Notes under the pieces: model-generated
Database searches by the model: none
What the model saw: the letters and a program-made list of their open reading frames with translations, nothing else
Told to the model about the DNA's origin: nothing
Shown here: positions 1-34,588 of the stretch, piece after piece
Numbering within the stretch: the first letter of the stretch is position 1
How the letters are laid out: every line of letters begins with the position of its first letter
Assembly: GCA_017631085.1 (NCBI GenBank)
Contig: JAGBTY010000026.1
Coordinates: 1-34,588 of the forward strand
From: Clostridia bacterium
GTDB lineage: Bacteria > Bacillota > Clostridia > Oscillospirales > CAG-272
DNA: 34,588 nt
Direction of reading: 5' to 3'
Made by a program: the position numbers and the translations under genes

Positions 1-14
1 AATTTCTTCCATCT

Positions 15-265
15 CCGTAGGGGCGACCATCGGTCGTCCGTTTTATCTCATTTTTGGGCGGACGTGCAATGCACGCCCCTACGGAAATAAAACGATATTT
101 TGTAGGGGACGACGTCCTCGGCGTCCCGTCACAAAAGGCAAAAATTTTTCCATCACCGTAGGGGCGATTCACGAATCGTCCGAAAAAATAATGGTTTACC
201 CCATATTCACGGCGCGAGGTTTGCATGACACCCCATCACCGTAGGGGCGATTCACGAATCGTCCG
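15..265. repeat. Cluster of five short palindromic GTAGGGGCG repeats
   Basis: Five copies of a ~27-bp unit built as CCGTAGGGGCG, then a short inner palindrome, then CGTCCG: 15-40, 58-84 (inverted orientation), 102-130 (variant), 156-182 and 239-265. The last two are identical, including a preceding CATCA flank. The inner arms differ between copies (ACCATCGGT, TGCAATGCA, ATTCACGAAT) but each stays self-complementary, so the hairpin rather than the sequence is conserved. The copies are unevenly spaced and in both orientations, so this is not a CRISPR array. No gene is visible in 1-288. I recall similar GTAGGGGCG elements as dispersed repeats of uncultured Clostridia; function unknown. Confidence 0.8.
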
Positions 266-288
266 CAAAAACAAACGGCGAACCATAT

Positions 289-969
289 TCACGTCAAAGC
301 GCTTCTCAACTTATCGAGGGCGCTTTTTTCTATTCTGCTGACGTAAGAACGGGAGATCGATAGCTTTTCGGCAACCTCTCTTTGAGTCAGAGGTGTTTTG
401 CCTCCAAGACCGTAACGCATGGTTATGATAGTTCTTTCTCGGTCGGTAAGTATTTGTTCCACAAGCCTTAATGCCTTTGCGGTCGATAGCTTTCTTTCTG
501 TTTCCGATTCAAGACTTTCATCACAACTGATAACGTCAATATAGGTAAGAGGGTTTCCATCACGGTCAATATCTATGGTGTCGCTGAGAGAAACTTCGCA
601 GGAAAGCTTTTTTTGAGCTCGGAAATGCATAAGTATTTCATTTTGAATACATCTTGCGGCATATGTTGCAAAACGGGCTCCTGCGGTTATCTTGAAGGTG
701 TCTACCGCTTTTATAAGTCCAACTGTACCGATAGAAACCAAGTCTTCCTGATTTTTTGCGCTTGCATAATATTTTCTGACTATGTGAGATACGAGGCGTA
801 GATTGTGGAGTATCAGCTCCTTGCGAGCTTCTTCGTCACCTTTTTCCTTTTTAATAAAGTATTCTTTTTCCTTTTCAGAGGAAAGAGGGGGAGGAAAATG
901 GTCGTGAGAGCTTATTCCCAAAACCATATGAATGAAGCTTGACAGAGCTGTGAAAAGTGAAAAGAGCAT
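289..969 (-). CDS. sigK: RNA polymerase sporulation sigma factor SigK (pro-sigma-K)
   Basis: A 226-residue sigma-70 family factor that should direct late mother-cell transcription during sporulation (coat and cortex genes). The N-terminus, MLFSLFTALSSFIHMVLGI, is a hydrophobic stretch like the pro-sequence of pro-sigma-K, which SpoIVFB removes, and it is followed by FPPPLS as in the family. Region 2 (about 50-95) contains NLRLVSHIVRKYY and EDLVSIGTVGLIKAVDTF. The DRDGNPLTYIDV stretch matches SigK better than SigE. Region 4 (about 172-225) ends in an HTH with REVAEKLSISRSYVSRIEK. The gene is uninterrupted, with no skin-type element in it. The RBS is GAAAGGAAGG just upstream of ATG. SigE is the main alternative, less likely given the pro-sequence. 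Confidence 0.9.
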   Translation of the reverse strand: MLFSLFTALSSFIHMVLGISSHDHFPPPLSSEKEKEYFIKKEKGDEEARKELILHNLRLVSHIVRKYYASAKNQEDLVSIGTVGLIKAVDTFKITAGARFATYAARCIQNEILMHFRAQKKLSCEVSLSDTIDIDRDGNPLTYIDVISCDESLESETERKLSTAKALRLVEQILTDRERTIITMRYGLGGKTPLTQREVAEKLSISRSYVSRIEKSALDKLRSALT

Positions 970-1001
970 GGTGTGATACCTTCCTTTCGTTATTTATTTT
1001 G

Positions 1002-1009
1002 AATATATG
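1002..1009 (-). promoter_or_regulatory. Possible sigma-E/K-type -10 element upstream of sigK
   Basis: On the minus strand CATATATT fits the CATAnnnT -10 of sigma-E and sigma-K promoters and lies about 33 bp before the sigK start. An ATATT lies upstream as a possible -35, but its spacing is about 2 nt shorter than the usual sigma-E arrangement. Suggestive only. Confidence 0.25.
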
Positions 1010-1060
1010 AAAGGGTTGGAAAATATAAAACTTGTTCGTGTATCAAATAGAGATATTCGG

Positions 1061-1089
1061 TTGACAAGTAAGTTGTTTTATGATAGAAT
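1061..1089 (+). promoter_or_regulatory. Sigma-A promoter for pfp
   Basis: TTGACA (1061-1066), a 17-bp spacer and TAGAAT (1084-1089) form a near-consensus vegetative promoter. It lies about 50 bp before the pfp start and probably drives pfp and the following SDR gene. Confidence 0.75.
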
Positions 1090-1140
1090 AATATTGTAAT
1101 TTTTTCACAATAATATAATAACTTTGCGAGGTATGTAAAA

Positions 1141-2385
1141 ATGAATAAGAAACTTTACGGAAATGCTGTTGTAGGTCAGTCAGGCGGACCTACCGCCGCC
1201 ATAAACGCGACACTTTCGGGTGTTATCGCAGGTGCGCTTAAGGCAGAGGAGATAGATACTGTTTACGGTATGAGAAACGGCATAGAAGGCTTTATGGATG
1301 AGAGATTCATAGAGCTTAACGAAATATTCTCAAACGACGAGGCTCTGGATCTTCTCGCTCAGACTCCTGCTGCAGCTCTCGGCTCTTGCCGCCGCAAGCT
1401 TCCGAATCCCGAATCCAAGGAAGAAAAGGATATAGCTTTTTATGAGAAGCTCTTCTCTGTGATCGAGAAATACAATATAAGATATTTCTTCTACATAGGC
1501 GGAAACGATTCTATGGATACGGTGGCTAAAATGACGAGATACGCATCTGCTATCGGATATGACATCAGAATAATCGGTGTTCCGAAGACCATAGATAATG
1601 ACCTTGTAATGACAGACCATACTCCAGGCTTCGGCTCGGCTGCAAAGTATATTGCTACCACGGTGCAGGAGATAATCAGAGACTGTGCAGTATATACAGT
1701 TAAGGCAGTTACCATAGTTGAGATAATGGGACGTGACGCAGGTTGGCTCACGGCATCTGCTGCTATCGGACGTGTTGTTAACGGCATTGCTCCCGACTAT
1801 GTATATCTTCCCGAAAGAGATTTTGACGACGAGAGATTTTTTGCCGATATCGAAAAGGCTTTTGAGAAACATCCTAACGTAGTTATAGCCGTTTCCGAAG
1901 GACTTCAGTATGCAGACGGAAGATACGTTGGTGAGGGAACTCAAAGCGGAAGCACCGATGTGTTCGGTCACAAATATCTTGCGGGAACGGGTAAAGCCCT
2001 TGAGCTTGCTGTCAAGGCGAGATTTGGCTGCAAGGTCCGTTCGGTAGAACTTAATCTTCCTCAAAGATGCGCAGCTCACCTTTTGTCAGAGACAGATATA
2101 TCCGAGTCCATAAGAATAGGTGCCGGTGCTGTAAAGGCTGCCACCGAGGGCGTCAGCGGGGAGATGATGATATTTACCCGCAAGGACGGAGCTGAATATT
2201 ATTGTGATGTCGAACACAAGAGCGTGTTGGAAATTGCAAACGCAACCAAGTGTGTATTCGACGAGTTCATTAATGACGAATGTAATAATGTTACCGACGA
2301 GTGCTGTAAATACTTGCTTCCTCTTATAGAGGGTGAGTGGGACACAAAGTACGAAAAGGGACTTCCCAAGCACATTATTCTGTGA
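1141..2385 (+). CDS. pfp: 6-phosphofructokinase, predicted pyrophosphate-dependent
   Basis: A 414-residue PfkA-superfamily enzyme that phosphorylates fructose 6-phosphate in glycolysis. The N-terminal GQSGGPTAAINATLSG loop binds the phosphoryl donor. The donor-specificity motif reads GGNDSMDT (120-127) and the catalytic loop PKTIDNDL (148-155). At the two positions that separate ATP from PPi enzymes (glycines in E. coli PfkA, in GGDGS and PGTIDND) this protein has Asp123 and Lys149, the PPi-type combination, so a reversible PPi-dependent reaction is inferred. MGRDAGWL (substrate contact) is present. Length is well above the ~320 residues of bacterial ATP-PFK and typical of the long PPi-type clade. 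First gene after a sigma-A promoter; RBS GCGAGGT. Confidence 0.9.
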   Translation: MNKKLYGNAVVGQSGGPTAAINATLSGVIAGALKAEEIDTVYGMRNGIEGFMDERFIELNEIFSNDEALDLLAQTPAAALGSCRRKLPNPESKEEKDIAFYEKLFSVIEKYNIRYFFYIGGNDSMDTVAKMTRYASAIGYDIRIIGVPKTIDNDLVMTDHTPGFGSAAKYIATTVQEIIRDCAVYTVKAVTIVEIMGRDAGWLTASAAIGRVVNGIAPDYVYLPERDFDDERFFADIEKAFEKHPNVVIAVSEGLQYADGRYVGEGTQSGSTDVFGHKYLAGTGKALELAVKARFGCKVRSVELNLPQRCAAHLLSETDISESIRIGAGAVKAATEGVSGEMMIFTRKDGAEYYCDVEHKSVLEIANATKCVFDEFINDECNNVTDECCKYLLPLIEGEWDTKYEKGLPKHIIL

Positions 2386-2439
2386 TAAAAAATATCTTTG
2401 TATTATTAAGTAAGAAAAAAACGGAGATTTTGCGGTGAA

Positions 2440-3201
2440 ATGAGAATTGCTATCGTTACAGGAGCATCTTCGGGCATAGGACGTGAGTTCGCGGAACGTC
2501 TCGCCAAACGTGAAGACATCGAAGAGGTTTGGATAATTGCAAGAAGACTTGATGTTCTTGAAGAAATGAAAAATTTAATAAATTCAAAATTTGTTCCGAT
2601 AGCATTGGATCTTTCTGAAAAGAAGGATGCTGAAAATTACAAATATATGTTATCGAGTAGAAATCCTGAGGTAGCCGTTCTCGTCAATGCCGCAGGGTAT
2701 GGGAAATTTGGAGCGGTCGAAAACGTAGGGCTTGAAGAGCAGTGCGGTATGATAAAGCTTAATGCGGAGGGTCTTACCCGCGTCACCTATTATACTATAC
2801 CCTTTATGGACGACGGAGGAGAAATATATCAGATAGCATCTTTGTCAAGCTTCTTTCCTGTTCCTTATATATCCGTATACGCAGCGACTAAAGCCTACGT
2901 TCTTAGCTTCTCAAGGGCGTTGAACGTTGAGCTTAAGAAGAGAAAGATTCGTTCCATGGCAGTATGTCCGGGGTGGGTAAGGACCGACTTCTTTGACAGA
3001 GCGGTTGAAGACAACGGAGTTATCGTTTACTACAACAAATTCGTAACGGCGGAGCAGGTCGTGAAGAGAGCATTTAGGGATATGAAAAAGAAAAAGGACG
3101 TATCTGTTCCCGCAAGGTCAACAAGAATGCTTATTCGCTCGGCAAAGCTATTGCCTCACAGGCTCGTTATGAAAATATGGTGTAAGCAGCAAAAGAAATA
3201 A
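2440..3201 (+). CDS. Short-chain dehydrogenase/reductase (SDR) family oxidoreductase
   Basis: A 253-residue classical SDR with an N-terminal Rossmann fold. The cofactor-binding TGASSGIG sits at 7-14, the structural NAAG at 83-86, and the catalytic YxxxK is Tyr147/Lys151 (VYAATKAYVLSF) with a serine in the preceding IASLSS strand. ARR at 34-36 after beta-2 would favour NADP(H), an inference. CPGWVRTDF is the usual loop after the catalytic helix. The last ~40 residues are basic and may mediate membrane association, as in related YqjQ/DltE-like SDRs. Substrate unknown. It follows pfp by 54 bp with no terminator between, so it is probably co-transcribed; the strong terminator comes right after it. 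Confidence 0.85.
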   Translation: MRIAIVTGASSGIGREFAERLAKREDIEEVWIIARRLDVLEEMKNLINSKFVPIALDLSEKKDAENYKYMLSSRNPEVAVLVNAAGYGKFGAVENVGLEEQCGMIKLNAEGLTRVTYYTIPFMDDGGEIYQIASLSSFFPVPYISVYAATKAYVLSFSRALNVELKKRKIRSMAVCPGWVRTDFFDRAVEDNGVIVYYNKFVTAEQVVKRAFRDMKKKKDVSVPARSTRMLIRSAKLLPHRLVMKIWCKQQKK

Positions 3202-3233
3202 AAAGTATAATATCATATAATTTAAATTGAATA

Positions 3234-3308
3234 AATACGGAGAATTCCATGCGCCTAACAGTGCTGAAAAACACAAATTGTTTTATGCGGAATACTCCGT
3301 ATTTTTTT
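3234..3308 (+). terminator. Rho-independent terminator after the SDR gene
   Basis: A long imperfect stem begins AATACGGAG (3234-3242) and closes with CTCCGTATT (3295-3303), extended inward by an ATTCC/GGAAT pairing. It is followed by an uninterrupted T-run to 3308. It ends the pfp-SDR transcript. Confidence 0.85.
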
Positions 3309-3335
3309 GCCCGTTTTTGCTAATACTGTTATAAA
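3307..3335 (+). promoter_or_regulatory. Possible promoter of the spoVAF-like gene
   Basis: TTGCCC (3307-3312), 17 bp, then TATAAA (3330-3335) resembles a weak sigma-A promoter that overlaps the tail of the preceding terminator. A forespore sigma-G promoter would be expected for a spoVAF-type gene, but I could not identify one convincingly. Confidence 0.35.
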
Positions 3336-3361
3336 ATAACGATATTGCTTTGGGTGGTACA

Positions 3362-4765
3362 ATGAAAAAATTAGGCATTGATTATAAAGAAAATCTCTCG
3401 ATCTTAGAGAGAGAGCTGCGAGTGAAGGATAGCTTTGACGTTCTGTGCAAAAAAATACTCATAGGAAAACAAGAAGCGGCAATTTATTTTATTGACGGAT
3501 TTATCAAGGACACTGTTATGCAAAAGCTAATGATGCATATGATGTCTGCCAAAAACGTAGGAAACAGCGCAAGGGAGTTTATGAGGGTGAGTATCCCTTA
3601 CGTTGAGACCGACGTTACGGACGATCTTGAGCTGATGGTACAGATGGTCATGTCGGGTACTGCTGTCATGATAGCCGACGGATTTGGCGATGAAGCGGTT
3701 ATAATAGATGCACGGACATATCCTGCAAGGCAGACAGAAGAGCCTGAAGGCGACAGAGTCATGAGAGGACCGAGAGACGGCTTTGTTGAAACTCTTATAT
3801 TCAATACAGCTCTTGTCAGGAGGAGGATAAGAAATCCTTCTCTTACAATGGAATATTACACGGTGGGGAGTGATTCGCGAACCGACGTGGTACTTTCCTT
3901 TATGGCGGATCGTGTGGATATGAAATACGTGGAGCTTTTGCGAAAAAAGCTCGGCTCATTAAAATGCACGTCGCTTACCATGGGACATGAGTCGCTTGTG
4001 GAAATGCTTATCCCGAACAAGTGGTACAATCCTTTTCCGAAGGTAAGGACTACTGAGCGACCTGATTCCGCTGCATCGCAGCTTCTTGAGGGAAGTGTGT
4101 TGATACTGATAGATAACAGTCCTCAGGTGCTCGTGCTTCCGTCTACCATATTTGATTTCATGCAGGAATCGAATGATTTTTATTTTCCACCTCTGACCGG
4201 AACGTATATAAAGCTTGTTCGATATAGCGTTTTCTTCTTAACTCTTGTGCTGATACCTCTTTGGTATCTCGGGACTCTTTATCCTGAGCTCGTTCCCACA
4301 TGGCTCAGCTTTTCTTTGCCTGAAGAAACGGGGAAGCTGCCGCTTATCGCTCAGCTCTTTTTAGCCGAATTTATTATTGATGCATTAAGACTTGCTTCAC
4401 TCAACACCCCGAACATGCTGAACAATTCCTTGTCGGTGGTAGGCGGATTGATACTCGGAGATTTTGCGGTGGGCATCGGTTGGTTGATACCGGAAGTAAT
4501 TCTTTATATGGCTTTCGTGGCAATTGCTAACTTTACCCAAAGAAGCTACGAGTTAGGATATGCTATAAAATTTTTGCGTCTGTTGCTGCTTGCCTTAACA
4601 GCACTTTTCCGCGCGTGGGGATTTATAGGAGGACTTGTGTTATGTATCATTCTTTTACTCGCAAATTCTACACTTAACGGAAAAAGAAACTATGTTTATC
4701 CGCTTATACCCTTCAATTTTAAAGCTTTAAAGAGCCTTGTGGTCAGGACAAAAAAGAAGATGTGA
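3362..4765 (+). CDS. SpoVAF/GerA-family spore germination protein
   Basis: A 467-residue membrane protein of the GerA family, expected in the spore inner membrane where germination signals trigger ion and dipicolinate release. The soluble N-terminal half carries the family signature GPRDGFVETL with N-x2-LVRRRI (about 137-158). Hydrophobic helices begin near residue 285 and fill the C-terminal part. The block LNTPNMLNNSLSVVGGLILG and the PEVILYMAFVAIANF and SYELG motifs resemble SpoVAF more than GerAA. Length is close to SpoVAF (~490). I chose ATG 3362, 7 nt after GGGTGG, over an in-frame TTG at 3350. It stands alone: no spoVA genes and no gerB or gerC partners lie beside it. Exact subfamily is an inference. 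Confidence 0.85.
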   Translation: MKKLGIDYKENLSILERELRVKDSFDVLCKKILIGKQEAAIYFIDGFIKDTVMQKLMMHMMSAKNVGNSAREFMRVSIPYVETDVTDDLELMVQMVMSGTAVMIADGFGDEAVIIDARTYPARQTEEPEGDRVMRGPRDGFVETLIFNTALVRRRIRNPSLTMEYYTVGSDSRTDVVLSFMADRVDMKYVELLRKKLGSLKCTSLTMGHESLVEMLIPNKWYNPFPKVRTTERPDSAASQLLEGSVLILIDNSPQVLVLPSTIFDFMQESNDFYFPPLTGTYIKLVRYSVFFLTLVLIPLWYLGTLYPELVPTWLSFSLPEETGKLPLIAQLFLAEFIIDALRLASLNTPNMLNNSLSVVGGLILGDFAVGIGWLIPEVILYMAFVAIANFTQRSYELGYAIKFLRLLLLALTALFRAWGFIGGLVLCIILLLANSTLNGKRNYVYPLIPFNFKALKSLVVRTKKKM

Positions 4766-4818
4766 GGTGTGTATATATTATATATATAATAAAAAGGAAG
4801 GGTTTTGAATTTTCGCAA

Positions 4819-4850
4819 ACAGCCTGTCGAAGCTTAAGACAGGCTGTTTT
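4819..4850 (+). terminator. Rho-independent terminator after the spoVAF-like gene
   Basis: Perfect 10-bp stem ACAGCCTGTC (4819-4828) / GACAGGCTGT (4838-4847) with a 9-nt loop, followed by a T-run. It isolates the germination gene from the ribosomal superoperon. Confidence 0.9.
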
Positions 4851-4939
4851 TAGTGCTGAATCGGCTGTTTTTGTGCAAATGTTATAAAAAAGCAAATAAA
4901 AAATACAAAAAAATCTATGTTACGACGATAAAAAATATA

Positions 4940-4968
4940 TTGAAAACAAACCAAAAATATGGTATAAT
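4940..4968 (+). promoter_or_regulatory. Sigma-A promoter of the S10-spc-alpha superoperon
   Basis: TTGAAA (4940-4945), exactly 17 bp, TATAAT (4963-4968), preceded by an A-rich tract that could act as an UP element. Predicted start near 4975, giving a leader of about 310 nt. It is the only strong sigma-A promoter I see for the 31-gene operon. Confidence 0.85.
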
Positions 4969-4974
4969 TACAAG

Positions 4975-5275
4975 GCTTGATATGCGTTGAAGCGAGAGGT
5001 TGCCGCTCCAAGTGACGTTGGGCGGGTAATTTTCGCGGAGTATGTCCGTTTCAATCGGGCGAAAGCATTCTTTAATACTAATAAGCGTGTTGAAGATTTG
5101 TTCGTTTCCGAAGTTGGTCCCAGATGCTGATGAGGTTTCAATTTCGGGTTTTTAAATGGGCAAAAAGAAAACACACGGATGAGTGTTAAGTGTGCGCCCC
5201 TGAAAAACGCAGTTCATTTATCGAATTTGCTTTGACGGGTGTTTGATACGTGAACGAGCGAAAATCTAAAAAGGA
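4975..5275 (+). ncRNA. Structured leader RNA ahead of rpsJ (probable ribosomal-protein leader)
   Basis: About 300 nt of non-coding RNA separate the promoter from the rpsJ RBS. Visible helices include GCGGAG...TCCG around 5036-5051, GGGCGAAAGC with a GNRA-like GAAA loop near 5058-5067, and ACACAC (5171-5176) pairing with a GTGTG near 5191 in the 3' part (CACACGGATGAGTGTTAAGTG). I recall similar sequences before rpsJ in other Clostridia. Feedback control by a ribosomal protein, as L4 does in E. coli S10, is an inference. No convincing intrinsic terminator is present inside. It accounts for the long gap between 4766 and 5285. Confidence 0.5.
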
Positions 5276-5285
5276 GGAAAAACAG

Positions 5286-5597
5286 GTGGCAGTCAAGGAA
5301 AAGATCAGAGTAAGACTGAAGAGCTACGATCACACTCTCATAGATGTTGCGGCAGATAAGATAGTAGAAGTAGCTAAAAGAAACGGCGCGACCGTATCCG
5401 GTCCCATTCCGCTTCCTACCGAGAAGGAGATAGTAACCATTCTCCGCGCGGTACACAAGTATAAGGATAGCCGTGAGCAGTTTGAAATGCGTACACACAA
5501 GAGACTCATTGATATCATCAAGCCTTCCCAGAAGGTCGTTGATGCTCTCATGAGCGTAGAGCTTCCCGCAGGCGTTGAGATCGAAGTAAAAATCTAA
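5286..5597 (+). CDS. rpsJ: 30S ribosomal protein S10
   Basis: A 103-residue S10 (NusE), a head protein of the 30S subunit that also serves in antitermination with NusB. Family blocks include [37 protein letters not shown] and a C-terminal [10 protein letters not shown]. The start is a GTG at 5286, set by AAAGGAGG at 5269-5276. An upstream in-frame GTG at 5250 would add 12 charged residues and place the RBS inside the gene, so I rejected it. First gene of the superoperon, directly behind the leader. Confidence 0.97.
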
Positions 5598-5740
5598 TCA
5601 AGCCTTCGAACTTTTCGCAAAACAAAGATAACAGCCGTTGCGGACGGATGGCATGCGACATCCCGCGCAGTTCGGCAACTTTGTAAATCATGTTGGCGCC
5701 CGATATGGCGTCAACCAATAATTTACAGGAGGAAAAGAAA

Positions 5741-6373
5741 ATGAAAAAAGGTATTATCGGAAAGAAAATCGGTATGACACAGATTTTCGACGAGATCGGA
5801 AATGTAATTCCGGTAACGGTAATCCAGGCAGGTCCCTGCGTAGTAGCGCAGAAAAAGACCGTTGAGACCGACGGTTACGATACAGTACAGCTCGGCTTTG
5901 ACAGTGTTAAAGAAAAGCACATGACAAAGGCTGAGGTAGGTCACTTTAAGAAATCGGGTGTTGAATTCAAGAAGCACCTCAAGGAGTTCCGTCTTGACGA
6001 CGTATCCGCTTTGAACGTTGGCGACGTCATTACCGCCGATACCTTCGCCGCAGGCGAGAAGGTCGACGTAACAGGTATGACAAAAGGTCGCGGTTACACC
6101 GGAGCAGTTAAGAGATGGGGTCACCACATTCTTTCTATGACACACGGTACAGGACCTATTCACCGTCAGGTAGGTTCAATGGGTGCTAACTCCACCCCTT
6201 CCAGAGTCTTCAAGAACAAGAAGATGGCTGGACAGTATGGTAATGAGCAGGTAACTGTTCTTAACCTCAAGGTAGTAAAGATCGATTCCGAAAAGAATCT
6301 TATTGCTGTTAAGGGTGCTATTCCCGGCGCTAAGAACGGCATAGTATTCATCCGCGACTCGGTTAAAGCATAA
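5741..6373 (+). CDS. rplC: 50S ribosomal protein L3
   Basis: A 210-residue L3, an early assembly protein near the peptidyl transferase centre. It starts [16 protein letters not shown], the standard L3 N-terminus, after AGGAGG at 5728-5733. An in-frame ATG at 5690 lies before the RBS and is rejected. The central extension with [14 protein letters not shown] and the tip region [18 protein letters not shown] are intact. The 143-nt spacer after rpsJ is long for this operon and contains no obvious ORF. Confidence 0.97.
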
Positions 6374-6393
6374 GCGGAAGGAGGAAATAAACA

Positions 6394-7107
6394 ATGCCAA
6401 GTATTAAAGTAATGGATATGACAGGTAAAGAAGTCGGAAGCATGAATCTGTCTGATGTTATATTCGGAGCAGAAGTCAATGAAGCCGTCCTCCACGCCGC
6501 AGTCAGAATGTACCTTATGAATCAGAGACAGGGTACACAGTCAACTCTTACTCGTACCGAAGTTTCCGGTGGCGGAAAGAAGCCCTGGAGACAAAAGGGA
6601 ACAGGTAGAGCTCGTCAGGGTTCAACACGTTCTCCTCAGTGGACACACGGTGGAGTTGCTCTCGGCCCGAAGCCCAGAGATTATCGCCTTGCAATGAACA
6701 AGAAGACAAAGAGAGTTGCTCTCTTCAGTGCTCTTTCTGCTAAGGTTGCTGCAGGTGAGCTCATCGTTGTTGATGAGATCAAGCTCGAGACCTACAAGAC
6801 AAGCGCTATCGCTGCTATGCTCAAGGCTCTCGGCTGCCAGAAGGAAGTAACCAAGAATTACAAGGTAACAACTGTTGACGCGAATGGCGAGGCAGTTAAG
6901 GAGAGAAAGACAAGAACAGCTATAGTTCCCGAGAAGGCTCTCATAGTTCTTCCTGAGGCAGACAAGGTTGTTGTTAGCAGCTGTAACAACATCGCAGGCG
7001 TTCAGTCAACTCTTTACAGCACTATCAACGTATATGAAGTGCTCAACGCTGAAAAGGTCGTTATGACCCGTGCAGCTATCGAAAAACTCCAGGAGGTATA
7101 CGCATAA
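6394..7107 (+). CDS. rplD: 50S ribosomal protein L4, with a C-terminal-half insertion
   Basis: A 237-residue L4, lining the exit tunnel. The extended loop [15 protein letters not shown] (about 63-77) and [18 protein letters not shown] are typical. The protein is about 30 residues longer than the usual ~207. The extra material lies at about 149-180 ([17 protein letters not shown] and [10 protein letters not shown]), between the LKALG helix and the KALIVL strand. The reading frame is clean, so the insertion appears real. Start ATG at 6394 after AAGGAGG. Its stop overlaps the rplW start as TAATG, implying translational coupling. L4 is the repressor of the S10 operon in E. coli; a similar role here is unproven. 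Confidence 0.96.
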
Positions 7108-7400
7108 TGAAAATGGTACAGGATATCATAATCAAGCCCATTATCACCGAGGCAAGTATGGACAGACTCGCTGATAAGAAGTATACCTTTAAGGTTGCCG
7201 CAGACGCAACAAAGCCTGAGATCGCAAAGGCTGTTGAGGAAATGTTCGGCGTAAAGGTTGCAACTGTCAACACGATCAATATGAAGAAGAAGCCCAAGAG
7301 ACTCGGAGTTCACTTCGGATACACATCCGAATGGAAGAAGGCTATTGTAACACTCAAAGCCGATTCCAAGACCATCGAGTTCTTCGACGGCCTCAACTGA
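7107..7400 (+). CDS. rplW: 50S ribosomal protein L23
   Basis: A 97-residue L23, which sits at the tunnel exit and forms the docking site for trigger factor and SRP. Recognisable blocks are [50 protein letters not shown] and the closing TIEFFDGL. Length is normal. The ATG overlaps the rplD stop (TAATG), with AGGAGG inside the rplD end. Confidence 0.97.
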
Positions 7401-7419
7401 TGGTAGGAGGTAAAGAAGA

Positions 7420-8250
7420 ATGCCTACAAAGAAGTTTAAGCCGACTACACCGTCGAGAAGACATATGGCGGTACCGACCTTCGAGGAGATCACGAAGTTT
7501 TCTCCCGAGAAGAGTCTCGTAGTTATTAAGAAGAAATTTGCCGGACGTAACAACTACGGCAGAATCACCGTTCGTCATAAGGGCGGCGGAAACAAGCTCA
7601 AGTACAGAATTATCGACTTCAAGAGACAGAATACTGCTCCTGCAACGGTAATCGGTATTGAGTACGACCCCAACAGAACTGCTTACATCGCACTTCTTCA
7701 GAACGAAGCAGGCGAGAAGAGCTATATCGTAGCTCCCGTAGGTCTTAAGGATGGCGACGTTGTTTACACAGGCGCTGATGCAGATATCAAGCCCGGTAAC
7801 ACACTTCCTATCGAAAACATTCCTGTTGGTACTTTCATTCACAACATCGAGCTTTATCCCGGTAAGGGCGCTCAGCTCGTTCGTTCTGCAGGTGTTGCTG
7901 CACAGCTCATCTCCAAGGAGAACGGCATCGCTCAGGTAAGACTTCCTTCGGGTGAAGTAAGAATAGTTCGTCTTGACTGTAAGGCAACCATCGGTCAGGT
8001 AGGTAACATCGAGCATGATACCGTAAAGATCGGTAAGGCTGGTAAGACAAGACACATGGGAATTCGTCCCACAGTTCGCGGTTCGGTAATGAACCCCTGT
8101 GATCACCCTCACGGTGGTGGTGAAGGTAAATCTCCTATCGGTAGACCTTCTCCTGTTACTCCTTGGGGTAAGCCTGCTCTTGGTTATAAGACAAGAAACA
8201 AGAAGGCAAGAACAGACAAGTTCATCGTAAGACGCAGAAACGCTAAATAA
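7420..8250 (+). CDS. rplB: 50S ribosomal protein L2
   Basis: A 276-residue L2, needed for subunit joining and peptidyl transfer. It starts [16 protein letters not shown]. The RNA-binding part has [16 protein letters not shown] and [16 protein letters not shown]. The C-terminal [14 protein letters not shown] carries the conserved histidine near the peptidyl transferase centre, and [11 protein letters not shown] closes the protein. Strong GGAGG upstream of ATG. Length is the family norm. Confidence 0.98.
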
Positions 8251-8264
8251 GGAGGGAATATAGA

Positions 8265-8546
8265 ATGAGCAGAAGTTTGAAAAAAGCACCGTTCGTTGAA
8301 GCAAAGCTTTACGCACGTATTTGTGCTATGAACGAGAAGAACGAGAAGAAAGTTCTCAAGACATGGTCTCGCGCATCCACAATATTCCCTGAGTTTGTTG
8401 GACACACCATCGCGGTTCACGACGGAAGAAAGCACGTTCCGGTATATGTAACCGAGGATATGGTAGGACACAAGCTCGGCGAGTTTGCACTCACGAGAAC
8501 ATTCAAGGGCCACGCAGGCTCCAAGACATCTAACAACGGTAAATAA
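8265..8546 (+). CDS. rpsS: 30S ribosomal protein S19
   Basis: A 93-residue S19 of the 30S head, which pairs with S13 near the A site. Typical blocks are [38 protein letters not shown] and [16 protein letters not shown]. Starts 15 nt after rplB with GGAGGG in the spacer. Confidence 0.97.
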
Positions 8547-8567
8547 GCAAGGGAGGAATAATTGAAG

Positions 8568-8903
8568 ATGGAAGCAAAAGCAACGCTTAAATATGCAAGA
8601 ATTTCCCCGCGCAAAATGAAGATCGTTGTGGACCTTATCAGAGGTAAGGACGCAGGACGCGCAATGGCTATTCTTAAGAACACCAACAAGAGTGCTTCTG
8701 AATACCTTGTGAAGCTGCTGGGAAGTGCGATCGCAAACGCGGTCAACAACTTCGAGATGGACGAAACGAAACTTTACGTTTCCGAGTGCTTCGTATGCCC
8801 CGGACCCACGCTCAAGAGAATCATGCCCAGAGCAAAGGGAAGCGCAGACAGAATCATGAAGAGAACATCTCACGTAACTATAGTAGTAAAAGAAAGAGAC
8901 TGA
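8568..8903 (+). CDS. rplV: 50S ribosomal protein L22
   Basis: A 111-residue L22, whose beta-hairpin lines the exit tunnel. Blocks: LKYARISPRKMKIVVDLIRGK, NAVNNFEMDETKLYV and the tunnel loop PTLKRIMPRAKGSADRI. Start choice: ATG 8568 gives the family-like MEAKATLKY and lies 11 nt from GGGAGG. An in-frame TTG at 8562, only two codons upstream, has tighter spacing (5 nt) and cannot be excluded. Confidence 0.95.
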   Translation: MEAKATLKYARISPRKMKIVVDLIRGKDAGRAMAILKNTNKSASEYLVKLLGSAIANAVNNFEMDETKLYVSECFVCPGPTLKRIMPRAKGSADRIMKRTSHVTIVVKERD

Positions 8904-8924
8904 GAAAAGGAGGTAAGAGCTTAA

Positions 8925-9701
8925 ATGGGTCAGAAGGTAAATCCCCACGGACTCCGTGTGGGTGTAATCAAAAACTGGGATTCGAGATGGTATGTAGCTG
9001 ATGAAAAGTTCGGCGACACGCTCGTATCCGACTACAAAATCAGAAAATACCTTAAGAACGAACTCCAGAGTGCAGGCGTTCCCAAAATTGAGATCGAACG
9101 CGACAGCCAGAGAGTACGTGTATTCATTCACTGCGCAAAGCCCGGTATGGTAATCGGACGTGGCGGCGTAGAGATAGAGAAGTACAAGAATGAACTTCAG
9201 AAGATGGTTGGTATGCCCGTTGCCCTCAACGTTGTTGAGGTAAGACAGCCCGACCTCGATGCTCAGCTCGTAGCTGAGAACATTGCGGCACAGCTTGAAA
9301 GACGTGTGGCATTCCGCCGTGCGATGAAGATGGCTATCCGCAACACCATGAGACTCGGCGCTAAGGGTATCAAGATCACCTGCGGCGGACGTCTTGGCGG
9401 TGCGGAGATCGCAAGATCTGAGCATTACCATGAGGGAACTATCCCGCTTCAGACACTCAGAGCCGATATCGACTACGGCTTCTGGGAAGCAAATACAACC
9501 TACGGTAAGATCGGCGTTAAGGTATGGATATACAAGGGCGAAGTTCTTAACGAGGTAAACAGACCTTCCGCAAATGCCCCCAGAGACAACAAGGGCCGTC
9601 AGGATCGCCGCGACAACAGAAACGGTGACAGACGTCCTCGCCGCGAGGGTGCAAGAGGCGAGAGAGCTGAAAGAACTCCGAGAGAAGGAGGACAGAAATA
9701 A
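8925..9701 (+). CDS. rpsC: 30S ribosomal protein S3
   Basis: A 258-residue S3 at the mRNA entry channel with helicase activity. [22 protein letters not shown] is the N-terminus, the KH domain has [19 protein letters not shown], and the C-terminal domain has [20 protein letters not shown]. The last ~40 residues form an Arg/Asp/Asn/Gly-rich low-complexity tail ([18 protein letters not shown]), longer than in B. subtilis S3 (218 residues) but of a kind common in Clostridia. The stop overlaps the rplP start as TAATG. Confidence 0.97.
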
Positions 9702-10114
9702 TGTTAATGCCTAAGAGAGTTAAGTACCGTCGCGTACAGCGCGGAAGACTTAAAGGAAAAGCAACCAGCGGAAACAAGGTAACAAGCGGTTCTTACGGAC
9801 TTGTTGCTCTTGAGCCTGCATGGATCACAAGCAATCAGATCGAGGCTGCCCGTATCGCGATGACAAGATACATCAAGCGTGGCGGTAAGGTTTGGATAAA
9901 GATTTTCCCCGACAAGCCTATCACAGAAAAGCCTGCCGAGACTCGAATGGGTTCCGGTAAGGGTTCACCTGAATACTGGGTAGCGGTCGTAAAACCGGGC
10001 AGAGTTATGTTTGAAATGGACGGAGTAAATCCTGAGGTAGCTAAGGAAGCAATGCGTCTTGCATCTCACAAGCTCCCCATCAAATGTAAATTTATCGCAA
10101 AGGAGGAAGCATAA
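9701..10114 (+). CDS. rplP: 50S ribosomal protein L16
   Basis: A 137-residue L16, binding the A-site tRNA elbow region of the 50[20 protein letters not shown] is the standard N-terminus, so the first ATG (9701), which overlaps the rpsC stop, is kept over the ATG two codons later. [18 protein letters not shown] and [11 protein letters not shown] mark the core and C-terminus. Confidence 0.97.
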
Positions 10115-10117
10115 GCC

Positions 10118-10318
10118 ATGAAGACAACAAATTTTGTTAAAGATCTCAGAGCAATGAGTGCAGAAGAGCTTAACGCAAAGCTTAAAGAGCTTAAGGAAGA
10201 GCTTTTCAGACTTCGCTTCCAGCATGCGATAAATCAGCTTGACAATCCTCAGAAGATAGTGGAAGTCAAGAAGAATATTGCTCGTGTAATGACAGTTCTT
10301 TCAGAGAAAAATGCGTAA
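10118..10318 (+). CDS. rpmC: 50S ribosomal protein L29
   Basis: A 66-residue, almost wholly helical L29 near the tunnel exit beside L23. Signature: LKELKEELFRLRFQHAINQL followed by NPQKIVEVKKNIARV. It starts 3 nt after the rplP stop, with AAGGAGG inside the end of rplP, so the two are coupled. Confidence 0.96.
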   Translation: MKTTNFVKDLRAMSAEELNAKLKELKEELFRLRFQHAINQLDNPQKIVEVKKNIARVMTVLSEKNA

Positions 10319-10330
10319 GGAGGAAAAGTC

Positions 10331-10588
10331 ATGACAGAAAGAAATCTTAGAAAGACCAGAGTTGGTTACGTTGTAAGTGAAAAGATGGATAAGACAGTTG
10401 TCGTAGCTATCGAGGATAACGTAAAGCACGCGGTTTACGGAAAGATCATTAAGCGTACCCTTAAGGTACACGCTCACGACGAAAACAATGTTTGCGGCGT
10501 TGGCGACAAGGTAGAAATTATGGAAACAAGACCTCTCTCCAAGACGAAGAGATGGAGAATTGTTGAAATAATCGAGAAAGCTAAATAA
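10331..10588 (+). CDS. rpsQ: 30S ribosomal protein S17
   Basis: An 85-residue S17, a primary 16S-binding OB-fold protein. Blocks: [40 protein letters not shown] and [17 protein letters not shown]. Strong AGGAGG immediately upstream. Confidence 0.97.
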
Positions 10589-10612
10589 TTTAGCTCCACA
10601 TCATATATAGTA

Positions 10613-10632
10613 AATACGGCAAAAATCGTATT
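10613..10632 (+). other. Small hairpin in the rpsQ-rplN spacer
   Basis: AATACG (10613-10618) pairs with CGTATT (10627-10632) across an 8-nt loop, just before the rplN RBS. A near-palindrome AGCTAAATAATTTAGCT overlaps the rpsQ stop. Possible RNA processing or translational control; weak evidence. Confidence 0.3.
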
Positions 10633-10652
10633 GAAATCAGGAGGATAAGAAA

Positions 10653-11021
10653 GTGATACAGCAACAAACATTAATGAAGGTTGCCGATAACACCGGAGCT
10701 AAAGAGCTGATGTGCATTCGCGTACTGGGCGGAACAGGCCGCAGATACGCAAACATCGGTGACGTGGTCGTAGCGTGTGTAAAGAAAGCTACGCCCGGCG
10801 GTGTTGTTAAGAAAGGCGATGTCGTCAAGGCTGTCATAGTAAGAAGCGTACATGGACTTAAGCGTGCAGACGGTTCTTACATCAAGTTCGACGAGAACGC
10901 AGCGGTAATCATTAGAGAAGATAAGACACCCAGAGGAACACGTATATTTGGACCTGTGGCAAGAGAGCTTCGTGAGAAGGATTATCTTAAGATCCTCTCT
11001 CTCGCTCCCGAAGTACTTTAA
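10653..11021 (+). CDS. rplN: 50S ribosomal protein L14
   Basis: A 122-residue L14 at the subunit interface (bridges with 16S rRNA; silencing factor RsfS binds here). [36 protein letters not shown] and [20 protein letters not shown] are textbook. The start codon is GTG at 10653, with CAGGAGG upstream. It begins the spc half of the superoperon after a 64-nt spacer. Confidence 0.97.
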
Positions 11022-11036
11022 TGGAGGTATCGAGAA

Positions 11037-11366
11037 ATGCATATTAAGACAGGTGATACCGTAGTACTTCTTACAGGAAGATACGGTGACAAGAAGGATG
11101 CAAACGGTGAGATCAAGACCCATAAGGTAATCGCAGTTTCCCCCAAGGAAGGTAAGGTTATCGTTGAGAAGGTAAACATGATCCACAAGCATGTAAAGCC
11201 CCGTAAGCAGGGCGACGTAGGCGGAATCGTTGATGCTGAAGGCGCTATCTATGCGTCTAAGGTAGCTCTCTACTGCCCCAAGTGCAAGAAGGGCGTAAGA
11301 GTTAAGAATCCGACCGTTGACGGCAAAAAGGTACGTGTCTGCGCAAAGTGCGGACAGGAACTTTAA
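11037..11366 (+). CDS. rplX: 50S ribosomal protein L24, zinc-ribbon type
   Basis: A 109-residue L24, an assembly initiator near the tunnel exit. The N-terminal KOW motif starts KTGDTVVLLTGRYGDKKDANGE and continues HKVIAVSPKEGKVIVEKVN; the loop that usually reads GKDKGKKG is longer here. The C-terminal part has Cys80, Cys83, Cys102 and Cys105 (CPKC and CAKC), a probable zinc ribbon, as found in several clostridial L24 proteins. GGAGGT precedes the ATG. Confidence 0.95.
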   Translation: MHIKTGDTVVLLTGRYGDKKDANGEIKTHKVIAVSPKEGKVIVEKVNMIHKHVKPRKQGDVGGIVDAEGAIYASKVALYCPKCKKGVRVKNPTVDGKKVRVCAKCGQEL

Positions 11367-11382
11367 TGGGAGGTAGAGACTT

Positions 11383-11925
11383 ATGGCAAGAATGAAAGAT
11401 ATGTATAAGGCCGAGGTTGCTCCCGCCCTTATGAAAAAATTTGAATACAAGAGCGTAATGCAGATCCCGAAGCTTGACAAGATCGTTATCAACTGCGGTG
11501 TTGGCGATGCAAAGGAAAACTCCAAGGCTCTTGATTCTGTTATCAACGACCTCACGATCATTGCAGGTCAGAAGGCAGTTCCCACCTTCGCAAAGAAGTC
11601 GGTAGCTAACTTCAAGCTCCGTGAGGGCATGAAGATCGGTGCTAAGGTTACTCTCAGAGGCGACAAGATGTACGAGTTCCTCGACAGACTCTTCAACTTC
11701 GCTCTCCCCAGAGTACGTGACTTCAAGGGAATCAATCCTAACGCATTCGACGGTAGAGGAAACTATGCGCTCGGTCTTAAAGAGCAGCTTATATTCCCCG
11801 AGATCGAGTACGATCAGGTAGATAAGATCCGCGGTATGGACATTTGTTTCGTAACAACTGCAAATACCGACGAAGAAGCAAGAGAGCTCCTCAAGCTTAT
11901 GGGCGCTCCCTTTGCAAACAATTGA
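11383..11925 (+). CDS. rplE: 50S ribosomal protein L5
   Basis: A 180-residue L5, binding 5S rRNA and contacting P-site tRNA and S13. Recognisable: [53 protein letters not shown] and [18 protein letters not shown]. Normal length. GGGAGGT precedes the ATG. Confidence 0.97.
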
Positions 11926-11942
11926 TCAGGAGGTAAGTAAAG

Positions 11943-12128
11943 ATGGCAAAGAAGGCTATGATACTCAAGCAGCAGAAGGCACAGAAGTTCTCTACAAGAG
12001 AGTACAACAGATGCAAGATCTGCGGTCGTCCCCACGCTTATCTCCGCAAGTACGGCATCTGCCGTATCTGCTTCCGTGAGCTCGCATACAAGGGCGAGAT
12101 TCCCGGCGTAAAGAAAGCAAGTTGGTAA
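11943..12128 (+). CDS. rpsZ: 30S ribosomal protein S14, zinc-binding type (S14Z)
   Basis: A 61-residue short-form S14 of the 30S head. Cys24, Cys27, Cys40 and Cys43 (CKICGRP and CRICFRE) form the zinc knuckle of the C+ type; the longer C- form is ~90-100 residues. The closing [10 protein letters not shown] is standard. It is followed by an unusually long structured spacer before rpsH. Confidence 0.96.
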
Positions 12129-12130
12129 AC

Positions 12131-12291
12131 ATATTTCGGCCAAGTCCAAAATGGCATCAGCTTATGCTGATGCGGCGCTTGAGCCGAAATATCTAACCCC
12201 CCTAAACTATCGGTAGGAAGCTAATCCGTGAGATGGGCTTAACCACTGATATGCCGCCACCTGAGTGTGGCAGCAAGAATAATATACTTGC
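12131..12291 (+). promoter_or_regulatory. Structured intercistronic RNA between rpsZ and rpsH
   Basis: The 181-nt rpsZ-rpsH spacer is much longer than others in the operon and folds well on inspection. A composite hairpin has a perfect 10-bp outer stem ATATTTCGGC (12131-12140) / GCCGAAATAT (12183-12192) and a perfect 8-bp inner hairpin GCATCAGC (12154-12161) / GCTGATGC (12166-12173). A second is GCCAC (12256-12260) / GTGGC (12267-12271). A third is GCAAG (12273-12277) / CTTGC (12287-12291), just before the AGGAGG of rpsH. No T-run follows the big stem, so it is not a normal terminator. A processing site or S8 feedback element is possible, but unproven. Confidence 0.45.
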
Positions 12292-12309
12292 ATACAGGAG
12301 GAAAATAAT

Positions 12310-12708
12310 ATGCAAATGTCAGACGTAATCGCCGATATGCTCACCAGAATAAGAAATGCAAATGATGCAAAACATGCAACTGTTGACATTCCGGCATCCA
12401 AAATGAAAAAGGCAATCGCAGATATTCTCGTTGAGGAAGGCTACGTAAAGAGCTACCAGGTCATCGAGGATGGAAAGCAGGGTGTTATCCGTGTAACTCT
12501 TAAGTACGCACAGGGCAAGCAGAAGGTCATTCGCGGTATTCGCCGTGTGTCCAAGCCCGGTCTCCGTATTTACGCAGGATATGAGGATATGCCACAGGTT
12601 ATGAACGGACTTGGAATCGCTATCGTTTCCACTTCCAAAGGAATAATGACCGACAAGAAGGCAAGAGCTACCAAGATCGGTGGCGAAGTCCTTGCATTTG
12701 TTTGGTAA
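12310..12708 (+). CDS. rpsH: 30S ribosomal protein S8
   Basis: A 132-residue S8, a primary 16S-binding protein and, in E. coli, the translational repressor of the spc operon. [18 protein letters not shown] is the N-terminus; the C-terminal [18 protein letters not shown] and [10 protein letters not shown]-like end ([10 protein letters not shown]) are typical. ACAGGAGG lies upstream of ATG. Confidence 0.97.
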
Positions 12709-12729
12709 TAAAGCGGGAGGTATAAGAAA

Positions 12730-13302
12730 ATGTCAAGAATAGGAAGAATGCCTATAACGGTTCCCGCAGGAGTTACTGTAACAATTGCTAACGATAACGT
12801 AGTAACTGTAAAGGGCCCTCTTGGAACTCTCACAGAAAAATTTAATAGCCGTATGATGATAACCCTCGAGGGAGATACACTTACGGTAGCACGTCCTACA
12901 GATGAAAAAGAGGACAGAAGCGTACACGGTCTTACCCGTGCACTTCTCAACAACATGATCGTAGGTGTAAGCCAGGGATTCAGCAAGACACTTGAGATAA
13001 TCGGTGTTGGTTACAAGGCTGCAAAGGTTGGAAAGACCGTTCAGCTTTTCCTTGGACACTCCCTTCAGCCCAACGGTATGCCTCAGGAGAAATTCTGCAT
13101 AACCGAGCCCGAGGGAATTACGCTTGAAGTTGCCGACAAGGCGATTCCGATCACCATCACGGTAAAGGGAATCGACAAGCAGGCAGTAGGTCAGATGGCA
13201 GCAGTCATCAGAGGAAAGAGACCGCCTGAACCTTATCATGGTAAGGGTGTTAAATATTCCGACGAGAGAGTTCGCCGTAAAGCCGGAAAAACCGGTAAAT
13301 AA
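12730..13302 (+). CDS. rplF: 50S ribosomal protein L6
   Basis: A 190-residue L6 at the base of the L7/L12 stalk by the sarcin-ricin loop. [49 protein letters not shown] and [20 protein letters not shown] are diagnostic. It is about 10 residues longer than the usual ~179, the extra lying in the second domain around [30 protein letters not shown]. Confidence 0.97.
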
Positions 13303-13320
13303 TGAAAGGAGTAGACAGAA

Positions 13321-13680
13321 ATGGTATCAAGAAAAGACTCTAACAAGGCTCGTCTTAAGAGACATAAGAGAGTCAGAGCGAAGGTATCGGGAACAGCAAC
13401 CTGTCCTCGTCTCTGTGTATATCGTTCCAATGCACACATTCTTGCTCAGGTCATCGATGACGTAGCAGGCGTAACATTGGCATCTGCTTCTACCCACGAA
13501 AAGGATTTTGAGGGTAACGGCGGAAACAAAGAAGCAGCAAAGAAGGTCGGTCTTATGATCGCTGAAAGAGCTGCAGCAAAGGGTATCACCGAAGTCGTAT
13601 TCGACAGAGGCGGCTATCTTTATCACGGACGTGTATCGGAATTGGCTGACGGCGCTCGCGAGGGCGGCCTGAAGTTCTGA
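13321..13680 (+). CDS. rplR: 50S ribosomal protein L18
   Basis: A 119-residue L18, which with L5 and L25-type proteins binds 5S r[40 protein letters not shown] and the C-terminal [20 protein letters not shown] are standard. GAAAGGAG lies before the ATG at 13321. Confidence 0.97.
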
Positions 13681-13710
13681 TCGAGTATTCGGTCAGTCCG
13701 GTTTGTACAC

Positions 13711-13736
13711 TGTTCAAACACAATATGTATTGAACA
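13711..13736 (+). other. Inverted repeat in the rplR-rpsE spacer
   Basis: TGTTCAA (13711-13717) pairs with TTGAACA (13730-13736) across a 12-nt loop, just upstream of the rpsE RBS. Possible RNA hairpin affecting rpsE translation or processing. Weak evidence. Confidence 0.35.
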
Positions 13737-13754
13737 AATCATAGGAGGAAAAAC

Positions 13755-14258
13755 ATGGCAACAAAATTTAATCCCGCAGAGCATGATCTTAAAGAGCAGC
13801 TCGTTGCGCTTAACCGTGTTTCCAAGACCGTAAAAGGTGGTCGTATCGCTCGTTTCGCAGCTATCATGGTTGTAGGAGACGGAAACGGACATGTCGGTGT
13901 AGGACTTGGAAAGGCAGCTGAAGTTCCTGAAGCTATCCGCAAGGGAATCGAAGATGCTAAGAAAAATATGATAACAGTATCCCTCAAGGGCTCGACTATC
14001 CCTCATGAGGTAATAGGAGTTTATGGAGCAGGTAAGGTTCTCCTCAAGCCCGCAGCACCCGGTACAGGTATTATCGCCGGTGGTAAGGTAAGAGCAGTTC
14101 TCGAGCTCGTTGGTATTTCCAACATTCGTGCAAAGTGCCTCCGTTCCAACAACCCCACAAACGTAGTAAAAGCAACAATCGCAGGTCTTGCTCAGCTTCG
14201 TTCGGCTGAAGAAGTCGCAAAGATCCGTGATATCACCGTTGAACAGGTCAAGGGTTAA
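13755..14258 (+). CDS. rpsE: 30S ribosomal protein S5
   Basis: A 167-residue S5 with an N-terminal dsRBD-like domain; it shapes decoding accuracy with S4 at the mRNA entry. [34 protein letters not shown] and [20 protein letters not shown] are diagnostic. ATAGGAGG precedes ATG. It follows a 74-nt spacer. Confidence 0.97.
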
Positions 14259-14271
14259 GGAGGGGCACGAA

Positions 14272-14445
14272 ATGAAAAAAGTAACTCTCGTAAAGAGCCT
14301 TATAGGCGCAAAGCCCAACCAGAAGGCAACAGCAGCATCTCTGGGACTTGTAAAGATCGGCGATAGCATCGTACACGAGGACAACGGAGTCCTTGCCGGC
14401 AAGGTAAAGGTAATCTCTCACCTCGTTAAGGTCGAAAACGTATAA
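14272..14445 (+). CDS. rpmD: 50S ribosomal protein L30
   Basis: A 57-residue L30. [20 protein letters not shown] followed by [15 protein letters not shown] is the family pattern. I set the start at ATG 14272, 8 nt after AAGGAGGGG. A longer frame from 14188 overlaps rpsE and encodes nothing L30-like in the extra part. Confidence 0.95.
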
Positions 14446-14459
14446 GGAGGCAGAGACAG

Positions 14460-14900
14460 ATGAAACTTAACGAACTTTCTCCTGCACAGGGCTCCGCAAA
14501 GGCAGCATGGCGCAAGGGTAGAGGCCCCGGATCCGGAAACGGCAAAACTGCCGGCAAAGGACATAAGGGTCAGAATGCACGTTCGGGCGGCGGTGTTCGT
14601 CCCGGATTTGAGGGAGGTCAGCTTCCTCTTTACAGAAAACTTCCGAAGAGAGGCTTCAAGAACAGATTTGCAGTAAACTATGCTATCGTAAACGTAGCTG
14701 CACTCAATAAGTTTGAGGACGGCGCAGTAGTTGATCTCGATGCACTCGTAGCAGCAAAGCTCGTTCGTAAGGAACTTGACGGTCTCAAGGTTCTCGGAAA
14801 CGGGGAACTTACCAAAAAGTTAACAGTCAAAGCTACAGTCTTTTCGGCAACAGCCAAGGAAAAGATAGAAGCAGTAGGTGGAAAGACTGAGGAGGTATAA
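14460..14900 (+). CDS. rplO: 50S ribosomal protein L15
   Basis: A 146-residue L15, a late-assembly core protein. The glycine-rich basic N-terminal arm has [19 protein letters not shown] and [20 protein letters not shown], followed by [19 protein letters not shown]; secY follows after 2 nt. Confidence 0.97.
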
Positions 14901-14902
14901 GT

Positions 14903-16273
14903 ATGTTCAAGACGCTCAGAAATGCTTGGAGAATAACCGAGCTAAAGAAAAAGCTTCTCTTCACATTGCTTATAATCGTTCTCTACCGTGTCGGCGCAAA
15001 CATTCCCGTTCCCTTCGTTGATCCGGGTGTATTTGAACAGACACAGGAAATTTTTGGTGGAAACATCCTTCAGTTTTTAAATGTTCTTTCGGGTGAAGCA
15101 CTTGGAAAAGCAACACTTCTTGCACTTGGTGTATCACCTTACATTACTGCATCTATCGTAATGCAGCTTCTCACAATAGCTATTCCCGCTCTCGAGAGAC
15201 TCTCAAAGCAGGGCGAGGAAGGCAAGAAAAAGATAACGGCATATACAAGAGTAGTTACCGTTATACTCGCGCTCGTAACAAGTATCGGTTATGCGTTCTT
15301 CCTGAATACCAACGGACTTCTCCTTGTCGAAGAGGGTAAAGACGGTCCCGGTTTCTTCAGATACGCAGTAATCGTTGCATGTTACTGTGCAGGTGCGGCA
15401 CTGGTAATGTGGCTCGCGGAAAAGATAAACGAAAAGGGAATCGGAAACGGTATCTCTATCATCCTTTTCGCAAACATCATTGCAGGAACTTATACAGTCG
15501 TATCTATGCTTTGGGCAACGGCATTCCCCGCAGGTGTTATAACCACCGGACAGAGAGTTGCCAGAATAATTGCAGTGGCTTCCGAGATAATAATCTACAC
15601 CGGTATGATCATGCTTATCGTTTGGATGTCCGATGCTGAGAGAAGAATTCCGATCCAGTACGCAAAGCGTGTTGTCGGAAGAAAGATGTATGGCGGTCAG
15701 AATACAAACCTTCCTCTGAAGGTCAATATGTCCGGCGTTATGCCTATCATCTTTGCAAACTCTATAGTAGCGCTTCCTGCTACTATCAGACAGTTGTTCT
15801 TCCCCGAGGCAAACAACTGGTTTACTAAGGCTCTTGACGTAGTATTTGGTTATAATACATGGCCTTATCTTGTAATATTCCTTATTCTTCTTATCGCATT
15901 CGCATATTTCTACGTTGCTATCTCCTTCAACCCTGTTGAAGTTGCAAACAACATAAAGAATAACGGCGGTGCGATCCCCGGTATCCGTTCAGGCAGACCT
16001 ACGGTAGAATTCATCAAGAAGGTCCTTAACAGGATCACTCTTGTCGGAGCGCTTTTCGTAGCGTTTATAGCATGCTTCCCCATGCTTGTAACACTTGTCG
16101 AAGATATTGTCAAGGGTGCAATGTATGGCGAACAGCCATATGAACTCTGGTTCCAGGCACTTGCTTACGGTGGATCATCACTCATGATCGTTGTAGGTGT
16201 TGCTCTTGAAACGGTACGTGAGCTCGAGGCTCAGATGTCCCTTAGAAACTATAAGGGATTCCTTGATAACTGA
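14903..16273 (+). CDS. secY: Protein translocase subunit SecY
   Basis: A 456-residue polytopic membrane protein, the channel of the Sec translocon, with ten expected transmembrane helices. Family blocks: ANIPVPFVDP in the first periplasmic loop, LGVSPYITASIVMQLL in TM2, KGIGNGISIILFANI, ERRIPIQYAKRVVGRKMYGGQ in the cytoplasmic loop that contacts SecA and the ribosome, NNIKNNGGAIPGIRSGRPT, and a C-terminal SLRNYKGFLDN. Starts 2 nt after rplO with GAGGAGG in its end, so translation is coupled. Confidence 0.98.
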   Translation: MFKTLRNAWRITELKKKLLFTLLIIVLYRVGANIPVPFVDPGVFEQTQEIFGGNILQFLNVLSGEALGKATLLALGVSPYITASIVMQLLTIAIPALERLSKQGEEGKKKITAYTRVVTVILALVTSIGYAFFLNTNGLLLVEEGKDGPGFFRYAVIVACYCAGAALVMWLAEKINEKGIGNGISIILFANIIAGTYTVVSMLWATAFPAGVITTGQRVARIIAVASEIIIYTGMIMLIVWMSDAERRIPIQYAKRVVGRKMYGGQNTNLPLKVNMSGVMPIIFANSIVALPATIRQLFFPEANNWFTKALDVVFGYNTWPYLVIFLILLIAFAYFYVAISFNPVEVANNIKNNGGAIPGIRSGRPTVEFIKKVLNRITLVGALFVAFIACFPMLVTLVEDIVKGAMYGEQPYELWFQALAYGGSSLMIVVGVALETVRELEAQMSLRNYKGFLDN

Positions 16274-16305
16274 TAAAACATTACGGTCCCTTTGGAGGAA
16301 ATATT

Positions 16306-16947
16306 ATGAATTTGATTCTTATGGGTGCTCCCGGTGCGGGAAAAGGTACTCAATCAGCTAAAATTTCAGACAAATGGAACATTCCGGCGGTGTCTACCGG
16401 AGATATGCTCAGAGCAGCAGTTAAGGAAGGCACGGAAATGGGTGTTAAGGCTAAATCCTTTATGGATGCAGGTCAGCTCGTACCGGATGAAGTAGTTATC
16501 GGTATCATTAAAGATTATCTTTCGTCAGACAAATGCACAAACGGATTTATACTTGACGGTTTTCCACGCTCAATTCCTCAGGCAGAAGCGCTTGAGAAGA
16601 TGGGTGTCGTGATCGACGCGGCTCTCAGTATTGAGGTTGCGGACGAGAAGATCGTTGAAAGAATGAGCGGACGCAGAATATGTTCTTCTTGCGGAGCATC
16701 ATATCACACAGTATATAATCCGCCTAAGACTGCAGATGTTTGTGACACTTGCGGATCGGCTCTTTATACAAGAGCTGATGACGCAGCCGAGACGGTGCTC
16801 AGTCGTCTTGAGACCTACCACAGCATAACAGAGCCTCTTAAGGACTTTTATGCTTCAAGAGATCTTCTCATTTGTGTAGAAGGACAGGAAAAGGTCGAGG
16901 ATACAACAGCACTGGTAATGAAGGCTCTCTCAAAATTTGAGGCGTAA
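16306..16947 (+). CDS. adk: Adenylate kinase, zinc-lid form
   Basis: A 213-residue cytoplasmic enzyme interconverting ATP + AMP and 2 ADP. P-loop GAPGAGKGT at 7-15; AMP-binding STGDMLRAAV (30-39) and FILDGFPRS (81-89). The lid contains Cys126, Cys129, Cys146 and Cys149, the four-cysteine zinc site seen in Gram-positive long-type enzymes. Usual position between secY and map. TTTGGAGGAA RBS. Confidence 0.97.
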   Translation: MNLILMGAPGAGKGTQSAKISDKWNIPAVSTGDMLRAAVKEGTEMGVKAKSFMDAGQLVPDEVVIGIIKDYLSSDKCTNGFILDGFPRSIPQAEALEKMGVVIDAALSIEVADEKIVERMSGRRICSSCGASYHTVYNPPKTADVCDTCGSALYTRADDAAETVLSRLETYHSITEPLKDFYASRDLLICVEGQEKVEDTTALVMKALSKFEA

Positions 16948-16948
16948 A

Positions 16949-17710
16949 ATGATACAACTCAAAAATTCGGCTCAGATTTCAGCAATGGTCGAAGCAGGAC
17001 GTATCACGGGTGAAGCTTTACTTCTCGCCCGTGAGCACGTCCGAGAAGGAGTCAGCACATATGAGCTTGACTCCATGATCCGTAACTATATTGAAAAATG
17101 CGGCGCTAAACCATCTTTCCTTGGATATTCGGGATTTCCTGCATCAGCATGTATCAGCATAAATGATGAGGTCATTCACGGAATACCGTCAAAAAAAAGG
17201 ATACTCAAGGAAGGCGATATCGTAAAGATAGACGTTGGAGCTTTTTATAAGGGTTTCCACGGTGACAGCGCAAGAACGATTCCTGTCGGACGCGTCAGCG
17301 AAGAAGCATCGAGACTTATAGATGTCACGAGAAAAAGCTTTTTTGAGGGCGTAGCGGCTGTAAAGGCAGGAAACAGGATCGGAGATATCGGAAGCTCAAT
17401 ACAGAATTGTGTAGAGAGCGCGGGATTTTCGGTCGTCAGAAAATATATAGGTCACGGTATAGGACACGCACTTCACGAATCTCCCGACGTTCCTAATTTT
17501 GGAACGGCAGGACGAGGCACGAGGCTGTGTTCGGGAATGACGATTGCAATAGAACCTATGGTAAACACGGGTTCGGAGGAAGTATATGAATTGCCTGACG
17601 GCTGGACGGTCAAAACACGTGACCGCGGTCTTTCGGCACATTACGAAAATACGGTAGCTCTTACGTCGGATGGAGTGATAATAACAACTCTCGTCGACAA
17701 GGAGTGGTAA
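16949..17710 (+). CDS. map: Type I methionine aminopeptidase
   Basis: A 253-residue metallopeptidase removing the initiator methionine from nascent chains. The five metal ligands are visible: Asp95 (VKIDVGA), Asp106 (GDSART), His169 (GHGIGH), Glu202 (IEPM) and Glu233 (YENTV). His77 (VIHGIP) contacts substrate. I use ATG 16949, one base after the adk stop, with GAGG (16939-16942) 6 nt upstream; a TTG at 16937 overlapping adk is less likely. There is no N-terminal zinc-finger extension. Confidence 0.96.
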
Positions 17711-17745
17711 AAAAGTCACAGAACAAATGCATAGGAGGAACTGTT

Positions 17746-17964
17746 ATGCCAAAGGATGACGTGATAGAATTTGAAGGCACGGTTGTGGAAGCACTTCCCA
17801 ACGCGACCTTTAAGGTAAAGCTTCCCAATGAGCATATAGTAACGGCTCATATTTCGGGAAAGCTCAGAATGAACTATATAAGAATACTGCCCGGTGATAA
17901 GGTAACTATTGAGGTATCGGTATACGATCTCAATAAGGGACGGATCACTTGGCGCGCTAAGTAA
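17746..17964 (+). CDS. infA: Translation initiation factor IF-1
   Basis: A 72-residue single OB-fold protein occupying the A site during initiation. Signature: [39 protein letters not shown] and RITWRAK at the end. Start ATG 17746 after AGGAGG; an upstream in-frame start at 17704 overlaps map and is rejected. In many Clostridia a small KOW/L14e-like gene lies between map and infA; it is absent here. Confidence 0.97.
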
Positions 17965-17988
17965 ATAAGAAAGGGTTGGTATAATAAA

Positions 17989-18102
17989 ATGAAGGTTAAA
18001 CCATCCGTAAAGAAGATTTGCGAGAAGTGCAAAATCATTAAGAGAAAAGGCAAAGTAATGGTTATCTGCGAGAACCCCAAGCACAAGCAGAAACAGGGCT
18101 GA
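17989..18102 (+). CDS. rpmJ: 50S ribosomal protein L36, zinc-binding form
   Basis: A 37-residue protein, [17 protein letters not shown] and onward to NPKHKQKQG. Cys11, Cys14, Cys27 and His32 form the CCCH zinc site of the C+ type, which is replaced by C- paralogues under zinc starvation in some bacteria. Found by reading between infA and rpsM; RBS AAAGGG about 10 nt upstream. Position is canonical. Confidence 0.97.
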
Positions 18103-18138
18103 TTGCCGCAAAATCTAACAGAGAGGTGAATAAACAGA

Positions 18139-18507
18139 ATGGCTCGTATAGCTGGTGTTGATATTCCTAACAACAAGCGCGTTGAAATTGCTATGACATA
18201 TATTTATGGAATCGGACGCAAGAGCGCAAATGATATCCTTGCGAAGACAGGTATCAATCCTGACACCCGCGCAAAGGACCTTACCGAAGAGGAAGTTGCA
18301 AAACTCCGTGACGAGATAGAAAACTCCTACACCGTAGAGGGTGACCTTCGCCGTGATGTTGCACTTAACATCAAGAGAATGGTTGAAATCAACTGCTACC
18401 GTGGAATCAGACACAGAAAAGGTCTGCCGGTAAGAGGACAGAGAACAAAGACAAACGCAAGAACCAGAAAAGGTCCTGCGAAGACCATCGCAAATAAGAA
18501 GAAGTAA
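18139..18507 (+). CDS. rpsM: 30S ribosomal protein S13
   Basis: A 122-residue S13 of the 30S head, contacting P-site tRNA and L5. [32 protein letters not shown] with its H2TH motif, [19 protein letters not shown] and the basic C-terminal [14 protein letters not shown] are diagnostic. GAGAGGTG RBS. Confidence 0.97.
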
Positions 18508-18522
18508 GGAGGGTGCATTAAA

Positions 18523-18918
18523 ATGGCAAAAGTTGCAAAGAAAGTTGTCAAGAGACGCCGCGAGAAAAAGAATATTGAAAAAGGCGCAGTTCATATCAGT
18601 GCTACATTCAATAACACTATCGTTACAGTTACCGACACAGCAGGAAATGCTATTTCTTGGGCATCCGCCGGTGAACTTGGTTTCAAGGGCTCCAGAAAAT
18701 CTACTCCTTTCGCAGCTCAGATGGCATCTGAGACAGCTGCAAAGGCAGCAATTGAGCATGGACTCAAGAGTGTTGAAGTATATGTAAAAGGTCCCGGATC
18801 CGGACGTGAATCCGCAATTCGCGCATTGGAAACAGTAGGACTCCAGATCACAATGATCAAGGACGTAACTCCTGTTCCTCACAACGGATGCAGACCGCCT
18901 AAGCGCAGACGCGTTTAA
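18523..18918 (+). CDS. rpsK: 30S ribosomal protein S11
   Basis: A 131-residue S11 of the 30S platform. Blocks: [53 protein letters not shown] and [29 protein letters not shown]. Confidence 0.98.
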
Positions 18919-18940
18919 TTAACAACAGGAGGTAATAGAA

Positions 18941-19567
18941 ATGGCAAGATATACCGGTCCTGTATGTAAGCTTTGCCGCAGAGAGGGAACAAAGCTTTTC
19001 CTCAAGGGCGACAGATGCACATCAGGTAAGTGCGCACTCGACCGCAGATCTACAGCTCCCGGTCAGCATGGCGCAGCTAACAAGAAAATGAGAGAATACG
19101 GAATGCAGCTCCGTGAAAAGCAGAAGACAAGAAGATACTACGGTATTCTTGAAAAGCAGTTCAAGAATTACTATGTAGAGGCAGCACGCAAAGAGGGTAT
19201 GACAGGTGAGAACCTTCTCAAGCTCATCGAGCGTCGTCTTGATAACGTAGTATACAGAATGGGTATGGCAGAGAGCCGTAAGGAAGCACGTCAGCTCGTT
19301 CTTCACGAGCACTTCGAGCTTAACGGTAAGAAGGTAAATATTCCTTCTATCATCGTTGGTGCAGGTGACGTAGTTGCTGTAAGAGAGAACTTCCGTTCTT
19401 CTGAAAAGTGTAAGGCTCTTGTAGAGGGACTTCAGACAAAGAACGCTCCCAAGTGGCTCGATGTTGATAAGACCGCACTCAGTGCTAAGGTAGTAGCTCT
19501 TCCCGCAAGAGACGATATCGACTTCGACTTCAACGAGCAGCTTATCGTCGAGCTCTACTCCAAGTAA
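18941..19567 (+). CDS. rpsD: 30S ribosomal protein S4, zinc-binding form
   Basis: A 208-residue S4, primary 16S binder of the body and mRNA-entry helicase with S3 and S5. The N-terminal Cys9, Cys12, Cys26 and Cys31 make the zinc site of the C+ type. [18 protein letters not shown] and the S4 RNA-binding domain ([20 protein letters not shown] then [18 protein letters not shown]) follow. It sits inside the alpha operon, unlike the monocistronic rpsD of B. subtilis. ACAGGAGG RBS. Confidence 0.97.
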
Positions 19568-19578
19568 TAAAATGCCCC

Positions 19579-19610
19579 ATATTTATGTAGCTTAAATGCT
19601 ACATAAATAT
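19579..19610 (+). other. Perfect 13-bp hairpin between rpsD and rpoA
   Basis: ATATTTATGTAGC (19579-19591) pairs perfectly with GCTACATAAATAT (19598-19610), loop TTAAAT. Neither strand has a T-run after it, so it is not a standard terminator. In the ~120-nt spacer ahead of rpoA it may be an RNase processing site or a control element; no promoter was recognised here. Confidence 0.5.
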
Positions 19611-19689
19611 AAAACGGCGTCTTTAGCCGCAGAGGCTCGGACGTGAAATTTTTGAGAAACAAAAATAAAAATAGGAGGGTTTATTTGGA

Positions 19690-20664
19690 ATGATCGAGAT
19701 AGAAAAGCCCAATATCACTACAGTAAATCTTAGTGAAGATGGAACAAGCGGTAAATTTATCGTTGAACCTCTTGAGCGAGGTTTTGGCATAACTCTCGGC
19801 AACTCGCTTCGCAGAATAATGCTCAGCTCGTTGCCCGGATATGCTGTTACTAATATAAAGATCGACGGTGTACTTCATGAATTTTCAACGATTCCCGGAG
19901 TTAAAGAGGATGTAACAGAGATAGTTCTCAACGTAAAGGGAATCATTGCGAAGCTTCATTGCAATTCTCCCAAGACGGTCATTATCGACGTTATCGGTGA
20001 GCATGAAGTAACGGCAGGCGATATAAAGGTAGATTCGGATATAGAGATACTCAATCCCGACCACCACATTGCAACAGTTGGCGAGAATGACAGATTCTAT
20101 ATGGAACTGACCTTTGATCAGGGAAGAGGATACGTTTCCCAGGAGCGTAATAAGCAGTTCGACGCAATCATGCGCGGTTCTAACATTTCTGCTCCTATTG
20201 GTACTATCTTCACCGATTCGATCTATACGCCTGTATATAATGTAAGCTATACGGTTGAAAATACCCGTGTAGGAAACATTACTGACCTCGACAAGCTTTC
20301 GCTTGAGATCGTTACAAACGGTACGATCACCGCTAAGGAAGCGATTTCCTTTGGCGCCAAGATTCTCAACGAGCATCTCAACTTGTTTGTAGATTTGTCC
20401 GATGAAGCAAAGAACGTAGAGATCATGGTCGAAAGAGAAGAAACCAAGAAGGAAAAAGTTCTTGAGATGACCATTGAGGAACTTGACATGTCTGTTCGTA
20501 GCTTCAACTGCTTGAAGCGCGCAGGCATTGATACAGTAGAAGATCTTACAAACCGTACCGAGGAAGATATGATAAAGGTCAGAAACCTCGGAAAGAAATC
20601 GCTTGAAGAAGTTATCCAGAAACTGCACTCTTTGGGACTTGACCTCAGAAAAGAAGAGGACTAA
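19690..20664 (+). CDS. rpoA: DNA-directed RNA polymerase subunit alpha
   Basis: A 324-residue alpha subunit. The N-terminal dimerisation and assembly domain includes [20 protein letters not shown]. The C-terminal domain, which binds UP-element DNA and activators, has [19 protein letters not shown] and [16 protein letters not shown]. Length is normal. GGAGGG lies upstream of the ATG at 19690. Confidence 0.98.
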
Positions 20665-20687
20665 ACTATTCGCCCGTTGCGGATAGT
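20665..20687 (+). other. Hairpin between rpoA and rplQ
   Basis: ACTATTCG (20665-20672) pairs with CGGATAGT (20680-20687), with one T-G wobble and a 7-nt loop, directly after the rpoA stop. It has no T-run. Possibly an mRNA processing or stability element. Confidence 0.35.
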
Positions 20688-20738
20688 CCGGAAGGTGCAA
20701 AATATTAGATTGAAATACGGCAGAAGGAGGGAAATACA

Positions 20739-21149
20739 ATGCCCGGAACAAGAAAACTCGGCAGACCTACCGCGCACAGAAAAGCAATGCTTCGCGGAAT
20801 GGTTACCTTATTGCTGGAGAACGGACAGGTAGAGACAACTCTTACCAGAGCAAAAGAAGTTCGTTCCATAGCAGAGAAGATGATAACACTTGGCAAGAAG
20901 AACACTCTTGCAAGTCGCCGCGCTGCGTTGGCATACATCACAAAGGAGGAAGTTGTTGCGAAGCTTTTCTCAGAACTTGCTCCTCTTTATGCAGAGCGTA
21001 ATGGCGGTTATACACAGATATTCAAGCTCGGCCCCCGTAGAGGAGACAATGCTGAAATGGCTATCGTAAAGCTTATTGATTACGTTAAGCCTGCAGCTGA
21101 TTCCAAGGAAGCTAAGAAGCTTGCAAAGAAGGAAGCAAAGGCTGACTAA
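20739..21149 (+). CDS. rplQ: 50S ribosomal protein L17
   Basis: A 136-residue L17 near the tunnel exit. [36 protein letters not shown] and [20 protein letters not shown] are diagnostic; a lysine-rich tail ends the protein. AAGGAGGG RBS. Last gene of the superoperon, followed by a strong terminator. Confidence 0.97.
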
Positions 21150-21165
21150 TTGCCTTGCGACCTAT

Positions 21166-21208
21166 AAAAAAGCTCTCTTCGAGTTATCGAAGAGAGCTTT
21201 TTGTTTTT
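21166..21208. terminator. Bidirectional terminator between rplQ and the phosphodiesterase gene
   Basis: AAAAAGCTCTCTTCGA (21166-21182 region) pairs with TCGAAGAGAGCTTTTT (21187-21202) around a GTTA loop. A T-run follows on the plus strand and a matching A-run precedes it, so it can end both the ribosomal operon and the convergent minus-strand gene. Confidence 0.92.
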
Positions 21209-21214
21209 GCTTTA

Positions 21215-21949
21215 TTATTTTTTATCTCTGAGGTTTATCGCAACGTCGGGGTAGTTGGTGATTATCGCATCGCAACCCGCATCAAAGCACATTTGCATAT
21301 CTTCTTCTTTGTTTGCTGTCCAAGGGTTGACCTTGATTCCCATATCATGACAGTTCTTTACGTAATCCTTGAAGGTGTTCAGCTGTGCAAAGTTGGGATG
21401 AACGGCTGACGCATTCATGTTTTTTGCGTATTTCTCAGGAGCTATCATATTAAAGCCGTAAAGTGGGGCTATGGTCGAGTCGGGATACTGCTTTTTCATG
21501 CGATCGATCTGCAAGTGATCGAATGAAGAGTATATTATCTTTCCCTGCATTGAGTATTTTTGCTCGTACTCGTAAAGAGCCGAAATAATTGCAGGATCTG
21601 CAGACTTTATTTCAACGTTTACGATAAGTCCATGAGGACCTAAAAGCTCATAGACTTCATCAAGTGTGGGGATTTTAATTCCTCTTATCTCGTTATAATA
21701 TTTAAAGCCAAAATCGAAAACACGAAGCTCGTCGTAAGTATAAGAACTGATAAGACCCTGACCGTTTGACGTGCGGTCTATCTTTTCGTCATGGCAGACC
21801 ATGATTCTTCCATCTTTGGAAAGATGGACATCAAGTTCAACTCCGTCAGCCCCCATATCAAGAGCGAGTTTCATAGCTTCAAGTGTGTTTTCGGGTGCAT
21901 AGGCACTAGCGCCTCTATGAGCTAAAATCAATGTTTTTGAATTTTTCAT
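21215..21949 (-). CDS. Glycerophosphodiester phosphodiesterase (GDPD family)
   Basis: A 244-residue GDPD-fold enzyme hydrolysing glycerophosphodiesters to glycerol 3-phosphate and an alcohol. The active-site HRGASAYAPENT has His11, Arg12, Glu20 and Asn21; ELD gives Glu38 and Asp40; CHDEKIDRT supplies the catalytic His53. The C-terminal GIKVNPWTANKEEDM and TNYPD motifs are typical. There is no signal peptide, so a cytoplasmic UgpQ-like enzyme is expected. It has its own promoter; GGAG RBS; single-gene unit convergent with rplQ. Confidence 0.93.
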   Translation of the reverse strand: MKNSKTLILAHRGASAYAPENTLEAMKLALDMGADGVELDVHLSKDGRIMVCHDEKIDRTSNGQGLISSYTYDELRVFDFGFKYYNEIRGIKIPTLDEVYELLGPHGLIVNVEIKSADPAIISALYEYEQKYSMQGKIIYSSFDHLQIDRMKKQYPDSTIAPLYGFNMIAPEKYAKNMNASAVHPNFAQLNTFKDYVKNCHDMGIKVNPWTANKEEDMQMCFDAGCDAIITNYPDVAINLRDKK

Positions 21950-21980
21950 AGTTTACTCCTTGATTATTTTTGATGTGTCG

Positions 21981-22009
21981 ATTATAACATATAAAACGAA
22001 AAATGTCAA
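21981..22009 (-). promoter_or_regulatory. Sigma-A promoter of the phosphodiesterase gene
   Basis: On the minus strand TTGACA (plus-strand 22004-22009), 17 bp, TATAAT (21981-21986): a perfect consensus promoter about 32 bp before the start codon. Confidence 0.88.
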
Positions 22010-22047
22010 TATGAAAGCCAAAAAGTTTCCCACTGCATAAAATGTTA

Positions 22048-22076
22048 TTGATAGCTGAATGCTATCAAATAATATA
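22048..22076 (+). promoter_or_regulatory. Palindrome and possible promoter upstream of the DUF3343-like gene
   Basis: TTGATAGC (22048-22055), TGAAT, GCTATCAA (22061-22068) is a perfect 8+8 inverted repeat. Its left arm also reads as a -35 (TTGATA), with AATATA 17 bp downstream (22071-22076) as a weak -10. A regulator bound to the palindrome would block this promoter. There is no T-run for a terminator. The cognate regulator is unknown. Confidence 0.4.
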
Positions 22077-22120
22077 AGAAAGGCAAATACCCAAATAGCA
22101 CATACGGTTCATTAGCTAAT

Positions 22121-22402
22121 ATGAAAACTAATATGATAAACGATACGAGAGATATAGGCAGAAGATATATGGACAATGATCCATGTTATGCATCTATGAC
22201 GACACTTACAAACGCCATGAAAGCGCAAAGACTTTTATCTTTAAATGCAATACCCTCAAACGTTATAAAAAATCAAGATCTTGATTCAAAAAGAGGATGT
22301 GCGTACAGAATTACTTTTTCTTGCGGACAAGAGAGAAACGTAAGGGCAATATTCGAGAAAGAAGGTGTGAAAGTCAAAGGCTGGAACGGGCAGGGAATAT
22401 AA
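22121..22402 (+). CDS. DUF3343-like small protein, putative S/Se carrier
   Basis: A 93-residue protein. The core TLTNAMKAQRLLSLNAIPSN, then RGCAYRITFSCG, then VRAIFEKEGVKVKGW, follows the pattern of DUF3343, called a putative Se/S carrier-like family in databases. Cys60 (RGC) lies at the family's conserved cysteine position and Cys68 follows. The N-terminal ~25 residues are not family-like, and the start is uncertain: Met17 (22169) and Met26 (22196) are alternatives, and no start has a strong RBS. It lies 30 nt before a cysteine desulfurase, suggesting it receives persulfide or selenide from it; this is an inference. Confidence 0.7.
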   Translation: MKTNMINDTRDIGRRYMDNDPCYASMTTLTNAMKAQRLLSLNAIPSNVIKNQDLDSKRGCAYRITFSCGQERNVRAIFEKEGVKVKGWNGQGI

Positions 22403-22432
22403 TGAGCAGCGTTTTTGGGTGAGATAAGGGAA

Positions 22433-23593
22433 ATGGTATATTTAGACAATGGAGCTACTTCGTTCCCCAAGCCTTTAGCGGTTGTCGAAGAGGTCAAAGC
22501 TTTTATGACGGATGTTGGGGGGAATGCCGGAAGGAGCGGTCATAAAAGAGCCATGGAGGCGGCAGAGCGTGTTTTTGAGTGCAGAGAAAAAACAGGCGCT
22601 TTTTTTGGAGCAAAAGAGGTTGAGAACATTTTTTTTGGACTTAATACCACTCATGTACTGAATACTGTAATAAAAGGGATACTTCGAGCAGGAGATCACG
22701 TTATTATTTCCGATATTGAGCATAATTCGGTATATCGACCGATATACCGTCTTGCCGGTGAAGGTAAGATAAGCTATGATATTTTTTCTACTGTATTTGA
22801 GGGAAAAAGGAAAAGCGACAATGAAATGCTTAAAAGCATTATGGGGTTGATCCGCGAAAACACGAGAATGGTCATTTGCACGGCATCATCAAATATATGC
22901 TCTGTAAGATTACCTTTGAAGGCTATAGGAAGGTTATGCAGAGATAAGGGTATCATATTTGTGGTAGACGGTGCGCAAGGCGCGGGGCATGAGGTCATAA
23001 ACATAACAGACATGAACATTGATGCACTGTGTGTTCCTGCACATAAAGGATTACTTGGACCTCAGGGATGTGGCGTAGGTATACTCGGAGAGTCGATGAA
23101 CGATTTGTTGATAGATACCGTGATCGAAGGAGGAAACGGAGTGGATTCTCTCATAGGAGAAATGAGTGTTGGACTGCCCGAAAGACTTGAAGCGGGAACT
23201 CTTCCTACGCCTGCCATTTGTGGACTTATGCGAGGAATAGAAGCGGTTGAGAATATAGGGATAGAAAAAATAAAAGAAAAGGAACGCGGACTTTTTACAT
23301 TTTGCCGTGAGGCGCTTGATACGGTAAGAAACGTAAAAATATATCTTCGTGAAGAGGAAGGGTCAATATTACTTTTCAATATTGAAGGATTACCTTCCGA
23401 ATACGTTGCATCAGAGCTTGATAGACGGGAAATATGTGTAAGAGGAGGATATCATTGCTCCGCTCTTGGACACAGCGCTCTTGGAACGCTTGATAGAGGA
23501 GGAGTCAGGGTCAGCTTTTCGATCTATAACAAAAAAAGAGATATTGAGAAGCTGTGGAGAGCGGTATCCGAAATAGTAAAACAAAATATATAA
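22433..23593 (+). CDS. Class V aminotransferase, cysteine desulfurase family
   Basis: A 386-residue PLP enzyme that should mobilise sulfur (or selenium) from cysteine (selenocysteine) as a persulfide. It starts MVYLDNGATSFPKP. Glu96-His97 stack on PLP, Asp179 and Gln182 (VVDGAQGAGH) bind the cofactor, and Lys205 (VPAHKGLLGPQG) forms the Schiff base. The catalytic cysteine is Cys342 in RGGYHCSALGH, close to the SufS-like RxGxHCA pattern. It resembles the stand-alone clostridial cysteine desulfurase family paired with DUF3343 rather than NifS/IscS. No iscU, sufU or selD is nearby. ATG 22433 is preferred over TTG 22415; GGGTGAG is the likely RBS. Confidence 0.88.
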   Translation: MVYLDNGATSFPKPLAVVEEVKAFMTDVGGNAGRSGHKRAMEAAERVFECREKTGAFFGAKEVENIFFGLNTTHVLNTVIKGILRAGDHVIISDIEHNSVYRPIYRLAGEGKISYDIFSTVFEGKRKSDNEMLKSIMGLIRENTRMVICTASSNICSVRLPLKAIGRLCRDKGIIFVVDGAQGAGHEVINITDMNIDALCVPAHKGLLGPQGCGVGILGESMNDLLIDTVIEGGNGVDSLIGEMSVGLPERLEAGTLPTPAICGLMRGIEAVENIGIEKIKEKERGLFTFCREALDTVRNVKIYLREEEGSILLFNIEGLPSEYVASELDRREICVRGGYHCSALGHSALGTLDRGGVRVSFSIYNKKRDIEKLWRAVSEIVKQNI

Positions 23594-23599
23594 TGAAAA

Positions 23600-23652
23600 A
23601 GCGGCTGCCCGTTTGCAGAAATTTTCTGCTTCGAGCAAGCCGTATTTTTATT
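23600..23652. terminator. Bidirectional terminator between convergent operons
   Basis: An inner perfect hairpin GCAGAAA/TTTCTGC is enclosed by CGGCT (23602-23606) pairing with AGCCG (23638-23642). T-rich tracts follow on the plus strand, and on the minus strand the stem is followed by CTTTTT. It separates the desulfurase from the minus-strand three-gene operon. Confidence 0.75.
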
Positions 23653-24070
23653 TTATAAAAAGCAAGAGCAAAAGCATGAGAGAAAGCTCATCATTTTTTT
23701 CACCCTGTGAAATAAGCAGGAGAAGCGCTATAAGCAGAAGCTCTTCACTTCCTATTCCGCCCAGAAGCTTACCGAACACACCAAGGTCATTTTTTTTTGA
23801 TATGTCATTGGTTGGTTTTGAAACCGAAACCGTACTTATATCCTTGTCGTCGGTGTCAAAGCTTTCGTGTTCTTCACCAACGGGCTCTATGGATTCTTCT
23901 GCCTCCTCAAATATGGGTTTATCTTGCTCACGCTGAACAGAGATGGGGGGAGGAGGTGCTCTATGTATTTTTGTTTCGGGCGTGCTTTCACGTCTGAATG
24001 CATTTCCTCCGTAATTATATGGAATATTTATATTTCTGTTGCCCTTTGAATTAGGAGAATGAACGTACAT
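23648..24070 (-). CDS. Hypothetical protein with a two-segment hydrophobic C-terminus
   Basis: A 140-residue protein I cannot name. Residues 1-45 are basic and polar (Asn/Arg/Pro-rich, with APPPPIS); 45-95 are acidic (EEAEESIEPVGEEHESFDTD). The last ~35 residues consist of two leucine-rich stretches, EELLLIALLLLIS and LSLMLLLLLFI, split by GEKNDE. I recall this acid-linker-plus-leucine-hairpin ending in small unnamed proteins of many Clostridia, often thought sporulation-linked; that is not shown here. Last of a three-gene operon; AAGGAGG RBS. Confidence 0.7.
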   Translation of the reverse strand: MYVHSPNSKGNRNINIPYNYGGNAFRRESTPETKIHRAPPPPISVQREQDKPIFEEAEESIEPVGEEHESFDTDDKDISTVSVSKPTNDISKKNDLGVFGKLLGGIGSEELLLIALLLLISQGEKNDELSLMLLLLLFIK

Positions 24071-24094
24071 ATTACCTCCTTTTTAATGTTTATA

Positions 24095-24496
24095 TTATAT
24101 TTTTTTCAGTAACTCCGATATGCTCGAAAATTTGACGAGCTTATCGATAGCATCGCATCGACGAGGATTCAAATAGGGCTTAAGTGCATTCAAAAGACAC
24201 ACTCTGCTGTCTTGTGTGGAGTTTTTGAGAGGTGAAGATAAATTTCCAATTGCTGATAGTTTTGATATGGCGGGAAGAATATCTCCAATAGAGCTGGATA
24301 TATCGGATATCTCTTTTTGTGAAGATGCGACTGTGAGCTCTTCGTTATTTTCTTCCTTTTCTTCGGTAGGAGACGTAACAGGCTGTGTACCTGCTCCGGA
24401 GCCTCCCCCTATTGCAGAGGCAATGCTCTGCAATAGAGTCGGGTCTGACATCAGCTTGTTCAGCGCTCCCGATAGGTCAAGAGTATCTCCTGCCAT
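24095..24496 (-). CDS. Hypothetical small protein, middle gene of a three-gene operon
   Basis: A 133-residue soluble protein of unknown function. The N-terminus SGALNKLMSDPTLLQSIASA resembles short helical modules of clostridial hypothetical proteins. A Gly/Pro/Glu-rich linker (GGGSGAGTQPVTSPTEEKEE) is followed by two helical parts; the second, RVCLLNALKPYLNPRRCDAI, has two cysteines and a basic LNPRR turn. The ATG overlaps the stop of the upstream gene (TAATG), so the products are coupled. No signal peptide or membrane segment. Confidence 0.7.
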   Translation of the reverse strand: MAGDTLDLSGALNKLMSDPTLLQSIASAIGGGSGAGTQPVTSPTEEKEENNEELTVASSQKEISDISSSIGDILPAISKLSAIGNLSSPLKNSTQDSRVCLLNALKPYLNPRRCDAIDKLVKFSSISELLKKI

Positions 24497-24726
24497 TACC
24501 GTCTTCCTTTTGCACGTTTGTTCGCTTCGTACTGTTCTGCGACCTTTTTAAGATCCTCGTCTGTTGCCGAAGACAAAGCGCTTCTTAAAGATGAAATATC
24601 ATTTACGTTGATATTAAGCGATGCAGGATCAATTCCGCTGTCGGCGGCGAGTCCTTTTATAATGGACATTAATTGTTTGTCATTAAGCTTCAGAAGCTTA
24701 TCAAGAGAGTTGCGGTCAAGTTGCAT
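24496..24726 (-). CDS. Hypothetical small protein, first gene of the three-gene operon
   Basis: A 76-residue, mostly helical charged protein with no recognised family. SLDKLLKLNDKQLMSIIKGL and LRSALSSATDEDLKKVAEQY look like amphipathic helices, and the C-terminus is basic (KRAKGRR). AAGGAGAAAAG precedes the ATG. The upstream region has a TATAAT (plus-strand 24754-24759) but no sigma-A -35 at the right distance, so a different sigma factor is possible. Confidence 0.68.
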   Translation of the reverse strand: MQLDRNSLDKLLKLNDKQLMSIIKGLAADSGIDPASLNINVNDISSLRSALSSATDEDLKKVAEQYEANKRAKGRR

Positions 24727-24813
24727 GATCTTTTCTCCTTTTTTATTGTTTTTATTATATACCGATTCATAAACAGTATATGATAAAAAATCTAAAATGT
24801 GCTTGATTTGCAG

Positions 24814-24842
24814 TAGACAAAAGGGAACAAATATGATATAAT
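24814..24842 (+). promoter_or_regulatory. Sigma-A promoter of the lipid kinase gene
   Basis: TAGACA (24814-24819), 17 bp, TATAAT (24837-24842). The -10 overlaps an upstream in-frame ATG at 24841, which therefore cannot be the translation start; this supports the start at 24883. Confidence 0.75.
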
Positions 24843-24882
24843 GAAAATGGATTTTTGTAGGTATATTAAAAACGGAGGCTAT

Positions 24883-25851
24883 ATGAAATACTGTTTTATT
24901 TGTAACCCAATGGCGGGAAAAGAAAAAAACAAAGAAGAGCTTGTAACACGAATAAATAGTATCTGCACCGAAAAAGGAGTTGAATATGATATTCTTATGA
25001 CTTCTTCTGTAGGTGACGGAACGGAGCTTGTGAAAAAATATTATAGCGAATATCCTGATGAGGAAATAGCCTTTTTTGCCTGCGGCGGCGACGGAACGGC
25101 GGGAGAGGTCGTAAACGGAATAATGTCATTACAGTATCGAGATAAAGTATCTATGGGTATCATTCCCGTGGGAACAGGAAATGATTTTGTCAGAAATTTT
25201 TCTGAGAAGGAAAAATTTCTTGATATCGGTGCTCAGTTAGATTCCGAGATCTTATCGGTCGACGTACTAAAATGTAATGATATGTATGCTCTTAACATGG
25301 TAAATATAGGCTTCGATTGCGAGGTCGTTTGCAAGATGTCGGAAATAAAGAGAAAGCCATTTATTCCTTCAAAATTTGCATACATTGCAGGGCTTATAAT
25401 TACTCTTGTAAAGAAGCCGGGCGTTAAAATGAAAATATCTGTTGACGGAAGGGAAAGTGAGGAGAAGAAGCTTCTTCTTACCACATTTGCTAATGGATGT
25501 TTTTGCGGAGGCGGTTTTCATTCAAACCCCAATGCCGATATTACGGGTGGAAAAATAGACTATATGTTTATAAAAAACATATCAAGAACAAAATTTCTGA
25601 CACTTGTTAGCAGTTATAAAAAGGGAACGCACATATGTGAGAAAAATGCAAAAATAATTGATAACGGATTTTCGGATACGTGCAAGATAATCTTTGACAA
25701 GACGACCAACGTAAGTGTTGACGGAGAGGTAATAGGCTTTGATTCTATTGATCTGTCCCTTGAAAAAGCGACTCTGAACTTCCGTATTCCCTTGGGTTCT
25801 GAAAGGCTTAAAACAACAGGTGCTGCCGAAGAGGTAGCTGTTATTCACTAA
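24883..25851 (+). CDS. Diacylglycerol/lipid kinase (DagK/YegS family)
   Basis: A 322-residue enzyme expected to phosphorylate diacylglycerol or a related lipid at the inner membrane face, recycling it into phospholipid synthesis. CNPMAGKEKN opens the catalytic domain; the nucleotide-binding GGDGTAGEVVNGI starts at 68 and GTGNDFVRNF at 97. A C-terminal beta-domain has the LTTFANGCFCGGGFHSNPNA region and VSVDGE near the end. Start at ATG 24883, behind GGAGG. The next gene starts 4 nt after its stop, so the two share a transcript. Confidence 0.9.
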   Translation: MKYCFICNPMAGKEKNKEELVTRINSICTEKGVEYDILMTSSVGDGTELVKKYYSEYPDEEIAFFACGGDGTAGEVVNGIMSLQYRDKVSMGIIPVGTGNDFVRNFSEKEKFLDIGAQLDSEILSVDVLKCNDMYALNMVNIGFDCEVVCKMSEIKRKPFIPSKFAYIAGLIITLVKKPGVKMKISVDGRESEEKKLLLTTFANGCFCGGGFHSNPNADITGGKIDYMFIKNISRTKFLTLVSSYKKGTHICEKNAKIIDNGFSDTCKIIFDKTTNVSVDGEVIGFDSIDLSLEKATLNFRIPLGSERLKTTGAAEEVAVIH

Positions 25852-25855
25852 AGAT

Positions 25856-26380
25856 ATGAAGCTTATCGTTATTTCAGACACTCATGGAAGACCGTCTCGG
25901 ATCCTTGAGGTCATCGGCAGACATCCGAGTTACGATGCTCTTATATTTCTCGGAGACGGATTAAGAGACATAGACTATGTTTCGGATGAGATACACGGTC
26001 TTTATGCAGTGATAGGAAACTGCGATGTTCTCTCATCGAATCTGTCTTTGAAAAACAGTGTCCGCGAAGAACTTTTTCTGAAGTTCTGCGAATATAATAT
26101 AATGATAACACACGGACATAAGTACGGAGTGAAAAGAGGTATAGAGGCGGCTGCCGAGGCGGCAATATTAAAGGGAGCTGACCTGCTTTTATACGGACAC
26201 ACCCATACGCCTACGGAAAAATATATCCCTGAAGGCGAGACGGTTGGCAACGTGATATTGTCGAAGCCCTTGAGGATCTTCAATCCCGGAAGTCTTGGTG
26301 AGATGAGAGATGGCGAGGCGACCTTTGGTGTTATTGAGATAAGAGGAAATTCTATCCTCATGTCTCATGGAAGAATATAG
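25856..26380 (+). CDS. Metallophosphoesterase, YfcE/MJ0936 family
   Basis: A 174-residue calcineurin-like phosphodiesterase with a two-metal site. Ligand motifs in order: Asp8 and His10 (SDTHG), Asp34 (LGDG), Asn55 (GNCD), a histidine in THGHKYG, and the closing GHTHTP. NPGSLGEMRDG is the usual C-terminal block. YfcE-like enzymes act on phosphodiesters in vitro; the true substrate is unknown. Four nucleotides after the lipid kinase, so possibly linked to lipid head-group turnover (inference). Confidence 0.9.
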   Translation: MKLIVISDTHGRPSRILEVIGRHPSYDALIFLGDGLRDIDYVSDEIHGLYAVIGNCDVLSSNLSLKNSVREELFLKFCEYNIMITHGHKYGVKRGIEAAAEAAILKGADLLLYGHTHTPTEKYIPEGETVGNVILSKPLRIFNPGSLGEMRDGEATFGVIEIRGNSILMSHGRI

Positions 26381-26720
26381 TTATAACCACCGACTAAGCC
26401 GGTGGCTTGCTCAGCCCTATAAGGGAATGTTATTGGCGGGGCTGAAAGCCCACAAAAATATTTGACACTTGCAAAATCGCCCTACTGCCACAGATGTGGC
26501 AATCACTAAAAAATTGCCTTCCCCAGCGGGGGAAGGTGGCACGACGCAAGGAGTGACGGATGAGGTGTCCTAAACGCAAAGTTACTCCTCATCCACCATT
26601 TGCTTCGCAAATAGTCCCCCTTCTCCCTCAGGAGAAGGCTACTTGGTTCCTCGCTTCGTTCGGATAAATAAACTGGGCATAGCTAAAGCTTTCCCGAACC
26701 GCCGCTGCCGGTGGTTTTCA
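26381..26720. repeat. Hairpin-rich non-coding stretch, possible mobile-element remnant
   Basis: No credible gene in this stretch. It holds at least six perfect or near-perfect stems: CCACCG/CGGTGG (26387-26405), TCAGCCC/GGGCTGA (26411-26445), TGCCACA/TGTGGCA (26486-26501), CCTTCCCC/GGGGAAGG (26517-26536), ATTTGC/GCAAAT (26598-26612) and CCTTCTCC/GGAGAAGG (26619-26638). The ends show AACCACCG near 26385 and its complement CGGTGGTT at about 26709-26716, which could be terminal inverted repeats. The first two hairpins remind me of IS200/IS605-type ends, the CCTCATCC part of dispersed clostridial repeats. Both are recollections needing comparison. Confidence 0.55.
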
Positions 26721-26726
26721 TCAAAC

Positions 26727-26753
26727 AAAAAAAGCCAAGCGATAGCTTGGCTT
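26727..26753 (-). terminator. Rho-independent terminator of spoVG
   Basis: On the minus strand AAGCCAAGC / GCTTGGCTT (stem 26732-26740 with 26745-26753, 4-nt loop) followed by a run of seven T. It lies 18 bp after the spoVG stop. Confidence 0.9.
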
Positions 26754-26770
26754 AGGAAAGACTATGATCT

Positions 26771-27073
26771 TTATACGGTTTGTGCGATGGGAGCTTCCCT
26801 GAGAGAACTTGCGGCTACTTCACATTCCTTGTGATATGCTGCAATGACCTCTTCCTCAAGCATACCCCTGAAGTCTGCGTTTATAGGATGTACTATGTCT
26901 CTGTAGGTATCGTCGGGATTTTTTCTGCTGGGCATAACGATAAAGAATTTATCTCTTGCGTTTATGACCTTTATATCGTGGACCGCAAGCTGACCGTCAA
27001 AGGTTACCGACACTATCGCCTTCATAGGTCCTTCTTCAAAAAGCTTTCTGACTTTAATATCTGTGATCTGCAT
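26771..27073 (-). CDS. spoVG: Septation/sporulation regulator SpoVG
   Basis: A 100-residue SpoVG, a small nucleic-acid-binding regulator that affects asymmetric septation in Bacillus and binds RNA/DNA in other Firmicutes. MQITDIKVRKLFEEG, the long beta sheet and FIVMPSRKNPDDTYRDIVHPI are diagnostic. I chose the ATG at 27073, behind TTTGGAGGT; an upstream in-frame start at 27115 precedes the RBS. The gene is divergent from murC and has its own terminator. Confidence 0.96.
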   Translation of the reverse strand: MQITDIKVRKLFEEGPMKAIVSVTFDGQLAVHDIKVINARDKFFIVMPSRKNPDDTYRDIVHPINADFRGMLEEEVIAAYHKECEVAASSLREAPIAQTV

Positions 27074-27119
27074 TTTTAATACCTCCAAATGTGTTTTTTG
27101 TAAGCTTTTTAACATCTTT

Positions 27120-27150
27120 ATTATACATCTGCAATTTGATAATTATACAA
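27120..27150 (-). promoter_or_regulatory. Possible spoVG promoter
   Basis: On the minus strand TTGTAT (plus 27145-27150) and TATAAT (27120-27125) are separated by 19 bp, longer than optimal; a second TATAAT overlaps the -35 (27142-27147). In B. subtilis spoVG uses sigma-H; no clear sigma-H site was recognised. Confidence 0.3.
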
Positions 27151-27238
27151 CGGTTTTGCGTTTTTTGTGTGAACGACTTTGAAAAGAAAAAATATCGTGG
27201 CACGAATAACATCGAATAATTGAAAGGAAGAAAAATTT

Positions 27239-28660
27239 ATGTCGATAGCTAATACGCATTATGGCAGAGAGAAGATCGCTCAAATGCTAACGGAATGTAA
27301 TAACATATTTTTTATCGGCATAGGCGGGATAAATATGTCCTCTCTGGCAGAGCTTTCAAAAAAGAGAGGATATGGCGTTGGGGGCTCTGACCGTGTAAGA
27401 AGTGAAATATGTGAGAGACTCGAGAGGAGTGGACTTGAAATCTTTTACGGACACTCTAAAAATAATCTGCAGGGCTATGACGCAGTCGTTTATACCGTCG
27501 CAATATCCGAGGACAATGAAGAATACGTTGAGGCTTGTCGGAAGGGCTTGCCGCTTATATCCAGAGCCGATTATATGGGATACATAATGTCAGAATACAA
27601 AAGACGTGTTGGTATTTCGGGAATGCACGGAAAAAGTACTTGTACCTCAATGTGCGCAAAGGTATTTATGGACGCAGGTGTCAGCCCCACTGTTTTATCA
27701 GGAGCAGAGCTTTCAGAGATGGGTGGAGCATATGTTTTGGGAGAGGGAGAGGATATTATCTTTGAGGCATGTGAATATATGGACTCTTTTCTTGACTTCT
27801 GTCCGAATATCTCGGTAATACTTAATATAGAAATGGATCACGTCGATTACTTCCACAGTATAGAGCAGATAAGAGGCTCATACAGACGCTTCGCAGATAT
27901 TGCTCTTCCGTCGGGTGTGGCTGTGGCAAATCTCGATGATGAGAACGTGCGAATGGCTCTTGATGGATATGAGGGCGAGGTCGTTGGATTTGGAATTGAC
28001 TCAAATGACGCCAGGGTCAGAGCCAAAAATATTAGCTCACAAAACGGAAGATACAGCTTTGAGCTTGTTTTGGACGGAGAAAGTAAGGGAATGATCTCTC
28101 TTGGCGTTTCGGGACGTCATAATATATATAATTCGCTTGCCTGTGCGGCAGTCGCAGATAAATGCGGTATTTCTATGTCAGATATAAAAAAAGGCATAAA
28201 GAACTTTTCAGGTGCGCACAGACGCATGGAATATAAAGGCCAGATAAGGGGAGCTGATATATACGACGATTACGGACATCACCCTACCGAGATAGCGGCA
28301 ACACTTGAGGGAGCGAGGGGAATGACCGAAGGACGCCTTTTTTGCGTATATCAGCCACACACCTATTCCCGTACAGCATCGCTATTTGATAGCTTTGTCA
28401 CTTCCTTTGAAAAGGCGGACAGAGTTATTTTCGCCGATATATATGCTGCGCGCGAGAAGAATGTATATGGAGTTTCCTCAGCCTCGCTTGCCGAGAAGGT
28501 CGGAGATAAGGCTGTATTTGCCGAGAGCTTTGAGCGTATCTCCGAAATCCTCAAAAGCGAACTCAAGGCTGGAGACGTGGCGATAATAATGGGCGCGGGA
28601 GACATATATAAAGTGTTTGACACATTGAATCCTATGATGAAAGGGGATGACGGGACGTGA
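27239..28660 (+). CDS. murC: UDP-N-acetylmuramate--L-alanine ligase
   Basis: A 473-residue Mur ligase adding L-alanine to UDP-MurNAc in cytoplasmic peptidoglycan precursor synthesis. N-terminal UDP-binding FIGIGGINMSSLAEL (24-38); P-loop GMHGKST at 128-134, with Met where Thr is usual; central EACEYMDSFLDFCPN and LNIEMDHVDYF; C-terminal YDDYGHHPTEIAATLEGAR and VYQPHTYSRT. All three Mur domains are present. AAAGGAAG RBS. Heads an operon with a methyltransferase whose GTG overlaps its stop. Confidence 0.96.
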   Translation: MSIANTHYGREKIAQMLTECNNIFFIGIGGINMSSLAELSKKRGYGVGGSDRVRSEICERLERSGLEIFYGHSKNNLQGYDAVVYTVAISEDNEEYVEACRKGLPLISRADYMGYIMSEYKRRVGISGMHGKSTCTSMCAKVFMDAGVSPTVLSGAELSEMGGAYVLGEGEDIIFEACEYMDSFLDFCPNISVILNIEMDHVDYFHSIEQIRGSYRRFADIALPSGVAVANLDDENVRMALDGYEGEVVGFGIDSNDARVRAKNISSQNGRYSFELVLDGESKGMISLGVSGRHNIYNSLACAAVADKCGISMSDIKKGIKNFSGAHRRMEYKGQIRGADIYDDYGHHPTEIAATLEGARGMTEGRLFCVYQPHTYSRTASLFDSFVTSFEKADRVIFADIYAAREKNVYGVSSASLAEKVGDKAVFAESFERISEILKSELKAGDVAIIMGAGDIYKVFDTLNPMMKGDDGT

Positions 28661-29424
28661 GCGGATGCGAAGGATACGATGCAATAGCGAGAGTATACGA
28701 CAAGCTTAACAAAGAGATAGATTATAAGCTTTGGGCAGATTTCTTTGAAAAATGCTTTGACAGATACATGAGTATAAGACCTGAGATAGTTTTGGATCTT
28801 GCTTGCGGTACAGGCAGAATGACACGCGAGCTTTCCGATAGAGGATACGATATGATAGGCGTTGACGGAAGCGCTGATATGCTTTCGGAAGCATATTCTC
28901 AAAATGAGGATAGGCGTATACTTTATTTGCTTCAGGATATGCGTAGCTTTGAGCTTTACGGAACTGTGGGGGCGGTAGTATGTTGCCTTGATAGCCTTAA
29001 CTATCTTTTGGAAGAAAAGGATCTTTGTATGGCTTTTCACGGAGTACATAACTATCTTGATCCGGACGGACTCTTTATTTTTGACATGAATACCCCCTAC
29101 AAATTTGAAAATATATACGGAGACAACGCATATATCCTCGAGGACGAAGAGGATGGGCTTGGCATATATTGCGGTTGGCAAAATGAATACGACAGGGAAA
29201 GCGGTATATGCGATTTCTATCTGTCACTTTTCGAGGAAACAGAAGAGGGTGGATATATTCGTTCCGACGAGCATCAGAGAGAGCGATGCTACTCCTACGA
29301 AAAGATAAATGAGCTTCTCACACTTTGCGGATTTGAGCTTTTAGGTGTGTTTTCGGATTACGGTTTCTCCGAGGCAAATGAAAAAACAGAGCGTTGGTAT
29401 ATAGTTGCGAAAGCAAAAAAATAG
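28657..29424 (+). CDS. Class I SAM-dependent methyltransferase
   Basis: A 255-residue methyltransferase of unknown substrate. Motif I is [15 protein letters not shown], with an acidic residue after beta-2 in [13 protein letters not shown] and CCLDSLNYL correspond to later motifs. The start is GTG at 28657, overlapping the murC stop by 4 nt (GTGA), so it is translationally coupled. YIVAKAKK closes the last strand. Adjacent to hslO; small molecule and protein substrates are both possible. Confidence 0.87.
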
Positions 29425-29453
29425 AAAATAAAAAACAGGACAAAGGAAAGAAA

Positions 29454-30353
29454 ATGAACGAAAAGGCATCATCAACAATTCTCAGAGCTATGACCTCTGA
29501 CGGAAGTGCAAGAATACACGTTATAAATTCCACCGAAATGGTGAACAAAGCAATAGAGATACACAAAACGACGCCCACTGCCTCGGCAACACTTGGCAGA
29601 CTTTTGACGATAACGTCTATTATCGGCTGTATGCTTGGTGAGAAGGAAAATACGGTAACAGTTACTATTGGCGGTGACGGACCTGCGGGCAGGGTTATAG
29701 CGGTAGGAGATTATTACGGCAACGTTAAGGGATACATCGGAAACCCCCAAGTAGATATTCTCCTTAAGAGCAACGGAAAGCTTGATGTCAGCGGAGCGGT
29801 GGGACACGGTCTGCTGACGATAATTCGAGATATGGGAGACGGCGAACCATATACGGGCTCTATACCCCTTGAGAGTGGAGAGATAGCCGAGGATATTGCG
29901 GCATATTACGCAAAGAGCGAACAGATACCCACTGTGTGCGCGTTGGGAGTTCTTGTTGATACTGACTACAGCTGCAGATCCGCGGGGGGCGTTTTGATAC
30001 AGCTGTTGCCCTTTGCAAATCCCGATACTGTAACGGCAATTGAAAATAACGTCTCAAAGCTTGCAAATATATCAAGACTCTTCGACAGGGGACTTACAAA
30101 TAAAGAGATCGCGGATATTGCTCTTGAAGGAGTTGAATTTGACGTTTTCGATGAGCTATACGTAGATTATAGCTGCAATTGCACTCGTGAGAGGGTTGAA
30201 AAGGCTCTCATAACTCTTGGTAAGAGCGAGCTTTACAAAATGCTTGAAGAGCAAAAAAGCGAAGGAAAGGGCGAGACTTTAGAGGTTTCGTGTCGTTTCT
30301 GCGGAAGGAAAGAGCGCTTTGATGCAAAGGATATAGAAAAAATGTTTTCTTGA
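29454..30353 (+). CDS. hslO: Redox-regulated chaperone Hsp33
   Basis: A 299-residue cytosolic holdase activated by oxidative unfolding. The N-terminal domain has [15 protein letters not shown], and [11 protein letters not shown] is conserved. The C-terminal redox switch is intact: Cys241-x-Cys243 (CNC) and Cys280-x2-Cys283 (CRFC), which bind zinc in the reduced form. ATG 29454 follows AAAGGAAAG; an upstream in-frame start at 29394 overlaps the methyltransferase and is rejected. The next gene starts 18 nt downstream, so hslO and the AAA+ pair are probably co-transcribed. Confidence 0.95.
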
Positions 30354-30371
30354 GTTGGAGGGAAAAGGACA

Positions 30372-32762
30372 ATGGATAACGCTAAAACCCAAAAGATATT
30401 TATTGATGAAAAGAAACAGAATATAGTATTTATCTCTTTCTGTGCAACAGCTTTGATCCTTAGCATAATTATGCTGTTTTTGCCTATCATATCATATGTG
30501 CTGGCTGATGGAGACCTTGCACGTACAGCCTCTCCAATAAGCTTTGCAGCTATGCTGAATGATTCTTATCTGGTAGAGACGGGAGCAGCATTTATTATGC
30601 TTGGCGCATTCATTGTATGGTTTGCGTTCACACTTGCTGTCTTTGTATTTGGAATAAGAGCAGTAATATCGGTATTTTCAGATAAGAAGGCTCTTCCCAA
30701 GGAGACTAAAAGAGCAATTATGTGCATGACCTTTTTGCTTTGCGCTCTTTTTATGATCGCGGTCATTGCTACGGTGATCAGCAAAATAAATCTGGGTTCA
30801 TGGAACATTATCGTTAATCTTCCATTGTATATAACGGTTGTTGTTATTGACTTGATATTTGCCGTAGTTTACGGATTTGCAAAGCCATCACGTTCGGACG
30901 GTAAGGGCAACGATGAGAGAAGCGTGGAGTATGAAAAATGCAAACGGACAAGTATGTTTGCAAGACTTGAGCTGCTTTTGTTTGCTATTGTGACGTCTGT
31001 TGTGTCGGTAATGGCTATGCTGTCAAATCTTCTTACAATAGACGTTATCGTGGAGAAAACGGAGGAGATATATTCTACAATTAAGGTTTCGGGTTGGCAA
31101 TTCCTGACAGATGACAATATCTTCAAGGACGGCGGATATATGGTAAGATTTTTCCTATTTGCCATGCTGCTGATAGTTCTGTCTATGGTCTTCTTGTCTC
31201 TTGTGTCCTTCCTCGGACGGTCATCGCTGTTTTATAAGATAAATCTTTATTCCATCGGCTTCAGCTCGGTGTCCTGCTTACTTGTGGGGCTTTTCGGTAA
31301 ATATTATCAGATAGTAGATGCTATGAACAAAAACTATGTATTGTCATATACAGAGGACTATCTTGGAGCTTTCGAAGAGATCATTCCACAGTACGTATTA
31401 GAGGTCAAAAGCACAGCGTGGTATTTCTTCCTTGGTGTTCTCGGAGTTTTGGCAGTGCTTTTGCTTCGTCATCCGTATACCAGAGGTATCGGCGCGGAAA
31501 ATAAGATGGCAAGCCTTAGCGACGAATCAACTATAAAGATAAGCGGAGGAAATCTCAAGGTCGCTCAAGACGAGGAAGAGGCTGGGGCATTTGCTCATTC
31601 GATGCAGGTGGCTTCCGCCATGAGCCCCTCTGATCCTTCGAGTGTGGTAGGCGATCCTTGTCCCGCATTTACCGAAATAGATATGAAGCTCCCTTCATTT
31701 GAAGAAGAGCTGGCAAAGAAGAGAGAGGCGTTGTTTGAGGCGCCGACATTGCCGAAGCTCGTACAGTTTATCGTGGATTATGCCCGTGACAGCAGACTTC
31801 ACCTTTCATATACTCCTGAGGATATTGCGACATTTGTTGCAGGACTTGGTACGACAAGACTTTCTATCCTTCAGGGTATGAGCGGTACAGGTAAGACAAG
31901 TCTTCCAAAGATATTCGCAGAGGCTTTGATGTCTGTCTGTGATATTGTGGAGGTGGAATCTTCTTGGAGAGATAAGAGCGAGCTGCTTGGATATTACAAT
32001 GAATTCAGTAAGACATACACACCCAAAAAATTCACTCAGGCTCTTTACAGGGCAAGACTCAATTCGGAGGTCTTGACATTTATTGTGCTTGACGAAATGA
32101 ACCTTAGCCGTATTGAGTACTATTTCTCCGATTTTCTGTCTCTCATGGAAAACGAAGAAGATAAGAGAGAGATAAAGCTTCTGAACGTTGGCCTTAAAAG
32201 AATTGAGGGCAACAAGGTCGTGTCATATAGAGGACTTGTTGGAGGACATACCATAAAGATACCTAAAAACGTATGGTTTGTTGGAACGGCAAACCGTGAC
32301 GAAAGTACATTTGAAATAAGTGACAAGGTATATGACAGAGCCAATACGATGAACTTTAACAAGCGTGCGCCTAAAGTAACTTATCACAATGAACCGATCC
32401 CGCAGAGATACATCTCTCCCGATGTTCTTACACGTTTGTTTGATGAGGCAAAGCTCAACGTTAATTTCAATATTGATTCTTATTCTGCCATAGCAGAGGT
32501 CGAAAAGCTGTTAGCTCCTTATAATATTTCCTTTGGTAACCGTGTGGCAACGCAGATAGAGAGCTTTGTAAGCATTTATTGTTCATGCTTCACAATGACC
32601 GAAAGCGTTTTGCATAACGCAGTCGAGACCATACTTCTCAGCAAGGTCGTAAGCAAGCTTGAGCTTAAGAGTATAGATGACAAGGAACAGCTCGCGGCAG
32701 AATTTGAAAAGCTTAAATTCTACAAATGCAGCGAATTTATAATGAATATCAATGAGGTCTGA
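30372..32762 (+). CDS. Membrane-anchored McrB-like AAA+ ATPase
   Basis: A 796-residue protein of two parts. Residues ~1-370 hold about eight hydrophobic helices (near 18-44, 70-96, 112-136, 145-167, 199-220, 257-285, 290-310, 345-368). A polar linker follows, then an AAA+ domain from about 465: Walker A GMSGTGKTS (502-510), Walker B FIVLDEMN with Asp574-Glu575, and a GTANRDES motif (638-645), the counterpart of the McrB GTMNxxD signature. The AAA+ part fits the McrB/MoxR-like group; ordinary McrB carries a soluble DNA-recognition domain where this one has a membrane module. GGAGGG RBS; 18 nt after hslO. Function unknown; could be defence, stress response or membrane-protein remodelling. Confidence 0.82.
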   Translation: MDNAKTQKIFIDEKKQNIVFISFCATALILSIIMLFLPIISYVLADGDLARTASPISFAAMLNDSYLVETGAAFIMLGAFIVWFAFTLAVFVFGIRAVISVFSDKKALPKETKRAIMCMTFLLCALFMIAVIATVISKINLGSWNIIVNLPLYITVVVIDLIFAVVYGFAKPSRSDGKGNDERSVEYEKCKRTSMFARLELLLFAIVTSVVSVMAMLSNLLTIDVIVEKTEEIYSTIKVSGWQFLTDDNIFKDGGYMVRFFLFAMLLIVLSMVFLSLVSFLGRSSLFYKINLYSIGFSSVSCLLVGLFGKYYQIVDAMNKNYVLSYTEDYLGAFEEIIPQYVLEVKSTAWYFFLGVLGVLAVLLLRHPYTRGIGAENKMASLSDESTIKISGGNLKVAQDEEEAGAFAHSMQVASAMSPSDPSSVVGDPCPAFTEIDMKLPSFEEELAKKREALFEAPTLPKLVQFIVDYARDSRLHLSYTPEDIATFVAGLGTTRLSILQGMSGTGKTSLPKIFAEALMSVCDIVEVESSWRDKSELLGYYNEFSKTYTPKKFTQALYRARLNSEVLTFIVLDEMNLSRIEYYFSDFLSLMENEEDKREIKLLNVGLKRIEGNKVVSYRGLVGGHTIKIPKNVWFVGTANRDESTFEISDKVYDRANTMNFNKRAPKVTYHNEPIPQRYISPDVLTRLFDEAKLNVNFNIDSYSAIAEVEKLLAPYNISFGNRVATQIESFVSIYCSCFTMTESVLHNAVETILLSKVVSKLELKSIDDKEQLAAEFEKLKFYKCSEFIMNINEV

Positions 32763-32764
32763 TA

Positions 32765-34300
32765 ATGTCGCCAGCAAAAATAGTCCGTAATTTTGACGGG
32801 GAATACAGTGCTCTCGGACGGTTTGCTCACGAGCACCGTAATATCAGCTACGATGATTTTGACAGAGCTGTACTTGAGGAAATAAATTTGTTTATTGTTC
32901 CAAAGGACGAGACGTTTTTTGAACTTGAATCAGCTCTTGATAAGATAATAGCAACACTTCCCGCCATCAAACGAATTTTTACAAAGCCAATAACGAGACT
33001 TTCGGATACTAACAACGTTTTGCCCGTGGAAGCGGCAAAGGTGATAAACAATCAGTCGATGGTATATATTTCCCAGCACAGCGAGAACTGGGGGGATATA
33101 AAAAACGGCGAGCTTTATCCCAAAAAACTTATGACGATAGAGAGAATAGAGGATTATGCAACCTATGAAAATATAATTTTCGTCCGTTTCATTGACTTTA
33201 TACTGTCGTACGTAAAAAGAAATTTCAGACTTCTCAAGGACATAATGTATGCCAATAGAGAATTGAGCTTTAATCTTCTTGAATCTACAAATCATGTAAA
33301 TTACTTTCTTGCGCTTGGAAAGCTTCACATTGGTTATATAAGGGGCAGGGAGATAGATAACGCGGCTTATGAAAGATGTCTTGACAAGCTTTGGCTTATA
33401 GACAGAACTATCCGTTCAAAGCTCAATTCACACATATACCTTACCTGCCGAAAAAAGAAAACAGTCGATAAGCTGAAAAGAACTAATGTTTTTAGATTGC
33501 AGAAGGATTATAAGCAGATATATTCGCTTATAAGATGGTTTGGAGACAGGCATGATACCGATGAGCTTAGGTGGATGTCGTCGGAGGATTCAGAGTCGTA
33601 TCCCGAATACTGTGCAATATTGAGCGTGTTCGCCTTGGCTCATTTAAATTTCGATTTTTCTAATAATTCTATTGATTTTGTCGATGCAAAAGCGAAAGCA
33701 TCATTTCTTGAATGGAGCTTTGATATGTGTTCCCTAAGAGGAGAGGGAATAGAAGGACTTCTCTTATCCTTTTCAAAGGAAAGGTCTTACAGAATATGTC
33801 TTATATTCGGGCGGGAAGGGGATATGTCTGTCTCCGAGCTTGAAAAATTCCAAAAAGAAAATCAAGCGGAGGAATATCTGTTCGTTTCGTCCACCGAGTA
33901 CGGCAAGAAAAATTCGATATATCTCAGTTTGTTTGACGTTGACTCGTTCCGCAGAGTGCAACAGCTTGCTATCAGAGCAATGATATATTGTGATGAAAAA
34001 AGGGAAGTATGTCTTTTTTGCGGTCATGAGCTAACAAGGGATGAAACTACGTGTTACTGCAAGAAGTGTAGAACGCTTATTGAGGAAAAGACGTGTGATA
34101 CTGACGGCGGAAAATATTTCGTTAGCGGGATATATGACTATAAGCCAAAAATGCAAAACAGAGTAATACACAGGGACAGGTTTTTAACCGAAAAATTTAC
34201 GGAATCTCAAATGTTTTTCCGCAACATAACGAGCATCAACGCCGGAGGAGAGAACATATGCCCGAGATGCGGAAAAATTCATAAGGATCAATTAAAATAA
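32765..34300 (+). CDS. DUF2357/McrC-like partner of the AAA+ ATPase, with zinc ribbons
   Basis: A 511-residue soluble protein, 2 nt after the AAA+ gene and surely co-translated. The segment EDYATYENIIFVRFIDF (129-145) resembles the signature of DUF2357 proteins, partners of McrB-like ATPases that often carry a C-terminal PD-(D/E)XK nuclease. Here I find no convincing D...(D/E)xK arrangement; the only similar tripeptide is Asp307-Ala-Lys309 (FVDAKAK), without a clear partner acid. The C-terminus instead has a zinc ribbon (Cys416, Cys419, Cys432, Cys435) and a second knuckle (Cys499, Cys502, near His506). Family assignment is moderate; nuclease activity is doubtful. Confidence 0.65.
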   Translation: MSPAKIVRNFDGEYSALGRFAHEHRNISYDDFDRAVLEEINLFIVPKDETFFELESALDKIIATLPAIKRIFTKPITRLSDTNNVLPVEAAKVINNQSMVYISQHSENWGDIKNGELYPKKLMTIERIEDYATYENIIFVRFIDFILSYVKRNFRLLKDIMYANRELSFNLLESTNHVNYFLALGKLHIGYIRGREIDNAAYERCLDKLWLIDRTIRSKLNSHIYLTCRKKKTVDKLKRTNVFRLQKDYKQIYSLIRWFGDRHDTDELRWMSSEDSESYPEYCAILSVFALAHLNFDFSNNSIDFVDAKAKASFLEWSFDMCSLRGEGIEGLLLSFSKERSYRICLIFGREGDMSVSELEKFQKENQAEEYLFVSSTEYGKKNSIYLSLFDVDSFRRVQQLAIRAMIYCDEKREVCLFCGHELTRDETTCYCKKCRTLIEEKTCDTDGGKYFVSGIYDYKPKMQNRVIHRDRFLTEKFTESQMFFRNITSINAGGENICPRCGKIHKDQLK

Positions 34301-34314
34301 AAATAAAAAAATAC

Positions 34315-34343
34315 TTGACAAATAACATTTGGTGTGGTATAAT
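34315..34343 (+). promoter_or_regulatory. Sigma-A promoter P1 of the tRNA cluster
   Basis: TTGACA (34315-34320), 17 bp, TATAAT (34338-34343): both hexamers fully consensus, with an A-rich tract upstream. Lies 107 bp before tRNA-Val. Confidence 0.88.
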
Positions 34344-34395
34344 ACGTATCGTTGACAGCGACAAAAAACTTTTTAAAAAACTTTTTAAAAAGGTA

Positions 34396-34424
34396 TTGAC
34401 AACAGTAAAAAGTTGTGATATAAT
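34396..34424 (+). promoter_or_regulatory. Sigma-A promoter P2 of the tRNA cluster
   Basis: A second full-consensus TTGACA (34396-34401), 17 bp, TATAAT (34419-34424). The two promoters are 81 bp apart, and between them lie direct repeats of ACTTTTTAAAAA. Confidence 0.9.
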
Positions 34425-34449
34425 ATTGAAGTCGTCGCAAGAGACGTAT

Positions 34450-34525
34450 GGGAGCATAGCTCAGTTGGGAGAGCATCTGCCTTACAAGCAGAGGGTCATA
34501 GGTTCGAGCCCTATTGTTCCCACCA
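34450..34525 (+). tRNA. tRNA-Val (anticodon TAC)
   Basis: A complete cloverleaf of 76 nt with encoded CCA. Acceptor GGGAGCA pairs with TGTTCCC (one G-T), D-stem GCTC/GAGC, anticodon stem TCTGC/GCAGA around loop CTTACAA, so the anticodon is TAC (Val). T-stem ATAGG/CCTAT with loop TTCGAGC. Discriminator A, then CCA at 34523-34525. Confidence 0.97.
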
Positions 34526-34528
34526 TAC

Positions 34529-34588
34529 GGCCCGGTAGTTCAGTTGGTTAGAACGCTAGCCTGTCACGCTAGAGGTCAGGGGTTCGAG
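34529..34588 (+). tRNA. tRNA-Asp (anticodon GTC), cut by the window end
   Basis: Starts GGCCCGG, D-stem GTTC/GAAC, anticodon stem CTAGC/GCTAG with loop CTGTCAC, anticodon GTC (Asp). The sequence stops inside the T-loop (TTCGAG), so the T- and acceptor-stem 3' halves lie beyond the window. Three nt after tRNA-Val; same transcript. Confidence 0.95.

Follow-up and report, generated by a model that had tools for sequence, protein, structure and literature searches.

Two adjacent genes, here called A and B, form a two-gene unit in which a polytopic membrane domain is joined to an McrB-like AAA+ domain in one protein and an McrC-like partner is encoded directly behind it. They were studied in a 34,588 nt stretch (the window) of contig JAGBTY010000026.1 from a Clostridia bacterium. 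McrBC is a classic defence against foreign DNA, and the sequences suggest that a motor known from such defence has here taken on a new role at the cell surface. The best explanation, proposed tentatively and at less than an even chance, is that A and B make up a membrane-embedded McrBC-type NTPase machine that would act at the envelope and not by cutting nucleic acid.

Layout and domains of A and B

The two genes and the features discussed below are located as follows.

29454..30353, forward strand: hslO (Hsp33), 18 nt upstream of A, not counted as part of the system (Hsp33 Pfam match, E 5.7e-85)
30372..32762, forward strand: gene A, 796 aa, polytopic membrane domain and McrB-like (NxD) AAA+ domain (ORF, relatives, alignment)
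30408..31541, forward strand: membrane domain of A, residues 13-390, eight helices (hydropathy, AlphaFold2, loop charges)
31749..32759, forward strand: AAA+ domain of A, residues 460-796 (profile matches)
31875..31898, forward strand: Walker A, GMSGTGKT, A residues 502-509 (sequence motif)
32091..32102, forward strand: end of Walker B, DEMN, A residues 574-577 (sequence motif)
32283..32306, forward strand: GTANRDES, A residues 638-645, in which N-R-D is the NxD form of the McrB signature motif (motif as given in section 7 of PMC11090510)
32765..34300, forward strand: gene B, McrC-like partner, 511 aa (ORF, Pfam DUF2357, AlphaFold2, fold list)
32792..33550, forward strand: DUF2357-like domain of B, residues 10-262, the Pfam match itself covering 61-161 (Pfam, AlphaFold2, profiles)
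33149-33172, forward strand: EDYATYEN in the DUF2357-like domain, B residues 129-136 (sequence)
33584..33997, forward strand: nuclease-like domain of B, residues 274-411, in which no catalytic acids are conserved (AlphaFold2, fold search, alignment)
34010..34282, forward strand: zinc ribbons of B, C416 to H506 (alignment)

The gap of 2 nt between A and B, the length of B, EDYATYEN, GTANRDES and the Walker B site, all named in a preliminary description of this DNA, were found again in the ORFs and their translations. The Walker A motif was recovered as well, with a span of eight residues (502-509) in place of 502-510. Pfam matches to Hsp33 and, upstream of hslO in the same operon, to Mur ligase domains (27239-28660) agree with the described setting 18 nt behind hslO in a murC operon.

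Hydropathy analysis of A identified eight hydrophobic segments (residues 18-365) before the AAA+ domain, and the AlphaFold2 model has long helices at these positions, in line with the earlier proposal that a membrane module of eight helices stands in place of a soluble N-terminus. In the model, the membrane domain is made of two units, each with the order TM-beta hairpin-helix-TM-TM-beta-TM. Loop charges predict that the N and C termini are cytosolic and that loops lie at the outer face. Most relatives have about twelve membrane helices (range 8-12), and the mean identity to 60 relatives is 19.5% in the membrane part versus 67.6% in the AAA+ part. Alignment of the two halves of the membrane domain with each other is weak (hhalign E 6.8e-5, probability 63), and the halves resemble each other in the AlphaFold2 model; an internal four-helix repeat is likely, with the reservation that membrane composition alone could give this likeness. 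The order of elements gives the impression of a claudin-like look in the modelled four-helix unit. No Pfam match was obtained for the membrane domain of the window protein, and over 61 membrane parts no Pfam family was present in more than two members. Against solved structures, profiles of the whole protein (best E 0.0018) and of the membrane part (best E 0.028) mainly retrieved rhodopsin-like and other receptor-like membrane proteins; these matches were taken as composition. The fold-search lists for A were filled by matches to the AAA+ domain and did not reach the membrane part.

For the AAA+ domain, the fold lists contained MoxR, dynein, McrB and RavA proteins side by side, so that fold alone gave no separation and sequence profiles were used for its placement. 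The profile matched NxD McrB proteins with E values of 1e-46 to 1e-52 and McrB of K-12 with 9.8e-10, compared with 0.048 for RavA, the sole MoxR-type protein included. Pfam AAA models matched below their cut-offs only (AAA_5, 18 bits versus 22). N641 and D643 are invariant across 61 aligned rows. These profiles place the AAA+ domain in the NxD branch of the McrB-like GTPases and not with RavA; the earlier assignment as McrB-like is thereby upheld, and identity as a MoxR-type chaperone was rejected.

Gene B could be confirmed as a DUF2357/McrC relative by a Pfam DUF2357 match over the cut-off (E 1.3e-6, 28.3 bits versus 23.3) and by a fold search with its AlphaFold2 model, in which hits 1, 3 and 4 are McrC structures. 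McrC was matched by fold, and the B profile gave no match to McrC of K-12 (E 0.74). According to the model and the fold list, the McrC-like fold also covers the nuclease-like domain, in which a comparison of 70 aligned sequences revealed no conserved catalytic acids. B thus resembles McrC in fold, without the sequence signature expected of an active PD-(D/E)xK nuclease, and the DNA-cutting active site has apparently been lost from the pair. The label of a restriction module, used before, is therefore not retained. In the zinc ribbons, C416, C419, C432 and C435 are present in 70/70 rows, C444 in 68, C499 and C502 in 67, and H506 in 62.

Relatives, spread and genomic neighbourhood

Relatives were found by a contig search with alignment A1, and the best 80 of 307 were kept as loci; a contig search with the B sequence alone found no relatives. 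B follows A directly in 73 of these best 80, while five of the other seven are cut by contig ends and two have the order B-X-A. X, a lipoprotein-like gene with acidic repeats, is located between B and A in four genomes of one family. Since the same two-gene layout occurs in relatives from many genomes, it is not due to chance and A-B is a real unit.

Strong matches were obtained in 16/395 genomes of the family of the window, in 5/13 and 13/55 genomes of further sets, and in 1/398 genomes of a phylum draw, a patchy spread that identifies the pair as accessory and not core. It extends over Clostridia and Acholeplasma-like bacteria, including Acholeplasmataceae, and two records not marked as metagenome-assembled carry it (Paracholeplasma vituli 92-19 and Tenericutes bacterium MO-XQ). 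The trees do not follow genus, and carriers in the genus of the window do not form a clade (p-AU 1.8e-5 in the B tree, 0.0135 in the AAA+ tree).

hslO is near the pair in three loci (the window, L082 and L084) and directly upstream in the window only. A conserved link to hslO was thus rejected; the pair does not always follow this gene. The upstream ORF is on the opposite strand in 25/63 loci, and gaps of 30 nt or less were seen in 6/38 same-strand cases. Among 108 immediate neighbours, PADLOC matched 28 families, 25 of which are listed, each in one member only (raw counts without a background set). Few defence genes are therefore present in these raw counts, and of the two settings considered earlier a defence island was not seen. 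No HEPN or other nuclease was found among the recurring neighbours or among the 25 of 94 Pfam families listed for the 108 neighbours, no signal peptidase gene in the window operon or among the recurring neighbours, and no clear enrichment of membrane or exported proteins next to the pair.

No polytopic form turned up in a phage collection searched with B, in viral collections, where one AAA+ match with one TM was obtained, or in the 4 of 266 plasmid records examined. Outside the family, the nearest AAA+ row found is L236 (support 97/94), part of a soluble McrB-like/DUF2357-like pair on the gut phage record MT835511.1. In the AAA+ tree the polytopic clade is separate from the clade of short-type membrane-tethered relatives; a topology that joins the two membrane-tethered groups in one clade is rejected at the borderline only (p-AU 0.0496; the set contains long branches). 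A single origin with the signal-peptidase-linked short type is not favoured, as an added tree places the polytopic clade with the soluble phage-record protein. Signal peptidase genes lie beside the two short-type relatives scanned (L055 and L060) and match TIGR02228 over the cut-off and the SipW model below cut-off only. Exported proteins of short-type loci may be TasA/CalY-like, as their STYAWF-like signals suggest; the five such proteins of L055 and L060 matched no NCBIfam model.

Possible function and rival explanations

In the proposed mechanism A would form a ring, a hexamer as in McrB, under a crown of membrane helices, and B would sit in this ring from the cytosol and switch on nucleotide hydrolysis. 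The motor stroke would be passed to the membrane part of A, which would sense or move a target on the outer side; for one branch, the lipoprotein-like X may be the outer partner. Such a ring, switch and stroke would imply an envelope job, namely sensing, gating or moving a surface or exported protein, and not nucleic-acid cutting. Membrane damage, phage entry or envelope stress, named in the preliminary description, are putative triggers. With more reserve, it is considered possible that a restriction motor has become a transmembrane McrBC-type ring at the surface, with the exported acidic-repeat lipoprotein as outer partner in one branch and the McrC relative kept only as a switch. If true, the GTPase and its activator would prove to be a motor of general use that can be coupled to the membrane: in this branch, found across Clostridia and Acholeplasma-like bacteria, no nuclease site is recognisable and a polytopic membrane domain stands where the reading head would be. 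A-B would also offer a simple two-gene case in which the NxD motor and the function of a putatively nuclease-dead McrC could be examined.

A close rival, possible but slightly less likely, is abortive anti-phage defence, in which the membrane part would sense infection or form a pore that the B-activated motor opens, stopping the cell before phage release. It agrees with the McrBC-family ancestry, the patchy carriage, the carriers that form no clade, the fast-diverging membrane part and the phage-record pair L236; the grouping of the polytopic clade with this soluble protein makes the envelope, surface-ring and CoCoPALM-like readings somewhat less likely and defence somewhat more so. The AAA+ part also matches the PADLOC candidate PDC-M26A (E 7.8e-48), but the best-matching stretch is the shared AAA+ part, to which relatives in signal-peptidase loci match as well. 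The raw PADLOC counts among the neighbours and the lack of a polytopic match in the phage collection (searched with B), the viral collections and the four plasmid records speak against defence. Active Type IV restriction, with B cutting nucleic acid, would fit the McrC-like fold including the nuclease-like domain, but is very unlikely given that no catalytic acids are conserved across the 70 B rows.

It is improbable that the pair is a stand-alone relative of CoCoPALM with a motor that would assist in the assembly or release of secreted fibre proteins from other loci of the genome. CoCoPALM and A-B are alike in being membrane-tethered NxD pairs, and in the Paracholeplasma family a short-type DUF2357 protein occurs in 5/5 genomes with the pair versus 2/8 without. 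However, among 98 genomes of the window's family a full short-type AAA+ match was found in 0/5 with the pair versus 23/93 others, the sole trace in these five carriers being a 180-aa fragment in G281 (E 5e-6), and in the larger draw the short type is present in 2/16 genomes with the pair versus 35/379 without. The separate short-type clade and the borderline rejection of a joint one also count against it. Evidence that A-B depends on a signal-peptidase-linked locus in the same genome is mixed. A housekeeping partnership with HslO or wall synthesis, which the murC operon of the window had allowed, is disfavoured by the neighbourhood survey and is considered highly improbable: the position behind hslO is particular to the window, the upstream ORFs are often on the opposite strand, and the pair is present in Acholeplasmataceae, which are not known to have a cell wall.

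Comparison with known systems

Among the nearest known counterparts of the pair is CoCoPALM, membrane-tethered NxD McrB proteins reported in eLife in 2024 (PMC11090510), section 7 of which calls the NxD motor uncharacterised. In the published type, an FtsB-like helix and a coiled coil occur together with genes of the signal peptidase family and of pilus type; from this published text, the short-type loci were equated with CoCoPALM by us. As far as that text describes it, CoCoPALM shares with A-B an NxD McrB-like GTPase joined to a membrane helix and a DUF2357 partner, whereas A has 8-12 membrane helices instead of the FtsB-like one, and the pair consists of two genes or B-X-A, has no recurring signal peptidase gene and forms a separate AAA+ clade. 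Of the earlier suggestion of an undescribed system, the membrane-tethered NxD idea is thus already published; for the polytopic two-gene form no description was found in a literature search on McrBC, DUF2357 and CoCoPALM, and the supplement of PMC11090510 may list it.

CoCoNuT, as presented in PMC11090510, has the NxD motif and a DUF2357 protein with zinc ribbons in common with A-B, and its Type II also an inactivated PD-(D/E)xK domain. It differs in its long coiled coils, where the N-terminal half of A has membrane helices (hydropathy, AlphaFold2), and in its associated HEPN or other nuclease, none of which was found among the recurring neighbours or listed Pfam families of A-B. The L236 pair has the motif GTANQDES and a neighbouring DUF2357-like gene, but no membrane helix was found in it. 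PDC-M26A is alike in the AAA+ region, a region common to signal-peptidase-linked relatives. The MoxR/RavA/NorQ-type AAA+ proteins differ in that RavA is unmatched by the sequence profile and the partner of A is a DUF2357 protein. Classical McrBC of E. coli K-12 likewise pairs an AAA+ motor with a DUF2357/nuclease-fold partner in adjacent genes; following the account in PMC11090510, it has NxxD, a soluble DNA-reading domain and the McrC nuclease, whereas A-B has NxD, a membrane domain and a partner lacking conserved catalytic acids.

The gene pair and its distribution

Genes A and B lie on the plus strand, 2 nt apart; 3' of B are a tRNA-Val gene and, just ahead of it, a pair of consensus promoters in tandem.

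30372-32762, plus strand: gene A, ORF (membrane helices and McrB-like AAA+ domain)
32765-34300, plus strand: gene B, ORF (McrC-like DUF2357 partner)
34315-34343 and 34396-34424: two promoters, perfect TTGACA-17-TATAAT, with TG ahead of the second hexamer
34450-34525: tRNA-Val gene, downstream of B, with the tandem promoters just upstream

The preliminary description placed the pair 18 nt downstream of hslO in a murC operon; this was borne out in the window, where the gene run starts with murC. It also raised the question whether the pair always follows hslO; this is not the case, as hslO was near in three loci and directly upstream in the window only. One A gene and one DUF2357 gene were found in the window genome (88% complete).

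Among the best 80 of 307 relatives from a scan of genome contigs, B directly followed A in 73 loci, five were interrupted by contig ends, and in two B was upstream of A with one gene in between. The pair is a real unit with tight gene coupling. Record names of these best 80 included uncultured Clostridia, Oscillospiraceae, Anaeroplasma, Acholeplasmataceae and other Bacilli, with Paracholeplasma vituli and Tenericutes bacterium MO-XQ among them.

The distribution is patchy. Strong B matches were found in 16 of 395 genomes of the window's family (E 1e-90 or better; the window counted in), and in a draw from the phylum in 1 of 398, the window itself. The P. vituli family had a strong match in 5 of 13 genomes, the family of an Anaeroplasma one in 13 of 55 (E 1e-70 or better; two fragments) and that of loci L145 and L146 in 11 of 74 (E 1e-25 or better). 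When three carriers from the window's own genus (the window, L077 and L099) were compared in trees, a single clade was rejected for B (p-AU 1.8e-5) and for the AAA+ domain (p-AU 0.0135). By these trees, exchange between lineages, or old duplicates and loss, must be assumed.

Flanking genes vary locus by locus. The commonest recurring neighbour was an ABC-type ATPase (11 loci, position variable), and the remaining recurring groups represent local synteny among related loci. A large exported-looking protein was encoded 3' of B in five loci and a release-factor gene lay 5' of A in four. In six loci related to one another, B was immediately followed by two small genes (~168 and ~220 aa) that could be further partners; one case is truncated by a contig end, and no Pfam family matched the L095 copies.

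L088:11765-12934, two small genes 3' of B
L092:3588-4634, the same
L093:11850-13025, the same
L095:11666-12850, the same
L096:4252-5436, the same
L097:11202-12368, the same

An NxD motor in a polytopic membrane protein

Gene A encodes a McrB-like motor within a polytopic membrane protein, and B is its McrC-like partner, which at the level of sequence lacks conserved catalytic acids. Hydropathy analysis of A gave eight hydrophobic segments (residues 18 to 365). In the AlphaFold2 model (61 alignment rows, mean pLDDT 84.8, pTM 0.53) the membrane part consisted of two similar halves, each with, in order, a helix, beta hairpin, short helix, helix, helix, strand and helix, and a low-confidence linker (residues 389-423) connected it to the AAA+ domain. 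The five inner stretches contained 18 K/R vs 10 D/E and the four outer stretches 6 K/R vs 16 D/E, consistent with both ends of the membrane part being cytosolic. In 61 full-length A proteins, fewer than 11 helices preceded the motor in 15 (exactly 8 in 13) and at least 11 in 46 (exactly 12 in 42). The membrane part is fast-changing (mean identity 19.5% vs 67.6% for the motor), which suggests that variation is concentrated at the site of contact with the partner or trigger.

Walker A, N641 and D643 were invariant in all 61 alignment rows. The N-R-D motif is the NxD form, which, in the consulted part of PMC11090510, marks one branch of McrB-like GTPases. Compared by profile, the AAA+ domain matched three soluble NxD plasmid proteins (Deinococcus, Rhodoferax, Nostoc) at E 1e-46 to 1e-52, K-12 McrB at 9.8e-10 and RavA at 0.048; fold scores were similar for MoxR-like, dynein, McrB and RavA proteins.

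Short-type relatives and origin of the polytopic family

Matches to A confined to the AAA+ part occurred in 23 of 93 other genomes from the window's family, and in all 14 short-type genes examined the product has one hydrophobic segment or two. Scanning of two such loci, L055 and L060, revealed four signal peptidases matching TIGR02228 (E 1e-17 to 1e-28), and no model matched their exported-looking proteins with STYAWF-like signals. Several further short-type loci resemble these by eye; L056, L057 and L208 differ. L056:7179-11679 and L057:5980-10157 are triplets of two McrB-like genes (1-2 TM) flanking one DUF2357-like gene, adjoined by large exported-looking proteins; the two AAA+ domains of the L056 triplet are identical. 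A c-di-GMP phosphodiesterase-like gene (L060:2526-3485, score below model cut-offs) heads the L060 locus, which hints at c-di-GMP control of signal-peptidase/McrB-like loci.

All 61 full-length polytopic A proteins formed one clade, separate from 15 short-type proteins. With soluble proteins added, this clade joined the McrB-like protein encoded on phage record MT835511.1 (support 97/94), whose AAA+ domain (L236) was the nearest row; the rows with gene order B-X-A, where X is a lipoprotein-like gene, branched as the sister group of the remaining 15 polytopic rows. A single clade of all membrane-tethered rows was borderline rejected (p-AU 0.0496, with long branches in the set). By these trees the polytopic family has a nearer relative than the short type, and since the polytopic clade groups with the phage-record protein and a joint tethered clade is borderline rejected, the membrane part may have been gained separately. 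In this human-gut phage record, marked UNVERIFIED, a soluble NxD McrB-like gene adjoins a DUF2357-like gene (L236:3300-7845). Another McrB-like gene, with one TM segment and the motif GTMNEDES, is located on a viral contig (L201:7059-9029).

Gene X and possible roles in the envelope or in defence

The order B-X-A was found in four loci, all from one family of 74 genomes.

L145:4355-5347, gene X
L146:4486-6018, gene X
L229:6105-6815, gene X
L230:9201-9782, minus strand, gene X

By eye, X has a hydrophobic N-terminal segment that stops close to a cysteine in a lipobox-like context; acidic, helical-looking sequence follows, with a repeat period of 84 nt in L146. X proteins matched each other between L229 and L230 (E 1e-29 to 1e-31), L145 and L229 (2.6e-8 and 4e-4), L145 and L230 (1e-4 to 1e-6) and L145 and L146 (2e-4 to 2e-3); L146 matched L229 at decoy level only (0.05 and 0.8), and no match to L230 was found. 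A was 8-TM in all four loci; the B proteins of three have four CxxC pairs each, and that of L230 has no such pair.

By analogy with McrBC, as presented in the consulted part of PMC11090510, the DUF2357 part of B would activate the ring of A, and motor motion would be used at the membrane. A role as an envelope machine is tentatively predicted and is slightly favoured over membrane-acting defence, because gene X points to the outer face; defence is itself a credible, only slightly less probable prediction. PADLOC models compared with 108 immediate neighbours gave 28 families at E 1e-8 or better (raw count), and among the matches listed (25 of 28) each family occurred in one protein only. The P. 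vituli pair is adjoined by a GmrSD-type gene.

The short-type signal-peptidase loci fit CoCoPALM, the membrane-tethered NxD McrB/DUF2357 loci whose detailed description is deferred by the authors in the consulted part of PMC11090510. For a stand-alone polytopic, nuclease-dead McrBC, no description was found in the portions of the literature searched. Relative to those sources, the component parts of A-B are of known kinds and their stand-alone polytopic, nuclease-dead combination would be the new element.
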